A DNA stretch of 64,000 bases from Streptomyces sp. T12 (GTDB taxonomy: Bacteria; Actinomycetota; Actinomycetes; Streptomycetales; Streptomycetaceae). Positions within the stretch are counted from its first letter, which is position 1; each line of letters begins with the position of its first letter. Location of the stretch: the NCBI RefSeq assembly GCF_028736035.1, contig NZ_CP117866.1, positions 372,001 through 436,000 of the forward strand, written 5' to 3'. Below are positions 1 through 64,000 of this stretch, one piece after another. A program made the position numbers and the translations under genes. The notes beneath the pieces are model-generated. The model searched no databases. It was not told the DNA's origin and saw nothing but the letters and a program-made list of their open reading frames with translations.

Positions 1-44
1 AGGTCACGGAGCGCCCAGCTCACGTCGGTTCCCTGTTGCGTCAT
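1..44 (-). CDS. cvnB: Roadblock/LC7 protein of a conservon (CvnB), 5' end only
   Basis: Only the first 14 or so codons lie in the window; the gene runs off the left edge. The ATG is at 44-42 on the minus strand, 4 bases after the stop of the kinase-like gene. The visible start reads MTQQGTDVSWALRDL, which is the usual beginning of Streptomyces roadblock/LC7 proteins of the cvnB kind (DVSWAL-DL). In conservons cvnB follows cvnA and is followed by cvnC (DUF742) and cvnD (a small GTPase); those would be outside the window. The identification rests on a short stretch plus the neighbour, so it is good but not certain. Confidence 0.75.
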   Translation of the reverse strand, partial: MTQQGTDVSWALRD

Positions 45-48
45 GGGA

Positions 49-1773
49 CTAGTCGCTCTCTTCAGTGTGGTGCTCGGTGGATCCGCGTCCGGCAGGTGCG
101 GTCTCCTCCTCGGTGGACTCCTCGCCGACCTCCCGGCCGGCCGTGGCGAAGGCGGCCAGACCGGCGAACGAGGCGTCCGGCGGGACGGCGGCGACGCTCG
201 ACTCCTCCGTCCGCTCCGGGCGTTCGGCCGGCTCGTGCCGCACCGTCTCGTTCCGTTTGCTGCGGCGCCGAGGCAGTCCGCCGGGCGTGGTGTCCACGGC
301 CTCGCCGGACTCGGCCACCCATTCGGCGGCGGCCGCCGTGCGTACCGGGGCGGCCTCGGCGGACCGCACCGCCGGGGTCGCGGCGGCGGCCGGGGCGGCG
401 GCGGGCAGCGGACTGAAGTACTTGTGCGGAACCACCACAACCACCGAAGTGCCGAGCCAGGGCGAGTCCGCGAAGGTGACGCGGATGCCGTAGCGGCGGG
501 CGAGAGCGCCGACGACGCGCAGACCGATGTTGGCGTCCTCGGAGATGCCGCCGATGCCCGGTCCGGCCGCGGTGCCGGTCAGGGCCTCCTCGGCCTCGCG
601 CTTCTTCTCCTCGCTCAGGCCCTTGCCCGAGTCCTGGATCTCGATGCCGACACCGTTCGGGACCTCCTTGCCGGAGACGACCACCGGCTCGGTGGGCGGC
701 GAGTAGCGGGCCGCGTTGTCCAGGAGGTGGGCGAAGATCAGCGTGAGGTGGTCCACGAGGCCGCCGTCGACGCCGAGTTCGGGCAGGTGGCGTACGTCGA
801 TGCGGTGGAAGTCCTTGATCCGGCCGATGCCGCCGCGGACCACGCTGAGCAGGCGCTGCGGCTCCTGCCACTGCCGGCCGGGCCGGTCCGAGCCGCCGAG
901 GACGCTGATGCTGGCGGCGAGACAGTCGGCGGGGCCGATCGCCTGGTCGAGCTCCATCAGGCCCCGGGCGACGGCCGGCAGCCGACCGTGCTCGCCCTGC
1001 AGTTCGTGCAGACGGCCGCGGAGTTTGCTGGTCAGGACGTGGATGCGGTTGCCGACGCTGATCACGGCCTGCTCGGCGGAGGTCGAGCGGTTGAACTCCT
1101 CCTCGACGCCGATCAGGGAGGTCCGCAGGACCTTGCGCAGGTTGGCCTGCAACTCGGCGCTGACCTTGGCGCACTGGTTGACGCTCGGCAGGACGTCGTC
1201 GATGGCGTCGCCCGCGCGCAGCTGCCGCAGCGCCTCGGGCAACTGTTCGTCGGCGAGCCGGGCGACCGCGGACAGCTGGTGGGCCAGCTGCTCCTGCCAG
1301 ACCTCGGCCTGGGCGGCGAGCTGGGCCTCGTAGGACTGGGCCTGGGCAGCGATCCGCTCCTCGTAGGAGCCGCTCTCCTCGGCCAGCCGTTCCTCGTAGG
1401 CCCGGGCCTGCTCGGCCAGTTGCGCCTCGTAGGCGCCGGACTGGTCACCGAGCCGGCTCTCCAGTGCGGCGCGCTCGGCGCTGAACTTCCGCTCCAGGCC
1501 TGCCACGTGCTGCTGCCACTGCTGAGAGTGCTCGGCCTGCGAGGTGCGGAAGTCGACCTCGGATCTGGTCAGCTGCGTCCGGGTACGCAGCAGGAGACGT
1601 ACGCACACGGCGCTGGCCGCGGTCGCCGCGACACCCGCGACGCCGGCGGTTATTCGCTCCGAGCTCATGAACGTGGCGGCAACCGTCCCACCTCCTAAAG
1701 CCAGCGGCATCAGCCACCAGCTGTACCAGGCGACAGGGGGCCGCGCCGCCGGCGGCGGAGTGGCGAGTTCCAT
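49..1773 (-). CDS. cvnA: Conservon sensor-histidine-kinase-like ATPase CvnA
   Basis: 574 residues from the chosen ATG at 1773, which has GAAGG six bases upstream; a reading frame continues to 1869 but without a ribosome site. Two hydrophobic segments near residues 15-58 suggest membrane anchoring. Residues 114-168 form five near-identical 11-residue repeats of the type AYEERLAEESG, a hendecad coiled coil. The C-terminal half has a HATPase_c domain: N-box HLLDNAARYS, G1 DSGKGLS and G2 NIGLRVVGALARRYG. The position that carries the phospho-accepting His in related kinases (LDH) reads LDQ here, so autophosphorylation is doubtful. A long disordered Ala/Glu-rich tail follows. In conservons CvnA works with CvnB, C and D as a membrane signalling complex resembling a eukaryotic G-protein system. 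Confidence 0.88.
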   Translation of the reverse strand: MELATPPPAARPPVAWYSWWLMPLALGGGTVAATFMSSERITAGVAGVAATAASAVCVRLLLRTRTQLTRSEVDFRTSQAEHSQQWQQHVAGLERKFSAERAALESRLGDQSGAYEAQLAEQARAYEERLAEESGSYEERIAAQAQSYEAQLAAQAEVWQEQLAHQLSAVARLADEQLPEALRQLRAGDAIDDVLPSVNQCAKVSAELQANLRKVLRTSLIGVEEEFNRSTSAEQAVISVGNRIHVLTSKLRGRLHELQGEHGRLPAVARGLMELDQAIGPADCLAASISVLGGSDRPGRQWQEPQRLLSVVRGGIGRIKDFHRIDVRHLPELGVDGGLVDHLTLIFAHLLDNAARYSPPTEPVVVSGKEVPNGVGIEIQDSGKGLSEEKKREAEEALTGTAAGPGIGGISEDANIGLRVVGALARRYGIRVTFADSPWLGTSVVVVVPHKYFSPLPAAAPAAAATPAVRSAEAAPVRTAAAAEWVAESGEAVDTTPGGLPRRRSKRNETVRHEPAERPERTEESSVAAVPPDASFAGLAAFATAGREVGEESTEEETAPAGRGSTEHHTEESD

Positions 1774-1861
1774 CTGCATCCTTCGAGGCAACGATCGATC
1801 AAGGGGGGTGTGCAAGGCGATCGCACTCATGAGTACGCACCGCGAGACGACCGATCGCGAC

Positions 1862-1929
1862 CGAGTCAACTCGCAGCGCCGAACGGGAGCTTATCGGGTT
1901 TGAACGCAAAAGGATCAACCTGACAGGTT
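1862..1929. promoter_or_regulatory. Two perfect palindromes upstream of cvnA
   Basis: CGAGT-CA-ACTCG at 1862-1873 and AACCTG-A-CAGGTT at 1917-1929 are exact inverted repeats in the 260-bp non-coding stretch (1774-2035) between the kinase-like gene and the lipoprotein gene. They sit where the cvn promoter should be. No regulator gene is adjacent; assignment as operators is inference. Confidence 0.4.
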
Positions 1930-2035
1930 GGCGGAAGTGAGGGTTCCATCACTGTCAGCCAAGAGCACAAACATCGATAAATGCCTTTACTGACCTGCAC
2001 AGTTGGAGAAAACGACGCCTGGGTTCACGCGGGGT

Positions 2036-2884
2036 TCACTTGCAGCCCATGCCGTCCTTCACCCGGGGCCAGGCCTCGACACCGTCGGGGGTGCGGACGT
2101 ACGCCGTCGACGTGTCGTCGGTGAGCCACAGCCGCCGGTCGCCGAGCCGGTATCCGGTGTCGTGCGCGTCGTCGGGCATGGGTACGTCGCCGTCGTAGGC
2201 GGCGTTCAGCATGCCGGGTTCGAGTACGCCGTCGGGATCGCGGGCGTACAGCTTGCGGTCCTGGTGTGCGCCGAGTTCGAGGAAGTGCGCCTGCTGCCAG
2301 TCGCAGTGGGCCGATCCGGCGGAGCTGCTGATCTCGGTGGTCGGCACGCGGTGGCCGTCCTCGTCCGTCCAGATCTCGTACTCCTTGGTGGCCGTGAAGC
2401 TCTCGGGGAGTTCGGCGGGATCGCAGGAGGCGCTGGTCTCGGGGCCCCAACCGGGGCGGTCCTTACGGTCCTTGGCCACGATGACCGCCACCTTCGTCCG
2501 CCCGTCGACGTCGTAGGAGAACAGGACCCGGCCCTTCCCCTCCCGCTCCACGCGGTAGCCGGAACGCGGCACGTCGGGCTGCTCGATCTCGAAGTACGCC
2601 TCGAGGCCGTCCTCGGCCGTGGATCCGCCGTCCCCCTCGCTCCACGGTTCGCTGCCGCCACCCGAGTAGATCTCCCCGTCGCACTCCAGCGCCCGGCCCG
2701 CAGCGCCCGAACCCGCGCGTACGGCCCGGGCGCTGTCCTCGTCGAGGTCCTGAGCGGGGACGTACAGCGGACCGTCGTAGGGCGCCGCCGGCGCTGTGCC
2801 CGCCACGACCGGATCCTCCTCGGCACCGCACCCCGCGACCGCCGTCGCCGCCAGTACCGCCACCACCGCGAGCCCTCTGCGCAT
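2036..2884 (-). CDS. Putative secreted lipoprotein of unknown function
   Basis: 282 residues. The N-terminus MRRGLAVVAVLAATAVAGC is a lipoprotein signal peptide with lipobox VAGC, cleavage before Cys19, so the product should be anchored on the outer face of the membrane. The mature part is acidic and hydrophilic with a Cys pair (around residues 69 and 193) and no motif I recognise. It ends GMGCK. Transcribed alone, 65 bases from the next gene upstream. Function unknown. Confidence 0.8.
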   Translation of the reverse strand: MRRGLAVVAVLAATAVAGCGAEEDPVVAGTAPAAPYDGPLYVPAQDLDEDSARAVRAGSGAAGRALECDGEIYSGGGSEPWSEGDGGSTAEDGLEAYFEIEQPDVPRSGYRVEREGKGRVLFSYDVDGRTKVAVIVAKDRKDRPGWGPETSASCDPAELPESFTATKEYEIWTDEDGHRVPTTEISSSAGSAHCDWQQAHFLELGAHQDRKLYARDPDGVLEPGMLNAAYDGDVPMPDDAHDTGYRLGDRRLWLTDDTSTAYVRTPDGVEAWPRVKDGMGCK

Positions 2885-2949
2885 CCCTGCCCCCTGCCCT
2901 GGCCGCTTTCCTTGATCCTTCGACGCGGCGGAGGGCGGGAACGTTCGGT

Positions 2950-3903
2950 CTACGGCGTGTCAGCCGCCTGGAACGTACGGCGGTACGCCTGCGGTGACAC
3001 CCCGATCGCGGCATGAAGGTGCTGGCGCAGGGAGGCTCCCGTGGCGAAGCCGACCTGGCCGGCGATCTGGTCCACCGACAGGTCGCTGATCTCCAGCAGG
3101 TGCCGGGCGCGGGCGACGCGCTGCTGGATCAGCCAGCGGCCGGGGCTGAGGCCGACCTCGTCGTTGAAGCGGCGGGCGAAGGTGCGCAGGCTCATCCGCG
3201 CCTGCGCGGCGAGGTCGGTCAGGGTGAGGGACTCGTCGAGGTGTTCCAGGGCCCAGGCACGGGTGGCCGCGGTGCTCGCGGCGCCGCTCTCGGGGACCGG
3301 CTGCTCGATGTACTGGGCCTGGCCGCCGTCCCGGAAGGGCGGTACGACGCAGCACCGGGCGACGGCGTTGGCGAGCTCGCTGCCGTGGTCGGTGCGCACG
3401 ATGTGCAGGCAGACGTCGACTCCGGAGGCGGCGCCGGCCGAGGTGAGGATCCGGCCGTCGTGGACGAAGAGAACGTCGGGGTCCAGGTCGACATGCGGAT
3501 AGCGGCGCCGGAACAGATCGGTCACATGCCAGTGCGTGGTGGCTTTGCGGCCGTCGAGGAGGCCCGCCGCGGCGAGTACGAAGGCGGCGGTGCAGATCGA
3601 CACGATGCGTGCGTCCGGGCGGATCCGCGCAAGCGCGGCGGCGACCTCGGCGGGCAGCTCCACGGGGATGTGCGGGACGGCCACGGAGGCGATCACCACG
3701 GTGTCGGCCGTGGCGAGGATCTCCGGGCCGTGCTGGACGCCGATCGTGAAGTCCGCGTTGCTGCGTACGGGGCTGCCGTCGACGCTGCAGGTCAGCACCT
3801 CGTACCGGCCGTCGGCCGCGCCGAAGATCCGGCTGGGGATGCCCAGCTCGAAGGGATAGACGCCGTCCAGGGCCAGCACCACGACCCGCTCCATATCTGC
3901 CAT
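2950..3903 (-). CDS. GlxA/AdpA-type AraC family regulator with DJ-1/PfpI domain
   Basis: 317 residues. Residues 5-165 form a class I glutamine-amidotransferase-like (DJ-1/PfpI) domain with the nucleophile-elbow sequence SICTAAF (Cys104). Residues 213-313 carry the two AraC helix-turn-helix motifs (LTDLAAQARMSLRTFARRF and QIAGQVGFATGASLRQHL), ending in GVSPQAYRRTF. This is the architecture of AdpA and GlxA-like regulators. It is divergent from an NADP-dependent oxidoreductase; a 10-bp perfect inverted repeat spans the shared promoter and its left half touches this start codon, which suggests autoregulation and control of the oxidoreductase. Confidence 0.9.
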   Translation of the reverse strand: MADMERVVVLALDGVYPFELGIPSRIFGAADGRYEVLTCSVDGSPVRSNADFTIGVQHGPEILATADTVVIASVAVPHIPVELPAEVAAALARIRPDARIVSICTAAFVLAAAGLLDGRKATTHWHVTDLFRRRYPHVDLDPDVLFVHDGRILTSAGAASGVDVCLHIVRTDHGSELANAVARCCVVPPFRDGGQAQYIEQPVPESGAASTAATRAWALEHLDESLTLTDLAAQARMSLRTFARRFNDEVGLSPGRWLIQQRVARARHLLEISDLSVDQIAGQVGFATGASLRQHLHAAIGVSPQAYRRTFQAADTP

Positions 3904-3938
3904 GGCACGATCCTATCGAAGGTTGGCAATCGTGCCAT
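3902..3938. promoter_or_regulatory. Inverted repeat operator between GlxA-type regulator and oxidoreductase
   Basis: ATGGCACGAT (3902-3911) and ATCGTGCCAT (3929-3938) are perfectly complementary with 17 bases between them. Each half reads TGGCACGATY outward, which fits the known AdpA consensus TGGCSNGWWY at every position but the S. AdpA has the same DJ-1 plus AraC layout as the adjacent regulator, so a dimer of that regulator binding here is a natural inference. The left half includes the regulator's start codon. Confidence 0.6.
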
Positions 3939-3974
3939 TTTCCAGCGCGGCGCACCCCGGCAGGCTGGTTGACC

Positions 3975-4925
3975 ATGAGCACTGTGAACACGATGCGAGC
4001 CATCAGCCAGGACGTCCTCGGCAGTCCCGAGGTCCTGAAGGAAGTGGAGCTGGAGCGGCCCGTGCCGCGCACGAACGAGGTGCTGGTCCGGGTGCGGGCG
4101 GCCGGCGTGAACCCCACCGACTGGAAGCACCGCGCCGCCGGCATCTTTCTCGGCGAGCCGCCGTTCGTCCTCGGCTGGGACGTCTCGGGCGTGGTCGAGG
4201 CCGTCGGACTCGGCGCCTCGGGCTTCGTCCCCGGCGACGAGGTCTTCGGGATGCTGCCCTACCCGTATGGAGCCGGCTCGCACGCCGAGTACGTCGTCGC
4301 CCCCGCCCGTGCCCTGGTACACAAGCCCGCCGCCATCGACCACGTCCAGGCCGGGGCGTTGCCGCTGGTGGCCCTGACCGCCTGGCAGGCGCTCGTGGAG
4401 CGCGCCGACCTCCAGCCCGGTCAGCGGATCCTGATCCACGCGGCGGCCGGCGGCGTCGGGCATGTGGCCGTCCAGATCGCCAAGGCGCGCGGAGCGTACG
4501 TGATCGGCACGGCGAGCGCGGGCAAGCACGACCTCCTGCGGGAGCTGGGCGCCGACGAGGTGATCGACTACCGGGAGACCGACTTCGCCGACGCCGTGAA
4601 GGACGTCGACGTGGTGCTGGACACCGTCGGCGGCGACCACTCGCTGCGCTCGCTGCCGGTACTGCGTCCGGGCGGAGTGGTGGTGTCGATCCTGCCGGGC
4701 GCCGACGAGGAGCTGTACGAGCAGGCCGAACGACTCGGCGTGCGGGCCGAGTTCGTCCTCGTGGACGCCGACCGAGCGGGGATGCGCGCGATCGCCGAAC
4801 TGGTCGAGGCGGGCAGGCTCCGCCCCACGATCGCCGGTACCTTCCCGCTGGCCGATGCCGCCGAGGCGCATGCGCTGGGCGACACCGGCCGGACCACGGG
4901 GAAGCTGGTCCTGGTGGTGGACTGA
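3975..4925 (+). CDS. Zinc-independent NADP-dependent oxidoreductase (quinone reductase-like MDR)
   Basis: 316 residues from the ATG at 3975; a TTG six bases earlier is possible and no clear ribosome site is visible, so the transcript may have a very short leader. MDR-superfamily fold: GroES-like N-terminal part (NEVLVRVRAAGVNPTDWKHR) and Rossmann part with HAAAGGVGHVAVQIAKARGA for NADP binding. No structural-zinc cysteine cluster is present, which places it with quinone oxidoreductase/enoyl-reductase-like enzymes rather than alcohol dehydrogenases. Substrate unknown. Divergent from the GlxA-type regulator. Confidence 0.88.
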   Translation: MSTVNTMRAISQDVLGSPEVLKEVELERPVPRTNEVLVRVRAAGVNPTDWKHRAAGIFLGEPPFVLGWDVSGVVEAVGLGASGFVPGDEVFGMLPYPYGAGSHAEYVVAPARALVHKPAAIDHVQAGALPLVALTAWQALVERADLQPGQRILIHAAAGGVGHVAVQIAKARGAYVIGTASAGKHDLLRELGADEVIDYRETDFADAVKDVDVVLDTVGGDHSLRSLPVLRPGGVVVSILPGADEELYEQAERLGVRAEFVLVDADRAGMRAIAELVEAGRLRPTIAGTFPLADAAEAHALGDTGRTTGKLVLVVD

Positions 4926-4926
4926 C

Positions 4927-6033
4927 TCAGAACGTCAGCACGGGCTTGATCGCCTTGCCCGCTCCCATGTCCCGCACCGCCTGGTCGATCTCCGCGAAGG
5001 GATAGGTGCTGATCAGGCGGTGCAGCGGGAGCCGCCCCTCCTTCACCAGGCGGACCAGGGCGGGGATGAAGACCTGCGTCTCGGCGTCGCCGAGGGTGAG
5101 TCCGACGACCTGCTTGCCGCCGAGCAGCCCGTTGACGTCGAGGGCGACCTCGGTGCCGAACGGCGGGGCGCCGACGACGACCAGGGTGCCGCGGGCGGCG
5201 AGCGCGTCGACGCCCTGGCGCAGGACGCCGACGTTGCCCGTGGTCTCCACGACGCCGTCGGCGCCCTGGCCGCCGGTGATCTGGGCGAGCGCCTCGGCGA
5301 GATCGGTCTCGGCGGCGTTGACCGTGTGGGTGGCGCCCAACTCCTTCGCCAGTGACAGGCGTTCGCCGACCCGGTCGACGGCGACGATGTTGGTGGCGGG
5401 GGTGAGGGCGGCGGCCATGACCGCGGACAGGCCGACGGCTCCCGCGCCGAGGACGACGACGGTGCTTCCGGTGACCGGCTTCAGTACGTTCCAGACGGCG
5501 CCGACTCCGGTCTGCACGCCGCAGCCCAGCGGGGCGATCGACTCCAGTGGCACGTCGGGGTCGACCTTCACGAGGCTGCGCTCGTCGACCAGCGCCCGCT
5601 CGGCGAAGGAGGACTGCCCGAAGAAGTGACCGCCGAGCTCCTCGCCGCCCCGGCTGATCGTGCTGCTGCCGTCGGCCCGGCGCCCGCCGATGAGGTTCAG
5701 CGGCAGCCAGGTCGCGCAGTACGCCGGGTGGCCGCCCCGGCAGTTGCGGCAGTCACCGCACGAGGTGAAGGACAGTACGACGTGGTCGCCCGGCGCGACG
5801 CCGGTGACGGACGGGCCGACGGCCTCGACGACGCCCGCGCCTTCGTGGCCGAGGACGCCGGGGAGGGGGAAGGGCAGTCCGCCGCTCGCCACGCCGAGGT
5901 CCGTGTGACACAGGCCGGTCGCCACCATGCGGACGACGGCCTCGTGCGGTCCGGGCTCGGCGAGTTCCACGTCGGAGAGGGTGAAGGGGGCTCCGCCGGA
6001 CTCGACGACGGCGGCACGGGTGGGGATGGACAT
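4927..6033 (-). CDS. Zinc-dependent NAD(P) alcohol dehydrogenase, aryl-alcohol type
   Basis: 368 residues. ATG at 6033 with AAGGAG nine bases upstream; the open frame reaches further back into the neighbour but that part is a shadow. Catalytic zinc ligands are in GLCHTDLG and GHEGAGVVE, the structural zinc cysteines in CGDCRNCRGGHPAYC, and the cofactor loop in VLGAGAVGLSAV. The insertion NLIGGRRADGSSTISRGGE with GHFFGQSSFAE is typical of benzyl/aryl-alcohol dehydrogenases. It lies 25 bases after the aldehyde dehydrogenase gene in one transcript, so alcohol to aldehyde to acid oxidation is likely. Confidence 0.9.
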   Translation of the reverse strand: MSIPTRAAVVESGGAPFTLSDVELAEPGPHEAVVRMVATGLCHTDLGVASGGLPFPLPGVLGHEGAGVVEAVGPSVTGVAPGDHVVLSFTSCGDCRNCRGGHPAYCATWLPLNLIGGRRADGSSTISRGGEELGGHFFGQSSFAERALVDERSLVKVDPDVPLESIAPLGCGVQTGVGAVWNVLKPVTGSTVVVLGAGAVGLSAVMAAALTPATNIVAVDRVGERLSLAKELGATHTVNAAETDLAEALAQITGGQGADGVVETTGNVGVLRQGVDALAARGTLVVVGAPPFGTEVALDVNGLLGGKQVVGLTLGDAETQVFIPALVRLVKEGRLPLHRLISTYPFAEIDQAVRDMGAGKAIKPVLTF

Positions 6034-6058
6034 CTGGTGAATCTCCTTGGCGGTGCGC

Positions 6059-7510
6059 TCAGTCGAGCGAGACGACGACGGACTTGGTGGTGGTGTAGGC
6101 GTCGAGCGCCTCGGGCCCGTACTCGCGGCCGAAGCCGGAGTCCTTGACGCCGCCGAAGGGGACCGCGGGGTCGAGCATCGCCCAGTCGTTGACCCAGACG
6201 ATGCCGGCCTGGAGCCGGTCGGCGACACGGTGGGCGCGGGCCAGGTTGCTGGTCTGGACGCCGGAGGCCAGACCGTACGGCGTGGAGTTGGCGAGCTCGA
6301 CGGCCTCGTCCTCGGAGTCGAAGGGCTGGACGGTGAGGACGGGGCCGAAGATCTCCTCCTGGATCACGCGGGAGTCGTTCGGCAGGTCGGCGATCACGGT
6401 GGGCTTGTAGTAGTAGCCGCCGTCGAGGTCGAGCCGCTCACCACCGCAGACGATGCGGCCGCCCTCCTTGCGGGCCAGGTCGACGTACTCCTCCACCTTG
6501 CGCAGGTGCCGCTCCCCCGCCATCGGACCGACGACGGTCTCGGGCTTGCGCGGGTCGCCGAGCGGAACCCCCGGCACCGCGTCGGCGAGGATGCCGAGCA
6601 GCGTGCTGTAGACCGGGCGCGCCACCAGCAGCCGCGGGCCGCCCATGCAGAACTGCCCGGTGTTGAAGACGAAGCCCTTGATGATCGCGCCGACGGCCTT
6701 CTCCAGGTCGGCGTCCTCGAAGACGACGTGGGCCGCGTTGCCGCCGAGCTCCATGGTCACGGGCTTGAGGGCCTCACCGGCGATGCCCGCGACCTTGCGG
6801 CCGACCGAGGTCGAGCCGGTGAAGGCGACCTTGTCCACCCCGGAGTGCCGCAGCAGTGCCTCGCCGGCCGCGGGGCCGCCGGTGACGACGTTGACCACGC
6901 CGTCGGGGACACCGGCCCGCTTGAAGAGCTCGGCCATGTACAGGGCGCTGAGCGGAGTCTCCTCGGCCGGCTTGTGCACCACCGTGTTGCCGGCCGCGAG
7001 CGCCGGGGCGATCTTCGAGCCGGCCAGGATCAGCGGGAAGTTGTACGGGGTGATCGCCGCGACCACGCCGATCGGCCGACGCCGGACGTAGGCGAGGGCG
7101 TTCATGGGCGTGTCCCGGACGGAGCCGTCCAGGGCGTGCGCGAGGGCGGCGAAGTGCTCGTAGTCGTTGGCCGCGTTGGTGACGTCGACGGCGTGGGCGA
7201 GTGTGATCGGCTTGCCGACGTCGCGGCTCTCCAGCTCCGCGATGGTGTCGGCGTTCTCCCGGATCAGCTCGGCGACCCGGTGCAGCACCCGGCCGCGCTC
7301 GCGCCCGCTCAGCCCGGACCAGGCGCCGTCGTCGAAGGCCTCCCGCGCGGCGCGCACGGCCGCGTCCACGTCGGCGGCACCGGCGTCCGCGACGGTCGTG
7401 ACGACCGCGCCGCGGGACGGGTCGACCACCTCGGTGCGCGCTCCGTCGGCGGCCTCACGCCACTGGCCCCCGATGAACAACCGACCGGGTTCGATCTCGA
7501 AGGTGGTCAT
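6059..7510 (-). CDS. Aldehyde dehydrogenase (NAD+)
   Basis: 483 residues from ATG 7510 (GGAG five bases before); a GTG two codons earlier is possible. ALDH family: cofactor loop AFTGSTSVGRKVAGIAG, general base Glu in TMELGGNAAHVV, catalytic Cys in NTGQFCMGG, and C-terminal PFGGVKDSGFGREYG. First gene of a two-gene operon with the alcohol dehydrogenase and divergent from a MarR regulator. Two CAGGnTTCCTG-type palindromes lie just upstream, so repression by that MarR protein is likely. Probably converts an aromatic or other hydrophobic aldehyde to its acid; substrate not determined from sequence. Confidence 0.92.
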   Translation of the reverse strand: MTTFEIEPGRLFIGGQWREAADGARTEVVDPSRGAVVTTVADAGAADVDAAVRAAREAFDDGAWSGLSGRERGRVLHRVAELIRENADTIAELESRDVGKPITLAHAVDVTNAANDYEHFAALAHALDGSVRDTPMNALAYVRRRPIGVVAAITPYNFPLILAGSKIAPALAAGNTVVHKPAEETPLSALYMAELFKRAGVPDGVVNVVTGGPAAGEALLRHSGVDKVAFTGSTSVGRKVAGIAGEALKPVTMELGGNAAHVVFEDADLEKAVGAIIKGFVFNTGQFCMGGPRLLVARPVYSTLLGILADAVPGVPLGDPRKPETVVGPMAGERHLRKVEEYVDLARKEGGRIVCGGERLDLDGGYYYKPTVIADLPNDSRVIQEEIFGPVLTVQPFDSEDEAVELANSTPYGLASGVQTSNLARAHRVADRLQAGIVWVNDWAMLDPAVPFGGVKDSGFGREYGPEALDAYTTTKSVVVSLD

Positions 7511-7547
7511 TGCCACTCCTCAGCCTCATCGCCAAGATTTCAACCAA

Positions 7548-7594
7548 CAGGATTCCTGCGTGTTCGCAGTCTCATTACAGACAGGTTTCCTGTC
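7548..7594. promoter_or_regulatory. Twin palindromic operators for the MarR regulator
   Basis: CAGGA-T-TCCTG at 7548-7558 and GACAGG-TTT-CCTGTC at 7580-7594 share the core CAGGnTTCCTG, with centres about 34 bp apart, in the 103-bp region between the divergent aldehyde dehydrogenase and MarR genes. This is the usual placement for a MarR repressor that controls itself and the neighbouring operon. Confidence 0.65.
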
Positions 7595-7613
7595 AATGCT
7601 CTAGGGTGAACTC

Positions 7614-8051
7614 ATGCTCGACACCCAGGCAACCAAGGCACCTCCGTCGCTTCTCTACATGGTGAAGCAGGTGGAGCTCGTCGTGCGCTCCCACCTGGAC
7701 GAGCTGGTCAGGCCGTCCGGGATCACCGCGCTGCAGTACACCGCGCTCACCGTGCTGCAGCGGCACGACGGACTGTCGGCCGCACAGCTGGCGCGCGACT
7801 CGTTCGTCACGGCGCAGTCGATCGCGGATCTGGTGCGCAGCCTGGAGAGCCGCGGGCTCGTCCGCCGAGAGCGCAACCCGCGCAACCGCCGGGAGCTGCT
7901 GATCCTGCTGACGGACGCGGGGCGCGAGCTGCTCGCCCGGCACGAGGAGTCCGTACGGGAGCTGGAGGAGCGGATGGTGCGGGACCTCACGGCCCATCAG
8001 ACCGAGCAGTTCCGCCAGGCACTCACGAAGGCCTGGCACGCACTGTCGTAG
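7614..8051 (+). CDS. MarR family transcriptional regulator
   Basis: 145 residues. Winged helix with recognition region LSAAQLARDSFVTAQSIADLVRSLESRGLVRRERNPRNRRELLILLT, the standard MarR layout; dimerisation helices at both ends. ATG at 7614 preceded by AGGGTGA. Divergent from the aldehyde/alcohol dehydrogenase pair and adjacent to two palindromes with a common core. Likely senses an aromatic acid or aldehyde and derepresses the pair. Confidence 0.92.
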   Translation: MLDTQATKAPPSLLYMVKQVELVVRSHLDELVRPSGITALQYTALTVLQRHDGLSAAQLARDSFVTAQSIADLVRSLESRGLVRRERNPRNRRELLILLTDAGRELLARHEESVRELEERMVRDLTAHQTEQFRQALTKAWHALS

Positions 8052-8204
8052 CCGTGCCCCGGACATCTCGCGAAGCCTCTGTCGCAATTCGAAGACATAT
8101 GTCAATCGAACATGCTCAAATTCGCTCCATCGAGGGTAACTTGCAGGGCGGGGACTGGATTTGAGCAGCCCGCGGCAAGTGAGCAGGTTGGAGGCGATGT
8201 CGTC

Positions 8205-8585
8205 GTGCAGCAGGAGCCTGCGCCGTTCAGTCGGCATCTGCGCGTCCACCGGCACCGGGGCCACACGGTGCTGGAGTTCCGCGGCGAGATCGACATCGCG
8301 GCGGCGGTGGAGATAGCGCCGTACCTGGACCGGGTGACGACACACCCCGATGCCCGGATCGTGATCGACCTCAGGAGCGTCGAGTTCTTCGACTGCTCGG
8401 GGCTGCGGCTGCTGTACCGGGCCCGCGCCCGGGTGCTCGACCACGGCGGGCAGCTGCACCTGGTCTGCACCCACCCGCTCACCCTGCGGGTCCTCAAAAT
8501 CACCGGGCTGTCCCGGCTGCTGCCCGCGCATCCGACACCGGACGCGGCCCTGGACCGGCCCGAGGCCACGTCCGGCACGTTATGA
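8205..8585 (+). CDS. STAS-domain anti-sigma factor antagonist
   Basis: About 126 residues from a GTG at 8205 with GGAGG ten bases upstream; an in-frame ATG at 8112 would add 31 residues but has no ribosome site. The STAS fold is clear: VLEFRGEIDIAAAVEIAPYL followed by VIDLRSVEFFDCSGLRLLYRARARV, with the phosphorylatable Ser in DCSG. Such proteins bind and release anti-sigma factor kinases of the RsbW type when unphosphorylated. No anti-sigma kinase or sigma gene is next to it, so its partner is elsewhere. Confidence 0.87.
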   Translation: MQQEPAPFSRHLRVHRHRGHTVLEFRGEIDIAAAVEIAPYLDRVTTHPDARIVIDLRSVEFFDCSGLRLLYRARARVLDHGGQLHLVCTHPLTLRVLKITGLSRLLPAHPTPDAALDRPEATSGTL

Positions 8586-8636
8586 GGCTCCCGCGGCTTG
8601 CGGAACATCTCGTGCCGGTGGAGATGGCCCGGGCGT

Positions 8637-9590
8637 CTATGCGGTTCCCGGCGCGTCGAACAGGGCGCTGACGGACTCCCCGTTGTGAATGCGGCGCACG
8701 GCCTCGGCGAGTGCGGGGGCGATGGACAGGATGTGCAGCTTCTCGGTGCGCTCCTCCTCCGGGACCGGCACGGTGTTGGTGCACACGATCTCCAGTACGT
8801 CGGGCTGCTCGCCGATCCGCTTCAGGGCGCCGGACGCGAACAGGCCGTGCGTACAGGCGACGCGGATTGACCGCGGCCCCAACTCGCGCAGGCGGTCCAG
8901 GAGTTCGAGGACGGTACTGCCCTTGGCGATCTCATCGTCCAGGATGATCACGTCCCGCCCGGTCACCTCGCCGATGACGGAGTTGATGCTGACCCGGTCG
9001 TCCGCGAACCGCTGCTTGGCGCCGGCGGCCACCTGAGCGCCGATCATCCGGGCGAACGCGGCGGCTTCCTTGGCGTTGCCGAGGTCCGGCGAGACGACGG
9101 TCGTACGGGAGAGGTCGTACCGGCGGAAGTGGGCGGCGAGTTCGCGCAGTGCGTGCAGGTGGTCGACCGGCACCGTGAAGAAGCCGTGCACCTGGGGCGA
9201 GTGCAGCGTCATGGCGAGGACGCGGCTCGCACCCGCCGACACCATCAGGTCCGCCACGAGCCGCCCACCGAGCGAGATACGAGGGGCGTCCTTCTTGTCG
9301 GAGCGGGCGTAGGAGTAGTGCGGCATGACGACGGTGATCCGGCGTGCGGACGCCCCGCGCGCGGCGTCGCACATCAGCAGCAGCTCGACCAGGTGCTCCT
9401 GGACCGGCCGGACCAGCGGCTGGATCAGGAAGACGTCCCGTTCCCGGCAGTTGGCCTGCAGCTGCACCTCCAGGCAGTCGTTGGCGAAACGGCTGACCCG
9501 GGTGGGGCTGAGCGGCACCCCCAAGTGAGCGCAGACCTCCGCCGCCAGTTCGGGGTGGGCACTACCGCTGAACACGGCGATCTCTCGCAC
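8637..9590 (-). CDS. prs2: Ribose-phosphate pyrophosphokinase, divergent second type
   Basis: 317 residues, the usual length. Synthesises 5-phosphoribosyl-1-pyrophosphate from ribose 5-phosphate and ATP if active. Recognisable blocks: FANDCLEVQLQANCRERDVFLIQP, the ATP-binding region PHYSYARSDKK (residues 90-100) and VVSPDLGNAKEAA. The PRPP-binding loop at residues 218-226 reads DDEIAKGST where classical enzymes have DD-M/L-IDTGGT, so two or three loop positions differ. It is not next to glmU, where the housekeeping prs normally lies, so this is a paralogue with possibly altered control or substrate. An inverted repeat lies ten bases upstream of the start. Confidence 0.85.
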   Translation of the reverse strand: MREIAVFSGSAHPELAAEVCAHLGVPLSPTRVSRFANDCLEVQLQANCRERDVFLIQPLVRPVQEHLVELLLMCDAARGASARRITVVMPHYSYARSDKKDAPRISLGGRLVADLMVSAGASRVLAMTLHSPQVHGFFTVPVDHLHALRELAAHFRRYDLSRTTVVSPDLGNAKEAAAFARMIGAQVAAGAKQRFADDRVSINSVIGEVTGRDVIILDDEIAKGSTVLELLDRLRELGPRSIRVACTHGLFASGALKRIGEQPDVLEIVCTNTVPVPEEERTEKLHILSIAPALAEAVRRIHNGESVSALFDAPGTA

Positions 9591-9600
9591 GATCCGCTCC

Positions 9601-9634
9601 TAGCATGATCATTCCGGGTGGCGGAATCATGCTA
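9601..9634. promoter_or_regulatory. Inverted repeat upstream of the second prs gene
   Basis: TAGCATGAT (9601-9609) and ATCATGCTA (9626-9634) pair perfectly over 9 bases, with a further inner TTCC/GGAA match. It lies between the P450 stop and the prs start. There is no T-run on either side, so an operator is more likely than a terminator. The binding protein is unknown. Confidence 0.45.
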
Positions 9635-9691
9635 CTGACCTCGGCAGAAACGTTGCAGCTCAGACGAGGGCGAGAGCGTGCGGTGATTGCC

Positions 9692-10882
9692 TCACCAGGA
9701 CACGGGCAACCGGAGCGGGCTCCGCGTCATCTGCCCCTCCCGCCAGGCGATGGTCTCGGGCGTGAACTCGGCGCGCAGGCGTGGGAAGCGGGCGGCGAGG
9801 CGGTGCAGGGCGAGTTCGAGTTCCAGGCGGGCGAGCCAGGCGCCCAGGCAGTGGTGGGGTCCGGCGCCGAAGGCGATGCCGGGCGAGGTCAGGGGTGCGA
9901 AGAGGTCGGGTTCGCCGGGCGGGAAGACCTCGGGATCGCGGCCGGCGGAGTTGGTCTGGACGGCGACCACGCTGCCCGCCGGGATCAGCACGCCTCCCAC
10001 CTCGGTGTCCTCGACGGCGCGGCGGATCAGCCCGGGCAGGACGCGGCCCTCGCTGAGCGGGATGGTGCGCAGCAGCTGTTCGGCCGCGGTGGCCGCCGCC
10101 TCCGTGTCCTTGGCGAGCCCCGGCCAGGCGGCCTGCCCGTCGGTGAGGAGGTAGACGACGGCGTTGCCGAGGGCCGTCATGGTGGTCTCGTGCCCGGCGA
10201 CGACCAGTCCGCAGACCAGGGTGACCAGGCGGCGCTCGTCGATGCCGAGCTCGTCGCCCGCCGCGACCAGCCCGCTCACCAGGTCGTCGCCGGGCGACGT
10301 CCGCCGCTCGGCCACCAGTCGACCGGCGAACTCCCCGAACTCCCGCATCGCCAGGCCGACTTCCTCGGCGGTGTGGGCGCCGCCGGACAGGGCGTGGTCG
10401 GCCCAGTGCCGGATGCGCTCGCGGTCCACGTGCTCCAGCCCCATCAGGCGGCAGATCACCGAGACGGGCAGCGGCCGCGTGAACCCCTCGATGATGTCGG
10501 CGGGCCGGTTCCGTTCGGCGAGGTCGTCCAGGAGGGCCTCGACCACCGAGGCCACCCAGGGCCGCCAGCGCGCGATCGCCCGGGGCGTGAAGGCCCGCTG
10601 CACGGTGCCGCGCAGCACCTGGTGGGCGGCACCGTCCTGGTTGAGAAGCCCGTCGGGGGAGTCGAGCAGGTTCGGTACGACGAGCAGGGGCGGGGCGTCC
10701 GCCGCGTGCAGCGAACTCCGGTTGAACCGGGGGTCCATGAGCACCTGCCGCACCTCGGCGTACCGGGTCACGAGCCACACCGGGGTGCCCGTGGCGAGGG
10801 TGCCGAGCCGGGGCGGTCCGGGCTCGGGGAGGCTGATGCGGTGCATGGGGCGAAGCGGCCGGGAGGTGCTGTCTGCGCTCAT
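9692..10882 (-). CDS. Cytochrome P450 with altered K-helix motif
   Basis: 396 residues, a soluble class I bacterial P450. I-helix oxygen-activating motif AGHETT at residues 229-234 and haem-binding loop FGAGPHHCLG with the cysteine thiolate at about 345 are normal. The K-helix segment reads AAEQLLRTIP (267-275): the glutamate of ExxR, which salt-bridges with Arg, is replaced by Gln. Some Streptomyces P450s tied to conservons (CYP157 group) also lack a standard ExxR. It needs separate ferredoxin and reductase, none of which is adjacent. Substrate unknown. Confidence 0.93.
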   Translation of the reverse strand: MSADSTSRPLRPMHRISLPEPGPPRLGTLATGTPVWLVTRYAEVRQVLMDPRFNRSSLHAADAPPLLVVPNLLDSPDGLLNQDGAAHQVLRGTVQRAFTPRAIARWRPWVASVVEALLDDLAERNRPADIIEGFTRPLPVSVICRLMGLEHVDRERIRHWADHALSGGAHTAEEVGLAMREFGEFAGRLVAERRTSPGDDLVSGLVAAGDELGIDERRLVTLVCGLVVAGHETTMTALGNAVVYLLTDGQAAWPGLAKDTEAAATAAEQLLRTIPLSEGRVLPGLIRRAVEDTEVGGVLIPAGSVVAVQTNSAGRDPEVFPPGEPDLFAPLTSPGIAFGAGPHHCLGAWLARLELELALHRLAARFPRLRAEFTPETIAWREGQMTRSPLRLPVSW

Positions 10883-11026
10883 CCGGGTCTCCAGACGCGC
10901 CGGTACGGACGGTTCCCCACGCTAGTGCGCCGCCCCTGCCCCAGTCAGCGGAGGTAATCGGCCAACGGACAGGTCCGGCAAGGGATTTGGGGGTACTTCG
11001 TTGAACAGGGAAGGAGGAACGTCGAC

Positions 11027-11689
11027 ATGACGACTCCCATCAAGCGCATCAACAAGCGCATGCCCGGCTGGGCGAAGGTGGTGAGCGCCCTGATCCTGGT
11101 GCTCGTCGTCTTCTTCGCCGGGATCCGGCTGAGCGTGATCCCCGGCCTCAAGGACCTGTTCGGCACCGAGACCAACGACCGCTCGGGTCCCGCACTGCTC
11201 CAGTCCATCCAGGACATGAGCCGCTATGACGCCGCCTCCGGCAACTTCCAGATCGTCGTGGATCTGGAGAAGGACGCCAAGTTCCTGCCCGACGCGATCC
11301 GCGGCACCCGCACGCTGTACGTCGGCGCGGGCACCGTGGACGCCTATGTCGACCTCGGAAAGGTCGGTGAGGACGACGTCACGGTCAACGACGACCGTAC
11401 GTCCGCCACGCTCCGTCTCCCGCACGCCGCCCTCGGCAAACCGTCCCTGGACCCCGACCGCTCCTACGCCGTGTCCAAGGAGCGCGGTCTCCTCGACCGC
11501 CTCGGCGATCTCTTCTCGGACAATCCGAACAGCGAACAGGCCGTCCAGAAGCTGGCGGTCAAGCACATCGGCGACGCGGCCAAGGAGAGCAGGCTGACCG
11601 CACGTGCCGAGACCAACACCACCGACATGCTCGAGGGGCTGCTCCACTCCCTCGGCTTCAAGGAGGTGAAGGTGACGTACGGGGTCTGA
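11027..11689 (+). CDS. DUF4230 domain membrane-anchored protein
   Basis: 220 residues. AAGGAGG eight bases before ATG 11027. One N-terminal transmembrane helix (about residues 16-35, WAKVVSALILVLVVFFAG) followed by an extracytoplasmic domain starting with GPALLQSIQDMSRYDAASGNF and ending VKVTYGV, which matches the DUF4230 pattern (ALL-l-dlsryhAa-g-y-v-v). Function unknown in the family. It converges on the antiporter operon with 15 bases between stops. Confidence 0.82.
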   Translation: MTTPIKRINKRMPGWAKVVSALILVLVVFFAGIRLSVIPGLKDLFGTETNDRSGPALLQSIQDMSRYDAASGNFQIVVDLEKDAKFLPDAIRGTRTLYVGAGTVDAYVDLGKVGEDDVTVNDDRTSATLRLPHAALGKPSLDPDRSYAVSKERGLLDRLGDLFSDNPNSEQAVQKLAVKHIGDAAKESRLTARAETNTTDMLEGLLHSLGFKEVKVTYGV

Positions 11690-11704
11690 GCCCCCGCGAC
11701 TCCC

Positions 11705-13465
11705 CTACGACAGCAGGCCCGGCAGGGCCAGCGCACCGAGCACGGTGGCGCCCACCAGCACCCAGGCCACGTAGTCCCCGACGTGCCCGGACTGCAGGCG
11801 CCGCAGCGGCCGTGCCCGGTCCGGGACGGTGAGGAACCCCGGCCGGGTCACGGCCAGCGCCGCGAGGCCCAGGGCCAGCGCGGTGGAGGCGAGGTCCAGC
11901 AGCACACCGGCCGGGCTCCAGTGCGGTGCGGGCACCGCGGCACCGCCGGACCCGGCCTCGTTGACGGCGTGCGCCACGACCTCGCCGAGGCCGGGGGCCA
12001 CGCCGACGGCGAGCGAGCCGGCCAGCAGCAGGGCGGGGACCACGGTCATGGTGTCGGGGATCCGGCCGAGCCGATGCCGGGTCTCGGGCCGCTCACCGCC
12101 GCCGGTCGTCTCGTACTCGGTGTCCTCCTCGGGCGGGTGGCCGAGCCCGAAGAACACCCGGGCGGCGACCCGCAGCACCGCACCGGCGGTGACCGCACTC
12201 GCGGCGACGTACAGCACGATGAGCGGGCCGCCCACGGCCTCCTCCGTGACGGCCTTGCCGAACGACGTCCCGAACGGCGGGAGTCCGGCGAGCGCGAGTC
12301 CGGCCACTGTGAACAGCACGGCGACACCGCGCAGTTCCCGGGCCCGCCCGTGCAGCGCGTGTTCGTCGACGCTGCCGTACCGGTCGAGGAGGATGCCCGT
12401 GCAGGCGAACAGCGCGGCCTTCACACCGGCGTGGCCGAGGACGTACAGGGCGACCCCGTCGTCGGCCTCCGGTGTCAGTACGCCGATGGCGATCAGGAAC
12501 AGCCCGGTGTGGGCGACCGTCGAGCAGGCCAGCAGCCGCTTGATGTGCCGCTGGTACCAGCACATGACGGCGCCGATCACCGCCGTCACGCAGCCGAGCA
12601 CGACGAGCACCCGCTCCAGGTCGGCCGCCGGGATCCCGCCGGGTCCGGCGAAGACGGTGCCGTACACGCGCCAGACGCCGTACACGCCGAGTTCGACCAT
12701 GACGCCCGACAGCAGCATGCACACGGGGGTGGGGGCGACGGCGTGTGCGTCCGGGAGCCAGAAGTGGAAGGGCACGGCGGCCGCCTTGACCAGCAGGCCG
12801 GTCAGGACGAGGACGAAGGCGGCGAGGACCAGCGCGTCCGGCGGCCCGTGCGCGTCGAGACCGCGGCCGATCTGCGCCATGCCGAGCTCGCCGGTGCGGG
12901 CGTAGAGCAGACCGATGCCCATCAGCATGGCGTACGCGCCGAGCGAGGTGACCACCCCGAAGCTCAGCGCACCCTGCACGGCCTTGGCCTCCTCGACCCG
13001 GTGCCCGGTCAGCGCGTAGGCGACGACGCTCATCAGCTCGAACCACACGAACGCGTTGAACAGGTCGCCCGCGATCGCGAACCCGCACATGCCCGCCTGG
13101 AAGAGCAGCATCAGCGCGGGGAACGAACCGGCGTGCCGACGCGGGGGTTCTTCGAAGTAGTGCCAGGAGTACGCCAGGGCCGCGAGGGTCAGCAGGGAGG
13201 CCAGGGCCGCCATGCCGAGCCCCGCGCCGTCCCCGGCCAGGACGATGCCGACGCTGCGGCCCTCGACGGGCGTCCAGCCGCCGACCCATTCGGCCATCGG
13301 CGGCGAGGAGTTCAGCAGCAGCACGATCGCGAGCCCGGCCGTGCCCGCCGAGACGGCACAGCCCACGGACTCGGCGACGACGCGGGGCAGGCGGCGTCCG
13401 CCGGCGACCAGGAGGGCGGCGCCGAGGAGCGGTACGGCGACGAGCAGCGGCAGCAGGTCGTCCAT
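11705..13465 (-). CDS. mrpD: Mrp/MBH antiporter subunit D (NuoN/M-like)
   Basis: 586 residues, about 14 transmembrane helices. NADH-quinone-oxidoreductase M/N-like family: the TM5 glutamate in [17 protein letters not shown], the TM7 lysine in [19 protein letters not shown] with the broken helix [14 protein letters not shown], and the TM12 lysine in [14 protein letters not shown] are all present, so the proton path looks intact. Start ATG 13465 overlaps the previous stop (TGATG). Last gene of the operon. This is the only large NuoL/M/N-like subunit in the locus; a MrpA with its own NuoL-like half is missing. Confidence 0.9.
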
Positions 13466-13812
13466 CAGCCGCGCAGCTCGGTCAGTTCGTCGGGGTCGAC
13501 CGTGCCGTGCCGCTTGGAGACCTGGATGACGAGCGCGAGCAGCAGGGCGGTGACGGTGGCGCCGACGACGACGTCGGTCAGGGCGAGCGCCTGCACGACC
13601 GGGTCGACGACGGGGCGTGAGCCGGGCTCGATGTCGGAGAAGACGGGGGCGGTGGCGTCGTCGCGGTAGCCGACGGCCAGCAGCAGGACGTACGTGGCGG
13701 ACTGGCACACGGACAGGCAGCCGACGGCGTGGATCAGATTGCGGCTGGTGGCGAGGCCGTAGCAGCCGACCAGGAAGATCCACACGGCGACGAGGTACGG
13801 CAGGACATCCAT
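13465..13812 (-). CDS. mrpC: Mrp/MBH antiporter subunit C (NuoK-like)
   Basis: 115 residues, three transmembrane helices. NuoK/MnhC features: [40 protein letters not shown] and [28 protein letters not shown] at 13812, eleven bases after the mrpB stop; a GTG immediately before it is an alternative. Translationally coupled to mrpD. Confidence 0.9.
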
Positions 13813-13822
13813 CACGACGCTC

Positions 13823-14563
13823 TCACTTCCCGCTCTCCTCCTCGATCTCGACGGCCTGGTCCAGGAAGCGGGCCAGCAGCACGACGACCGCACAGGCGAC
13901 CTCCATGCCGATGGCCGCGTTCAGCAGCGGCACGGTGCCGCCGGAGGACAGCGTGTTGAACGTGCCGTACGGCAGCAGGGTGTTGGCGAGGAAGGCGGCA
14001 GAGCCGATGAGGCCCGCGAGGCCGGTGACGAGGTAGGCCGAGGCCGAGACGGCGTCGCCGACCTCGTAGAGGCCGACCGGGCGGATGCGTTCCAGGGCGC
14101 GGTAGTCGGCGCCGAGGTAGAGCAGGTGCAGGGAGGTCGCGGCGACGACGCCGCCCTGGAAGCCACCGCCGGGGCTGAGCTGGCCGTGCGCGATGAGGTA
14201 CAGGCCGGTGACCAGGGCGATCGGCAGGACGATCAGGGCGTATCGGCGTACCGGCGGGGCCACGTCGGCGGGTTCGGGCCGGGCGCGGTGCTCGTCGCGG
14301 GTCTGCCGCAGCAGGACGACACAGCCGACGACGGCCGCGAACAGGATGGTCATCTCGCCGAGGGTGTCGAAGGCACGCTGGTCGAAGTTGACGGAGGCGA
14401 TGGAGTTGGCGGTGCGGCGGGCGAGGGACTCGTGCACGGCGCGGTCGCCGTACGGGTGGGTGTCGCCGCCGAAGTCCGGCAGCCGCAGGCAGGCGGCGAC
14501 GAGGAGCACGGCGAGGCCGGCGCCGCCGACGAGGACGAGCCGGAGCCGGGTGCGCGGGTTCAT
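13823..14563 (-). CDS. mrpB: Fused MbhE-like + MrpB (MnhB) antiporter subunit
   Basis: 246 residues. Residues 1-90 resemble the MbhE piece that in MrpA forms the far C-terminus (TANSIASVNFDQRAFDTLGEMTILFAAVVGCVVLL). From about residue 105 the MnhB domain follows with its hallmark LIAHGQLSPGGGFQGGVVAATSLHLLYL. In MBH-type operons these are two genes, mbhE and mbhF. The start overlaps the preceding stop by four bases (ATGA). Confidence 0.88.
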   Translation of the reverse strand: MNPRTRLRLVLVGGAGLAVLLVAACLRLPDFGGDTHPYGDRAVHESLARRTANSIASVNFDQRAFDTLGEMTILFAAVVGCVVLLRQTRDEHRARPEPADVAPPVRRYALIVLPIALVTGLYLIAHGQLSPGGGFQGGVVAATSLHLLYLGADYRALERIRPVGLYEVGDAVSASAYLVTGLAGLIGSAAFLANTLLPYGTFNTLSSGGTVPLLNAAIGMEVACAVVVLLARFLDQAVEIEEESGK

Positions 14564-14811
14564 CGCTCCCGCCCCTTGCGCCGCTTGACCTTGCGGACGG
14601 ACAGGAGCAGCAGCAGCGGGGTGAGGGCGCCGCCGACCGCCAGCTGCGACAGGGCGACGTCGGGCGCCTGCACCGAGGTGAACAGCACGGCGAGTACGAC
14701 ACCGAGGACGGCCAGCACGAGGGCCTGGCGCACGGGGTCGCGGACGGCTACCGCCACGGTCGCACAGACGGCGACGAGCACCAGCGCGACGACGATGACC
14801 GCGTCAGCCAC
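14560..14811 (-). CDS. MbhD-like DUF4040 subunit (stand-alone MrpA C-terminal piece)
   Basis: 83 residues from GTG 14811, which overlaps the previous gene by eight bases; an upstream ATG at 14844 is possible. Two to three helices with LAVLFTSVQAPDVALSQLAVGGALTPLLLLLSVRKV, the DUF4040/MbhD signature (gapDVAltqlav). In classical Mrp systems this segment lies inside MrpA after the NuoL-like part; here it is a separate gene, as in the Pyrococcus membrane-bound hydrogenase. Confidence 0.85.
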   Translation of the reverse strand: MADAVIVVALVLVAVCATVAVAVRDPVRQALVLAVLGVVLAVLFTSVQAPDVALSQLAVGGALTPLLLLLSVRKVKRRKGRER

Positions 14812-15256
14812 CGCGCACCCCCGCGAAACCGCCGGCCAGCGCACGGGAGGCGACCAGGTTCCCGCCGATCAGGAGCGCGCCCGTGAGCAGGAGCTTCACC
14901 ATCGCCCGGCTCGGCCCGACCGCCACGCACAGCGCCAGGACCACCGCCGCGGCGAGACCTGCGGCCGCCCACGTCAGGCCCCAGGCGCGCGGCGGGTCGT
15001 CGGCCAGTTCGTCGGTGAGCAGGCGGGCGAAGACGAGGGTGCCGACGGGGCCGAGCAGGGCGAGGACCAGGGCGAGATCGACGTAAGAGGGGCGCTCGTA
15101 CCCCTGCCCGAGCAGGAGCAGTCCGGGGCAGGCCAGGGCGGTGGAGAGGTTCTGGGCCACGACCCGGCGCCGCAGCGGTCCGGTGGCGACACCCCAGAGG
15201 GTGGCGCCCACTCCCCCGCCGAGTACGACGGTCGCCGCGAGGAGCCAGCCGTTCAT
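14804..15256 (-). CDS. mrpFG: MrpF-MrpG fusion subunit
   Basis: 150 residues. The first half has MrpF character: VVLGGGVGATLWGVATGPLRRRVVAQNLSTA, then LVLALLGPVGTLVFARLL. The second half ends VKLLLTGALLIGGNLVASRALAGG, which resembles the MnhG C-terminus (KlllL-lF--l-nPvaSHalaRAA). Normally F and G are separate proteins of 90-120 residues. The fusion call rests on short motifs, so the G part is the less certain half. ATG 15256 overlaps the previous stop by four bases. Confidence 0.7.
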   Translation of the reverse strand: MNGWLLAATVVLGGGVGATLWGVATGPLRRRVVAQNLSTALACPGLLLLGQGYERPSYVDLALVLALLGPVGTLVFARLLTDELADDPPRAWGLTWAAAGLAAAVVLALCVAVGPSRAMVKLLLTGALLIGGNLVASRALAGGFAGVRGG

Positions 15257-15435
15257 CGTCCGGTCACCGCCCGGCGTGCGGCCACGGCCGCGAGCGCTGC
15301 CATGGCGGCGACGCCCGCGCCGACCGCGAGTTCCAGGGTGTCCACGGCGCTGATGAGGACCAGCCACAGCACGGCGAGCGCGGCCCACCAGGCCAGGAAC
15401 TCGGATGCGGCGAGCAGCGTCGTACGCCGGTCCAT
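15253..15435 (-). CDS. mrpE: Short MrpE-like membrane protein, N-terminal part only
   Basis: 60 residues with two hydrophobic helices (EFLAWWAALAVLWLVLISAV and LAVGAGVAAMAALAAVAARR). This matches the first two helices of MnhE; the roughly 100-residue C-terminal half of ordinary MrpE is absent. First gene of the antiporter operon; GGAGGTGGCG precedes the ATG at 15435, and position in the order E-F-G-(MbhD)-(MbhE/B)-C-D supports the call. An unrelated two-helix protein cannot be excluded. Confidence 0.6.
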   Translation of the reverse strand: MDRRTTLLAASEFLAWWAALAVLWLVLISAVDTLELAVGAGVAAMAALAAVAARRAVTGR

Positions 15436-15676
15436 ACGCCACCTCCGTGGACCGAATCTCCAGATGTCCGTTATTTCCCATACTTCGGTTCCGCGTCATC
15501 CAAACACCACCCTGGGCGACAGAGGCGGCGGCACGCGCGGGTCTCCGGCCGGAGTGCCCCGACAGCATGAAGGGAAACCGCGGGCGGCCGTGACCGGGAG
15601 CGGCGGAGGCGGCATCGCATCGGGCTACCGGGGTAATCCCCTTATTACAAAGGGAAGTTGAAGACTGGAGGACCGC

Positions 15677-16297
15677 ATGGCCCGTGGAACCCCACGTTCG
15701 CGCGCCGCGATACGCCCCGGCACTTCCAAGACCGCAGGCGGCGCCAAGTCGGCGGGCGGCGCCAAAACCTCAGACGCCGCCAAGTCCGAGCGCGGCGCCA
15801 AGTCCCGGCGCACCCCGCGACCCAAGCAGAACCCCCTGCGCTTCCTCGCCCGCCTTCTGGCGATGCTGTGCGCCTTCGCGTTCATGGTCGCCTTCGCCGT
15901 CGTCCTGGCGAAGCTCACCCTGCAGCCCTCCCCCGCCTCGGCGGCCCTGACCCACACCAACCTGCATCCGGGCCGCTCCCTGCGGGCCTATCTGGACCAG
16001 CCCGAACTGCGCGACGCCGTCCGGCAGATCGGCGGGAACCTGCTGCTGGGCGTTCCGTTCGGCATCCTGGTCCCCGTCGTCGCCCCCCGGACGCGCGGCG
16101 TCCTGCGCGTTCTTCTGCTCACGGCGACCGTCATGCTTCTCGTCGAGTTCGCGCAGGGCGCGCTGGTGACAGGGCGCGCCTTCGACATCGACGACGTCAT
16201 CCTCAACACCACCGGAGCCCTGATCGGCTACCTCCTGCTGGGCCGGCGACTGAGCCGCGCGGTACACGCCCGGGGGTCGCGCTCCGAGAAGGCCTAG
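15677..16297 (+). CDS. VanZ family membrane protein
   Basis: 206 residues, GGAGG before ATG 15677. The first 55 residues are a basic Ala/Gly/Lys-rich cytoplasmic tail with repeated GGAKS/GGAKT/RGAKS units. The VanZ core follows: QIGGNLLLGVPFGILVPVV, LLVEFAQGALVTGRAFDIDDVILNTTGALIGYLL, with four helices. VanZ-like proteins are linked to teicoplanin resistance in enterococci, but most homologues have no assigned role. The 3' end overlaps the TauE/SafE gene tail to tail by four bases. Confidence 0.88.
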   Translation: MARGTPRSRAAIRPGTSKTAGGAKSAGGAKTSDAAKSERGAKSRRTPRPKQNPLRFLARLLAMLCAFAFMVAFAVVLAKLTLQPSPASAALTHTNLHPGRSLRAYLDQPELRDAVRQIGGNLLLGVPFGILVPVVAPRTRGVLRVLLLTATVMLLVEFAQGALVTGRAFDIDDVILNTTGALIGYLLLGRRLSRAVHARGSRSEKA

Positions 16298-17070
16298 CGC
16301 AGCACCAACTGGACGACGGCCACCGTGCCGACCACCACGATGAGCGCGCGCAGGACGGAAGGGCGCAGGCGGCGGCCCGTCGTGGCGCCGAGATGGCCGC
16401 CGACCGCGGATCCGACCGCGAGCAGAGCTACGGCGGTCCAGTCGAAGTCCGCGACGACGAGGAAGAACAGCGCGGCGACGGAGTTGACCACGGCGACGAG
16501 CACGTTCTTGACGGCGGTGAGGCGTTGCAGGCTGTCGTCGAGGAGCATGCCCATCAGGGCGACATAGATGATGCCCTGGGCCGCGGAGAAGTAGCCGCCG
16601 TAGACGCTGGCCAGGGTCAGTCCGACGAGCAGCAGGGGGCCACCGTCGGGACGTACGGTTCGCCCCTCGCGTGCTCGGCGGCTGCGCAACTTCCTGCCGA
16701 TCAGGGGTTGGAGGACGACCAGTACGAGGGCAAGTCCCACCAGGGCCGGCACGATCCGTTCGAACGCCGAGGCGGGCAGGGCCAGCAGCAGCGTGGCGCC
16801 GGTGAGTCCGCCGAGCAGGGCGCCGGCGCCCCACTTCAGGATGCGCCGGCGCTGGCCACGGAGTTCTTCGCGGTACCCGATGGCTCCGCTGATCGAGCCC
16901 GGGATCAGGCCGAGCGCGTTGGAGACCGTCGCGGTGACGGGTGGCAGGCCGGTCGCGAGCAGGACCGGAAAGGTGATCAGCGCCCCCGAGCCGACGACGG
17001 CGTTGACGGCACCGGCGGCGATGCCCGCGCCCAGGACGGCGAGCAACTCACCGATGTGTGCGGCGTTCAT
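16294..17070 (-). CDS. TauE/SafE family sulfite/organosulfonate exporter
   Basis: 258 residues from ATG 17070, chosen because the first helix starts directly after it; the frame is open to an ATG at 17115. Eight predicted helices in two repeats, with the family motifs GAGIAAGAVNAVVGSGALITFPVL and TVSNALGLIPGSISGAIGYREEL, then GVYGGYFSAAQGI in the second half (SVYGGYFSAAQG). Probably exports an anion such as sulfite or a sulfonate. Stands alone. Confidence 0.87.
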   Translation of the reverse strand: MNAAHIGELLAVLGAGIAAGAVNAVVGSGALITFPVLLATGLPPVTATVSNALGLIPGSISGAIGYREELRGQRRRILKWGAGALLGGLTGATLLLALPASAFERIVPALVGLALVLVVLQPLIGRKLRSRRAREGRTVRPDGGPLLLVGLTLASVYGGYFSAAQGIIYVALMGMLLDDSLQRLTAVKNVLVAVVNSVAALFFLVVADFDWTAVALLAVGSAVGGHLGATTGRRLRPSVLRALIVVVGTVAVVQLVLR

Positions 17071-17146
17071 GGCGAGAAGCCTAGAAACCGAACACTTCGG
17101 CGACGGACGAATCATGCCGGGCGGGGACGATCGCGCACGCCCGACT

Positions 17147-17162
17147 TCTGGTCTGTACCAAA
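17147..17162. promoter_or_regulatory. DasR-site-like palindrome upstream of the GH16 gene
   Basis: The segment CTGGTCTGTACCA (17148-17160) matches the DasR/dre consensus ACTGGTCTAGACCACT at 11 of its positions, with the TGGT/ACCA arms exact. It lies about 105 bases before the glucanase start. DasR (GntR family) represses chitin and polysaccharide-use genes in Streptomyces. The mismatch at the centre means a related regulator could use it instead. Confidence 0.4.
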
Positions 17163-17265
17163 GTATTGACGGCCCCTTATCTCACTCCTTAAATCAAGTG
17201 GCGACACCTTCACCCCCCACCTCGCTCGGCGCACCCGTCCACCGGGTCGCCGTACGGAAGGGAGC

Positions 17266-18498
17266 ATGATGGCCGCCCCACGCCTGCTCCGCACGTGTCT
17301 CCTCGCCGCCTTGTCGGCCGTCCTGGTCGCGTCCGCCGCGATCGGACCCGCCCAGGCGGAACCACCGGACGTCACGGCCGCCGCGGTGACGTTCTCCGAC
17401 AGCTTCGACGGGCCCGCCGGTGCCGCGGTCGACTCGTCGAAGTGGCAGATCGAAACCGGCGACAACGTCAACAACCACGAGCGGCAGTACTACACCCCGG
17501 GCAACAAGAACGCGGCGCTGGACGGCCAGGGCCACCTGGTGATCACGGCCCGACGCGAGAACCCCGCCAACTACCAGTGCTGGTACGGAACTTGCCAGTA
17601 CACCTCGGCCCGGCTGAACACCGCCGGGAAGTTCACCGCGCAGTACGGTCATGTCGAGGCGCGGCTGAAGGTGCCGCGCGGGCAGGGCATGTGGCCCGCG
17701 TTCTGGATGCTCGGCACACCGGTCGACTGGCCGGACTCGGGCGAGATCGACATCATGGAGAACGTCGGCTTCGAGCCCTCGACGGTGCACGGCACGCTCC
17801 ACGGCCCCGGCTACTCCGGGTCGGGCGGCATAGGGGCCGCCTACTCCCTCCCGAACGGGCAGGCCTTCGCCGACGCCTTCCACACCTTCGCCATCGACTG
17901 GGCACCCGACTCGATCACCTGGTCCGTGGACGGGAACGTCTACCAGCGGCGCACACCCGCCGACCTGGGCGGGCGGACCTGGGTGTTCAACAAGCCGTTC
18001 TTCCTGATCCTGAACCTCGCGGTCGGCGGCTACTGGCCGGGCGACCCGGACGGATCCACGGTCTTTCCGCAGCAGCTGGTCGTGGACCACGTCTCGGTGA
18101 CGACCGGCGACTCGGCCACCGGCGGCGCGATCAGGGGCCTGGCCGGGAAGTGCGTGGACGTGGCCGGGGCGAACCCCGCCAACGGCACACCCGTACAGCT
18201 CTACGACTGCAACGGCTCCGCCGCCCAGCAGTGGACCGCCGGCGCCGACGGCACGCTCCGGGCGCTCGGCAAGTGCCTGGACGTGACGGGCAACGGCACC
18301 GCGGACGGCTCGACCGTCCAGCTGTGGGACTGCACCGGCGGCCCCAACCAGAGATGGACCGTCTCCGCGGCGCGCGACATCGTCAACCCGCAGGCCGACA
18401 AGTGCCTCGATGTGGCCGGCAACAACTCGGCGGGCGGCACCCGGCTGCAGATCTGGACCTGCACGGGCGGCGCCAACCAGAAGTGGACGGTCGGCTGA
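17266..18498 (+). CDS. Secreted GH16 endo-1,3-beta-glucanase with RICIN domain
   Basis: 410 residues. Signal peptide of about 30 residues ending PAQA. GH16 catalytic domain at about 45-285 with the active-site motif GEIDIMEN (E-x-D-x-x-E) and MWPAFWMLG, typical of laminarinase-type enzymes that cut beta-1,3-glucan. A C-terminal ricin B-type lectin domain (about 290-410) shows three repeats with Q-x-W motifs (QQW, QRW, QKW) and paired cysteines. The product should be secreted to degrade fungal or plant beta-glucans. AAGGGAGC precedes ATG 17266. Single gene. Confidence 0.95.
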   Translation: MMAAPRLLRTCLLAALSAVLVASAAIGPAQAEPPDVTAAAVTFSDSFDGPAGAAVDSSKWQIETGDNVNNHERQYYTPGNKNAALDGQGHLVITARRENPANYQCWYGTCQYTSARLNTAGKFTAQYGHVEARLKVPRGQGMWPAFWMLGTPVDWPDSGEIDIMENVGFEPSTVHGTLHGPGYSGSGGIGAAYSLPNGQAFADAFHTFAIDWAPDSITWSVDGNVYQRRTPADLGGRTWVFNKPFFLILNLAVGGYWPGDPDGSTVFPQQLVVDHVSVTTGDSATGGAIRGLAGKCVDVAGANPANGTPVQLYDCNGSAAQQWTAGADGTLRALGKCLDVTGNGTADGSTVQLWDCTGGPNQRWTVSAARDIVNPQADKCLDVAGNNSAGGTRLQIWTCTGGANQKWTVG

Positions 18499-18507
18499 CC
18501 CGGCCGG

Positions 18508-18744
18508 CTAGTGGTGGTGCCAGGTGAACTTGTCTCCGCCGACCCAGCGGACCACGTCCGGGTCATCCAGGTCATGGACGGTGATGCCGAAGGCGGCGGC
18601 GGCCTCCAGAACGTCGGTGACGGTTTTCGCCTGACCGACGACCTCGCCGTCGATCTCCAGGATGCGGAACGGAGGCGTGCCCGGCTGAACCCCGAGCACC
18701 ATGATCCGCGGGTTTGAAATGTACGGGCTCGCGCTTTCGGTCAT
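18508..18744 (-). CDS. Small conserved-type hypothetical protein
   Basis: 78 residues from ATG 18744 (MTESASPYISN); the frame is open to 18795. The sequence is compact and alpha/beta-like (PFRILEIDGEVVGQAKTVTDVLEAAAAFGITVHDLDDPDVVRWVGG), ending in three histidines. No signal peptide or membrane segment. The codon bias fits a real gene and it sits snugly tail to tail with the glucanase. Function unknown. Confidence 0.7.
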   Translation of the reverse strand: MTESASPYISNPRIMVLGVQPGTPPFRILEIDGEVVGQAKTVTDVLEAAAAFGITVHDLDDPDVVRWVGGDKFTWHHH

Positions 18745-18856
18745 GCATAGAGCGTAGAGCGCAATCCGCGTCGACGAATCCTCCAGGTCACCCACGAATC
18801 CGTCCGCCGTCGTGCGGGGGCGGCAGCGCCGGGGAACCCTGGAGGGGGAGGTGGCG

Positions 18857-19897
18857 ATGGATCCCGTCGAGGCGCTGAACCGGATCGCCTTTCTGCTGGA
18901 GCGGTCGCTGGCGCCGACGTATCGCGTACGCGCCTTCCGTACGGCCGCCCGGGTACTGGCCGAGCTGCCCGAGGACGAGGTACGGGCCCGGGCCGAGGCC
19001 GGGACGCTGGAGTCGCTGCGGGGCGTCGGTCCGAAGACGGCCCAGGTGGTGCGCGAGGCGCTGGCCGGTCAGGTGCCCGGCTATCTGACAGACCTGGAGG
19101 GCAGGTCCGCGGCTGCCGCACCGCCCGAGAGCGGGCGGCAGCTGTGGGAGCTGCTGCGCGGGGACTGCCATCTGCACTCCGACTGGTCCGACGGCGGCAG
19201 CCCGATCGAGGAGATGGGGCGGACGGCGGCCGAGCTCGGACATGAGTGGGCGGCGCTGACCGACCACTCCCCGCGGCTGACCGTCGCCCGCGGGCTGTCG
19301 GCCGACCGGCTGCGCGAGCAGCTGGACGTGGTGGCGGAGCTGAACGCGACCTGGGCGCCGTTCCGGCTGCTCACCGGCATCGAGTGCGACATCCTCGAGG
19401 ACGGCTCGCTCGACCAGGAACCCGAGCTGCTGGATCGGCTCGACGTCGTGGTGGTGTCCGTGCACTCCAAGCTGCGCATGGAATCCCGCGCGATGACCCG
19501 CCGCATGGTCGCCGCCGTACGCGATCCGCACGCGGACGTTCTGGGGCACTGCACCGGCAGGCTGGTGACCGGGCGTGGGCGGCCCGAGTCGGAGTTCGAC
19601 GCGGACGAGGTGTTCGCCGCGTGCGCCGAGTCCGGTACGGCGGTGGAGATCAACAGCAGGCCCGAGCGGCTCGACCCGCCCCGGCGGCTGCTGCGCCGAG
19701 CCGTGGCGGCGGGCACGCTGTTCTCCATCGACACCGACGCGCATGCGCCCGGTCAGCTGGACTGGCAGCGGTACGGCTGTGCGCGGGCGCAGGAGTGCGC
19801 GGTGCCCGCCGAGCGGGTGGTCACCACCTGGAGCATGGACGAGCTGCTGGCCTGGACCCACGAGGGCCGGACACCGTCCCGAGTGGCGGGCGCCTGA
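18857..19897 (+). CDS. PolX-like PHP phosphoesterase with helix-hairpin-helix, polymerase domain missing
   Basis: 346 residues; GGAGG before ATG 18857. Residues 1-75 resemble the 8-kDa/HhH part of family X DNA polymerases (ALNRIAFLLERSLAPTYRVRAFRTAARVLAEL, then LRGVGPKTAQVV). The PHP domain follows from about residue 100 with metal-binding motifs GDCHLHSDWSDG, TDHSPRL, GIECDI, SVHS, GHCTGR and SIDTDAHAP. The central nucleotidyltransferase domain of PolX is absent. Likely a DNA-associated phosphodiesterase or 3'-end processing enzyme in repair. Confidence 0.87.
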   Translation: MDPVEALNRIAFLLERSLAPTYRVRAFRTAARVLAELPEDEVRARAEAGTLESLRGVGPKTAQVVREALAGQVPGYLTDLEGRSAAAAPPESGRQLWELLRGDCHLHSDWSDGGSPIEEMGRTAAELGHEWAALTDHSPRLTVARGLSADRLREQLDVVAELNATWAPFRLLTGIECDILEDGSLDQEPELLDRLDVVVVSVHSKLRMESRAMTRRMVAAVRDPHADVLGHCTGRLVTGRGRPESEFDADEVFAACAESGTAVEINSRPERLDPPRRLLRRAVAAGTLFSIDTDAHAPGQLDWQRYGCARAQECAVPAERVVTTWSMDELLAWTHEGRTPSRVAGA

Positions 19898-19954
19898 CGT
19901 GGTACTCGTGCGGCAGGTACGGAAACCGGCCCGCACCAGGAAGGGGCGGCACAC

Positions 19955-20644
19955 ATGGAACGGGCGGCGGTGTTCGACGTCGACGGAACTCTCGTCGACA
20001 CCAACCACCTCCACGTCACGACCTGGTGGGAAGCCTTCCGGCAGGCCGGACACCAGGTGCCCATGCACGCCGTCCACCGGGCCGTGGGCCTCGCCTCCAC
20101 CGACCTGATCGCCCACCTCCTCGGCGACGACCGGGACGAGGACCAGGACGCCGAGTTGGGCGCCGCCCACAAGGCCCTGTACGGCCAGTACTTCGACCGG
20201 CTGCCCCCGCTGCGGGACGCGGGCCGGCTGCTGCGGCGCCTCGACCGCAACGGCTGGCGCGTCGTCCTCGCGACCTCGGCCGGGGGTGCGGAGCTGTCCG
20301 CGCTGCGTCGGGCGATCGCCGCGGACGACGCGATCACCGCCACCGCGAGCGCCGACGACGTCGAGGAGGGCAAGCCCGCACCGGAGCCCGTCGAGCACGC
20401 CCTGGAACTGGCCGGGGTGCCCGCCGAGCGCGCGGTCTTCGTCGGCGACACCGTGTGGGACATGCGAGCCGGCACCCGGGCCGGTGTGCGCTGCGTGGGC
20501 GTCCTGTGCGGCGGCATCCCCCGCGCCGACCTGCTGGACGCGGGCGCGCGGGCGGTCTACGAGGATCCGGCCCACCTGCTGGCGTCCCTGGCGGACAGCC
20601 CCTTGGCCGAGGTGCCGGGCGGCGCGGACGCGCGCGGCGGATGA
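19955..20644 (+). CDS. HAD superfamily phosphatase (phosphoglycolate phosphatase-like)
   Basis: 229 residues. HAD subfamily IA: motif I FDVDGTLVDTNHLH (nucleophile Asp), motif II LATSAGG, motif III lysine in EEGKPAPEPVEHAL, motif IV VFVGDTVWDMRAGTRAG. The cap domain lies between residues 15 and 85. Probably hydrolyses a small phosphomonoester; substrate not visible. The stop overlaps the start of a small downstream gene (ATGA). Confidence 0.92.
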   Translation: MERAAVFDVDGTLVDTNHLHVTTWWEAFRQAGHQVPMHAVHRAVGLASTDLIAHLLGDDRDEDQDAELGAAHKALYGQYFDRLPPLRDAGRLLRRLDRNGWRVVLATSAGGAELSALRRAIAADDAITATASADDVEEGKPAPEPVEHALELAGVPAERAVFVGDTVWDMRAGTRAGVRCVGVLCGGIPRADLLDAGARAVYEDPAHLLASLADSPLAEVPGGADARGG

Positions 20645-20913
20645 CCCGTGTGACCGACGGGGTGCGACGGCCTGAGCGCCGGGGCACCCGGGCCGTGGAA
20701 TCGGTACGACAGCGGGCGCTCGGGGGTGCCCCTGCTGATGGTGCCGGCCAACTGGCGGCGCTTTGGCGTGTCACCGGGCACATCAGGGCCCTCACCCGGA
20801 CCCTCGCCGTCGCGGCCGACGAAGGCCGCACGCCACTCCCGCCCGACCGGCCGGCGCTGCTGCAGGCGGAGAACGTGTGGAGCGAGACCGTTCCGGCAGG
20901 TCAACGGGGGTGA
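20641..20913 (+). CDS. Small hypothetical protein coupled to the HAD gene
   Basis: 90 residues; ATG 20641 overlaps the HAD stop by four bases, which suggests translational coupling. The sequence is basic in the first half, then LWRVTGHIRALTRTLAVAADEGRTPLPPDRPALLQAENVWSETV, compatible with one or two helices. I recognise no family. A GTG at 20650 is an alternative start. Confidence 0.55.
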   Translation: MTRVTDGVRRPERRGTRAVESVRQRALGGAPADGAGQLAALWRVTGHIRALTRTLAVAADEGRTPLPPDRPALLQAENVWSETVPAGQRG

Positions 20914-20984
20914 CGCAGATCACCTCACATCGTCCCCAGTGCTGGAACACCGAAAGGTAGTTGCCCGTTGAACAACGCGTGGGT

Positions 20985-21140
20985 GCGGATGGGACAGTGT
21001 CCCCGGGCCTCACCTTTTGCCCACAGGGACGATCGTTCGGCTGAAGCCCTGTGGAGCCTTTCGCCGAGAGGCGACCGCCATCCGTACCCACACCCCTGAC
21101 CGCCCCGACCGGAACCCCCCGTCCGGTCGGGGCTTCTCCC
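20985..21140 (+). ncRNA. Candidate structured RNA with four hairpins
   Basis: This non-coding stretch holds, in order, GGGACA-G-TGTCCC (20991-21003), CCACAGGG/CCCTGTGG with an 18-base loop (21021-21054), TCGCC-GAGA-GGCGA, a GNRA-capped stem (21061-21074), and an 11-bp terminator-like stem (21103-21132) whose loop contains six C residues. The GNRA loop favours the plus strand. The arrangement looks like a small RNA ending in a terminator. No known family is assigned; the C-rich loop recalls the actinobacterial 6C RNA, but a second C-rich loop is not seen. A 44-codon frame from a TTG at 20968 also overlaps. Confidence 0.4.
21103..21132 (+). terminator. Strong 11-bp hairpin terminator without U-tract
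   Basis: CCCCGACCGGA (21103-21113) pairs perfectly with TCCGGTCGGGG (21122-21132) across an 8-base loop. Stems like this without a T-run are common Streptomyces terminators. It lies upstream of the SDR promoter and would end transcription coming from the HAD/hypothetical genes or the candidate RNA. Confidence 0.7.
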
Positions 21141-21166
21141 GTTCGGGCGCGTGCCTACGGGTCGGC

Positions 21167-21197
21167 TTGACTTGGAGAGCACTCCAATTCGTAGCGT
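21167..21197 (+). promoter_or_regulatory. MerR-type promoter with 19-bp spacer and palindrome, leaderless SDR transcript
   Basis: -35 TTGACT (21167-21172) and -10 TAGCGT (21192-21197) are 19 bp apart, the long spacing typical of MerR-activated promoters. A dyad TTGGAG-AGCA-CTCCAA (21172-21187) fills the spacer. The expected transcription start falls at about 21204-21205, on the ATG at 21205, so the mRNA is probably leaderless; indeed no ribosome site is seen. Confidence 0.7.
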
Positions 21198-21204
21198 TCC
21201 CGGC

Positions 21205-22167
21205 ATGAGCACTGCACAGCACAAGATCGGCTCCGGCTTCGACGCCACGAGCACCGCCGACGACGTCCTGAACGGCATCGACCTGACCGGGAAGCTCGCG
21301 ATCGTGACGGGCGGCTACTCGGGCCTCGGCCTGGAGACCACCCGCGCGCTCACCAAGGCGGGCGCCCAGGTAGTCGTCCCCGCCCGTCGCCGGGCCACCG
21401 CCGAGGAGGCGCTGTCCGGCCTCGGCGGCGTCGAGGTGGACGAGCTGGATCTCGGCGACCTGGAGAGCGTGCGCGGCTTCGCCGAGCGGTTCCTCGCTTC
21501 CGGCCACACGATCGACTTCGTGATCGACAACGCCGGGATCATGGCTTGTCCGGAGACCCGGGTCGGGCCCGGCTGGGAGGCTCAGTTCGCGACCAACCAC
21601 CTCGGTCACTTCGCACTGGTCAACCGCCTGTGGCCGGCGATCGAGCCGGGCGGTGCCCGCGTGGTCTCGGTGTCCTCGCGGGCCCACCACTTCTCCGGGA
21701 TGCGCTGGGACGACGTCCACTGGCGGCAGGGCTACGACAAGTGGGAGGCGTACGGGCAGGCGAAGACCGCGAACGTCCTGTTCGCCGTCCACCTCGACAA
21801 GCTCGGCGCCGACCACGGGGTACGGGCCTTCTCGCTGCACCCGGGCGGCATCCTCACCCCGTTGCAGCGCCACCTCCCGAAGGAGGAGATGGTGGAGCGC
21901 GGCTGGATCGACGAGCAGGGCAACCCGCTGAACCCGGAGGGCTTCAAGAGCCCGGCGCAGGGCGCGGCCACGCAGGTGTGGGCCGCGACGTCGCCCCAGC
22001 TGGACGGCATGGGCGGGGTCTACCTGGAGGACTGCGACATCGCCGAGCCCGCCCACGACGGCGACGAGCGCAGTGGCGTCAAGGACTGGGCGATCGACCC
22101 GGAGCAGGCCGCACGGCTGTGGCAGCTGTCGGCGGAGCTGACGGGTGTGAACGCGTTCGCCGCGTAG
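21205..22167 (+). CDS. Short-chain dehydrogenase/reductase (SDR), probable MerR regulon member
   Basis: 320 residues. Rossmann motif VTGGYSGLGLETTRAL, NNAG-equivalent DNAGIMA, catalytic Ser in SVSSRAHH and Tyr-Lys in YGQAKTANVLFA. The length and the segment HPGGILTPLQRHL resemble the retinol-dehydrogenase-like/oxidoreductase SDRs. NAD(P)-dependent; substrate unknown. The start at 21205 is fixed by the promoter geometry described separately. The MerR regulator itself is not in this window. Confidence 0.92.
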   Translation: MSTAQHKIGSGFDATSTADDVLNGIDLTGKLAIVTGGYSGLGLETTRALTKAGAQVVVPARRRATAEEALSGLGGVEVDELDLGDLESVRGFAERFLASGHTIDFVIDNAGIMACPETRVGPGWEAQFATNHLGHFALVNRLWPAIEPGGARVVSVSSRAHHFSGMRWDDVHWRQGYDKWEAYGQAKTANVLFAVHLDKLGADHGVRAFSLHPGGILTPLQRHLPKEEMVERGWIDEQGNPLNPEGFKSPAQGAATQVWAATSPQLDGMGGVYLEDCDIAEPAHDGDERSGVKDWAIDPEQAARLWQLSAELTGVNAFAA

Positions 22168-22244
22168 CGCGGGTGCGGAGCGTGCGGGCGCCTCGGAACG
22201 GGGTACTCGGACGCTCCCGTCCCCACTCCCGTGAGGAGGCGCAG

Positions 22245-23273
22245 GTGAGCAGCGAACCGGCCCGCAGGATCGTGGTCACCGGTGCCACGGGCAACGTCGG
22301 CACGAGCGTGGTGCGGCTCCTCTCGGAGGATCCGGAGGTCGGCTCCGTGCTGGGGCTGGCCCGCAGGACTCCCGAGTGGTCGCCGCCGAAGACGGACTGG
22401 GCGGCGGTCGACCTGGCGTCCGAGCAGGCCGATCCGGCGAGCCTGTTCGAGGGTGCCGATGCCGTCATCCATCTGGCCTGGGCGTTCCAGCCCACGCACG
22501 ATCCGGCCGTGACCTGGCGGACGAACGTGCTGGGCAGCATTCAGGTCTTCGACGCGGTGGCCGCGGCGCGGGTCCCGACGCTGGTGCACGCGTCGTCGGT
22601 CGGCGCGTACTCGCCGGGGCCGAAGGACCACGCAGTGGACGAGTCGTGGCCGACACACGGCTGGCCCGACGCCGCGTACTGCCGGGAGAAGGCCTACTTG
22701 GAGCGGGCGCTGGACACCTTCGACCGGTCCCATCCCAGGTTGCGTGTGGTGCGGATGCGGCCGGCGTTCCTGTTCAAGCGGGAGTCGGCGAGCGAGCAGC
22801 GCCGTATCTTCGGTGGCCGCTTCCTGCCGGGCCCGCTGGCGCGCCCGGAGCTGCTGCCGTTCCTGCCCGACATTCCAGGACTGCGGGTGCAGGCGCTGCA
22901 CACGGACGACGCGGCCAGGGCCTATCAGCTCGCCGTGAAGTCCGACGTCCGCGGCGCCTTCAACCTCGCGGCCGACCCCCCGGTCGACGCGGCTCTGCTG
23001 GGCGAGATGCTCGGCGCCCGCCCGGTCCGGCTGCACCGTACGGCGGCCCGCTCGGCGATCGCCGCCGCGTGGGGGCTGCACCTGCTGCCCGCCTCCCCGC
23101 ACCTCTTCGACGCGGTGCTCAGGCTGCCGCTGATGGACTGCACACGCGCGCGTACGGAACTGGGCTGGCGCCCGGAACGCACGGCGTCCGAGGTGCTGGA
23201 GGAGTTTCTGCAGGGCCTGCAGCGCGGCGAGGGTGCGCCGACGGAGCCGATGCGGGGCCGCAAGGCGGGCTGA
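22245..23273 (+). CDS. NAD-dependent epimerase/dehydratase (extended SDR)
   Basis: 342 residues from GTG 22245, with AGGAGG upstream. Nucleotide-binding motif VVTGATGNVGTSVV, then VIHLAW, HASSVGAYSPG and the active-site pair in AAYCREKAYLERAL (Y-x-x-x-K). Extended SDR fold as in sugar-nucleotide epimerases, but the sequence is closest in feel to NAD-dependent epimerases of unknown substrate. Separated from the SDR by 77 bases and could share its transcript. Confidence 0.88.
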   Translation: MSSEPARRIVVTGATGNVGTSVVRLLSEDPEVGSVLGLARRTPEWSPPKTDWAAVDLASEQADPASLFEGADAVIHLAWAFQPTHDPAVTWRTNVLGSIQVFDAVAAARVPTLVHASSVGAYSPGPKDHAVDESWPTHGWPDAAYCREKAYLERALDTFDRSHPRLRVVRMRPAFLFKRESASEQRRIFGGRFLPGPLARPELLPFLPDIPGLRVQALHTDDAARAYQLAVKSDVRGAFNLAADPPVDAALLGEMLGARPVRLHRTAARSAIAAAWGLHLLPASPHLFDAVLRLPLMDCTRARTELGWRPERTASEVLEEFLQGLQRGEGAPTEPMRGRKAG

Positions 23274-23315
23274 CCTGCGCCCTGCTCAGGGGCCCTGCCT
23301 CAACGAGGACCTGTC

Positions 23316-23570
23316 TCAGCCGGACGGCTCCTCAGGTACCGGATGTTCCTCCGGCTGGACCGTGCCCGACCGGGCCGCGCCCTGTCGGCCCGTTCCCGCC
23401 TCGTCCGTGTCGGGGACGTCGTCCGCTTCGGTGCTGTCGTCCGCCCGCTCGACGGGCACCTCCCACGGGTCCTCCCCCGGGTCCTCTCCCGGGTTCGCCT
23501 GCTGATCCGGCAGATCCCGCGGCACGGGCTCGCCGGTCTTGTCCTGCGCAGCGCGACGGTCGTCGGCCAT
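23316..23570 (-). CDS. Small acidic, disordered hypothetical protein
   Basis: 84 residues; GGAGGTGCACC precedes ATG 23570. Composition is dominated by Asp, Glu, Pro and Gly (GEDPGEDPWEVPVERADD), with no hydrophobic core, so it should be intrinsically disordered. Stands alone, convergent with the epimerase gene and upstream of nothing obvious. Function unknown. Confidence 0.65.
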   Translation of the reverse strand: MADDRRAAQDKTGEPVPRDLPDQQANPGEDPGEDPWEVPVERADDSTEADDVPDTDEAGTGRQGAARSGTVQPEEHPVPEEPSG

Positions 23571-23641
23571 GGTGCACCTCCTCGCGTCGTCCAAGGTCGT
23601 TCGTGAGCCCCGCGAGTACCGTTCCCGACACCGGCGAAACC

Positions 23642-24931
23642 TCAGGGCGCCACCCGCTCCGCCAGGGCCGTGCGCCAGGCGGTCGACGGGGCCTCGGGCA
23701 CAGGCTCGGCGCGCCGGCCGCCGCGCGCGAAGAAGTCGGCGAGCGGCAGGATCGCGGCACCGACGGTGACCGCGTCCGGGCCGAGCCTGCCGAGGTCGAC
23801 GGTGACCTTCCGGGCCGGATGCCGCAGGGCGTACGAGGCCGCGTGCCGGCGTACGGCGGGCAGGAGGTGGGCGCCGAGCCGCAGACCCGCCCAGCCGCCG
23901 ATCAGGATGCGCTCGGGCTGGAAGAGGTTGATCAGGTCGGACAGGCCCGCGCCCACGTACTCGGCCGTCTCCTCCAGTACGGCGAGCGCCACCGGGTCGG
24001 CCGCACCGCCCTCGGGCGGATAGGCGCCGGCCAGCATCGCCGCCAGCGCGGTCTCCTCGTCGGCGCCCTCCGGCATGCTCCCGCCCTCCTCGCGCCAGCG
24101 TTCCAGCAGTGCCTCGGCGCCCGCGTACGCCTCCAGGCAGCCGAGCGCGCCGCACCGGCAGCGGCGCCCCCTGACCCGTACCGTCAGATGCCCCCACTCC
24201 ACCGCCCGCCCGTGCTCCGCCTCGGGGGCGACCAGACAGGCGCCGACGCCGGAGCCGAACAGCACGACGACCGCGCTGCGGGCGCCGTGGCCGCCGCCGA
24301 ACCACATCTCGGCCTGGCCGAGGGTCCTGGCGCCGTTGTCGATGAAGTACGGGACGGTGTCGGGGAGTTCGCAGCCGTCGCGCAGAAGCTGCTCCAGCGG
24401 TACCGCGTCCCAGCCGATCGTCTGCCCGTGCACCAGGGTGCCGAGCCGCGGCGTGTGCTCGACGATCCCGGGGACGCCGATACCGACGCCGAGGAGCCGC
24501 TCGGGCCCGATGCCGGATGCCGCGAGCACCTCGGCGATGCCGTCGCGCACATGGCGGACGATGCCTTCGACCTCGTACCGCTGCTGCGCCAAAGGCCGTT
24601 CGGCGCGGGCGAGTTCGGTGAGGGTCAGGTCGAACAGCCCGATCCGCACCCGGGTCTCGCCGACATCGACGCCGATCATGTGACCGCTGCCGGGAGCCAC
24701 GCGCAAGAGGATGCGGGGGCGGCCGCCGTCGGAGTCGACGCTGCCGGCCTCCTCGACCAGGCCGTCTGCGATCAGCTCGGCGACGACATTGCTGACGGAA
24801 CCGGAGCTGAGGCCGGTCGCCGGGCCGAGTTCGAAGCGGCTGAGGGGGCCGTCGAAGTAGAGGCGCTGCAGTACGACCGTACGGTTGCCCCGTCTGAGGT
24901 CGCGTACCGTGCGCCCGTTCCGCCCCGCCAT
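23642..24931 (-). CDS. ROK family transcriptional regulator
   Basis: 429 residues from ATG 24931 with AAGGGAG upstream. N-terminal winged helix (RGNRTVVLQRLYFDGPLSRFELGPATGLSSGSVSNVVAELIADGLV) followed by a ROK sugar-kinase-like domain: IGVDVGETRVRIGLFDL, GVGIGVPGIVE, the zinc motif CRCGALGCLE, and ILIGGWAGL. Likely a repressor answering to a sugar or sugar phosphate. The phosphotransferase-fold kinase gene lies just upstream on the same strand, 59 bases away; they may be functionally linked. Confidence 0.92.
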   Translation of the reverse strand: MAGRNGRTVRDLRRGNRTVVLQRLYFDGPLSRFELGPATGLSSGSVSNVVAELIADGLVEEAGSVDSDGGRPRILLRVAPGSGHMIGVDVGETRVRIGLFDLTLTELARAERPLAQQRYEVEGIVRHVRDGIAEVLAASGIGPERLLGVGIGVPGIVEHTPRLGTLVHGQTIGWDAVPLEQLLRDGCELPDTVPYFIDNGARTLGQAEMWFGGGHGARSAVVVLFGSGVGACLVAPEAEHGRAVEWGHLTVRVRGRRCRCGALGCLEAYAGAEALLERWREEGGSMPEGADEETALAAMLAGAYPPEGGAADPVALAVLEETAEYVGAGLSDLINLFQPERILIGGWAGLRLGAHLLPAVRRHAASYALRHPARKVTVDLGRLGPDAVTVGAAILPLADFFARGGRRAEPVPEAPSTAWRTALAERVAP

Positions 24932-24990
24932 GCGGCTCCCTTCGGACCAGCCCTGTTCCCCACCCTGTTCGAACCGTCCCCCATTGTGAA

Positions 24991-25953
24991 CTACGACGTC
25001 AGGTCCTCGATCTCGGCCAGCGCCGCCAGGAGTTCCGGAGCGACGGCCTCCTGGACCCAGCGCTCCTGCCCGGCGTCGACCGCCCGGGGGATCGTCTCGG
25101 TGAGCATGATCAGGTAGAGGTAGGAGCGGTAGAGGGCGAGGCGCAGTCGGGCCGCCGCGTCGAACTCGGCCCGCCCTGCGGCCTCCCGGTATCCGGCCAG
25201 GAACGCCTCGTCCTTCTTGATGTCCCCCAGCAGCGCCAGGGAGACGAAGTCGGCCAGCGGGTCGCCCCAGAACATGCGCTCCCCGTCGATGAGCCCGCCG
25301 ATGCGGGCCTCCCCCGACGCACGGTCGACCAGGATGTTGCCCCGCCACAGGTCGAAGTGGACGAGACACGGGACGGTGACCTCGTCGAGCGCGTCGTAGG
25401 CGGCCCGGAGCGTACGGGCCACGGCGTCGGCGGGGCGCGGCAGGCGGGCCCCGTAACGGCGGGCGTCGTCCAGGACGGCGTCGAGCATCCCCGTGAACGC
25501 GGTGCGCCAGTCGTCGGCGAGCGGGCCGAGGGCACCGGACGGGTAGCCGTAGCCCGGCCCGGTGATGGTGTGCAGTCGGGCGACCTGACGGCCCAACTCC
25601 GTGCGCAGGGCGGCCTGTTCCGTGTCCGTGAGTGAGCCGTCCCAGGGGTCGCCCGGACAGGCGGTCATCAGCAGATGGCTTCCGAGGGTCACCACACGCG
25701 GCGCCGCCACGTCCGCCTTCGCGGCCGCGCGGTAGAACTCGGCCTCGGACACGAGGAGTTCGCTCTCGTGCGCCATGCCCGGAAGCGTCGCGTCGGGCGG
25801 CACCTTCAGCACATAGCGACGGCCGTCCACGAGGACCAGCTCCTCGACCGTGTTGTACGTGCCGCCCGACAGCGGGCGCAGGTGGGCGAGGTGTCCCGGC
25901 GGAAGACCGGCCGCGTCCAGGACCTGCCGGGCCCGTTCCCAGGAGTCCACCAC
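24991..25953 (-). CDS. Phosphotransferase (aminoglycoside/choline kinase fold)
   Basis: About 320 residues from a GTG at 25953 or 25950. Protein-kinase-like small-molecule phosphotransferase: Lys in YVLKVPP, catalytic loop LVHFDLWRGNILVD (H-x-D-x5-N) and metal site LIDGERMFWGDP (D-G/E). Substrate unknown; homoserine-, fructosamine- or sugar-kinase-like roles are all possible and resistance is not implied. It starts 23 bases after the CYP102 stop on the same strand, so it may be co-transcribed with it. Confidence 0.85.
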   Translation of the reverse strand: MVDSWERARQVLDAAGLPPGHLAHLRPLSGGTYNTVEELVLVDGRRYVLKVPPDATLPGMAHESELLVSEAEFYRAAAKADVAAPRVVTLGSHLLMTACPGDPWDGSLTDTEQAALRTELGRQVARLHTITGPGYGYPSGALGPLADDWRTAFTGMLDAVLDDARRYGARLPRPADAVARTLRAAYDALDEVTVPCLVHFDLWRGNILVDRASGEARIGGLIDGERMFWGDPLADFVSLALLGDIKKDEAFLAGYREAAGRAEFDAAARLRLALYRSYLYLIMLTETIPRAVDAGQERWVQEAVAPELLAALAEIEDLTS

Positions 25954-25976
25954 CGTGCGCCCACCCTCCCCTTCGG

Positions 25977-28900
25977 TCAGCCGGCCGCGTACACGTCCTC
26001 GACGTAACGGCCGTCCGCGATCAGCCCGTCGAGCCACCGCTCGGCCGCCACGTCGTCGGCGTCCGGCGTACGCTCCCGGTACAGCGTACGCAACGCCTCC
26101 CGTACACCCGGCGCCATCCTCGAACCGTCCCCGCAGACGTACACTCGGGCGCCCGCGCCGAGCAGCCCCCAGACCTCGTCGGCCTCGGCGGCGATGCGGT
26201 GCTGGACGAAGGTCACGCCGTCCTTTGGGGCGGCGCTGAAGGCCGGACGGAGCGAGACCGCGCCGGCGGCCTCGGCGGCGCGCAGTTCCTCGGCGTGCAG
26301 GAAGTCGACGTCGGGGGCGTCGCAGCCGAAGTAGCAGAGGGCGGGGGCGAGTTCGGCACCCTCCGCTCGTGCCGCCGTACGGTCGGCGATCGCCCCGCGG
26401 AAGGGGGCGAGGCCCGTGCCGGCCGCGACCATGACGACCGGTTCGGAGCCGCCGATCCGGAAGGCCTCCCGGCACGGCTGCACGCGGGCGTACACCGTGT
26501 CGCCGGGCCGGACGGTCATGAGGTGTCCGGATCCGGTGCCTCGGTAGACGCCCTTGCCCGAGCGGGCCGGAGCCTGAAGCAGGGACACCATCAGGTCCGC
26601 GTGGCCGGGGTCGACGGCGGGTGAGGAGGAGATGGAGTAGTGGCGGGGCCGCAGCGGGGTGAGGAGGTCGAGCAGCGTCGGCCAGTCCAGGGCGCCTCGC
26701 AGCGCCGGGTGGTCCTCGATCACCTCGACCAGGGTGCGCGGATCGTCGGTCAGGTTCGCCAGCGCCATGCGCTCCGGCGGGCACGGGTTGGCGGCGGCGA
26801 GCGCGGACAGCTGGGCGGCGCTCGGGCGCTCCTGCAACTCGACGTGGTGAGTGAGGAGTTGGCGCACCGTCAGGGGCCGGTCCACCGCGAGGCCGTCGCG
26901 GCGGGGGCGGGTGGCGCGGATGTCCAGGACGGTGTCGAGGTCGATGCCGAGTGCGGTGGCGGCGCGGTCGACGAGGGCCGGGGCGTTCGCGGGCAGCACC
27001 GTGAGGTGGTCGGCGGTGCGGTAGGTGACACCGTCCGGCAGGGCGACGCGGACGAAGCGCTTGCGGCGAGCGTAGCCGGGGGCGGTGAGGTCGTGGGCCT
27101 CGGTGACCGTCATCGGGACGAGGCCGTGGCGTTCGGCGAGGGCGTCGAGGGGGCCGCCGGTCAGGGTTCGGACCTCGTACGCCGTCGTGGGCTCGTCGTC
27201 GGCCGGGGCAGTGGCGTCCGGGTCGCCGTACTGCTCCAGCACAGCCGTGCGGAGCCTGGCCGTGAAGTCCCGTACCGCGCCGGTCAGATCGCCGGAGGCG
27301 TCGGCGGCGGCGCGGTCGGTCAGGCGGGTGGCGCCGAGTTCGGCGAGGCGGTCGTCGAAGCGGGTCGGGACGTGCTGGTAGGTGGCGGCCCAGTTGCGGT
27401 CGCCGACGCCGAGGACGGCGTAGGTGACGTCACCGGCGTCGGAGGCTTCGTCGAGCCAGGCGGCGAAGGCGGTGGCGTCGTCGGTGGGGCGGCCGTTGTA
27501 GGAGGCGGCGGTGATCACGACCGGGCGGTCGGTGGGCAGGCCGCCGGCGTAGTCGTCGAGGGGCGCGATCTGCGTCTCGCAGCCGATGGCGGCGGCCTCG
27601 TCGGCGAGCTGGGCGGCGAAGTCGCGGCAGGTGCCGTAGTTGCTGCCGTGCAGGAACAGGGCGCTGGTGCCGGGGCGGACGCGGGCGGGGAGGGCGGCCG
27701 TGTCGGACATGGCTTCCCTGGCCGCGGGGGCGGCGCCGGGCAGCGGGGTGTGCACCCGGTCGGCGGGCGTGCGCGGGGTCAGGGTCAGGGTGAAGCCGTC
27801 GGGCTTGAGGGTGAGGGTCTCCTTGATGGTGAGGCGGTAGTCGGCGTGGTCGTGCAGCCGGTAGCGGTGGACCAGCATCGCCAGCAGCATGGTCGCCTCG
27901 TGCAGGGCGAACTGCCGCCCGATGCAGGCGCGTTCACCGGTGCCGAACGGCTTGAAGGCGTGCACCGAGCGCGCCGCCTCGGCCTCGGGCGTGAAGCGGG
28001 TGGGGTCGAACAGCTCGGGGTTGTCGCCCCAGACCGGCTGCCGGTGCAGCATCGGGGCGAGGACGGTGACGAACTGCCCGGCGCGCAGCGGGATGCGGCC
28101 GCCGAGCATCGTGTCCTGAAGGGCGTGCCGGCTGAACGCGGCGGCCGTGGGCCACAGCCGCAGCGCCTCGTTGAGCACCTGGCGGGTGTACGTCAGCTTG
28201 CCGACCTCGTCGTACGTCGGCTCGACGTCGGCCCGGTCGCCCCACAGCTCGTCGACCTCGCGCTGCACGAGCTGGAGCGCGGCCGGGTGCTTGGCGAGGT
28301 AGTACAGCGCGAAGGACATCGCGCCGGAGGTCGTCTCGTGGCCGGCGATCAGGAAGGTGATGACCTGGTTGCGGATGTTGGCGGCGTCGAGGGTGCTGCC
28401 GTCCCGCGGGTGCTCGGCGGTGAGCATGAGGCCGAGAAGGTCCTCGGCGTCACGCTGGTCGGTGCCGGCGCGGGAGGCGATGACGTCGTCGACGACCTGG
28501 GCGAGGTAGGCGGCGTCGTCCCGGAAGGCCGCGTCGGCGGCGCAGTGGTCCTGGCCCGGGACGCGGGCCAGGCGGTTCATGCTCCACTCCAGGCAGCGCA
28601 CCATCGACTCGACGAAGGGGTGCGGCTCGGCCCGCTCGAAGGACCCGAAGTCGTAGCCGAACCCGGCGAGCCCGATGGTGTCGAGGGTCATGCGGGTCAT
28701 GTCGTCGGGGACGTTCACCGGCTGTCCGGCGCCGGCGTCGCGGTCCCAGGACGCGATGAGCCGCTGGGCCACCTTCAGCATCACGGGGTGGTAGGTGCGC
28801 ATCGAGCCGAGCGCGAAGGCGGGCATGAGGATGTCGTGCGCCCTGGCCCAGTTCGGTTCGTCGTTGTACGCCGTGAACAGGCCGTCGGCGGCGAACTCCC

Positions 28901-29153
28901 GGACGTTCTCCAGGGCGGGCCCGACATGCTTGGCGAACCGCTTCTCGTCCGCGAGGTCGGCCACCAGGTCGAGGTCGGCGGTGAACAGCGTCTCCCGCCC
29001 GTGCAGCCGCCGCACGAGCACCGGCCCGTGCTCCCGCATCAGCTCCATGACCTGCTGGATCGGGGTACGGCCGGGTCCGACGGCGGTGATGTCGACGACG
29101 GGGACACCGGGGAGGGTGTCGAGGGGCTGCGGGTGCAACGCGGTGGGGGGCAT
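25977..29153 (-). CDS. Self-sufficient CYP102 (P450 BM3-type) P450-reductase fusion
   Basis: 1058 residues, close to the 1049 of P450 BM3. P450 domain 1-465: I-helix AGHETT (270-275), ExxR in NEALRLWP, haem loop FGTGERACIG with Cys410. A linker leads to a flavodoxin-like FMN domain (about 497-640; LHGSNYGTCRDFA, GVGDRNWAATYQ) and a FAD/NADPH reductase (about 655-1058; RHYSISSSP, MVAAGTGLAPFRG, VYVCGDG). All electron-transfer parts needed for NADPH-driven hydroxylation are in one chain. CYP102 enzymes hydroxylate fatty acids near the omega end. Divergent from a PAS-LuxR regulator. Confidence 0.96.
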   Translation of the reverse strand: MPPTALHPQPLDTLPGVPVVDITAVGPGRTPIQQVMELMREHGPVLVRRLHGRETLFTADLDLVADLADEKRFAKHVGPALENVREFAADGLFTAYNDEPNWARAHDILMPAFALGSMRTYHPVMLKVAQRLIASWDRDAGAGQPVNVPDDMTRMTLDTIGLAGFGYDFGSFERAEPHPFVESMVRCLEWSMNRLARVPGQDHCAADAAFRDDAAYLAQVVDDVIASRAGTDQRDAEDLLGLMLTAEHPRDGSTLDAANIRNQVITFLIAGHETTSGAMSFALYYLAKHPAALQLVQREVDELWGDRADVEPTYDEVGKLTYTRQVLNEALRLWPTAAAFSRHALQDTMLGGRIPLRAGQFVTVLAPMLHRQPVWGDNPELFDPTRFTPEAEAARSVHAFKPFGTGERACIGRQFALHEATMLLAMLVHRYRLHDHADYRLTIKETLTLKPDGFTLTLTPRTPADRVHTPLPGAAPAAREAMSDTAALPARVRPGTSALFLHGSNYGTCRDFAAQLADEAAAIGCETQIAPLDDYAGGLPTDRPVVITAASYNGRPTDDATAFAAWLDEASDAGDVTYAVLGVGDRNWAATYQHVPTRFDDRLAELGATRLTDRAAADASGDLTGAVRDFTARLRTAVLEQYGDPDATAPADDEPTTAYEVRTLTGGPLDALAERHGLVPMTVTEAHDLTAPGYARRKRFVRVALPDGVTYRTADHLTVLPANAPALVDRAATALGIDLDTVLDIRATRPRRDGLAVDRPLTVRQLLTHHVELQERPSAAQLSALAAANPCPPERMALANLTDDPRTLVEVIEDHPALRGALDWPTLLDLLTPLRPRHYSISSSPAVDPGHADLMVSLLQAPARSGKGVYRGTGSGHLMTVRPGDTVYARVQPCREAFRIGGSEPVVMVAAGTGLAPFRGAIADRTAARAEGAELAPALCYFGCDAPDVDFLHAEELRAAEAAGAVSLRPAFSAAPKDGVTFVQHRIAAEADEVWGLLGAGARVYVCGDGSRMAPGVREALRTLYRERTPDADDVAAERWLDGLIADGRYVEDVYAAG

Positions 29154-29233
29154 GGCGCGACAACTGCCTTTCGCGGTACGGGACTACTGCGATCCAGCGT
29201 GATCGACGGGCCCCGGCCACCCGCACCCCGCCC

Positions 29234-29249
29234 CTACATGATTGTGTAG
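29234..29249. promoter_or_regulatory. Inverted repeat between CYP102 and PAS-LuxR regulator
   Basis: CTACA (29234-29238) and TGTAG (29245-29249) pair perfectly across six bases in the 140-bp divergent promoter region. LuxR-type helix-turn-helix proteins often bind short dyads of this size. It is a reasonable binding site for the adjacent regulator, on position alone. Confidence 0.4.
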
Positions 29250-29293
29250 TCCATGGATGTGCGTCACGCTTGCGCCGAGGGACCGGAGGTGCT

Positions 29294-29938
29294 GTGGACT
29301 GGGCTCGACCCGAGGCCGTGGTCTGGCGCAACCGCGCCCTGATGGTCTTCGACCGCGTCTCGGTACCGATCGCGGTCTGCGATGTGTACGGCGCGGTCCT
29401 GCTGGCCAATCCGGCGATGGCGGCGGAGTGCGGTACGACCCCGGGACGGCTGCGCGGCCGGGACGTGCTGGAGCTGTTCCGCCCGCAGGAGGCGACGCAG
29501 GTGGAGCGGATCGCCGAGGCACTGCGGCTGCGGCACCGGTCGCGGTACCAGGTGTCGGTGCGCTGGCAGGCGCCCGGCGGTGCGCAGCGGTACGGGGAGC
29601 TGACGGCGGACCCGGTGAGCGACACCGTGGAGGAGACGCCGGCGCTGCTGGTGCTGCTCCGGGTCCTGGGCGAGCGCGAGGCACAGGAACGCAGGCCCGT
29701 GAAGGTGGCGCCGACCGAGGCACGCATCCTGGCGCTGCTCGCCGGGGGCGCCACCACCGCGCAGGCCGCCCGGGAGACCGGCCTCACCGTGGACGGCGTG
29801 AACTACCACCTGCGGCGCCTGTCGGCACGCTGGAGCGCGGCGAACCGCACGGAACTGGTCGCCCGCGCCTACGCACTGGGCCTGCTCGCTGCCGGGGTGT
29901 GGCCGCCGACGCCGGCCGCATCGGAGGAGCCCGAGTAG
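29294..29938 (+). CDS. PAS-domain regulator with LuxR-type helix-turn-helix
   Basis: 214 residues from GTG 29294, with GGAGG just upstream. Residues 15-125 form a PAS-like sensor (VFDRVSVPIAVCDVYGAVLLANPAMAAECGTTPGRLRGRDVLELF). Residues 140-205 form a LuxR/GerE-like DNA-binding domain (PTEARILALLAGGATTAQAARETGLTVDGVNYHLRRLSARW). The arrangement suggests a ligand- or redox-sensing regulator; its divergence from CYP102 makes that gene the likely target. The last 70 bases overlap the 3' end of the opposite-strand DUF3626 gene. Confidence 0.87.
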   Translation: MDWARPEAVVWRNRALMVFDRVSVPIAVCDVYGAVLLANPAMAAECGTTPGRLRGRDVLELFRPQEATQVERIAEALRLRHRSRYQVSVRWQAPGGAQRYGELTADPVSDTVEETPALLVLLRVLGEREAQERRPVKVAPTEARILALLAGGATTAQAARETGLTVDGVNYHLRRLSARWSAANRTELVARAYALGLLAAGVWPPTPAASEEPE

Positions 29939-30792
29939 GCGGTCCCCGCTCCCTCGGGCGCGCCGAAGCGGGCGAGGGTGTGCCACACCATCTTCAGGTC
30001 CTGGAGTTCGTAGCGGCCCGTGCGGGCGGCGTTGCCGATGACGCGTGGGTTGATCAGTCCGTTCTCGGCGAGGCGGGCGCCCAGCTCGGCGTACTCCTGG
30101 CCGCGGTAGTCGGCGTGGCGGTGCAGGTCGGCCACGGTGAGCCGATAGCCGGGGTGCCACTCGACCGGGAACGGCAGCAGACGGGCGGCGATCTCGACGG
30201 GCGTGCCCCGGTAGCTCGCGTCCAGGACGATCGCCTCGACGTCTCGGGCGAGGACGACTCCCCCGTGGACCTGCGCCTCGATGTAGTCATTGAGGGCGTC
30301 CTGTTCGTCGGCCTCGGCGAGGGCGACGAGGTGCATACCGACGGCGACGCCGAAGTCGGTCGGCTCGGCCGCGCTGTCGGGGTAGCAGAAGGTGGCGCGG
30401 GCGAGTGCCGTGCCGGTCAGCCGGAAGTGCGAGGAGCCGAACCGCGGGGCGGCGCCCACCACTTGGCGGCGGAAGTTCAGAGCGCCGTACACGGGCCGCT
30501 CGTGGCCGGGCGCGTCGTCGTAGACCCCGCCGAAGATCCGGCTCTCCCAGCGCCAGCGGTCGCCGCCGGGGTGCGCGGTGAGCCCGCCGTTGCTGGTGCC
30601 GGTGACGAACTGCGAGTGGTAGGTGCCGTCCTCGGCCAGCGCGCGCAGGATCGGTACGCCCCGCACCAGCCGGTCCGGGTGGAAGTTGAGGGTGACGCGC
30701 ACCTCGGGGTCGAGGGCCGGCCCCGTGGACGAGGCCGCGACGTGCCGCAGTGCCGCCCGGGCCCGAGGTGACCCGACAGGGCCGAAATTCAC
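29869..30792 (-). CDS. DUF3626 domain protein
   Basis: 307 residues. The hallmark region LNFHPDRLVRGVPILRALAEDG is followed by YHSQFVTGTSNGGLTAHPGGDRWRWE, characteristic of the family. Conserved His, Asp and Glu residues throughout (for example HPGYRLTVADLHRHADYRG) suggest an enzyme, but no activity is established for the family. The last 23 codons overlap the regulator on the opposite strand and read through low-complexity sequence. Confidence 0.85.
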   Translation of the reverse strand: MNFGPVGSPRARAALRHVAASSTGPALDPEVRVTLNFHPDRLVRGVPILRALAEDGTYHSQFVTGTSNGGLTAHPGGDRWRWESRIFGGVYDDAPGHERPVYGALNFRRQVVGAAPRFGSSHFRLTGTALARATFCYPDSAAEPTDFGVAVGMHLVALAEADEQDALNDYIEAQVHGGVVLARDVEAIVLDASYRGTPVEIAARLLPFPVEWHPGYRLTVADLHRHADYRGQEYAELGARLAENGLINPRVIGNAARTGRYELQDLKMVWHTLARFGAPEGAGTAYSGSSDAAGVGGHTPAASRPSA

Positions 30793-30828
30793 TGGCTCCC
30801 CCTCATCAAGCTGCCTATCCTAGCCATG

Positions 30829-30847
30829 AACCTAGGGCCCCTAGGTT
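30829..30847. promoter_or_regulatory. Perfect 19-bp palindrome upstream of the FBP gene
   Basis: AACCTAGG-GCC-CCTAGGTT, an exact 8-bp inverted repeat with a 3-base centre, lies 42 bases before the FBP start codon and 37 bases before the divergent DUF3626 start. Its symmetry and position indicate an operator serving one or both genes. It resembles no consensus that I can name. A terminator is unlikely, since both flanking genes start here. Confidence 0.55.
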
Positions 30848-30888
30848 TTACCGATCAGCCCAACACCCTTACCCCCCGGAGTCTCCCC

Positions 30889-31383
30889 ATGAAGCCACTC
30901 ACCGAGCCGGACATCCGCAACTCTTTCATCAACTGCTCGAAAGGCGAGGCCAAGCGCCTGTCCCTCCCCCGCGATCTCGACGAACGCCCTTGGGACGACC
31001 TCGACTTCCTCGGCTGGCGTGATCCAGGAGCCCCCGATCGCAGCTATCTGGTCACCGAGCGGGAGGGGCGCCCGGTGGGCGTCACCCTCCGCTTCCCCTC
31101 CTCGCAGCGCGGCTTCCTGCACCGCAGCATGTGCTCCCTCTGCCTGACGACCCATCCGGGCGGCGGCGTCTCGCTGATGACGGCCCGCAAGGCGGGGGCG
31201 GCGGGCCGCGAGGGCAACTCGGTCGGCCTCTACATGTGCACCGACCTCGCCTGCTCGCTGTACGTCCGCGGCAAGAAGAACCTGGAGTCCGGGAGCCGCT
31301 TCGAGGAGAGCCTGACGCCGGCGGAGCAGATCGCCCGGACCACGGGCAATCTGACCGCCTTCCTCGACAAGCTGTACGTCTGA
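30889..31383 (+). CDS. FBP domain protein (EF-G-binding, fusidic-acid-resistance-like zinc finger)
   Basis: 164 residues from ATG 30889 with GGAG upstream. The C-terminal half has the treble-clef zinc finger MCSLCLTTHPGGGVSLMTARKAGAAGREGNSVGLYMCTDLACSLYVRGKK, with two C-x2-C/C-x3-C pairs, as in the FBP domain of elongation-factor-G-binding proteins such as FusB. FusB releases EF-G stalled on the ribosome by fusidic acid. The N-terminal half supplies an alpha-helical domain. Role in intrinsic tolerance or translation recovery is inferred. A perfect palindrome lies in its promoter region. Confidence 0.88.
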   Translation: MKPLTEPDIRNSFINCSKGEAKRLSLPRDLDERPWDDLDFLGWRDPGAPDRSYLVTEREGRPVGVTLRFPSSQRGFLHRSMCSLCLTTHPGGGVSLMTARKAGAAGREGNSVGLYMCTDLACSLYVRGKKNLESGSRFEESLTPAEQIARTTGNLTAFLDKLYV

Positions 31384-31396
31384 GCACCCGCGACGA

Positions 31397-32728
31397 TCAC
31401 TGGTCCCGCAGCGTCGCCGCCTCCACCCGGTGCAGATGGATCAGGACGTCGTAGCTGCGGGCGAGCGCGATGTCGTGCGGGCCGTCGGGGTAGGCGGTGC
31501 CGATGCTGCGCGTGGGGTGTGCCTGCCGCAGCCAGGCGTCAGCCGGTGACGGGGCGGTCCGCAGGTCGAGCAGGTAGTCGCGGTGCCGCACCCGGTCCAG
31601 GATCCGCTCGCTGCTGCCCGGGCCCGCCGGACCCAGCGTCCAGCGCTGGATGACGTCGTCCTGGCCGGTGGCGTTGAACGAGCCCTGCGCGAAGGTCAGG
31701 CCGACGCTCACATAGCCCGCGCCGAGGCTGTCCCGCAGGAACGCGCCCTGCACCTTCGGGTACTGAGCGGGGTCGTGCGCGACATACGCGACGTGGTTGT
31801 TGTGCGCCGACAGCAGCACCTTGGTACCGGTGCGCCCCTGCCACCACACCACGTTCGCCGCCATCGCCGCATCGCGGTAGCGCATGGCCGCGGCGATCTC
31901 GGCGGGGTCCTCGATGTCGAAGGCGTACTGCCGGGCGGTCTGGTCGATCACCCTCGCCTGCTGGACTGCCCGGTCGTACGCCTCGCGGTCGGCGCCCGGA
32001 TCCTGCCGCTCCAGCAGCCGCAGCGCCTCACCCGTGCGCTCCGCCCGCTCCATGCACTCGGCGTACGGCAGCTTCAGGTACTGCTCGATGTATGCGCCGG
32101 TCGACACGGTGGGCCGCAGCCCGCGGTACAGCTCGGCAAGTCGGGCGCTCAGCTGCGGGTGACTGGCGGCCACGTAGTCCTCGACGGCGTCGTACAGCTC
32201 GGGTCCGGTCCAGGAGATGTCGTCGCCCATGAAGCGGACGGGGTCGCCGGGGTGCCGGAGGTTGTACGCGCGTATCCACTCGACGAGGCGCAGATAGTCG
32301 GTGTTGTTCCACCACAGGTAGTCCCCTTGGAACTCCTCGCGCATGATGCGCCGCGGATCCCCCTTGCCGAGCAGCACGTAGTCATCGAGGCGCTGCCCTG
32401 TGCTCCAGGGGGCCTCCAGGGCGAAGGTGCGAAAGCCCTTCTCCTCGACCAGGTGGCGGAAGACGCGGTCCTTGAGGGCGAAGAAGTCGTGCGAGCTGTG
32501 GGTGGCCTCGCCCAGGCCGACGACCCGGGCGTCGCCGATCATCCGGTCCAGGGGGCGCAGATCGCCGGTGCCGCCGCCCGGTTCGACGCTCCGCAGCGGG
32601 TGGGCGGCCCGGTCGAGTGCCCCGACGACCGTGGTGGGGGTCGGTGCCGCCGTGGCCGGGATGCCGGTCGTCAGGGCGGCGAGGATGATGAACAGGGTCA
32701 GCAGTAATCCGGTCCGATGCCGATTCAT
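31397..32728 (-). CDS. Secreted erythromycin-esterase-like protein
   Basis: 443 residues from ATG 32728; an upstream in-frame ATG at 32764 is less likely because the signal peptide begins here (MNRHRTGLLLTLFIILAALTTGIPATA). The EreA/succinoglycan-synthesis family core is present: VVGLGEATHSSHDFFALKDRVFRHLVEEKGFRTFALEAPWS with the catalytic His and Glu, and LLSAHNNHVAYVAHDP. Family members hydrolyse macrolide lactones, but most environmental homologues have no tested substrate. Being exported is unusual for a resistance esterase and points to another extracellular ester. Confidence 0.87.
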   Translation of the reverse strand: MNRHRTGLLLTLFIILAALTTGIPATAAPTPTTVVGALDRAAHPLRSVEPGGGTGDLRPLDRMIGDARVVGLGEATHSSHDFFALKDRVFRHLVEEKGFRTFALEAPWSTGQRLDDYVLLGKGDPRRIMREEFQGDYLWWNNTDYLRLVEWIRAYNLRHPGDPVRFMGDDISWTGPELYDAVEDYVAASHPQLSARLAELYRGLRPTVSTGAYIEQYLKLPYAECMERAERTGEALRLLERQDPGADREAYDRAVQQARVIDQTARQYAFDIEDPAEIAAAMRYRDAAMAANVVWWQGRTGTKVLLSAHNNHVAYVAHDPAQYPKVQGAFLRDSLGAGYVSVGLTFAQGSFNATGQDDVIQRWTLGPAGPGSSERILDRVRHRDYLLDLRTAPSPADAWLRQAHPTRSIGTAYPDGPHDIALARSYDVLIHLHRVEAATLRDQ

Positions 32729-32925
32729 GATCCAAGGCTTGCGCTCCGGGCCGGCGGGGACCATCCCGCGGTCCTCCGTCCCCGGTTGCGGTCAACCGCC
32801 GGGTGACGGCGGGGGTTTTCCTCAGTTCCGGACCCGGTCGGGCGCCCGGCCTCGCGCGGGTGGTGTCGACGATCACCGGCCCAGCCCCTTGCCGTACCGC
32901 GGCCGCTGCGATCAATCTGGGGTTC

Positions 32926-32950
32926 CTTGCGGACCGTTATGTTCCGCAAG
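32926..32950. promoter_or_regulatory. 8-bp inverted repeat upstream of the aromatic acid exporter
   Basis: CTTGCGGA (32926-32933) and TCCGCAAG (32943-32950) are perfectly complementary with nine bases between. It lies 20-40 bases before the exporter start, overlapping the expected promoter. An operator is more plausible than a terminator, as no upstream plus-strand gene ends nearby. Confidence 0.45.
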
Positions 32951-32990
32951 CAGGGTGTGGGAAGCATCTGTGGAAAGGGAACAGCCGAGG

Positions 32991-34244
32991 ATGCGGGACG
33001 TACGTGAGGGGACGCCGTCCCTGGAGTGGCTCGGGAAACTGCGCCGGGACCCCGTGACGGTCCAGACGCTGCGGTCGGCGGCCGCGGCGACGATCGCCTA
33101 CGTCATCGCGTTGCGCCTGAGCCCCGAGGCCGCGCCGCTGACCGCGCCCCTGACGGCGCTGCTGGTCGTCCAGGTCACGCTGTACGCCACGCTCACCAAC
33201 GGCATCCGCCGGGTGAACTCCGTGGTGGCGGGCGTCCTGGTCGCCATCGCCTTCAGCCTCCTGGTCGGCCTGACCTGGTGGAGTCTGGCGCTGCTGATCG
33301 TGGCCTCGCTGGTGGTGGGCCATCTGGTGCGGGTCGACGAGTACGTGCCCGAAGTGGCGATCAGCGCGATGCTGGTCCTCGGAGTCACCACCGTCGGGGA
33401 CACGGCCTGGGCGCGGATTCTGGAGACGCTGATCGGCGCGGTGGTCGGGCTCGGCTTCAATCTGCTCCTCGCGCCGCCGGTGTGGGTGGAGGAGGCCGGT
33501 GAGTCGCTGGAGGGACTGGCCCGTCGGCTGCGGCAGTTGATGCTGCGCATCGGCGAGGAGGCGGCCGGCCACACTCCGTTCGAGCAGGCCGCGGCCCGGC
33601 TGCACGAGGCGCGCCGGCTCGACCACGACATCGTCGAGGTGGACGCGGCGCTGAAGCAGGCCGAGGACAGCCTGCGGCTCAATCCGCGCGTGCGCGACAG
33701 CCTGCTGCACCGCGTGGTGCTGCGCACCGGACTGGACACGCTGGAGATCTGCACGGTGGTCCTGCGGGTGCTCGCGCGCACCCTCACCGACCTCGCGAAG
33801 GAGCGGGAGCCCGAGCCGCTGTTCGCGAAGGAGACGGGCGCCGTCGTGGACCAGTTGCTGTCCGAGATCGCCGACGCGGTGGTCAGCTTCTCGGTGCTGG
33901 TCACCACCCATGTCAGCAGCAACGCCGACGCGGCGGAGTCCCGGCTCGCCGCCGAGTTGCGCACGGCGGCGGGCACCCGCGACAAGCTGGCCCTGCTGCT
34001 GCGCGAGGAGGCCGAGCGCGAGGACCGGCACTGGCAGCTGCTCGGTGCCGTACTCACCGAGGTCAACCGCATCCTCGACGAGCTCGACACCGAGCACCGC
34101 TCGCGCCGGCTGCTGGAGGAACTGGACCGTGTCTCGCAGGAGCAGCGCACCCGGATGCCGCGCCTGACCCGGCTGCGCGAGCGCATGGGCGTTCAGGAGC
34201 AGCTGTGGCGGAACCGTACGGGGATCAGCGGGCGTTCTTCGTGA
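32991..34244 (+). CDS. Aromatic acid exporter family protein (FUSC/ArAE)
   Basis: 417 residues from ATG 32991; a GTG at 32970 with GGGAAG five bases before is a good alternative. The N-terminal half has about six transmembrane helices (TLRSAAAATIAYVIALRLSPEAAPLTAPLTALLVVQVTLYATL), and the C-terminal half is a long soluble alpha-helical region. The pattern matches the ArAE_1 branch of fusaric-acid-resistance/aromatic acid exporters, which pump out aromatic carboxylic acids. Followed after 46 bases by an uncharacterised gene that may share its transcript. Confidence 0.85.
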   Translation: MRDVREGTPSLEWLGKLRRDPVTVQTLRSAAAATIAYVIALRLSPEAAPLTAPLTALLVVQVTLYATLTNGIRRVNSVVAGVLVAIAFSLLVGLTWWSLALLIVASLVVGHLVRVDEYVPEVAISAMLVLGVTTVGDTAWARILETLIGAVVGLGFNLLLAPPVWVEEAGESLEGLARRLRQLMLRIGEEAAGHTPFEQAAARLHEARRLDHDIVEVDAALKQAEDSLRLNPRVRDSLLHRVVLRTGLDTLEICTVVLRVLARTLTDLAKEREPEPLFAKETGAVVDQLLSEIADAVVSFSVLVTTHVSSNADAAESRLAAELRTAAGTRDKLALLLREEAEREDRHWQLLGAVLTEVNRILDELDTEHRSRRLLEELDRVSQEQRTRMPRLTRLRERMGVQEQLWRNRTGISGRSS

Positions 34245-34290
34245 GGGGACGCCGGGACGGGGCCGGCGCCTGAGGCGAAGGAGCTGCCCG

Positions 34291-35349
34291 ATGGCCGACA
34301 CGACCGTGCGGATCGACGGAAACACCCTGCGGCTGCCGGGCGGTGTGGCGGTGCGGTTCATCCGTACGCTGCGGCTGCCCGAGTCGGGCACGCACCCGCT
34401 GCCGCCGGGGCTCGGCGAGTTCCCGGTCCGGCGGGTGGCGGACTACGCGGACAGCGTTCCCGAGGCGTGGCGGTCACGCGGCGGTGTGATGCTGCCGGTG
34501 TATCTGCGCGAGGCGATGTGGCTGAGCTTCGGGGGCACGACGGAGCCGGCCGCGCTGCAGGTCGGGGTGGGCAAGGTGTGCGCGGTCTCGGGGAAGCCGT
34601 GGCGCGACCGGCTGTCCCGCAAGCCGCAGAACTACGTCGTACTGCCCCGCCAGCCCTGGCTGGACGGCATCAACTCCGGGAAGGGCACGGTCCGCCAGTT
34701 CGTGGCCGTACCGCTGGGGCTCGGGGCGACCGTCGAGGGTCAGGTGACCGGCGAGGAGGTCTGGGGCGGCGTACAGCTGCAGTCGTTCGCGCTGAAGGAG
34801 CCGCAGCTGGCCAGGTGGCGTGAGGAGGAGCGGCGCCGGGCGGAGCAGGCGCGGGCGATGCCTTCGTACGGCGGCTACGGCGCCGCCCTGCCCATGGCGG
34901 CGCCCGCCCCTCAGGGCGCGGTCCCGGCGCCCGCCGCCGCTCCGGCGGGCCGGCCGCCCCGGGCCGCCGCGGCGATGGGGCTGGGCGTCGGCGGTTCGAT
35001 GCGCCAGGAGGTCTACCAGGACGACCGGCCGCTGTCGGACTGGTCGAACCGCGCCGCGGGCCGGGTCTTCGTCCATCTCGTGACGCCGCCGCAGTGGCGC
35101 CGCATCACCGGCGAGGCTCCCCCGCCGTCGCCGGTGGACCGGGCGGCGTACACGCGCGCGGGACTGCCGTGGTTCGACTACTACGACGAGGACGCCGAGG
35201 ATCTCGCCCCCACGGACACGCTGGAGTCGGTGAAGCCGGTCGGCGACTGGCTCGGCGACGACCACGAGCCCTGGCAGGCGCCCTCGCCGGGCCAGGTGAC
35301 GCCGCTGAAGGACGCACAGGGCAAGCCCGTGGAGAACGGGGACTGGTAG
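34291..35349 (+). CDS. Hypothetical protein with Ala/Pro-rich linker
   Basis: 352 residues; GGCGAAGGAGC precedes ATG 34291. N-terminal globular part (1-180) with TVRIDGNTLRLPGGVAVRFIRTLRLPE and VVLPRQPWLDGINSGKGTVRQFVAVPLGLGATVEGQVTGEEVWGGVQLQSFALK, then an Ala/Pro/Gly-rich linker (190-230), then a second region VFVHLVTPPQWRRITGEAPPPSPVDRAAYTRAGLPWFDYYDED ending in an acidic tail. No membrane segment. I do not recognise a family, but the length and bias indicate a real, probably conserved Streptomyces protein. Confidence 0.8.
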   Translation: MADTTVRIDGNTLRLPGGVAVRFIRTLRLPESGTHPLPPGLGEFPVRRVADYADSVPEAWRSRGGVMLPVYLREAMWLSFGGTTEPAALQVGVGKVCAVSGKPWRDRLSRKPQNYVVLPRQPWLDGINSGKGTVRQFVAVPLGLGATVEGQVTGEEVWGGVQLQSFALKEPQLARWREEERRRAEQARAMPSYGGYGAALPMAAPAPQGAVPAPAAAPAGRPPRAAAAMGLGVGGSMRQEVYQDDRPLSDWSNRAAGRVFVHLVTPPQWRRITGEAPPPSPVDRAAYTRAGLPWFDYYDEDAEDLAPTDTLESVKPVGDWLGDDHEPWQAPSPGQVTPLKDAQGKPVENGDW

Positions 35350-35394
35350 GCGACCCGAAGCGCACGCACGCCACACCCCTGCATTGCACTGTAT

Positions 35395-35408
35395 GCAACG
35401 CGCGTTGC
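35395..35408. promoter_or_regulatory. 14-bp perfect CG-centred palindrome before the lactonase gene
   Basis: GCAACGC-GCGTTGC is an exact palindrome with a central CG, the symmetry of LacI-family operators. A shorter dyad TGCATTGCA lies just upstream. It is located about 75 bases before the lactonase start in the 135-bp space after the hypothetical gene. Confidence 0.45.
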
Positions 35409-35484
35409 TCTTCTTGCGCTCGACGGGTGATCCACGCGAAGGTGGCTGTCGCGACCACGACGACCGACGACCTGAGGTGTGGAC

Positions 35485-36705
35485 ATGGGCAGTGGTGGGC
35501 TGAGCAGGCGCCGATTCGTCGGAACCCTCGCGGGATCGGCCGCCGGCGTGACACTCCCGGCGGCCACGGCGTGCGACGACGCACCCGCCCCCGCGGACAC
35601 GGCCGACACGGCGACCCCCGAGGCGACCACTCCCGGGACCCGTCCGAGCGCCCAGACCGAGAGCCGCGAGCCGTCCGGCCCGCGCCCCCTCTACCTCGGC
35701 ACCTACACCTCCGTCGAGGGCGGCGGCACGGGCATCGGCCTCGCCACGTACGACCCGGCGACGGGCCGTATCACCGGCACCGGAACGATCAGCGGCGTCG
35801 GCGACCCGTCGTATCTGGCGCTGCACCCGAACGGCCGGACGCTGTACGCGGTCGACGAGCGTGAGGACGGCGCCGTGACCGCCGTCCGCCTCGCCGACCG
35901 CAAGGTGCTGGGGAGCCGGAGCACCGGCGGGGCCGCGCCGTGCCATCTGTCCGTGCATCCGAGCGGCCGCTGGCTGCTGAGTGCCAACTACGGCACGGGC
36001 AGCGTCGCCGTGCACCCGATCGATCCCTCGGGCGCGCTCGGGGAGCGCACCGACCTGGTCACGCACTCCAGTCCGGCGCCCGGTCCGGGACAGGAGGGCC
36101 CGCACGCCCACCAGTTCATCACGAGCCCCGACGGCGGCCATGTGCTCGCCGTGGACCTCGGCACGGACACCGTGTACACCTATCGCCTCGACCGGAAGGC
36201 GGGCACGCTCACCGAGGTGGCACGGGCGCAGACCGAGCCGGGTGCGGGCCCGCGTCATCTCACCTTCCACCCGGGCGGCCGGTACGCGTATCTGGCCAAC
36301 GAGGTCGACAACACCGTCGCGGTGTGCGCGTACGACCCCGGCACGGGCCGGCTGACCGTCGGCGCGGAGCAGTCCACGGGCACGGGCTCGGGCACCAGTT
36401 ATCCGGCGCAGATCGTCGTGACGCCGAACGGCCGGTACGCCTATCTCGCCAACCGGGGCCACAACAGCCTCGCGCGCTACGCGGTGGAGGCGGACGGCGC
36501 CCGGCTCAGGCTGCTCGGCACGGTGCCGGTGTCCGGGGACTTCCCGCGGCAGATCGCCCTCTCGCCGGACGGCTCGCTGCTGTTCGCGGCGAACCAGCGG
36601 TCGAGCACCGTCAGCGTCTTCCACGTCGACGAGGGCAGCGGTGAACTGCGGCTCGCCGGCGAGCCGTTCGCGTCACCCGTCGCCGTCTGTGCGCTGCCGC
36701 TGTAG
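35485..36705 (+). CDS. Exported lactonase, 7-bladed beta-propeller (Pgl/YkgB-like)
   Basis: 406 residues from ATG 35485; a GTG two codons before is possible. Twin-arginine signal peptide (LSRRRFVGTLAGSAAGVTLPAA) with a Cys right after ATA, so a Tat lipoprotein is possible. A Thr/Pro/Glu-rich linker follows, then the propeller from about residue 65 (PLYLGTYTSVEGGGTGIGLATYDPATGRITG; repeated HPNGRTLYAVDE, HPSGRWLLSANYGTGSV, HPGGRYAYLANE). Cytosolic relatives hydrolyse 6-phosphogluconolactone; the exported form probably acts on another sugar lactone. Confidence 0.9.
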   Translation: MGSGGLSRRRFVGTLAGSAAGVTLPAATACDDAPAPADTADTATPEATTPGTRPSAQTESREPSGPRPLYLGTYTSVEGGGTGIGLATYDPATGRITGTGTISGVGDPSYLALHPNGRTLYAVDEREDGAVTAVRLADRKVLGSRSTGGAAPCHLSVHPSGRWLLSANYGTGSVAVHPIDPSGALGERTDLVTHSSPAPGPGQEGPHAHQFITSPDGGHVLAVDLGTDTVYTYRLDRKAGTLTEVARAQTEPGAGPRHLTFHPGGRYAYLANEVDNTVAVCAYDPGTGRLTVGAEQSTGTGSGTSYPAQIVVTPNGRYAYLANRGHNSLARYAVEADGARLRLLGTVPVSGDFPRQIALSPDGSLLFAANQRSSTVSVFHVDEGSGELRLAGEPFASPVAVCALPL

Positions 36706-37398
36706 GGCGCGGGGGCAGGAGGCGGCGCTGGCCTGGGCGAGCAGGATGTGCATGCGTTCGGTGAGCTGTGCGACGTCGTCGGCGGGCCGGTGGAACGGCA
36801 GTCGTACGTCGGCCTGGGCGCGGGCGCGTTCGATCCGCAGCGTCAGTCCGTGCCGGTCGACGGCGAGCGGCTGGACGCGGACCGCGCCGTGCAGACTGTC
36901 GGAGTCGACGAGGCGGGTGAGCCGCTCCACGGCGTCCGGGTGGCAGTCGGCGAGGTGGGTGAGCAGCCGGGCCTCGGCGGCGGCCAGCGGGTCGGGCATG
37001 GCGGCGGCGAACTCGTCGAGGTCGACGACCACGGCACCGGAGGGCTGCCGCAGCACCACCCGCGTCGCCCGGAACGCCAGTTGGCCCTCCTCGGGGGTGA
37101 ACCAGCCCGACAGCCAGAGCCGGGCGCGGATCCGTTTGCGTACGGGCACGGGGGCGACGTCGGCGAACTCCAGGACGGCGGCGGGCTCTCCGCGGGGCGC
37201 GCAGATCGCCGCCGCGACGAGCGCGCTGTCCTCCGGCACGTCCAGCAGGACGCGGCCGTCCTCGGCCACGGTGTGCGCGCCGACGAGCTCCTCGCGACTG
37301 CCCTCCGCGGTCACCGCGCAGGACCACGCGGCGGCGAGCACCGACCGGGCCCGCTCCGCCGCGGAAGGCGCGGCCGTCCACGCTTGGCTGTCACCCAT
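36673..37398 (-). CDS. DUF2470 protein, iron-regulated
   Basis: 241 residues; a near-perfect TAAGGAGG lies six bases before ATG 37398. The C-terminal part (LLTHLADCHPDAVERLTRLVDS ... VQPLAVDRHGLTLRIE) is the DUF2470 domain, also found at the end of HugZ-type haem-utilisation proteins. The N-terminal half resembles the split-barrel part of those proteins (RVLLDVPEDSALVAAAICAPRGEPAAVLEFADVAP). A DmdR/IdeR-type iron box directly upstream supports a role in haem or iron metabolism. Its last codons overlap the lactonase gene tail to tail. Confidence 0.85.
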   Translation of the reverse strand: MGDSQAWTAAPSAAERARSVLAAAWSCAVTAEGSREELVGAHTVAEDGRVLLDVPEDSALVAAAICAPRGEPAAVLEFADVAPVPVRKRIRARLWLSGWFTPEEGQLAFRATRVVLRQPSGAVVVDLDEFAAAMPDPLAAAEARLLTHLADCHPDAVERLTRLVDSDSLHGAVRVQPLAVDRHGLTLRIERARAQADVRLPFHRPADDVAQLTERMHILLAQASAASCPRALQRQRTDGDG

Positions 37399-37409
37399 CC
37401 CAAACCTCC

Positions 37410-37428
37410 TTAGGTAAGCCTTGCCTAA
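37410..37428 (-). promoter_or_regulatory. DmdR1/IdeR iron box upstream of the DUF2470 gene
   Basis: Read on the minus strand the site is TTAGGCAAGGCTTACCTAA, matching the DtxR/IdeR consensus TTAGGTTAGGCTAACCTAA at 16 of 19 positions, with both outer TTAGG/CCTAA arms perfect. It ends about 11 bases upstream of the start codon and abuts the ribosome site, so the iron-bound repressor should block this gene when iron is plentiful. Confidence 0.85.
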
Positions 37429-37517
37429 CCTATCGAAGATCGGGCCGCACGCCAACCGGACCCGCCGATCCTGTGCGATCTCTTTGCACGTGCACGCGGT
37501 ACGGTGCGCGCGGTCAC

Positions 37518-38126
37518 TCAGGGTGTGATGACGCCCAGCAGGGCGCGGGCGCACAGGTCGCGCACCTGCTCCCGGGAGAGGTCCGAGCCTCTCAGCCACT
37601 CCAGGCAGACGGCCGTGGTGAACGCCAGCCAGCCCCGCACGGCGAGCCCGGCATCGGGCCGCAGCTCGAAGACCGGGCCGAACTCGGGGTCCGCCGCCAT
37701 GGCCGCGAGGATCTGCTTCTCCTGTGCGGCCAGGGCCTGTTGGTAGACCTTGCGCACGGCCTGGTCGCCGGCCGCGTCGGCGCGGTGGAAGGCGCGGAAT
37801 CCATGCGCGTGGGCTTCGACGTACTCCAGATACGCGTCGAGACCCGCGGCGAGCTGCTCGCGCACCGGGGCTCCGGGCACGGCGGCCGTCATGCGCAGCA
37901 TGCGCTCGCTCTCCCGCTCGACGACGGCCGCGAAGAATTCCCGCTTGTTCGGAAAGTAGTGGTAGAGCAGCCCGCGTGAGACACCGGCGATCTCGGCGAC
38001 CTGCTCGATCCACACGTCGTCGTACGGGCTCTCCGAGAACAGCCGCGCCCCGACCGCGAGGAGCTGCTCTCGGCGTTTCTCGGTGCTGAGCCGGCGGCGG
38101 GTGCGCTCGCCCTGGTTCGCGGCCAT
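37518..38126 (-). CDS. TetR family regulator, probable repressor of the divergent P450
   Basis: 202 residues. N-terminal helix-turn-helix: STEKRREQLLAVGARLFSESPYDDVWIEQVAEIAGVSRGLLYHYFPNKREFFAAVV, the classic TetR pattern. The C-terminal ligand domain has FRAFHRADAAGDQAVRKVYQQAL. It is divergent from a CYP102-type P450 and the shared promoter region contains two copies of one operator-like motif. The layout parallels Bm3R1 with P450 BM3 in Bacillus, in which fatty acids release the repressor. Confidence 0.9.
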   Translation of the reverse strand: MAANQGERTRRRLSTEKRREQLLAVGARLFSESPYDDVWIEQVAEIAGVSRGLLYHYFPNKREFFAAVVERESERMLRMTAAVPGAPVREQLAAGLDAYLEYVEAHAHGFRAFHRADAAGDQAVRKVYQQALAAQEKQILAAMAADPEFGPVFELRPDAGLAVRGWLAFTTAVCLEWLRGSDLSREQVRDLCARALLGVITP

Positions 38127-38142
38127 GCCCGCACTTTACTTG

Positions 38143-38191
38143 ACGTGGATTCAACAGCGGGACCAGACTGAGCACGTTATTGAACCCACGT
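38143..38191. promoter_or_regulatory. Pair of inverted TTGAAYCCACGT operators between TetR and P450
   Basis: ACGTGGATTCAA (38143-38154) and TTGAACCCACGT (38180-38191) are inverted copies of one 12-base motif with a single mismatch, 25 bases apart. Both copies continue with a short CAA on the outer side. They lie in the 120-bp region between the divergent TetR and P450 genes, one near each start, as expected for a repressor acting on both. Confidence 0.65.
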
Positions 38192-38246
38192 ACAAATAGC
38201 TCGCATGAACAGCTCAACGTGCCGCTGGATCGAGGGAGATCGCGTC

Positions 38247-39788
38247 ATGGCGGAGACAGTGACCGGGACCGGACTTCCCCACGGGACCGGACTTCCCAAG
38301 GGGTTCCGCAGCGCCGAGCAGGGCTGGCCGGAGCTGTCCCGCATACCCCGTCCCCCGCACCGGCTCCCGCTGCTCGGCGACGTGCTCGGCGCCAGCCGGC
38401 GTACGCCGCTGCAGGACTCCCTGCGGTACGCCCGTGAGTTGGGGCCGATCTTCCGGCGCAGGGCGTTCAACAGGGAGTTCGTGTTCGTCTGGGGCGCCGG
38501 ACTCGCGGCCGACATGGCGGACGAGGCGCGCTTCGCCAAGCACGTGGGACTCGGCATAGCCAATCTGCGCCCGGTCGTCGGGGACGGTCTGTTCACGGCG
38601 TACAACCACGAGCCGAACTGGCAGCTGGCGCACGACGTCCTGGCGCCGGGGTTCAGCCGGGAGGCCATGGCGGGCTACCACCCGATGATGCTGGCCGTGG
38701 CCGACCGGCTCATGGACCACTGGGACCGCGAGGCGGCTGCGGGCCGGGCGGTGGACGTGCCCGGCGACATGACCAAGCTGACCCTGGAGACCATCGCGCG
38801 CACCGGGTTCGGGCACGACTTCGGCTCCTTCGAGCGGGCCCGCCCCCATCCCTTCGTGACGGCGATGGTCGGCACGCTCACCTACGCGCAGCGGCTCAAC
38901 ACCGTGCCGACGCCGTTCCTGCTGCGGCGTGCCGCGCGCCGCAACCAGGCCGACATCGCCTACCTCAACCGCACGGTGGACGACCTGGTCCGCGCCCGTA
39001 CGGCGAGCGGGCCCGGGGACGGGGATCTACTGGACCGGATGCTGCAGACGGTCCACCCGGAGACGGGCGAGCGGCTCTCCGCACGCAATGTCCGCCGTCA
39101 GGTGATCACGTTCCTGGTGGCCGGCCACGAGACCACCTCGGGCGCGCTCTCCTTCGCCCTGCACTATCTCTCCCGGCACCCGGACGTCGCCGAGCGCGCC
39201 CGTGCCGAGGTGGACCGCGTCTGGGGCGACACGGCGGTGCCCGGCTACGACCAGGTGGCGAGGCTGCGGTATGTGCGCCGGATCCTCGACGAGTCGCTGC
39301 GCCTGTGGCCGACGGCGCCCGCCTTCGCCCGGGAGGCGCGCGAGGACACGGTGCTCGGCGGGGTCCATCCGATGCGGCGCGGTGCGTGGGCGCTGGTGCT
39401 CACGGCGATGCTGCACCGCGATCCCGAGGTCTGGGGCGCGGACGCCGAGCGGTTCGATCCGGATCGCTTCGATCCGAAGGCCGTACGGACGCGTCCGCCG
39501 CACACCTTCAAGCCGTTCGGCACGGGGGCGCGGGCCTGCATCGGGCGCCAGTTCGCGCTGCACGAGGCCACGCTGGTGCTGGGGCTGCTGCTGCGCCGCT
39601 ACGAGTTCGGGAGCGACCCGGCCTATCGGCTGCGGGTGACGGAGCGGCTGACGTTGATGCCGGAGGGGTTGCGGCTGCGCCTGGAGCGGCGGGCGGCCGG
39701 GACTCCGGTTACGGCACAGGCCTCCTCCGGGACCGCCGAGGACGTGCCCTCAGAGCTCCGCTGTCCAGTGCACAGGCCGGCTGACTGA
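38247..39788 (+). CDS. CYP102B-like P450, haem domain only
   Basis: 513 residues from ATG 38247, with GGGAG nine bases upstream; the frame is open to 38205. Strongly similar to the P450 part of the CYP102 fusion at 26-29 kb (shared blocks [75 protein letters not shown]), with normal AGHETT, ExxR (DESLRLWP) and haem-thiolate motifs. The reductase part is missing: the chain stops soon after residue 485. It resembles the stand-alone CYP102B1 known from S. coelicolor and must use external electron carriers. Fatty acid hydroxylation is likely. Confidence 0.92.
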
Positions 39789-40580
39789 GGCGGGCAACCG
39801 CGTGCTCGCGCTGCCCCGGGCCGCGTTCAGCTGGGGCTGGGTCAGGAAGAACGCGCCGGTCAGATCGGCGTCCGTGAGGTCGGTGTCACGCAGGTCGGCG
39901 CCGATGAGGTCCGCCCCGCGCAGATCGGCGCCGGTCAGGTCGGCGGCGATGAGGTAGGCACCGCGCAGGTTCGCGCCGCGCAGGTCGGCGCCCTTGAGAC
40001 GGGCGCCCATCAGGTCCGCGCCCCGGCGGTTCTTCTTACGGCCGCCGATGCCGGCCCGGGCCAGCTCGCTGGTCTTCAGCAGGAGCAGGTTGACGTCCTG
40101 GCGGTGCGCGGCCACGTCCAGCGCCGCGAGCTCCTCCGGGGTCTGGCGGGTGAGCTCCTCGGTCCTGTCCAGGATCCGGCACAGATCGGTGTGGAGGGGG
40201 CGGGCGGCGGGCAGGGTGAGGGCCTCGGCCAGGTACCAGAGCAGTTCGTGGAGCTGACGGACGACCGGGAAGACGTCGAACATCAGCCGGGCGTGCTCGC
40301 GGGAGGCCGTGCGCCAGTCCTTCCCGGCGAAGGTCACCTGCGAGACCTTCTGACCGGCACCGAAGCAGTCGTAGACCGTGCAGCCGGTGAAGCCCTTGTG
40401 CCGCAGCCGGGCGTGGATGCCGCAGCGGTGGTCGTCCTGGAGGTTCCGGCAGGGCCTTCCGGCCGGCTTGTCGATCGCGAAGTCGGCGGAGGCGGTGAAG
40501 GGCAGCGCGACGCAGCACAGCCCGAAGCATCGCTCGCAGTCGCCGCGCAGTTCGACCAGGTCGGTCAGGTGTTCTTGCAT
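39750..40580 (-). CDS. Cys-rich pentapeptide repeat protein
   Basis: 276 residues. The C-terminal third (about 190-250) is a run of about a dozen pentapeptides ([20 protein letters not shown]) forming a right-handed quadrilateral helix. The N-terminal 70 residues contain at least eight cysteines (CERCFGLCC, then C, C, C-x5-C), suggesting a metal or iron-sulfur site. The middle is alpha-helical ([21 protein letters not shown]). Function unknown; the terminal 39 bases overlap the P450 gene tail to tail. Confidence 0.88.
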
Positions 40581-40730
40581 GTCCGCCAGCCTACGACCTG
40601 GACGTCATCCAACCTCACCGATGATTTTCCGGCCCTGTGGGGGTCTCCTCATACAACGGAAAACAAGCTCCGCTACCACTGGTACATACGCCGAACAGGC
40701 AGGCGCCGTAACGGACTTCAGGGAGACGTC

Positions 40731-40931
40731 ATGTGCAGCCACCAGCCCCCGTGCCCGACCGCCGACAGCCCGGACCATCACACCGCCCTGATCGTGTCGG
40801 CCCACCCCGAACAGGGCTGGAGCCTGCTGTGCAACGGCACGATCGTCTTCGACGACACCGGAGAGCTCCTCCCGGACGGGCGGGTGGTGAGCCCGCACCG
40901 TACGGTCGGCGTGCTGGCCGTGGCCGCCTGA
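40731..40931 (+). CDS. DUF5999 small protein
   Basis: 66 residues; AGGGAGACGTC precedes ATG 40731. The sequence MCSHQPPCPTADSPDHHTAL followed by HPEQGWSLLCNGTIVFDDTGELLPDGR is the characteristic actinobacterial DUF5999 pattern, with two N-terminal cysteines and one in LCNG. Abundant in Streptomyces, function unknown. Convergent with the sigma factor gene. Confidence 0.85.
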   Translation: MCSHQPPCPTADSPDHHTALIVSAHPEQGWSLLCNGTIVFDDTGELLPDGRVVSPHRTVGVLAVAA

Positions 40932-40950
40932 GCCATCAAGGCGTCAGGCG

Positions 40951-41853
40951 TCAGACGCCCAGACCGGTCAGGTCCAGGCGCCCGAGACGCTCGGGGTCGG
41001 CCAGGATGTACATCTCCGTGATCCGGCCGTCGGCGATGGTGACGGCCATGACCGACATCGGCCGGCCTTCGGGGGCGTTGAGGATCCCGACCGTGCCGTT
41101 GACGAGCACGAACCGGATGAACTGCGTGGCTTGCGCCAACTGCCGGAAGAGCATCGCCTGTTCGGCCACCGGCTTCGCCCCGCGCACCACCTTGGACGCC
41201 GCCACACCGCCGACCAGCGGCCCGGAGTCGGCCCGCAGCACGACATCGGGGTCGAGGACCGCGAGCAGCGCCTCGAAGTCCCCCGCGCGGGAGGCCGCCA
41301 TGAAGGCGTCGAGGACCTGCCGCTGTCTGCCGAGGTCGGGCTCGGCGGAGGGCGTGGCACCCCGCACCCGGCGCCGGGCACGGCTGGCCAGCTGGCGGGT
41401 CGCGGCCGAGGAGCGTTCCACGATCGGCGCGATGTCGTCGAAGGGCACCGCGAACATGTCGTGCAGTACGAACGCGATCCGCTCGGCGGGCTCCAGTGTC
41501 TCCAGCACGACCAGCAGGGCCAGGCCCACCGAGTCGGCCTGGAGCACCTCCTGTTCCGGGTCGATCGTCGACAGCGGTCTGATCACGGGATCCGGGACGA
41601 AGGTGTCGTCGAGCGGCTCCTCGTGGCGTCGCGTGCGCGAGCGGAGCATGTCCAGGCAGACCCGGCCGGCCACCGTGGTCAGCCAGCCGCCGAGGTTCTC
41701 GATGTCGTCCGCGTCGCTGCGGCTCAGCTTCAGCCAGGCCTCCTGCACGGCGTCCTCCGCCTCGGCCAGCGAGCCGAGCATGCGGTAGGCGACCGCCTTG
41801 AGATGGCCGCGGTGCTCCTCGAAGCGGTCCGCCAGCAGTTCCGTGTCGTTCAC
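40951..41853 (-). CDS. sigJ: ECF41-type sigma factor SigJ with SnoaL-like C-terminus
   Basis: 300 residues. Sigma region 2 (FEEHRGHLKAVAYRMLGSLAEAEDAVQEAWLKL, then LGGWLTTVAGRVCLDMLRSR) and region 4 (LEPAERIAFVLHDMFAVPFDDIAPIVERSSAATRQLASRARRRVRG) are clear. After them a SnoaL/NTF2-like domain (about 175-300; VLDAFMAASRAGDFEALLAVLDPDVVLRAD) replaces a separate anti-sigma factor, as in ECF41, where this domain both restrains and supports the sigma factor. The usual neighbouring oxidoreductase or carboxymuconolactone decarboxylase target is not present here. Confidence 0.92.
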   Translation of the reverse strand: MNDTELLADRFEEHRGHLKAVAYRMLGSLAEAEDAVQEAWLKLSRSDADDIENLGGWLTTVAGRVCLDMLRSRTRRHEEPLDDTFVPDPVIRPLSTIDPEQEVLQADSVGLALLVVLETLEPAERIAFVLHDMFAVPFDDIAPIVERSSAATRQLASRARRRVRGATPSAEPDLGRQRQVLDAFMAASRAGDFEALLAVLDPDVVLRADSGPLVGGVAASKVVRGAKPVAEQAMLFRQLAQATQFIRFVLVNGTVGILNAPEGRPMSVMAVTIADGRITEMYILADPERLGRLDLTGLGV

Positions 41854-41886
41854 ATTCCCCCCGTTTCGCCCATCAATTGAGCAGGT

Positions 41887-42630
41887 CTACCGACTGAACA
41901 GCTCGAACGCCACGGCCGGCTTCCCGCCGAACCGCTTCCCCGTCGCCTCGGCGTTCGAGGTGAGGAAGCCGCGGGCGTACGTCTGCGGGTCCTGGCTCGT
42001 CAACGCCTCGATGTAGGTGCGGTGTTCCAGCAGCGAGCGCACCGCGCGCTCCAGCCCGGCCGTCGCGTCCACCGCGTGCGTGGGCGTACTGGAACCGGCG
42101 ACGGCGACCCAGCGGACACCGCCCCAGGGCTCCAGGCCCTGCTCGGCGAGCTCCGGGAAGATCCAGCGGTTGCCCGCGTCACCGGCCGCGTCCAGCGTGG
42201 CACGGCCGACCGCCACATGGTCCGGGGTGTTCCAGGCGACGCCGCCCCAGGTGTCCCGGTGGTTCAGCGTGATCACCAGCTCGGGCCGGTACCGGCGGAT
42301 CGCGGCGGCGATGTCGCGGCGCAGGGCGGTGCCGTACTCGATCACGCCGTCCTCGTGGTCGAGGAACTCCACCGCCGACACACCCACGACCGCAGCGCCG
42401 GCCCGCTGCTCGCGCTCGCGCAGCGGGCCGCACTTCGCGGGCTCCAGGGTGTCGATGCCGGCCTCGCCACGGGTCGCCAGGACGTACGCCACCTCGCGGC
42501 CCCCGTCCGTCCAGCCGGCGATCGCCGCCGAGCAGCCGTACTCGAGGTCGTCCGGGTGTGCGACGACGGCGAGCGCGCGCTGCCAGTCGTCGGGCATGGG
42601 TTGGAGCTGAGTGATCGTCGGCTCGGTCAT
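41887..42630 (-). CDS. PIG-L family deacetylase
   Basis: 247 residues. Zinc-binding motif AVVAHPDDLEYG (A-H-P-D-D-x-E), TRGEAG and the distal His in NTPDHVAVGRATLDAA. Family members remove acetyl groups from N-acetylglucosaminyl substrates (MshB in mycothiol synthesis, Mca in mycothiol S-conjugate cleavage, teicoplanin deacetylases). This copy is not in a mycothiol locus, so the substrate is open. Separated from the sigma factor gene by 33 bases on the same strand, possibly one transcript. Confidence 0.9.
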   Translation of the reverse strand: MTEPTITQLQPMPDDWQRALAVVAHPDDLEYGCSAAIAGWTDGGREVAYVLATRGEAGIDTLEPAKCGPLREREQRAGAAVVGVSAVEFLDHEDGVIEYGTALRRDIAAAIRRYRPELVITLNHRDTWGGVAWNTPDHVAVGRATLDAAGDAGNRWIFPELAEQGLEPWGGVRWVAVAGSSTPTHAVDATAGLERAVRSLLEHRTYIEALTSQDPQTYARGFLTSNAEATGKRFGGKPAVAFELFSR

Positions 42631-42658
42631 GCCCGCACACTAGCCCGTCACACCGACA

Positions 42659-43960
42659 TCACGCTTCGTCACGGGCGAGCGCGAGCAGCCGGTCCAGGAC
42701 GCGGGGGCCGCCGGCCCGTACGCCGTCGTGCTCGAACTCGTCGGTGACCCAGGTGCGCAGGCCGCGGATGGCGCGGGCGGTGGCGAGGGAGTGGGCGGTG
42801 TCGACGTACATGTCGTCGTGGTAGACGGCCGCCGCGACCGGCACTTCGTTGGCGGCGAGGCGCGCCGGGTCGTACAGGGGCTTCCAGTCGGTGCGGGCGG
42901 CGAGGAGTTCGGCGGTCTCGCGCAGCGGGCGCAGGGCCGGGTCGCAGTCGAACATCCAGGGGTGGATGGTCTCGCCGGTGAACAGCAGCGGCCCGTCCCC
43001 CGCGAGCGTCTTGGCCGCGTCGAACTGCGGGAACTCGGCGCGCACGCGCTCGGCGGACCAGGCGGTGGGGCGCGCGTCCTGGCCGTAGATCGCCTCGTGC
43101 ACGAGGGCGTACAGCGGGTGGCTCGCGTACGACAGCAGGCCCTGGACCTCCTCCTGGAAGGCGTCCGAGAGGGCCGGGCCCTGCGGGGTGCGCACGAAGG
43201 CGTGCTCCAGCAGGTAGTGCAGGCGGTGGCTGCCCTCGCTGCCGCCGAGGACGATGCCGAGGGACTGGAAGGCCTCGGCGGTCAGGCGGTAGCCGTTCGG
43301 CAGGACCACGTCGCCTGCGAGGAGATGGTCGGCGATACGGCGGGCGCGCTCGACGTCCTGCGGGTAGCGGGCGTAGTGCGCGCCGACCTTGCGCTCGATG
43401 CGGGGGTAGGCCGCGCGGTAGACGTCGTCGGCGTGCGCGTCGAGGGAGGGCAGGCCGCCGGTGATGACGGCGGCGGTCAGGCCCTCCGGGGCGGTGGAGA
43501 GGTAGTTGACCGTGCAGAAGCCGCCGAAGCTCTGGCCGAGGACGGTCCAGGGGGCGCCGCCGGTCACCTCCCGGCGGATCGCCTCGCAGTCTCGGACGAT
43601 CGAGTCGGCGCGGAAGTGCGTGAGGTAGTCGGCCTGTTCGGCGGGGCCGCCGCGCAGCGGGAGGGTCTGGCGGTTGGCGGGCGTGGAGTGGCCGGTGCCG
43701 CGCTGGTCGAGGAGCAGGACGCGGTACTCCTTGAGGGCGCGGCCGAGCCAGGCGCCCTTGCCGACGAAGCGGTTCGCGCCGAAGCCGGGGCCGCCCTGGA
43801 GGTAGACCAGCCAGGGCAGCTCCTGGTGTGCCTTGTCGCCGGCGACGACCTCGCGGGCGTAGAGCTCGATCGTCTCGCCGTTCGGGGCGTCGTGGTCGAG
43901 GGGCACGGTGAAGTGGCGGTCGGTGAGGACGACGCCGGGCTGGCGGTAGCTGACGGTCAA
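42659..43960 (-). CDS. Alpha/beta hydrolase, proline iminopeptidase-like
   Basis: 433 residues from a TTG at 43960 with GGGAG five bases upstream; this start matches the usual first residues of the family (YRQPGVVLTDRHFTVPLDH). A GTG at 44008 is the alternative. Hydrolase features: oxyanion-hole region YLQGGPGFGANR, DQRGTGHS, nucleophile elbow GQSFGGF, then Asp and His near the C-terminus (DDMYVDTAHS; EFEHDG). This long class of proline iminopeptidases removes N-terminal proline from peptides. Lies after the rhamnose regulator on the same strand; no functional link seen. Confidence 0.88.
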   Translation of the reverse strand: MTVSYRQPGVVLTDRHFTVPLDHDAPNGETIELYAREVVAGDKAHQELPWLVYLQGGPGFGANRFVGKGAWLGRALKEYRVLLLDQRGTGHSTPANRQTLPLRGGPAEQADYLTHFRADSIVRDCEAIRREVTGGAPWTVLGQSFGGFCTVNYLSTAPEGLTAAVITGGLPSLDAHADDVYRAAYPRIERKVGAHYARYPQDVERARRIADHLLAGDVVLPNGYRLTAEAFQSLGIVLGGSEGSHRLHYLLEHAFVRTPQGPALSDAFQEEVQGLLSYASHPLYALVHEAIYGQDARPTAWSAERVRAEFPQFDAAKTLAGDGPLLFTGETIHPWMFDCDPALRPLRETAELLAARTDWKPLYDPARLAANEVPVAAAVYHDDMYVDTAHSLATARAIRGLRTWVTDEFEHDGVRAGGPRVLDRLLALARDEA

Positions 43961-44061
43961 CAGGGCTCCCGGGACGGAGGGTTTTCGGGCCGCGTCCCAG
44001 TTCAGCACATGTTCGTCCGCCGACCGAGCCCCGGGATCATGAAATCGTACTGAACGGCGGA

Positions 44062-45084
44062 TCAGCGGGCCGAGAGACTGGACCGCCGGACCACCAGCTC
44101 CGGCTGGAGGACGACCCGCCGGTGCTCGTGCTTCCTCGTCGCGGTCTCCTCCTCCGTCTCCTCCAGCAGGATCTCCGCCGCGAGAGTGCCCATGGTGACC
44201 GCGGGCTGCCGTACGGAGGTGAGGGGCACGGCCGCGGCGGCCGCGAACTCGATGTCGTCGTAGCCGACGATCGCGAGGTCGTCGGGGACGCCGACGCCCG
44301 CGGCGTACATGGCCTGCAGGACGCCGAGGGCGAGCAGGTCGTTGGCGCAGAAGACGGCGGTCGGGCGCTCGGCGAGGCCGAGCAGGCGGGCGCCGGCGTC
44401 CCGGCCGGCGGCGACGTCGAGCCGCTCGGTGGGCAGCTCGCGCAGGTGCTCGGGGCCGAGGCCGGCCTCCTGAAGCGCGTGCAGGGCGCCGGTGCGGCGG
44501 TCGCGGACCTGGTTGAGGCCGGGCGGGCCGCTGACGTACGCGATGGAGCGGTGCCCGGCGTCGACGAGATGGCGTACGGCGAGGGCGCCGCCCGCGACGT
44601 CGTCGACGGAGACCGAGCACTCGGTGGTGCCCTCGGCGACCCGGTCGACGAGGACGAAGGGGATGTTGTGCCGCCGGAACGTCTCGATGTTGCGGCCGGT
44701 GGCGTCGGCCGGGGTGAGCAGGACACCGCGCACCCGCTGCTCGGCGAAGAGCGACAGGTACTCGGCCTCCTCGCTCGCGCTCTGTGCGCTGTTGCAGACC
44801 ATCACGCCGAGCCCGGCCTCACGCGCGGCCCGCTCGGCGCCGCGCGCCACGTCGACGAAGAAGGGGTTGCCCATGTCGAGGACGAGCAACCCCATGATCC
44901 GGCTGCGGCCCGCGCGCAGCTGGCGCGCGGACTCGCTGCGGACATAGCCCAGCCGGTCTATCGCGGACTGCACCCGCGCCCGGGTCTCGGTCGCGACCGT
45001 GTCCGGACGGTTGATGACGTTCGAGACCGTGCCGACGGAGACTCCGGCGGCGCGGGCGACGTCCTTGATACCCACCGACTGGGT
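44062..45084 (-). CDS. rhaR: LacI family regulator of the rhamnose cluster
   Basis: 340 residues from ATG 45084, GGAGG ten bases before. LacI helix-turn-helix and hinge: IKDVARAAGVSVGTVSNVINRPDTVATETRARVQSAIDRLGYVRSESARQLRAGRS, followed by a periplasmic-binding-protein-like sensor domain (MGLLVLDMGNPFFVDVARGAERAA, LVDRVAEGTTECSVSVDDVAGG). It is the last gene of the minus-strand rhamnose arm. The divergent rha promoters carry LacI-type palindromes (TGAA-n4-TTCA), its expected operators; L-rhamnose or a derivative is the likely inducer. Confidence 0.9.
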   Translation of the reverse strand, partial: TQSVGIKDVARAAGVSVGTVSNVINRPDTVATETRARVQSAIDRLGYVRSESARQLRAGRSRIMGLLVLDMGNPFFVDVARGAERAAREAGLGVMVCNSAQSASEEAEYLSLFAEQRVRGVLLTPADATGRNIETFRRHNIPFVLVDRVAEGTTECSVSVDDVAGGALAVRHLVDAGHRSIAYVSGPPGLNQVRDRRTGALHALQEAGLGPEHLRELPTERLDVAAGRDAGARLLGLAERPTAVFCANDLLALGVLQAMYAAGVGVPDDLAIVGYDDIEFAAAAAVPLTSVRQPAVTMGTLAAEILLEETEEETATRKHEHRRVVLQPELVVRRSSLSAR

Positions 45085-45171
45085 CATCGGGCAGGGACCT
45101 CCAGTAAGACGCGACAAGACGTGGGGCGGCGGGAAGGCACATTACCGTCAAGCCGCCCACAACAGCTGTGG

Positions 45172-46602
45172 TCAGGCGGGCAGGCGGAAGTTGAGGTTGC
45201 GCAGCGCCGAGGGCGTCGTACCGCTGGACTTCTCCTGGTACATGATCGACAGGAAGTTGTCCTGTGCGATGCGCGTCTCATCGATGACGACCTCGCCGAA
45301 GGCGTTCAGCCCGGCCGTGACGCCGTCGTACAGGACCGACCAGTCCGTGTAACCGGAGGCCTTGGAGGCCCCGGCGATCCGGCAGAACGGGAAGATCGCG
45401 TACGCGTTGTCGTACTTGTCCAGGATCAGCTTGGTGCGCTGACTGGAGTTCAGCGGGACCGGTATCTCGGTCTTCTGCCAGGCGCCGGAGGAGTTCTTGC
45501 GGACGTGGAAGGCGCGGCCGTTGGCCGTGCGGTCGGCGACGTAGTTCGTGGTGCACTGGCCGAAGCGGCCCGGCACGTAACTGATGATCGCGTGCGGCAG
45601 GCCCGCGGAGTCGGTGAACTGGCTCTCCTGGTTCATCAGGGAGTGGTCCGGGTTGAGCGCGTCGATCACCAGGCCGCTGTCGGTGACGGCGACCTTGTCG
45701 GAGCCGCCGGTGGTGCCGACGACGGTGCCGGCGTTGTTGCGCCAGGTGCGGCCGCGGTCGTCGGAGTAGACGTAGCCGGTGTCGTGGTTGGTGATGCCGC
45801 CGCCGTTGCACATCACGGCGCCGTTCTGCTCGCGCCAGGTGAAGAAGGAGTGCAGTCGGCCGTTCTTGTCGTAGTCGATGCCGTGCAGGTACATGTTGCG
45901 AGCGGTCGACGAGCCGTGCTCGCTGGTGTACGTCCCGGTGGAGCTGCTCCACTCACCCAGGTTGGTCCAGGTCGAACCGTCGTACTCGGCGAGGGCGTTG
46001 CGCCCGTTGCCGGAGATGGCGACCCGGTAGCTGAGCTGCAGCTTGCCGTCGGGGGTGGAGATGAACTGCGGGTAGGTGAACTGCGAGGTGAGCGCGAGGC
46101 CGTCGAGGGTGGACTGCGGGGCACCGAAGCGGCTCGCGGTCCAGCTCAGGCCCGCGGGGTTGTCCACCAGCCCCGCGACCGACTTGACGTAGGTGAAGCC
46201 GTCGCTGTGCGAGTCCATGTTGAGGTGCAGGCGGCCGTCGACCTTGGACACGCCCATGGAGATGACGTTGTGGGAGTCGTTGTAGCGGAGCGTGTGCCCG
46301 ACCTTGACCGTGGACCAGGTGCTGGAGCCGAGCACGCGGCGGCCGACGACGGCGTTGCGGTCGGCCGTGTACCAGACGGCGTACTGGTAGCCCTTGTAGG
46401 TCAGCAGGCCGTTCTTCTGGAACGAGTTGTTGTTGACCAGACCGTCGTACGACACGAAGAAGATGGCCTGCGTGTCGAGTGTGGTGGTGCCGGTCAGGGT
46501 GAGGGACGGGCCGGGGTCGGCGGCACGGGCGGTTCCGGACGCGAGGGCGGGGGTCATGACGGCTCCAGCGAGGGCGGCGCCCAGCAGCGTACGTCTCTTC
46601 AT
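45172..46602 (-). CDS. Secreted BNR_4 beta-propeller protein, candidate rhamnoside/uronide lyase
   Basis: 476 residues. Twin-arginine-like signal (MKRRTLLGAALAGAVMTPALASGTARA). The mature part has the BNR_4 pattern: FFVSYDGLVNNNSFQKNGLLTYKGYQYAVWY, YNDSHNVISMGVSKVDGRLHLNMDSHSDGFTYVKS, then QFTYPQFISTPDGKLQLSYR and WREQNGAVMCNGGGITNHDTGYVYSDDRGRTW, consistent with a seven-bladed propeller. This fold is shared by several polysaccharide lyases, including L-rhamnose-alpha-1,4-glucuronate lyase (PL42) and ulvan lyases. Its place inside the rhamnose uptake operon suggests that it releases rhamnose or rhamnosyl units outside the cell. The activity is inference. Confidence 0.85.
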   Translation of the reverse strand: MKRRTLLGAALAGAVMTPALASGTARAADPGPSLTLTGTTTLDTQAIFFVSYDGLVNNNSFQKNGLLTYKGYQYAVWYTADRNAVVGRRVLGSSTWSTVKVGHTLRYNDSHNVISMGVSKVDGRLHLNMDSHSDGFTYVKSVAGLVDNPAGLSWTASRFGAPQSTLDGLALTSQFTYPQFISTPDGKLQLSYRVAISGNGRNALAEYDGSTWTNLGEWSSSTGTYTSEHGSSTARNMYLHGIDYDKNGRLHSFFTWREQNGAVMCNGGGITNHDTGYVYSDDRGRTWRNNAGTVVGTTGGSDKVAVTDSGLVIDALNPDHSLMNQESQFTDSAGLPHAIISYVPGRFGQCTTNYVADRTANGRAFHVRKNSSGAWQKTEIPVPLNSSQRTKLILDKYDNAYAIFPFCRIAGASKASGYTDWSVLYDGVTAGLNAFGEVVIDETRIAQDNFLSIMYQEKSSGTTPSALRNLNFRLPA

Positions 46603-46671
46603 CTCGGGGGACTCCGTTGTCGGCGAGGTGCGGGAGGGGAACAGGGTGGGGACGGGTCCTGCGGGGTGTGG

Positions 46672-46992
46672 TCAGGCGAGGTGGAACACCTCGGTGAGCG
46701 GTTTCATGGCCTCGTCAGGCCGGGCGCCGTCCAACGACTCGAAGAACGGCGCCATCTCCGCCTGCCAGCGGGCGTTGACGTCGGTGGCTTCCATACCGGC
46801 TACGGCGGCCGCGAAGTCCTCGGTCTCCAGGTAGCCGACGAGCAGTCCGTCCTCGCGCAGGAAGAGCGAGTAGTTGTGCCAGCCGGTGGCCGAGAGCGCT
46901 TGGAGCATCTCGGGCCACACGGCGGCATGCCGCTCGCGGTACTCCTCGAGGCGCTCCGCCCGGACCTTCAGCAGGAAGCACACGCGTTGCAT
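46672..46992 (-). CDS. rhaM: L-rhamnose mutarotase
   Basis: 106 residues, the family's normal size. Ferredoxin-like alpha/beta barrel with the signature MQRVCFLLKVRAERLEEYRERHAAVWPEML, then GWHNYSLFLREDGLLVGYLE and MAPFFESLDG. Catalyses the alpha/beta interconversion of L-rhamnopyranose so that the isomerase gets its preferred anomer. Placed between the binding-protein gene and the BNR_4 gene. Confidence 0.95.
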   Translation of the reverse strand: MQRVCFLLKVRAERLEEYRERHAAVWPEMLQALSATGWHNYSLFLREDGLLVGYLETEDFAAAVAGMEATDVNARWQAEMAPFFESLDGARPDEAMKPLTEVFHLA

Positions 46993-47009
46993 CAACAACC
47001 CTCCGGATC

Positions 47010-48089
47010 TCAGAAGTTGAACTGGTCGATGTTCTTCGCGTCGAAGACGGTCGGCTTGCCGAGGCTGATCACGCCGTCCTTGCCGATGGTGTACGTGGTG
47101 TCGCCGGCCTTGAAGGTCTCGCCCTCCTTGCCGGTGATCTGGCCGGAGACCAGGGCGACGGCGGCGCGGGCGGCCAGGTCGCCGAGCTTCGCCGGGTCCC
47201 ACAGCTCGAAGCCCTCGACCGTGCCGTTCTTGACGTACTTGCGCATGTCGTTCGGGGTGCCGAGGCCGGTCAGCTTGACCTTGCCCTTGTACTTGGAGCC
47301 CGACAGGTACTGGGCGGCGGCCTTGATGCCGACGGTGGTCGGGGAGATGATCCCCTTCAGGTTCGGGTACTCCTGGAGCAGGCCCTGGGTCTGCTGGAAG
47401 GACTTCTGGGCGTCGTCGTCACCGTAGGCGACCTTGACGAGCTTGATGTCCTTGTACTTGGGGTCCTTGAGCTCCTGCTTCATGAAGTCGATCCAGATGT
47501 TCTGGTTCGTCGCGGTCTGCGCGGCGGACAGGATCGCGATCTCGCCCTTGTAGCCGATCTGCTCGGCGAGCAGCTGCACCTCGGTGCGGCCGAGGTCCTC
47601 GGCGGATGCCTGCGAGACGAAGGCGTTGCGGCAGTCGGCGGTGGTGTCGGAGTCGTAGGTGACGACCTTGATGCCGTTCTTCATGGCCTGCTTCAGCGCG
47701 GTGCACAGGGCGCCCGGGTCCTGCGCGGAGACGGCCATCGCGTCGACCTGCTGCTGGGTGAGCGTGTTGACGTAGGAGACCTGGCCGGCGGTGTCGGTGG
47801 CGCTGGACGGGCCGACCTCCTTGTAGCTGGAGCCCAGCTCCTTCAGGGCCGCCTCGCCGCCCTTGTCCGCGGAGGTGAAGTACGGGTTGTTGACCTGCTT
47901 GGGCAGGAAGCCGACGGTCAGCCCCTTCTTCAGCTCGGCGTTCGGGTCGGCCTTCCCGGCGGAGGCGGCCGAGGCGCCCTCGCTCTTGACGTCCTCCTTG
48001 GTGGTACCGCCGCAGGCGGTGGCGGCCAGGGCGAACGAGGTGACGGCGGCGAGGGCCGCGCAGGTACGGCGGAGGGATGACTTGCGCAT
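47010..48089 (-). CDS. rhaS: Rhamnose ABC transporter substrate-binding lipoprotein
   Basis: 359 residues. Signal peptide with lipobox-like ATAC at residue 26 (ALAATAC). Periplasmic-binding family 4 (sugar, LsrB/RhaS-like): LTVGFLPKQVNNPYFTSADKGGEAALKELG, then YVNTLTQQQVDAMAVSAQDPGALC and GIKVVTYDSDTT. It presents L-rhamnose to the two permeases. Lies between the second permease gene and rhaM, with 17-30-base gaps, so one operon. Confidence 0.94.
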   Translation of the reverse strand: MRKSSLRRTCAALAAVTSFALAATACGGTTKEDVKSEGASAASAGKADPNAELKKGLTVGFLPKQVNNPYFTSADKGGEAALKELGSSYKEVGPSSATDTAGQVSYVNTLTQQQVDAMAVSAQDPGALCTALKQAMKNGIKVVTYDSDTTADCRNAFVSQASAEDLGRTEVQLLAEQIGYKGEIAILSAAQTATNQNIWIDFMKQELKDPKYKDIKLVKVAYGDDDAQKSFQQTQGLLQEYPNLKGIISPTTVGIKAAAQYLSGSKYKGKVKLTGLGTPNDMRKYVKNGTVEGFELWDPAKLGDLAARAAVALVSGQITGKEGETFKAGDTTYTIGKDGVISLGKPTVFDAKNIDQFNF

Positions 48090-48119
48090 GACGAAGGTCC
48101 TTTACGAGGAAGGGCTGAG

Positions 48120-49112
48120 TTACGAGGCCGGAGTCGAGGCGGCTTTGCGGCCCGCCCTCGCTACGGAGATCTGCCGTGCGACCCGGGGGCCGAGCACGGA
48201 GAGGACCAGCAGGACGCCGGTGACGACGATCTGCGACTGGGCGGAGACGTCCTGGAGGCTCATCACGTTCTGCAGCGCGCCGAGCAGGAAGACTCCCGCG
48301 ATCGCGCCGCCGAGCGTGCCCTTGCCGCCGTCGAAGTCGATGCCGCCCAGCAAGACGGCTGCCACGACGGAGAGTTCGAGCCCCGTGGCGTTGTCGTAGC
48401 GGGCGCTGGCGAAGTGCAGCGCCCAGAAGATCCCGGTGAGCGAGGCCATCAGGCCCGTCACCGTGAACAGGATCAGCTTCTGCCGCTTGACCCGGATACC
48501 GGCGAACCTCGCGGCCTCCTCGCTCGCGCCGGTCGCGAAGACCGACCGCCCGAACGGGGTGGCGTGCAGGACGATCACGGCGATCGCGAGGAGCACCAGG
48601 AAGGGCAGGAAGGCGTACGGGATGAAGGTGTCGCCGATGTGTCCGGAGGCGAAGTCGAGGTACTGCGTGGGGAAGTCGGTCACCGCGTCGGAGCCGAGGA
48701 TGATCTGTGCGATGCCGCGGTAGGCGGCGAGGGTGCCGATGGTGACGGCGAGCGACGGGAGCCCCAGCTTGGTCACCAGAAGGCCGTTGATCAGTCCGCA
48801 GACCACGCCGAGCGCCAGACAGATCGGAATGATCGTCTCGATCGCCATGCCCTGGTTCCACAGGACACCCATGACCGAGCCCGACAGACCGGCTGTGGAG
48901 GCGACCGAGAGATCGATCTCGCCCGAGACGACCAGGAGCGTCATGGGCAGGGCGATCATTGCGATCGGAAGGGTGTTTCCGATCAGGAACGACAGGTTGA
49001 GAGCGTTCCCGAAACCATCGACCGTTCCGAAGGACAGCAGGAGCACGACGATCAGAAGCGCACCGACGACCGTGTCCCAGCGGATCGCTCGGCTCAGCGA
49101 GAAGTCAGCCAT
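48120..49112 (-). CDS. rhaQ: Rhamnose ABC transporter permease
   Basis: 330 residues, about nine to ten helices. BPD_transp_2 (RbsC/RhaP-RhaQ) family: LPMTLLVVSGEIDLSVASTAGLSGSVMGVLW and RFAGIRVKRQKLILFTVTGLMASLTGIFW, with the cytoplasmic EAA-like loop GASEEAARFAGI. Pairs with the preceding permease; the start overlaps the previous gene by eight bases. Confidence 0.93.
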   Translation of the reverse strand: MADFSLSRAIRWDTVVGALLIVVLLLSFGTVDGFGNALNLSFLIGNTLPIAMIALPMTLLVVSGEIDLSVASTAGLSGSVMGVLWNQGMAIETIIPICLALGVVCGLINGLLVTKLGLPSLAVTIGTLAAYRGIAQIILGSDAVTDFPTQYLDFASGHIGDTFIPYAFLPFLVLLAIAVIVLHATPFGRSVFATGASEEAARFAGIRVKRQKLILFTVTGLMASLTGIFWALHFASARYDNATGLELSVVAAVLLGGIDFDGGKGTLGGAIAGVFLLGALQNVMSLQDVSAQSQIVVTGVLLVLSVLGPRVARQISVARAGRKAASTPAS

Positions 49113-50145
49113 GGCGGGCGTTCCTCTTCTTCAGGGCGGTGGCCACGCGCAGCGCGACGATCCGGTCGACCGCGATGGCGAGGATGAGCAGGATGCCGTT
49201 GATGGCGAGCACCCAGACGGAGCTGACGCCGAGGGCGGGCAGCACGCTGTTGATGGAGGTCAGCAGCAGCGCGCCGAGCGCCGCGCCGTAGACGCTGCCG
49301 GAGCCGCCGGTGAAGACGACACCACCGACCACGACCGCGCTGACGACGGTGAGTTCGTAGCCGCTGCCCGTGCTGGAGTCGACGTTGCCGAACCGGGCCA
49401 GGTACATGGCGCCCGCGAGTCCGGCCAGCGCACCGCAGAAGGTGTACGCGGCGAGGATCCGCTTGCGCACCGGGATGCCGGCGAGGCGGGCGGCCTCCGG
49501 GTTGGAGCCGAGCGCGTACAGCTCGCGTCCGCTGCCGAAGTGCTTGAGGTAGTACGCGGTCGCCACCAGGACGGCGACGGCGATCAGCGCCAGCCACGGC
49601 ACCGCGGAGATGCCGCCGGAGCCGAAGTCGACGAAGCCGTCCGGGAGGTCGGCCGCCGTGATCTGCCGGGCGCCGACCCAGATCGAGTCGATGCCGCGGA
49701 TGATGTACAGCGTGCCCAGGGTGACGACGAGCGCGGGCACCTGGCCGAGGCTGACGAGCAGGCCGTTCAGCAGGCCGAAGCCGATGCCCATCAGGACCGC
49801 CAGGAGTACGGCGACGACCGGGTTCCCGCCGCCCTGGAGATACGTACCGGCGGCGAAGGCGCTGATGCCGAGGGTGGAGCCGACCGACAGGTCGACGTTC
49901 CTCGTGATCACCACCAGGGACTGGCCGGTGGCGACCAGGACGAGGATCGTCGCGTTCAGGAGCAGGTCCTTGATGCCCTGCTCGGTGAGGAACTCGCTGT
50001 TGCCGAGCTGGGTGACGACGATCATCACCACGAAGACGACCAGGATGGCGAGTTCGCGCATCTTGAAGACGCGGTCGACCAGGCGGGTGCCGCTGGACTT
50101 CGGTACGTCGGTGACAGGGGCCTCCTTGGGAGTGATCACCGTCAT
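49105..50145 (-). CDS. rhaP: Rhamnose ABC transporter permease
   Basis: 346 residues from ATG 50145, which overlaps the ATPase stop by four bases. Same BPD_transp_2 family: [34 protein letters not shown] and [40 protein letters not shown]. An N-terminal cytoplasmic extension of about 30 residues precedes the first helix. Forms the channel with RhaQ. Confidence 0.93.
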
Positions 50146-51659
50146 GCGGCGGCCCTCCCGGTTGCTGCGGCCATCACGGTTTCCTCGGTGGCGTCGGAGC
50201 GCGGGATCTCGGCGGTCAGGCGGCCCTCGTGCATCACGAGCACGCGGTCGGCCATGCCGAGGATCTCGGGCAGGTCGGAGGAGATCATCAGGACGGCCAC
50301 GCCGTCGGCGGCGAGCTCGCTGAGCAGCCGGTGCACCTCGGCCTTGGTGCCGACGTCGATGCCCCGGGTGGGTTCGTCGACGATCAGTACCTTGGGGCCG
50401 GTGGCGAGCCACTTGGCGAGGACGACCTTCTGCTGGTTGCCGCCGGACAGGGTGTTCACCGTGTCGGCGATCCGGGCGTACTTCACCTGGAGCTTGACGG
50501 CCCAGTCGAGGGACCGGCTGCGTTCGGCGCCGCGGTCCATCAACCCCGCCTTGACGGTCGTACGAAGTCCCGTGAGGCCGATGTTGCGCTCGATGGACAT
50601 GTCCATCACCAGACCCTGGGCGCGCCGGTCCTCGGGGACGAGGGCGAGGCCGGACGCCATGGCGGTGGACGGGGCGCCGTTGGTCAGGGCCTTGCCGTCG
50701 ACGCAGACCTCGCCGGCGTCCCAGCGGTCGATGCCGAAGACGGCCCGCGCGACTTCGGTGCGCCCCGCGCCGACGAGCCCGGCGAGGCCGACGATCTCAC
50801 CGCGTCGTACGTCGAAGGAGACGTCGGTGAAGACGCCCTCACGGGTCAGCCGGCGCACGCTCAGGGCGACCTCGCCCGGCTTCACGTCCTGCTTGGGGTA
50901 CAGCTCGTCGAGGTCGCGGCCGACCATCCGGCGTACGAGGTCGTCCTCGGTCATGCCGTCCAGCGGCTCGCTGGCGATCCAGGCGCCGTCGCGCAGGGTC
51001 GTGACCCGCCGGCAGATCTGGAAGATCTCCTCCAGCCGGTGGGAGATGAAGAGGACGGCGGCGCCCTGTTCGCGCAGGGCGCGGACGACCCCGAAGAGGC
51101 GGGCGACCTCGCTGCCGGTGAGGGCGGCGGTCGGCTCGTCCATGATCAGGACGCGGGCGTCGAAGGAGAGCGCCTTGGCGATCTCGACGATCTGCTGGTC
51201 GGCGATGGACAGGCCGCGCGCGGGGCGGTCGGGGTCGAGCTCGACGCCGAGGCGCTGCATCAGGGCCAGGGTCGCGGCGTGCGTGGCCTTGTGGTCGATC
51301 CGGCCGAGCGCGCGCTGCGGCTGGCGGCCCATGAAGATGTTCTCGGCGATCGACAGGTCGGGGAAGAGAGTCGGCTCCTGGTAGATCACGGCGATCCCGG
51401 CGTCGCGGGCGTCACCGGGGCCGTGGAAGACGACGGGCGCACCGTCGAGCAGCACCTGGCCCGCGTCGGGCCGGTGTACGCCGGCGAGCGTCTTGATGAG
51501 GGTCGACTTGCCCGCGCCGTTCTCACCGGCGAGGGCGTGCACCTCCCCGGGGAACAGCTCCAGGGAGACGTCCCGCAGGGCGCGGACCGCGCCGAAGGAC
51601 TTGGAGATGTCCTTGAGCGCCAGAACCGGGGCCGGACCCGTTTTGGACGGGTGGGTCAT
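50142..51659 (-). CDS. rhaT: Rhamnose ABC transporter ATPase, two nucleotide-binding domains
   Basis: 505 residues; GAGGAG before ATG 51659. RbsA/MglA-type double ATPase: first domain with Walker [10 protein letters not shown] (45-53) and Walker [13 protein letters not shown]; second domain with [16 protein letters not shown] in the A-loop position, signature [36 protein letters not shown]. Energises uptake of L-rhamnose. First gene of the minus-strand arm, directly after the rha operator region. Confidence 0.94.
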
Positions 51660-51703
51660 GGGGGCTCCTCGACGACGCCGGCGGGACGGCCCTCTCGGCG
51701 TCG

Positions 51704-51715
51704 TGAAAGGTTTCA
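51704..51715 (-). promoter_or_regulatory. LacI-type operator O1 of the rha importer arm
   Basis: TGAAAGGTTTCA, palindromic in its TGAA/TTCA arms. It lies just downstream of the predicted minus-strand start point and upstream of the ATPase gene, so a bound repressor would block elongation. Confidence 0.7.
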
Positions 51716-51729
51716 ACTTGGTTGCCGGG

Positions 51730-51759
51730 ACGTTAGGCACGGAGCGCATGTCACGTCAA
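51730..51759 (-). promoter_or_regulatory. Promoter of the rha importer arm
   Basis: On the minus strand, -35 TTGACG (51759-51754) and -10 TAACGT (51735-51730) are separated by 18 bp. The start point would fall near 51723, just before operator O1. Confidence 0.6.
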
Positions 51760-51769
51760 TGGGTCCGTG

Positions 51770-51784
51770 TCGAAAAAGTTTCGA
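51770..51784. promoter_or_regulatory. Middle palindrome O2 between the rha arms
   Basis: TCGAAA-AAG-TTTCGA, perfect 6-bp arms around three bases, placed between the two divergent promoters. Its odd-length centre differs from the other two sites, so it could bind the same LacI protein less well or a different regulator. Confidence 0.5.
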
Positions 51785-51833
51785 TGAATGAAGGTCACGG
51801 CCGAGTCACGAGAAGAACCCTTGGCCGTGGGGC

Positions 51834-51881
51834 TTGACACCCCTTCGAGGGACTCATACGTTCCCGTCTTGAATCGTTTCA
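51834..51881 (+). promoter_or_regulatory. Promoter and LacI operator O3 of the rha catabolic arm
   Basis: -35 TTGACA (51834-51839) and -10 TACGTT (51857-51862), 17 bp apart, close to the major vegetative consensus. The palindrome TGAATCGTTTCA (51870-51881), with the CG centre typical of LacI sites, covers the expected start point at about 51869. Repressor binding would directly occlude initiation. Confidence 0.75.
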
Positions 51882-51933
51882 CAGCGAAGCCGTTCAGAAG
51901 TCCTTCCGACCCGACGTCACAGGAGCCCTCAAA

Positions 51934-53094
51934 GTGACCGAGCTCGCCGCGGTGAAGGCCGCACTCAAGACCCAGGCAGTCGAAACGCCGTCGTGGGCGT
52001 ACGGGAACTCGGGGACGCGGTTCAAGGTGTTCGCCCAGCAGGGCGTTCCGCGTACGCCGTGGGAGAAGCTGGACGACGCCGCTCAGGTGCACGCGTTCAC
52101 GGGTGTCGCGCCGACCGTTGCCCTGCACATTCCGTGGGACAAGGTCGACGACTACGCGGCGCTGGCCAAGCACGCCGAAGAGCGTGGCGTGAAGCTGGGC
52201 GCGATCAACTCCAACACCTTCCAGGACGACGACTACAAGCTGGGCAGCATCTGCCATCCCGACGCGGTGGTGCGGCGCAAGGCCGTGGACCATCTGCTGG
52301 AGTGCGTCGACATCATGGACGCCACGGGGTCGCGGGATCTGAAGCTGTGGTTCGCGGACGGCACGAACTACCCCGGGCAGGACGACATCCGGGCTCGGCA
52401 GGACCGGCTGGCCGAGGGCCTCTCGCAGGTGTACGAGCGGCTGGGCGAAGGGCAGCGGATGCTGCTGGAGTACAAGTTCTTCGAGCCGGCGTTCTACACG
52501 ACGGACGTGCCGGACTGGGGGACGGCGTATGCGCACTGCCTGAAGCTCGGGGAGAAGGCCCAGGTCGTGGTCGACACCGGGCACCACGCGCCCGGGACCA
52601 ACATCGAGTTCATCGTCGCGACGCTGCTGCGGGAGGGGAAGCTCGGAGGGTTCGACTTCAACTCCCGGTTCTATGCGGATGACGACCTGATGGTGGGCGC
52701 CGCGGACCCGTTCCAGCTGTTCCGGATCATGTACGAGGTCGTGCGTGGGGGTGGGTTCTCTCCCGAGGTCGCGTTCATGCTCGACCAGTGCCACAACATC
52801 GAGGCGAAGATCCCGGCGATCATCCGGTCGGTGATGAACGTGCAGGAGGCCACGGCGAAGGCGCTCCTCGTGGACGGGGACGCGCTGAGTGCTGCCCAGC
52901 AGGCCGGGGATGTGCTCAGTGCGAATGCCGTGGTGATGGACGCGTACAACACGGATGTGCGGCCGTTGCTTGCCGAGGTGCGGGAGGAGATGGGGCTCGA
53001 CGCCGACCCCATTGCTGCGTACCGCCGGTCCGGGTGGGCCGAGAAGATCGTGGCTGAGCGGGTCGGTGGGGAGCAGGCCGGTTGGGGGGCCTGA
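51934..53094 (+). CDS. rhaI: L-rhamnose isomerase
   Basis: 386 residues from GTG 51934. TIM-barrel sugar isomerase of the RhaI type: [87 protein letters not shown] and [15 protein letters not shown], which include the metal-binding Glu, Asp and His residues. Converts L-rhamnose to L-rhamnulose. First gene of the catabolic arm. Confidence 0.96.
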
Positions 53095-53126
53095 TTGCCG
53101 GGTCTCGTCTGCCGAATTCGATTCGT

Positions 53127-53216
53127 TGCAGGCTGCGGGCCATATGTGGCTGGTCGCGCCCGCGCGGCGGTAGCCGCAAATTCAACACAGCCCCGCGCCC
53201 CTGGAGGGGCGCTGCC
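53127..53216. repeat. Streptomyces-type intergenic palindromic repeat
   Basis: The stretch from GGCTGCGGGCCATATGTGG through TGGTCGCGCCCGCGCGGCGG, GCCGCAAATTCAACACAG and CCCCGCGCCCCTGG is very like a short repeat that recurs between genes in many Streptomyces genomes. It ends in the perfect palindrome GCGCCCCT-GG-AGGGGCGC (53195-53212). Here it sits inside the rha catabolic operon, between rhaI and the aldolase gene, where its hairpin may affect mRNA processing or read-through. Recognition is from memory of the pattern. Confidence 0.6.
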
Positions 53217-53247
53217 CGTCCCCTCTTCTCATAAGGACTGAACAGTC

Positions 53248-55287
53248 ATGGCAACCCATCCCGAAGCCGCCGCCCTCCTCGCCCGTTCCCATCGGCTCGG
53301 CTCCGACCCCCGCAACACCAACTACGCCGGCGGAAACGCCTCCGCCAAGGGCACCGACACCGACCCCGTCACCGGTGGTGACGTCGAGCTGATGTGGGTC
53401 AAGGGGTCCGGTGGTGATCTCGGGACGCTCACCGAGGCCGGGCTGGCCGTGCTGCGGCTGGACCGTATGCGGGCGCTCGTCGACGTCTATCCCGGCGTCG
53501 AGCGCGAGGACGAGATGGTCGCCGCCTTCGACTACTGCCTGCACGGCAAGGGCGGGGCCGCTCCCTCCATCGACACCGCCATGCACGGGCTCGTCGAGGC
53601 CGCGCACGTCGATCATCTGCACCCCGACTCCGGCATCGCGCTCGCCTGTGCCGCCGACGGCGAGAAGCTGACCGCCGAGTGTTTCGGTGACACCGTGGTG
53701 TGGGTGCCGTGGCGGCGGCCCGGGTTCCAGCTGGGGCTCGACATCGCCGCGGTCAAGGACGCCAACCCGCAGGCGATCGGGTGCATCCTCGGCGGGCACG
53801 GCATCACCGCCTGGGGCGACACCTCCGAGGAGTGCGAGCGCAACTCGCTGCACATCATCCGCACCGCCGAGGCGTTTCTCGCCGAGCGCGGGAAGCCGGA
53901 GCCCTTCGGGCCGGTGATCGAGGGGTACGCGGCGCTCGGCGCCGTCGAGCGGCGGGAGCGGGCCGCGGCGCTGGCGCCGGTCATCCGCAGCATCGCCTCC
54001 CAGGACCGGCCGCAGGTCGGTCACTTCACCGACTCCGAGGTCGTCCTCGACTTCCTCGCGAGCGCCGAGCACCCGCGCCTCGCGGCCCTGGGCACCTCGT
54101 GCCCGGACCACTTCCTGCGGACCAAGGTCCGGCCGCTCGTCCTCGACCTGCCGCCCACCGCTCCCCTCGACGAGGCCGTCGCCCGGCTCAAGGAGCTGCA
54201 CGCCGAGTACCGCGAGGAGTACGCCGCCTACTACCGGCGGCACGCGCTGCCCGACTCCCCCGCCATGCGCGGCGCCGACCCGGCGATCGTGCTGATCCCG
54301 GGGGTCGGCATGTTCAGCTTCGGCAAGGACAAGCAGACCGCCCGGGTCGCGGGTGAGTTCTATGTCAACGCCATCAATGTGATGCGGGGGGCGGAGGCTG
54401 TCTCGGCCTACGCGCCCATCGAGGAGTCGGAGAAGTTCCGTATCGAGTACTGGGCGCTGGAGGAGGCCAAGCTTCAGCGGATGCCTAAGCCCAAGCCGCT
54501 CGCGACGCGGGTCGCGCTCGTGACCGGCGCGGGCAGCGGGATCGGGAAGGCCATCGCGCAGCGGCTCGTCGCCGAGGGCGCGTGTGTGGTCGTCGCCGAT
54601 CTCAACGCCGAGAACGCCCAGGCCGTCGCCGAGGAGCTCGGCGGGTCCGACAAGGCCGTCGCGGTGACGGTCGACGTCACGTCCGAGGAGCAGATCGCCG
54701 AGGCCTTCAAGGCGGCGGTGCTGGCCTTCGGCGGGGTCGATCTGGTGGTCAACAACGCCGGTATCTCCATCTCCAAGCCGCTGCTGGAGACCTCGGCGAA
54801 GGACTGGGACCTGCAGCACGACATCATGGCGCGCGGTTCCTTCCTCGTGTCGCGGGAGGCGGCGCGCGTGATGATCGCTCAGCAGCTGGGCGGTGACATC
54901 GTCTACATCGCCTCGAAGAACGCCGTCTTCGCCGGACCCAACAACATCGCCTACTCCGCCACCAAGGCCGACCAGGCCCATCAAGTGCGGCTGCTCGCCG
55001 CCGAGTTGGGCGAGCACGCCATCCGCGTCAACGGGATCAACCCGGACGGCGTGGTACGTGGGTCCGGGATCTTCGCCGGTGGCTGGGGGGCCAAGCGGGC
55101 CGCCGTGTACGGGGTGGAGGAGGAGAAGTTGGGCGAGTTCTACGCCCAGCGGACCATCCTCAAGCGCGAGGTGCTCCCCGACCATGTCGCGAACGCCGTC
55201 TTCGCCCTCACCGGCGGGGACCTGACCCACACCACGGGACTGCACATCCCGGTCGACGCCGGCGTCGCGGCCGCCTTCCTGCGGTGA
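53248..55287 (+). CDS. rhaED: Bifunctional rhamnulose-1-phosphate aldolase / L-lactaldehyde dehydrogenase
   Basis: 679 residues. Residues 1-405: class II aldolase/adducin domain with zinc ligands in HVDHLHPDSG (His123, His125). Residues from about 419: SDR domain with VALVTGAGSGIGKAIAQRL, NNAGISI and YSATKADQ (Tyr-x3-Lys). The aldolase splits L-rhamnulose 1-phosphate into DHAP and L-lactaldehyde; the fused dehydrogenase oxidises the lactaldehyde to L-lactate. The AAGGA ribosome site follows the intergenic repeat. The stop overlaps the kinase start by four bases. Confidence 0.95.
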   Translation: MATHPEAAALLARSHRLGSDPRNTNYAGGNASAKGTDTDPVTGGDVELMWVKGSGGDLGTLTEAGLAVLRLDRMRALVDVYPGVEREDEMVAAFDYCLHGKGGAAPSIDTAMHGLVEAAHVDHLHPDSGIALACAADGEKLTAECFGDTVVWVPWRRPGFQLGLDIAAVKDANPQAIGCILGGHGITAWGDTSEECERNSLHIIRTAEAFLAERGKPEPFGPVIEGYAALGAVERRERAAALAPVIRSIASQDRPQVGHFTDSEVVLDFLASAEHPRLAALGTSCPDHFLRTKVRPLVLDLPPTAPLDEAVARLKELHAEYREEYAAYYRRHALPDSPAMRGADPAIVLIPGVGMFSFGKDKQTARVAGEFYVNAINVMRGAEAVSAYAPIEESEKFRIEYWALEEAKLQRMPKPKPLATRVALVTGAGSGIGKAIAQRLVAEGACVVVADLNAENAQAVAEELGGSDKAVAVTVDVTSEEQIAEAFKAAVLAFGGVDLVVNNAGISISKPLLETSAKDWDLQHDIMARGSFLVSREAARVMIAQQLGGDIVYIASKNAVFAGPNNIAYSATKADQAHQVRLLAAELGEHAIRVNGINPDGVVRGSGIFAGGWGAKRAAVYGVEEEKLGEFYAQRTILKREVLPDHVANAVFALTGGDLTHTTGLHIPVDAGVAAAFLR

Positions 55288-56747
55288 GCGCGGCCGTGAA
55301 GTCGTACGCCGCGGTCGACCTGGGCGCCTCCAGCGGGCGCGTCATGGTCGGCCGCGTCGGCCCCGACAGCCTGGAGCTGACCGAAGCGCACCGCTTCCGG
55401 AACCGGCCCGTGCGGGTGCCCGAAGGGCTGCGCTGGGATGTCCTCGCCCTGTACGCGGGGGTGCTGGAGGGGCTGCGGGCGGCCGGTGCCCACGGCGGTG
55501 GACGACTCGACTCCGTCGGCATCGACAGCTGGGCCGTGGACTACGGGCTGTTGGACGCCGACGGGGCACTGCTCGGCAATCCCGTGCACTACCGCGACTC
55601 CCGGACCGAGGGCGTCGCGGAGAAGGTGTGGGCGACCGTCCCGGCGGCGGAGTTGTACGCCGCCACCGGGTTGCAGTACGCGCCCTTCAACACCCTGTAC
55701 CAGCTGGCCGCCGCCCGGTCCTCGGCCCAACTGCCGTATGCCAAGCGGCTGTTGCTCATCCCCGACCTGCTGGCGTACTGGCTCACCGGCGAGCAGGGCA
55801 CCGAGCTCACCAACGCCTCCACCACCCAGCTGATCGACCCGCGGACGCGGGACTGGTCTTACGACATCGCCTCCCGGCTGGGCATCGACCTGGGCCTGTT
55901 CGCACCGCTCAGGCGACCCGGCGATCCCGCGGGGCTGCTGCGCGGCGAGGTGCTGGAGGAGACCGGGCTGAGCGGTCCGGTGCCGGTGACGGCGGTCGGG
56001 TCGCACGACACCGCGTCCGCCGTGGCCGCCGTCCCGGCCGAGGGCGAGCGGTTCGCGTACATCTGCACCGGCACCTGGTCGCTGGCGGGCCTCGAGCTGG
56101 GCGCCCCCGTGCTCACCGAGGAGAGCCGGGCCGCGAACTTCACCAACGAGCTGGGGCTGGACGGCACGGTCCGGTATCTGCGGAACATCATGGGGCTGTG
56201 GCTGCTCCAGGAGTGCGTACGGGCGTGGGGCGAACCCGATCTGGGCGGGCTGCTGCTCGACGCGTCCAAGGTGCCGGCGCTGCGGTCGGTCGTGGACGCG
56301 GGGGACGCGGCGTTCCTGGCGCCGGGGCGGATGCCGGAGCGGATCGCCGAGGCGTGCCGTGCCTCGGGGCAGCCGGTGCCCGCATCGCCCGCCGAGATCA
56401 CGCGCTGCATCCTCGACTCGCTCGCCCTCGCCCACCGCAGGGCGATCGCCGAGGCACAGCGGCTGGCCGACCATCCGGTCGACGTCGTGCACGTCGTCGG
56501 GGGCGGCACGCGCAACGCTCTGCTGTGCCAGCTGACCGCCGACGCCTGCGGGCTTCCGGTGGTGGCCGGCCCGACCGAGGCCGCCGCCCTCGGAAACGTC
56601 CTGGTCCAGGCACGGACCCACGGGCTGGTCGGCGACCTTGCCGACGGGCGGCGACTGCTCACCCGTACGCAGCCGTTGACCCGGTACGAGCCGCGGGGGG
56701 ACGCGGCGCGCTGGAGCGAGGCGGAGGCCCGGCTCACCCGAGGGTGA
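55284..56747 (+). CDS. rhaK: Rhamnulokinase
   Basis: 487 residues from GTG 55284 (GTGA overlap). FGGY-family carbohydrate kinase: YAAVDLGASSGRVMVGRV in the N-terminal ATPase fold, SVGIDSWAVDYGLLD with the catalytic Asp, ICTGTWSLAGLE and HVVGGGTRNALLCQLTADACGLPVVAGPTEAAALGN. Phosphorylates L-rhamnulose to L-rhamnulose 1-phosphate for the neighbouring aldolase. The gene order isomerase-aldolase-kinase and coupled starts indicate one operon. Confidence 0.95.
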   Translation: MSAAVKSYAAVDLGASSGRVMVGRVGPDSLELTEAHRFRNRPVRVPEGLRWDVLALYAGVLEGLRAAGAHGGGRLDSVGIDSWAVDYGLLDADGALLGNPVHYRDSRTEGVAEKVWATVPAAELYAATGLQYAPFNTLYQLAAARSSAQLPYAKRLLLIPDLLAYWLTGEQGTELTNASTTQLIDPRTRDWSYDIASRLGIDLGLFAPLRRPGDPAGLLRGEVLEETGLSGPVPVTAVGSHDTASAVAAVPAEGERFAYICTGTWSLAGLELGAPVLTEESRAANFTNELGLDGTVRYLRNIMGLWLLQECVRAWGEPDLGGLLLDASKVPALRSVVDAGDAAFLAPGRMPERIAEACRASGQPVPASPAEITRCILDSLALAHRRAIAEAQRLADHPVDVVHVVGGGTRNALLCQLTADACGLPVVAGPTEAAALGNVLVQARTHGLVGDLADGRRLLTRTQPLTRYEPRGDAARWSEAEARLTRG

Positions 56748-56788
56748 GCGGGGTCTCCCCCCGGCCGCGTGTCCGCATTACCCTGCAC

Positions 56789-56799
56789 TCATCCGATGA
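56789..56799. promoter_or_regulatory. Perfect dyad before lutA
   Basis: TCATC-C-GATGA, an exact inverted repeat, lies 20 bases before the lutA start and about 40 bases after the kinase stop, next to the self-complementary GATCGATC. FadR-type GntR proteins that control lactate genes use dyads of about this size. It may give lutABC its own promoter besides read-through from rha. Confidence 0.4.
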
Positions 56800-56818
56800 T
56801 CGATCACAAGGAGCCGCG

Positions 56819-57574
56819 ATGCGTGTCGCCCTGTTCCTGACCTGTGTCAACGACACGCTCTATCCGGACACCGGGCGCGCCGTGGTGAAACTGCTGACCA
56901 GGCTGGGCGTCGAGGTCGACTTCCCGATGGCCCAGACCTGCTGCGGGCAGGCGCACTACAACACCGGATACCGGCACGAGGCCGAGCCGCTGGCCCGGCA
57001 TTTCTCCGATGTCTTCGGGGAGTACGAGGCGATCGTCACCCCGTCCGGGTCGTGTGGGGCGATGGTGCGGGAGCTGTATCCGCGGATGGGTGAGCGGGCC
57101 CGGGCCGAGGGGCGCGGGGACACGCTCGCGGCGACGCTGGCGCCGGTGGTGCCGAAGACGTACGAGCTGACGGAGTTCCTGGTGGATGTGCTGAGGGTGA
57201 CGGACGTCGGGGCGTACTACCCGCACAAGGTCACCTATCACCCGACCTGTCACGGGCTGCGCGGCCTCGGCCTCGGCGACCGGCCCCGGCGGCTGCTCCA
57301 GGCCGTCAAGGGGCTGGAGCTGGCCGAGTTGCCGGGCGCCGACGAGTGCTGCGGCTTCGGCGGCACCTTCGCGCTGAAGAACGCCGATGTCTCGGCGGCG
57401 ATGGGTGCGGACAAGGTCCGCAACGCCGAGTCGACCGGCGCCGACGTGCTGTGCGCGGCGGACAACTCCTGTCTGATGCACATCGGCGGGACCATGGCCC
57501 GGCTGCGGACCGGTATGCGGCCGGTGCACATCGCGGAGATCCTGGCGAGCACGGAGGAGGAGCCGGCCGTATGA
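56819..57574 (+). CDS. lutA: L-lactate dehydrogenase complex subunit LutA (Fe-S)
   Basis: 251 residues; AAGGAG before ATG 56819. Two CCG domains: TCCGQAHYNTGY and ECCGFGGTFALK, each with C-C-G plus upstream Cys (SGSCGAM, HPTCHGLRG), which hold iron-sulfur clusters as in GlpC/HdrB-like proteins. With LutB and LutC it oxidises L-lactate to pyruvate. Follows rhaK with 71 bases between. Confidence 0.95.
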   Translation: MRVALFLTCVNDTLYPDTGRAVVKLLTRLGVEVDFPMAQTCCGQAHYNTGYRHEAEPLARHFSDVFGEYEAIVTPSGSCGAMVRELYPRMGERARAEGRGDTLAATLAPVVPKTYELTEFLVDVLRVTDVGAYYPHKVTYHPTCHGLRGLGLGDRPRRLLQAVKGLELAELPGADECCGFGGTFALKNADVSAAMGADKVRNAESTGADVLCAADNSCLMHIGGTMARLRTGMRPVHIAEILASTEEEPAV

Positions 57575-59058
57575 GCGGGACGTTCGTAGGGATGCCGGCC
57601 TTTCCGAAGGCCGCGCACGAGGCCGTACACGACCAGACCCTGCGCGGCAATCTGCGGCACGCCACGCACACCATCCGCGCCAAGCGGGCGAACGCCGTCG
57701 CGGAGGTGTCCGACTGGGCGCAGTTGCGGGAGGCCGGGAAGCGGATCAAGGACCATACGCTGCGTCATCTCGACCGGTATCTCGTGCAGTTGGAGGAGGC
57801 GGTCACGGCGGCCGGCGGTACGGTCCACTGGGCCGCGGACGCCGACGAGGCCAACCGGATCGTGGCGGACCTCGTCAAGGCGACCGGTGAGTCGGAGGTC
57901 GTCAAGGTCAAGTCGATGGCCACGCAGGAGATCGGGCTGAACGAGGCGCTGGAGGCGGAGGGCATCCGCGCCTACGAGACCGATCTCGCCGAGCTGATCG
58001 TGCAGTTGGGCAAGGACCGGCCTTCGCACATCCTCGTTCCGGCGATCCATCGCAACCGGGCTGAGATCCGGGACATCTTCGAGCGCGAGATGAGCGAGTG
58101 GGGCCGCCCAGCCCCCGAGGGACTCACCGACACCCCCGCCGAACTCGCCGAGGCCGCCCGACTGCACCTGCGCGAGAAGTTCCTGCGGGCCAAGGTCGGC
58201 ATCTCCGGCGCCAACTTCATGGTCGCCGAGACCGGCACGCTGGTGGTCGTGGAGTCCGAGGGCAACGGGCGGATGTGCCTGACCCTGCCCGAGACGCTGA
58301 TCTCGGTCGTCGGCATCGAGAAGATCGTGCCCACGTGGCGGGACCTGGAGGTGTTCCTGCAGACACTCCCCCGCTCCTCCACCGCCGAGCGCATGAACCC
58401 GTACACGTCGATGTGGACCGGCACGACAGACTCCGAAACGGCTGACGGCCCGCAGGACTTCCACCTCGTCCTGCTCGACAACGGCCGCACGGACACGCTC
58501 GCCGACGAGGTCGGCCGCCAGGCCCTGCGCTGCATCCGCTGCTCGGCGTGCCTCAACGTGTGCCCGGTGTACGAGCGGGCCGGCGGGCATGCGTACGGCT
58601 CGGTCTACCCGGGCCCGATCGGCGCCATCCTCAGCCCTCAACTGAGGGGCGTGGCAAGCGAGATCGACGCCTCGCTGCCGTATGCGTCGTCGTTGTGCGG
58701 TGCCTGCTACGAGGTGTGCCCGGTCGCCATCGACATCCCCGAGGTGCTGGTGCATCTGCGGGAGCGGGTGGTGCAGGGCGGCCAGGTGACCGCGCGGGGC
58801 AACAAGGTGGTGCTGAAGCCGGCGAAGGGGCATGCCGCCGAGCGGGCCGCGATGCGGGCGGCGCGCTGGGCGTTCAGCCATCCCGGTGCTCTGCGCACCG
58901 GTCAGCGGCTCGCCTCGCGCACCCGCCGCCTGCATCCCCGGTCGCTGCCGGGCCCGGGCAAGGCGTGGAGCGACAGCCGGGATCTGCCGACGGTGCCCGC
59001 GGAGCCCTTCCGGGACTGGTGGCAGCGTACGCAGGGCGCGAAGGACGGTGCGAAGTGA
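57571..59058 (+). CDS. lutB: L-lactate dehydrogenase complex subunit LutB (4Fe-4S)
   Basis: 495 residues; start ATGA overlaps the lutA stop. N-terminal LUD domain (VVKVKSMATQEIGLNEAL, GISGANFMVAETGTLVVVESEGNGRMC, then VVGIEKIVPTWRDLEVFL). A ferredoxin-like segment follows with CIRCSACLNVCPVYERAGGH and CGACYEVCPVAIDIPEVL for two 4Fe-4S clusters. Electron-transferring core of the lactate-oxidising complex. Confidence 0.96.
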   Translation: MSGTFVGMPAFPKAAHEAVHDQTLRGNLRHATHTIRAKRANAVAEVSDWAQLREAGKRIKDHTLRHLDRYLVQLEEAVTAAGGTVHWAADADEANRIVADLVKATGESEVVKVKSMATQEIGLNEALEAEGIRAYETDLAELIVQLGKDRPSHILVPAIHRNRAEIRDIFEREMSEWGRPAPEGLTDTPAELAEAARLHLREKFLRAKVGISGANFMVAETGTLVVVESEGNGRMCLTLPETLISVVGIEKIVPTWRDLEVFLQTLPRSSTAERMNPYTSMWTGTTDSETADGPQDFHLVLLDNGRTDTLADEVGRQALRCIRCSACLNVCPVYERAGGHAYGSVYPGPIGAILSPQLRGVASEIDASLPYASSLCGACYEVCPVAIDIPEVLVHLRERVVQGGQVTARGNKVVLKPAKGHAAERAAMRAARWAFSHPGALRTGQRLASRTRRLHPRSLPGPGKAWSDSRDLPTVPAEPFRDWWQRTQGAKDGAK

Positions 59059-59705
59059 GCAGCAGGGACAGGATCCTGGGCCGGGTGCGGCGCGCGCTGG
59101 CGGACGTGGCGGCCGAACGACAGGACGACACGCCGTACGAGCAGGCCGTTCCCCGCGACTATCTGCGCGAGCACGGGGAGCGCTCAGTCGCGGAGACGGT
59201 CGATCTGCTGGCCGAGAACCTGGCGGACTACCGGGCCGTGGTGCACCGCTGCACGGCCGCCGACCTCCCGGCGACGATCGCCGGGATGCTCGCCGCGCGG
59301 GGTGCGAAGACGGTGCTCGTGCCGCCGGGGCTGGAGCCCGAGTGGCTCTCGGCGGCCGACGCGGAGCGGATCCCGGACCGGACGGAGAGCACCCCGGACG
59401 AACTGGACCGGATCGACAGTGTGGTCACGGCGTGCGCGGTGGCCGTCGCCGAGACCGGCACCCTCGTCCTGGACGGCTCGGCCGACCAGGGACGTCGCCG
59501 CATCACCCTCGTCCCCGACCACCACATCTGTGTCGTACGGGTCCCCGAACAGGTCGTGTCGTCCGTCCCGCAGGCCCTCGAACGCCTCGATCCCGCCCGC
59601 CCGTTGACGTGGATCTCGGGCCCCTCGGCGACCAGTGACATCGAGCTGGACCGGGTCGAGGGGGTGCACGGTCCGCGCACCCTGGAGGTCGTCCTCGTCG
59701 ACTGA
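59055..59705 (+). CDS. lutC: L-lactate dehydrogenase complex subunit LutC
   Basis: 216 residues from GTG 59055 (GTGA overlap with lutB). LUD domain: RDRILGRVRRALADVA at the start, VVTACAVAVAETGTLVLDGSADQGRRRITLVPDHHICVV and WISGPSATSDIELDRVEGVHGPRTLEVVLVD at the end, the family signature. Third subunit of the LutABC complex. Ends the operon, tail to tail with the Rieske-FAD gene. Confidence 0.95.
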   Translation: MSSRDRILGRVRRALADVAAERQDDTPYEQAVPRDYLREHGERSVAETVDLLAENLADYRAVVHRCTAADLPATIAGMLAARGAKTVLVPPGLEPEWLSAADAERIPDRTESTPDELDRIDSVVTACAVAVAETGTLVLDGSADQGRRRITLVPDHHICVVRVPEQVVSSVPQALERLDPARPLTWISGPSATSDIELDRVEGVHGPRTLEVVLVD

Positions 59706-59715
59706 GTGATTCGCC

Positions 59716-61254
59716 TCAGATGTCGCGTGGCTCCAACGGCCGCACGGCGGGGCCCTGCACGACGCGGCCGTCGGGGTCGAAGCGGGAGCCGTGGCACGGG
59801 CATTCCCAGGCCCGTTCGGCGCGGTTGAACGCCACGAGACAGCCCAGGTGCGTGCACTTCGCGGAGACGGCGTGCACCTTCCCGTCCTCGTCGCGGTGGA
59901 CGGCGCAGCGTTTCCCGGACACGTGGACGACGGCGCCGTCGCCGGGGGCGATATCGTCCACCGACGTGGCCGAGGGGCCCGGCAGGTGCTGGAGCCGGTC
60001 GCCGACGAAGTGGCGTGCCACGTCGGCCTGGTGCTTGAGGAAGTCCTTCCCCTCGCGCAGGACGGACGTCACGCGGCGCGGGTCGTACAGGTCGCTCCAC
60101 GGGTTCTCGCGGCCGGTGATCAGATCGCACAGCAGGCGGCCCGACATGATGCCGCTCGCGAGTCCCCAGCCGCCGAAGCCGGTGGCCACGTAGGTGTGCC
60201 GGCTCCCGGGGTGCAGCGGGCCGACGAGGGGCACGGAGTCGGTGGGGTCGTTGTCCTGCGTGGCCCAGCGGTGCGTGAAGTCGAGGTCCCCGAAGCGCTC
60301 CACCGCCCACGCGGACAGGGTCTCGAACCGCGCCTCGACATCGTCGCCGGTGCCGGGGGTGAAGTGCTCGCCGGTGACGATGAGCAGGCGCTTGCCGTCC
60401 TCGTAGGGTGCCGTGCGGACGGAGCGGGTGTTCTGCTCGGGGGTGATGTACATGCCGGTCGGAGCCGCGGCCGACTCGATGGGAGCGGCGACCACGAGTT
60501 CGCGGCGGGGTGAGAGCCGGGTGAACAGCAGGGCCCGGTCGAAGATCGGATAGTGGGTGGCGACCACGACGGACCCCGCGGTCACCTTCACCCCGTCCTC
60601 GGTCGTCAGGACACACCGGTCGCCCTCGGAGAGACCGACCACGCGCGTGTGCTCGTGCACCCGGCCACCCAGGCGGCGCAGGTCCTCGGCCAGCGCCAGC
60701 AGGTACTTGCGGGGGTGGAACTGTGCCTGCTCCTCGACCCGGACCGCGCCCGCGACCGGGAACGGCAGATCCGTGTCGGTCACGTACTCGGCGCGCAGAC
60801 CCGCCTCCCGGGCCGCGGTGGCCTCGGCCCGCAGCTCGTCGGTGCGGTCGCCGTCCTCGGCGTAGGTGTACGCCGCCGTGCCCTCCCAGTCGCACTCGAT
60901 GCCGAGCGCGTCCGCGGTCTCGGCGGCGTGCCGGATCGCGTCCATCTGCGAGGCCGCGAACAGGCGCGCTCCCTCCTTGCCGCGGGTGCGGCGGAGCCGG
61001 TCGTAGATCAAGGTGTGCTGGGCGCTCAGCTTGGCCGTCGTGTGGCCGGTGACGCCGGCGGCGACCCGGTCCGCCTCCAGCAGGGCGACGCCGTGCCCGC
61101 GCCGGGCCAGCTCCCAGGCGGTGCTGAGCCCGGCGATGCCCGCCCCCACCACGGCGACCTCGACGGTGAGGTCACCGTCGGGTGGGGGTGCGAGCTCGCC
61201 GGGCGGTGCCGTCTCGATCCAGTACGACGTGTGGGTGCGGCCCTGATCGTCCAT
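59716..61254 (-). CDS. FAD-dependent oxidoreductase with C-terminal Rieske domain
   Basis: 512 residues. FAD-binding DAO-type fold: VEVAVVGAGIAGLSTAWELARRGHGVALLE, then GHTTAKLSAQH and YVATGFGGWGLASGIMSGRLLCDLI. The Rieske 2Fe-2S domain occupies about 420-512, with ligands Cys467-x-His469 and Cys485-x2-His488 and the extra pair Cys472/Cys487 (CTHLGC; CPCHG). Homologues are annotated as FAD-dependent oxidoreductases without a proven substrate; electron transfer between the domains is likely. Single gene. Confidence 0.92.
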   Translation of the reverse strand: MDDQGRTHTSYWIETAPPGELAPPPDGDLTVEVAVVGAGIAGLSTAWELARRGHGVALLEADRVAAGVTGHTTAKLSAQHTLIYDRLRRTRGKEGARLFAASQMDAIRHAAETADALGIECDWEGTAAYTYAEDGDRTDELRAEATAAREAGLRAEYVTDTDLPFPVAGAVRVEEQAQFHPRKYLLALAEDLRRLGGRVHEHTRVVGLSEGDRCVLTTEDGVKVTAGSVVVATHYPIFDRALLFTRLSPRRELVVAAPIESAAAPTGMYITPEQNTRSVRTAPYEDGKRLLIVTGEHFTPGTGDDVEARFETLSAWAVERFGDLDFTHRWATQDNDPTDSVPLVGPLHPGSRHTYVATGFGGWGLASGIMSGRLLCDLITGRENPWSDLYDPRRVTSVLREGKDFLKHQADVARHFVGDRLQHLPGPSATSVDDIAPGDGAVVHVSGKRCAVHRDEDGKVHAVSAKCTHLGCLVAFNRAERAWECPCHGSRFDPDGRVVQGPAVRPLEPRDI

Positions 61255-61378
61255 GGCGGCCGAGTTCCCCGCACCGACGGGGCCACACGACGGGCCGCCG
61301 GTCGGCCCACGGCGCAGGTCACCTGGTAGCGGCCCGACGGAAGGCGGTACTCGCCGCCCCGCCCTCGAAGCCCGGGAA

Positions 61379-62308
61379 TCAGGCGCTCTTCCCCGATCGC
61401 CTCGTCGAGTCGCGGCTCAGGATGCCGAAGGCCCACCGCTCGTTGAAGCCCGCCACGAAGCCGATGGCGCTCCAGAAGCCCCAGAACTCGGTGCCCTGGG
61501 CGGCCGATCCCGGGCTCCCCGCGGCCGGGCAGATCTCGGCCGCGGTGGCGGGCGACTCGAAGACCGGCACGATGCCGCCGCTGAGCAGGAAGTACACGGC
61601 GAGGGCGAGTATCCAGCCGACGAACACGCGGTAGACGCCCTCGTGGCGCATGCTGCGGGCCATCTGGCCGGGGACGACGATGTCCTCGCGCCCGTCGCTC
61701 AGTCGGCGCGTCAGCTGGTCCACGCTGCCCCTGAGCCGCACCAGCACACTGAGCACGGCCCCGAACGCCCCGACGCCGCCGCACACGAACGCGCCGAGCA
61801 GGCTCCAGCGGTTGGCGCAGTTCAGCGTCACGCCGAGGGCGCCGAGCAGGTCGACGCCCCAGAGCAGCGGTACGGCGAGCAGGGCGAGGCTCGCGGCCGA
61901 GCCGACGGCGAGGCCGATGTTGAGGCCCCGGCTGACGGCGGTCGCACTGTCCTGCGCCAGCCGGCCCCTCAAGTCGGCGATCTCCTGGTCGAGATACTGG
62001 GTCAGGTGCTCGTTGGGCTTGGCGTCGGCGAGCCGCGGGTCGCTCAGCGCGTTGCCGAGCACCCGCACCACGGTGACCCGCGCCGAGATCCGCGTCCTGC
62101 GTTCGAAGGCGCGCTGCGAGGCACCGTGGAGAAGCTGCAGTTGCAGTTGCTGCTCGGGATACAGATCACCGAACTGCACATAGGTGCCGTCGAAGCCGGC
62201 CGGCACGACGTCCCTGAGCCCTTCGGGCCGCAACTCGGTGTCGGCCCCCTGGACCGACTCCCGCAATGCCCGCCACCACGGGTGGCGGCGTCCCTCATCG
62301 TCCGTCAT
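61379..62308 (-). CDS. Membrane protein of unknown function
   Basis: 309 residues. A hydrophilic N-terminal half (1-130; QFGDLYPEQQLQLQLLHGASQRAFERRTR) is followed by about four helices (NIGLAVGSAASLALLAVPLLWGV, SLLGAFVCGGVGAFGAVLSVLVRL, YRVFVGWILALAVYFLLSGGIVP, and WGFWSAIGFVAGFNERWAFGI). The C-terminal motif GFNERWAFGIL is seen in several actinobacterial membrane proteins of unknown role. The start at 62308 lies within a tandem repeat that duplicates the ribosome-site region. Confidence 0.8.
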   Translation of the reverse strand: MTDDEGRRHPWWRALRESVQGADTELRPEGLRDVVPAGFDGTYVQFGDLYPEQQLQLQLLHGASQRAFERRTRISARVTVVRVLGNALSDPRLADAKPNEHLTQYLDQEIADLRGRLAQDSATAVSRGLNIGLAVGSAASLALLAVPLLWGVDLLGALGVTLNCANRWSLLGAFVCGGVGAFGAVLSVLVRLRGSVDQLTRRLSDGREDIVVPGQMARSMRHEGVYRVFVGWILALAVYFLLSGGIVPVFESPATAAEICPAAGSPGSAAQGTEFWGFWSAIGFVAGFNERWAFGILSRDSTRRSGKSA

Positions 62309-62338
62309 GACAGTCCCCCGTTCATGACAGTCCCCCGT
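62305..62338. repeat. Exact 17-bp tandem repeat over the start of the membrane protein gene
   Basis: Positions 62305-62321 and 62322-62338 are identical 17-base units (TCATGACAGTCCCCCGT on the plus strand). On the minus strand each unit carries GGGGGA and an ATG, and a further partly related copy with another ATG lies just upstream (to 62348). The upstream ATGs start mini-frames of six and eight codons (MNGGLS and MTDNGGLS), both ending at TGAs overlapping the next ATG. Confidence 0.85.
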
Positions 62339-62414
62339 TGTCCGTCATGAGAAAGCTGTACCGGTGCCGGATCCCGGCCGGAAGCCTCCCCACGGCACCA
62401 GTCCGGTCACCGAC

Positions 62415-62467
62415 GTCACGGAGCCGTGACCTCCGCCGTACATCCGTCGCCGCGCGGAGCCGTGACC
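62415..62467. promoter_or_regulatory. Palindrome plus repeated half-site upstream of the ABC exporter
   Basis: GTCACGG-AG-CCGTGAC (62415-62430) is a perfect 16-bp palindrome. Thirteen bases of it (CGGAGCCGTGACC) recur at 62455-62467, 36 bp away. They lie in the 285-bp divergent region (62309-62593) between the membrane protein and the ABC exporter, 130-180 bases from the exporter start. A TetR-like or two-component regulator is a plausible binder; none is adjacent in the window. Confidence 0.5.
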
Positions 62468-62593
62468 GCGGCCGACCCCCCGTCGAGGGTGTCGCTGAGT
62501 ACACCCGGCAATACGGGTTCTGCGCCCAATGTGGTCGGCCCCCCGGCTCCGTAGCTTCTTCGGCAGGGCACAGGGAGTGCCGGACGGAGAGTG

Positions 62594-63385
62594 ATGACGA
62601 TGTTGCGCGCAGGTTCGCGACGCACGCACGACAAGGGACCCGCCGCCGAGGCGCTCCGGCTGGTCAAGGTCACCAAGACCTACGGTGCGCACGACAGTGC
62701 CGTGACCGCTCTGGACGGGGTCACCCTCGGTCTGGGGCGGGGCACCTTCACCGCGGTGATGGGGCCTTCGGGGTCCGGCAAGACCACGCTGCTGCACTGC
62801 GCGGCCGGGCTGGACCGGCCGGACAGCGGCATCGTGCGGGTGGACGGCACCGAGCTGACCGGCGGCGGCGAGGCCGAGCTGACGAAGTTCCGGCGGGGAC
62901 GGATCGGGTTCGTGTTCCAGCAGTACAACCTGCTTCCGACGCTGACCGTCGCCCAGAACACGGTGCTGCCGCTCAAGCTCGCCGGGCAGCGTGTCGACCG
63001 CGAGCGGGCCAAGGAGGTCCTGACCTCCGTCGGCCTCGGCGACCGGCTCGGGCACCGCCCCGACCAGTTGTCCGGCGGTCAGCGGCAACGCGTGGCGATC
63101 GCCCGCGCCCTGGTCACGGAGCCTCGGGTGATCTTCGCGGACGAGCCGACCGGTGCCCTGGACACGCGCAACGCACGCGACGTGCTGCGGTTGCTCCAGC
63201 AGGCGGTGCGGGTGCACGGCCGGACCGTGGTGATGGTGACCCATGACCCGGTCGCCGCCTCCTACGCCGACTCGGTGTTGTTCCTGGCGGACGGCCGGCT
63301 GGCGGGCCGGTTGGACGCCCCGACGGCGGACGCGGTGGCCGAACGCCTCGCGCACCTGGGCGACAACGTGGCGACGGGGGTGTGA
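62594..63385 (+). CDS. ABC exporter ATPase, LolD/MacB type
   Basis: 263 residues from ATG 62594; GTG 62591 or ATG 62600 are also possible. Walker [11 protein letters not shown]-loop [14 protein letters not shown], signature [16 protein letters not shown], Walker [13 protein letters not shown] and H-loop TVVMVTHDP. The segment [19 protein letters not shown] is typical of ATPases paired with FtsX/MacB-like permeases. It drives the permease encoded three bases downstream, often for antimicrobial peptide or lipid export. Confidence 0.93.
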
Positions 63386-63388
63386 GCG

Positions 63389-64000
63389 ATGTTCCTGCTG
63401 GCCATGCGGTCGATACGGCACCGCCCCGGACGGTTCCTCGCGACACTGCTGTCCGCGTTCCTGGGCGCGGCGATCATCATGACGTTCCACTCGATGCACG
63501 ACACGGCGGCGCAGGACGGCGTCGACGCGACCAGCGCGGAGACCCTGTCCACCGCGGCGGGCGTCGTCGGCGGCTACGGCACCCTGCTGGTGTTCTTCGC
63601 CGTCGCCTCCACCCTGACGGTCAACGTCCGCCAGCGCGCCGCCGAGTTGGCGCTGCTGCGCTGCTCGGGGGCGACTCCGGCGCAGCTCAAGCGGATGGTG
63701 GTGGGCGAGGCAGTGGTCGTGGCCCTGGTGGGCGCGGCGCTGGCGATCGGCCCGGCGATGCTGGGTGGGCAGGCACTGCTGGAGGTGTTCCAGGACAGCG
63801 GTCAGGTCGCCGGATCCGTCGACCACTCCTTCGGCCCGATCGCTCTGACGACGGGCATCGCCATCACGCTGCTGGCGTCGGCGGGCGCCGCCTTCCTCGC
63901 CGTACGGCGGGCGACGCGCGGGCATGAACGGCGGGGCGGGGCACGCAGGTTCCTCGCGTACGCGGCGCTGCTCGCCGGTGCGGCGTCGGTCGCCTCCACC
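63389..64000 (+). CDS. FtsX-like ABC exporter permease, 5' part (runs off the window)
   Basis: At least 204 residues, no stop before the right edge. ATG 63389, three bases after the ATPase stop. MFLLAMRSIRHRPGRFLATLLSAFLGAAIIMTF begins the first transmembrane helix; then TAAGVVGGYGTLLVFFAVASTLTVNVRQRAAELALLRCSGATPAQLKRMVVGEAVVVALVGAAL, the FtsX-domain pattern with the coupling-helix region RQRAAELALLRCSGATP. The missing part should hold a second FtsX domain. Partner of the ATPase. Confidence 0.9.
   Translation, partial: MFLLAMRSIRHRPGRFLATLLSAFLGAAIIMTFHSMHDTAAQDGVDATSAETLSTAAGVVGGYGTLLVFFAVASTLTVNVRQRAAELALLRCSGATPAQLKRMVVGEAVVVALVGAALAIGPAMLGGQALLEVFQDSGQVAGSVDHSFGPIALTTGIAITLLASAGAAFLAVRRATRGHERRGGARRFLAYAALLAGAASVAST

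What the first reader, a model, noticed from the sequence alone, without database searches (positions are those of the whole stretch)
45172..46602. Secreted BNR_4 propeller inside the rhamnose operon: candidate rhamnose-releasing lyase
The gene lies between rhaM and the LacI regulator of the rhamnose arm and encodes an exported BNR_4 beta-propeller. That fold is used by L-rhamnose-alpha-1,4-glucuronate lyase (PL42, gum arabic) and by ulvan lyases, both acting on rhamnose-uronate bonds. Genomic placement with the importer suggests that it supplies extracellular rhamnose or rhamnosyl fragments, which would make the locus a complete polymer-to-pyruvate system.
Basis: inference. Interest (0 to 1): 0.72.

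Follow-up and report, generated by a model that had tools for sequence, protein, structure and literature searches.

The report
Rhamnose-cap lyase in Streptomyces rhamnose operon
This Streptomyces gene, set inside the operon that imports and burns the plant sugar rhamnose, very probably encodes a secreted enzyme that snips rhamnose off plant cell-surface glycans, so the cell makes its own rhamnose supply together with the machinery that consumes it.

Summary
Window 45172-46602 (-) encodes a 476-aa, probably exported BNR_4 protein between rhaM and a LacI gene. Its nearest solved relative is FoRham1, the founding PL42 L-rhamnose-alpha-1,4-D-glucuronate lyase (E 6e-26). Of 13 FoRham1 active-site residues named in print, 12 are identical here; the exception, Tyr26 to Phe, is shared with Bacteroides BT3686. 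In 97 actinobacterial sequences the catalytic residues are invariant, while the posterior GH145 position (Tyr here) switches to or from His at least 18 times. In 101 Streptomyces, 28 of 34 close homologues lie within 1 kb of rhaS, same strand. Of 80 named actinobacterial loci, 22 are rha-linked and 21 lie beside GH30 genes related to an endo-beta-1,6-galactanase, pointing to arabinogalactan proteins; 31 show none of the neighbours tested. LacI-type operators lie in the rha divergent promoter; other genomic copies precede a GH78 rhamnosidase and two further genes. Best reading: a secreted PL42 lyase releasing free rhamnose for its own operon's importer. 'Polymer-to-pyruvate' is overstated: only the cap is taken.

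The parts
45172..46602 (-). PL42-type BNR_4 lyase gene, 476 aa, probably exported; predicted catalytic residues D109, H111, H132, Y177, R193, Y238, R257; rhamnose subsite F61, N324, Q325, R389, E437
46672..46992 (-). rhaM, L-rhamnose mutarotase (start inferred; the listed ORF begins at 47202 inside rhaS)
47010..48089 (-). rhaS, rhamnose ABC transporter substrate-binding protein
   Evidence: TIGR02637, 479.8 bits, cut-off 342
48120..49112 (-). ABC permease of the rhamnose importer
   Evidence: PF02653
49105..50130 (-). ABC permease of the rhamnose importer (5' limit approximate)
   Evidence: (PF02653)
50142..51659 (-). ABC ATPase of the rhamnose importer; likely start at 51659, the listed ORF begins at 51749
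   Evidence: PF00005; start read from the sequence
44062..45117 (-). LacI-family regulator, probable RhaR, directly downstream of the lyase gene
   Evidence: LacI-type RhaR of Actinomycetales in PMC3870299 (passages)
51704..51715 (.). LacI-type operator TGAAAGGTTTCA upstream of the importer-lyase operon
51870..51881 (.). LacI-type operator TGAATCGTTTCA upstream of rhaI
51934..53094 (+). rhaI, L-rhamnose isomerase
   Evidence: TIGR02635, 677 bits, cut-off 531
53248..55287 (+). rhaEW, rhamnulose-1-phosphate aldolase / short-chain dehydrogenase
   Evidence: TIGR02632, 1111 bits, cut-off 568
55284..56747 (+). rhaB, rhamnulokinase
   Evidence: TIGR02627, 476 bits, cut-off 528, so under it

Best explanation
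The gene encodes a secreted member of polysaccharide lyase family 42. Outside the cell it binds the alpha-L-rhamnosyl-1,4-D-glucuronate caps of plant arabinogalactan (AGP- or gum-type side chains). Arg193, helped by His132 and Tyr177, neutralises the glucuronate carboxylate; His111, held by Asp109, takes the C5 proton and hands it to the glycosidic oxygen. Beta-elimination then releases free L-rhamnose and leaves a 4,5-unsaturated glucuronate on the chain. The rhamnose enters through the RhaS-type ABC importer of the same operon, is mutarotated by RhaM (the gene before) and degraded by RhaI, RhaB and RhaEW. A LacI repressor encoded by the next gene (RhaR type) is the likely switch at the two operators of the divergent promoter, so the lyase would be induced by the sugar it releases. 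Shown: gene, family, residue conservation, linkage, operator-like sites. Inferred: secretion and its route, activity, substrate, co-transcription, regulation.
For: Closest solved structures are FoRham1 PL42 lyase (E 6e-26), then four Bacteroides GH145-type proteins (2e-16 to 2e-12). 12 of 13 active-site residues named in PMC8377490 and PMC10951650 are identical; in the 262 aligned pairs typed, 10 of 11 site residues match against 36% overall, P 2e-4. In 97 distinct rows, the window's included, 10 of the 13 positions are invariant, S197 and Q325 are 96 of 97, and position 61 is F in 90 and Y in 7. Linkage: 28 of 34 close homologues in 101 Streptomyces lie within 1 kb of a RhaS hit on the same strand; strong BNR_4 with RhaS 31 genomes, BNR_4 alone 2, RhaS alone 24, neither 44 (Fisher P 7.5e-9, not corrected for relatedness). 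The 15 Streptomyces rha loci fetched because they carry it (L026-L040) read rhaM, BNR_4, then LacI, with an isomerase-like gene added before LacI in L034; L043, fetched because it lacks the gene, has rhaM followed by LacI. Of 80 named loci 22 are rha-linked; 11 of these lie outside Streptomyces and have the lyase behind rhaI instead, with rhaEW found after it in 8 of the 11. The rha label changes at least 5 times on the quick tree, 3 of them forced by starred branches (93 rows counted). 21 of the 80 lie beside a GH30 gene; two of these GH30 proteins were tested and both have the S. [quoted passage not shown] none of the 21 is rha-linked. The operator pattern occurs at 5 places in the genome, reversed control 0; the three outside the rha promoter precede a GH78 rhamnosidase gene, a short gene with a Rha78A N-terminal domain and a sugar-binding protein gene.
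Against: No activity data exist and no structure could be predicted. Identity to FoRham1 is modest. Catalytic residues of PL42 are partly shared with PL24 and PL25 ulvan lyases, so they speak for the reaction type better than for the substrate. Bacteroides relatives act through the anterior lyase site on wine AGP but not on gum arabic (PMC8406133, section 7), so the exact cap recognised is open. 31 of 80 named loci show none of the rha, GH30, PL11, GH2, GH78 or GDSL neighbours tested, and no GH78 was found near any of the 80; 19 of 80 have a hit to a PL11 rhamnogalacturonan lyase, some of them partial, so a pectic role in some clades is possible. Invariance is not rare in this family: 111 of 476 columns are at least 98% identical. 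24 of 55 Streptomyces with RhaS do without the gene. A weak terminator-like stem lies between rhaS and rhaM (47000-47016, minus strand; 3 such sites in the 8-kb region against 2.7 expected), so co-transcription is not certain.
Confidence: 0.78

Rival explanations
1. GH145-type retaining alpha-L-rhamnosidase: the propeller hydrolyses Rha-GlcA at the posterior face, as proposed for BT3686.
For: NCBIfam's only hit is the BT3686 alpha-rhamnosidase model, 103.8 bits against a cut-off of 700. 25 of 97 rows have His at the posterior position, 8 of the 38 rha-linked ones among them.
Against: The window protein has Tyr69 there, like FoRham1 Tyr34 (paper PMC8377490). His comes and goes at least 18 times on the quick tree, whereas the anterior lyase site is invariant.
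Confidence: 0.07
2. A lyase of the same chemistry but another substrate: rhamnogalacturonan ends (Rha-1,4-GalA), ulvan-like sulfated rhamnan, or a microbial rhamnosyl-glucuronate exopolysaccharide.
For: PL24/25 share the His-His-Asp set (PMC10951650, abstract and passages). PL11 rhamnogalacturonan lyase hits lie near 19 of 80 homologues, Lentzea above all.
Against: The rhamnose-subsite residues N324, Q325, R389 and E437 match exo-acting FoRham1, which showed no activity on RG-I oligosaccharides and only a trace on ulvan (PMC8377490, Table 1). GH30 neighbours of the endo-beta-1,6-galactanase kind point to arabinogalactan, though none is in the window's own locus.
Confidence: 0.12
3. A catalytically dead or lectin-like propeller that binds rhamnosyl glycans and feeds or senses them for the operon.
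For: PMC8377490 reports lectins as moderately similar in structure to FoRham1.
Against: The residues whose mutation abolished or strongly cut FoRham1 activity (Asp83, His85, His105, Tyr150, Arg166, Tyr202, Arg220) are kept in 97 of 97 rows.
Confidence: 0.03

Closest known systems
FoRham1, L-rhamnose-alpha-1,4-D-glucuronate lyase, Fusarium oxysporum, PL42 (PDB 7ESK-7ESN; PMC8377490, PMC10951650)
   Same: BNR_4 family; Asp83, His85, His105, Tyr150, Arg166, Ser170, Tyr202, Arg220, Asn275, Gln276, Arg331, Glu381 all kept; Tyr, not His, at the GH145 posterior position; export expected here, secretion known for FoRham1.
   Different: Bacterial, in a rhamnose operon; Tyr26 is Phe61; 36% identity over the 262 aligned pairs. 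Substrate untested.
BT3686 / BACCELL_00856 / BACPLE_00338, former GH145 (PMC8406133)
   Same: Same family and anterior lyase residues, Phe at the Tyr26 position (BT3686); release of free rhamnose from wine AGP was shown for these three.
   Different: Farther in sequence (63 bits or less). BT3686 has a posterior His48 that is Tyr here. The B. plebeius member sits in an AGP locus with a GH105 enzyme (PMC8406133), not in a rhamnose import operon.
PL24 and PL25 ulvan lyases (LOR_107, Uly1, PLSV_3936)
   Same: His-His-Asp motif and Arg neutraliser on a seven-bladed propeller (papers).
   Different: Only E 0.02 for Uly1 by profile, no PL25 entry; reported as endo-type ulvan lyases (PMC8377490).
LacI-type RhaR regulons of Actinomycetales (PMC3870299, passages)
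   Same: LacI regulator controlling rha import and catabolism and alpha-L-rhamnosidases; lactate dehydrogenase genes in some.
   Different: The words 'bnr', 'neuraminidase' and 'glucuron' do not occur in its main text (find); its supplements were not seen.

Membership tests
PL42 | BNR_4 domain, seven-bladed propeller | tested here: inconclusive
   BNR_4 met at 4e-80; blade count not seen, structure prediction unavailable
PL42 | Best sequence match among solved structures is FoRham1 | tested here: met
   E 6.4e-26 against 2.3e-16 for BT3686; profile 5.7e-29
PL42 | Base/acid His85 and His-His-Asp triad (Asp83, His105) | tested here: met
   D109, H111, H132; 97 of 97 rows
PL42 | Neutraliser Arg166, with Tyr150, Tyr202, Arg220 | tested here: met
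   R193, Y177, Y238, R257; 97 of 97 rows
PL42 | Rhamnose subsite Tyr26, Asn275, Gln276, Arg331, Glu381 | tested here: met
   F61, N324, Q325, R389, E437: four of five identical; Phe61 as in BT3686 (alignment)
PL42 | Beta-elimination giving rhamnose plus 4,5-unsaturated glucuronate | not testable with these tools
   needs enzyme assay
GH145 (hydrolase sense) | Posterior catalytic His48 | tested here: not met
   Tyr69
GH145 (hydrolase sense) | NCBIfam BT3686 equivalog cut-off 700 bits | tested here: not met
   103.8 bits
PL24 / PL25 ulvan lyase | Significant sequence match to a family structure | tested here: not met
   Uly1 E 0.02, no PL25 entry up to E 10
PL40 | Match to a PL40 profile | not tested
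   no PL40 profile was on hand

The most novel reading that the evidence does not exclude
Across actinobacteria a PL42 lyase has repeatedly been gained or kept inside rhamnose operons, under two different gene orders, so that a rhamnose-induced operon carries its own secreted cap-harvesting enzyme: a main natural rhamnose source of these soil bacteria would be the Rha-GlcA caps of plant arabinogalactan proteins, taken without degrading the polymer. In these proteins the GH145 posterior site would be evolutionary noise and the anterior lyase site the only one that matters.
Probability: 0.42. Interest if true: 0.6.

Novelty: new member of a known kind. Interest (0 to 1): 0.47.

Why it matters
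It gives a testable function to a protein that the records listed name only loosely (such as 'BNR repeat-containing protein', 'hypothetical protein' or 'putative BNR repeat neuraminidase'), ties a whole actinobacterial clade to PL42, and proposes an environmental rhamnose source of Streptomyces. It bears on an open point in the literature: which substrates the anterior lyase site of former GH145 proteins serves beyond sulfated AGPs (PMC8406133 says other substrates remain to be identified). The 97-row comparison argues that the posterior histidine is not what selection keeps in actinobacteria. Practical use: enzymes that remove rhamnose caps from AGPs and gums.

Tried and rejected
Structure prediction was asked for three times and not accepted; the pocket could therefore not be mapped in three dimensions, and the residue map rests on sequence and profile alignment. 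Ulvan lyase as nearest family: rejected on scores. GH145 hydrolase: rejected on Tyr69 and on the flipping of that position. A lyase-only operator: no TGAAWNNTTTCA site lies anywhere in the window outside the rha divergent promoter. Terminators: on the minus strand the scan reported one weak site between rhaS and rhaM (47000-47016) and one inside lacI (44863-44893), none between rhaM and the end of the lyase gene; 3 sites in the region against 2.7 expected. A GH79 rhamnosyl-glucuronidase partner in this genome: no PF16862 match, but no control genome rang either, so this says nothing. Co-occurrence of the galactanase with BNR_4 over the genus: no usable answer twice. The weaker BNR_4 genes of Streptomyces (10 hits, E 5e-36 to 1e-25) are another group: none is near RhaS. 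L069 has RhaS-like and permease-like hits about 7 kb away at 46-56% and was not counted as rha-linked. In the first tree count (6 changes, 4 forced) L008, too short to judge, had been labelled 'not rha'; without L008, L069 and the short loci L105 and L120 the count is 5 and 3. Seven distant BNR_4 loci (L012-L016, L024, L025) fell below the blastp threshold, and the weaker hits L017-L023 were not submitted to it; none of these 14 is in the residue counts.

Papers: PMC8377490 parts 1-4 of 7 and passages; PMC10951650 passages (abstract among them); PMC8406133 section 7 and passages; PMC3870299, PMC12772271, PMC11475409, PMC9120177, PMC8424115, PMC13431644 passages only; PMC13169297 and all others only as search listings with the start of the abstract. 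No supplement was seen. That the operon-lyase link is not in print rests on the searches, which cover open-licence papers only. PL42 is already listed among the CAZyme families of a Streptomyces genome table and named as a secreted family in Lentzea (passages); whether those are the same genes was not checked. Wider facts on RhaM, RhaI and RhaB chemistry, on twin-arginine signals and on the S. violaceusniger species group are recalled.

Full report
The observation. The ORF at 45172-46602 on the minus strand encodes 476 aa with one Pfam domain, BNR_4 (E 4e-80), and an N-terminus that reads as an export signal with two arginines (R3 and R4, invariant in the ten sequences, the window's included; over the wider family a loose RR pattern is found in 34 of 97 rows). 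It is the only BNR_4 match in the 11.46-Mb genome. A divergent rhaI-rhaEW-rhaB arm lies on the other side of the promoter region. The 120 relatives listed are 85-97% identical and those with an organism name are Streptomyces, so the genome is almost certainly a Streptomyces.

What it is. Against all solved structures the best match is FoRham1, the L-rhamnose-alpha-1,4-D-glucuronate lyase on which PL42 was founded (E 6e-26); Bacteroides GH145-type proteins follow at 2e-16 to 2e-12. With a profile of ten Streptomyces sequences the alignment to FoRham1 runs over positions 56-472, and a PL24 ulvan lyase appears only at E 0.02. I mapped the active-site residues that two papers name from crystal, neutron and mutant data (PMC8377490, PMC10951650). 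The chain index is the paper's number plus two, since of the two offsets tried only that one makes the letters agree. Asp83, His85, His105, Tyr150, Arg166, Ser170, Tyr202, Arg220, Asn275, Gln276, Arg331 and Glu381 correspond to D109, H111, H132, Y177, R193, S197, Y238, R257, N324, Q325, R389 and E437; Tyr26 corresponds to F61, as in BT3686. The last two assignments (R389, E437) were read by hand from the profile alignment and are the least certain. For the 11 residues inside the pairwise alignment, 10 identities are expected by chance with P 2e-4 given 36% identity overall.

Lyase or hydrolase. PL42 and GH145 proteins share a fold, but the proposed hydrolase of BT3686 uses His48 on the opposite face. 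Here that position is Tyr69. I submitted 111 loci; 104 gave a BNR_4 reading frame by blastp and seven distant ones did not. With the window and after removing eight re-fetched copies, 97 distinct rows remain. Ten of the thirteen mapped positions are the same in 97 of 97 rows, S197 and Q325 in 96, and position 61 is F in 90 and Y in 7. The posterior position is Y in 68, H in 25, F in 2, E in 1 and A in 1, with at least 18 changes between His and other residues on the quick tree, and it varies also inside the rha-linked group (8 H, 30 Y). Selection thus seems to hold the lyase face and not the hydrolase face. This fits the mBio study that found lyase activity on the anterior face of former GH145 proteins whether or not His48 is present (PMC8406133, section 7). 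A caution: 111 of 476 columns are at least 98% identical, so invariance alone is not special; it is the match to residues known from mutants that counts.

Linkage in Streptomyces. In 101 Streptomyces genomes there are 34 strong BNR_4 hits in 33 genomes. Of these, 28 lie on the same strand with 470-823 bp between the BNR_4 and RhaS domain hits. The other six: three are at contig ends (G050, G073, G085); one lies beside a partial RhaS below the cut-off (G084; row); one is the galactanase-linked paralogue of G099; one is a split copy in G086, which has no RhaS over the cut-off. Strong BNR_4 with RhaS 31 genomes, BNR_4 alone 2, RhaS alone 24, neither 44 (Fisher P 7.5e-9; relatedness is not corrected for). 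None of the ten weaker BNR_4 hits is near RhaS. In the 15 rha loci that I fetched because they carry the gene it stands behind rhaM and before LacI in all; in L034 a sugar-isomerase-like gene is added between, and in the tree clade that holds S. violaceusniger LacI is doubled. In four loci fetched because they lack the gene, LacI follows rhaM (L043) or RhaS with no rhaM hit between (L041, L042, L044).

Linkage elsewhere. A scan of the species-genome collection gave 298 relatives, of which the best 80 were kept. 22 of 80 are in rha operons: 11 Streptomyces and 11 in Prauserella, Kibdelosporangium, Saccharomonospora, Actinophytocola, Actinomadura, Rhodococcus rhodnii and an uncultured Thermomonosporaceae. 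In these 11 the order is different, with the lyase behind rhaI, and rhaEW was found after it in 8, so the link has survived or arisen again under rearrangement. The quick tree needs at least 5 changes of the rha label over the 93 rows that could be judged, 3 of them forced by starred branches; three changes may be one gain and two losses (correcting 6 and 4). Another 21 of 80 lie beside a GH30 gene. Seven of these are 64-100% identical to the G099 gene, whose best solved match is the S. [quoted passage not shown] The other 14, eleven of them in Lentzea, are about 30% identical to it; the one tested has the same best match at E 1e-38. None is both rha- and GH30-linked. In G099 the galactanase and lyase reading frames overlap by four bases. 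The window's genome has its own homologue of this galactanase, far away (67%). [quoted passage not shown] Nineteen of 80 have a PL11 hit, some of them partial, and 31 of 80 show none of the neighbours tested; a pectic or other role in some clades stays open.

Regulation. The promoter region between the importer operon and rhaI holds TGAAAGGTTTCA at 51704-51715 and TGAATCGTTTCA at 51870-51881 (expected 0.02 sites in the window). In the 17 short divergent regions compared (16 relatives and the window) the second site is present in 17 and the first in 15; in the two others (L038, L043) the stretch that I cut out begins after its place (the three long-spacer loci L028, L032, L034 were not compared). 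The pattern TGAAWSSTTTCA occurs at five places in the whole genome against none for the reversed control. The three others lie just upstream of a GH78 alpha-L-rhamnosidase gene with a signal-like start (L132), of a 351-aa frame in which Pfam finds a Rha78A N-terminal domain but no catalytic domain (L133), and of an ABC sugar-binding protein gene (L131). This agrees with the LacI-type RhaR regulon of Actinomycetales, which includes rhamnosidases and a transporter (PMC3870299, passages). The lyase gene has no such site of its own, so it most likely shares the importer's promoter and operator; that is inference, and a weak terminator-like stem between rhaS and rhaM is a point against simple co-transcription.

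How it would work. Cap recognised outside the cell; carboxylate neutralised by Arg193, His132 and Tyr177; His111 as base then acid; free rhamnose and an unsaturated uronate end as products (mechanism as for FoRham1, PMC10951650, passages). Rhamnose is imported, mutarotated and split to dihydroxyacetone phosphate and lactate (pathway recalled; RhaEW and the lactate dehydrogenase link in PMC3870299). The chain left behind seems not to be used by this locus: the only GH88/105-like match of the genome is weak and far off, and the single KduI match is also far off. So this is rhamnose-cap harvesting rather than polymer degradation.

Verdict. Ordinary in family, informative in context. The enzyme is a new member of PL42 with a strong and, as far as my searches show, undescribed place in the actinobacterial rhamnose regulon (open-licence papers only). 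PL42 is already listed as a family in Streptomyces and Lentzea genome papers (passages). Biochemistry and structure remain to be done.

Noticed in passing
L045:3719-6675 (G099:C358); also L055-L059, L093, L098: A BNR_4 paralogue (55% to the window's) overlaps by four bases with a gene whose best solved match is a secreted endo-beta-1,6-galactanase (24td, E 4e-217); similar neighbours occur in Saccharothrix, another Streptomyces and Amycolatopsis.
   Followed up: partly
L128:11440-12882, L034:13234-14679, also L086, L090, L091, L097, L100, L112, L123: A sugar-isomerase-like gene (weak arabinose-isomerase C-terminal and sulfoquinovose-isomerase matches) occurs in 9 of the 99 fetched loci searched and not in the window; all 9 are rha operons with the lyase. 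Function unknown; possible partner.
   Followed up: partly
L071:11214-14177, L068:6054-9791, L063-L077: In Lentzea the lyase homologue often sits in a cluster with a distant GH30, a GH2 beta-galactosidase-like protein, a PL11 rhamnogalacturonan lyase and GDSL esterases.
   Followed up: partly
L132:3710-3721, L133:3610-3621, L131:3325-3336 (own genome): Three further exact operator copies outside the window, before a GH78 rhamnosidase gene, a short Rha78A-type gene and an ABC sugar-binding protein gene.
   Followed up: yes
window 51770-51784: A third inverted repeat, TCGAAA-N3-TTTCGA, lies between the two operators; a copy with at most two mismatches was found in 9 of the 17 divergent regions (window included). 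Its role is unknown.
   Followed up: no
L028, L032, L116, L117, L118, L121, L124, L126, L129: Streptomyces of the clade that holds S. violaceusniger carry two LacI genes (72-75% to the window's) behind the lyase, in tandem or nearly so.
   Followed up: no
G086:C12:37461-38404: A BNR_4 gene with matches on opposite strands (split) in a genome without RhaS over the cut-off; consistent with decay once the operon is gone. Described only.
   Followed up: no
window 38205-39788 and 37518-38126: By eye, a cytochrome P450 next to a divergent TetR-type regulator; not searched.
   Followed up: no
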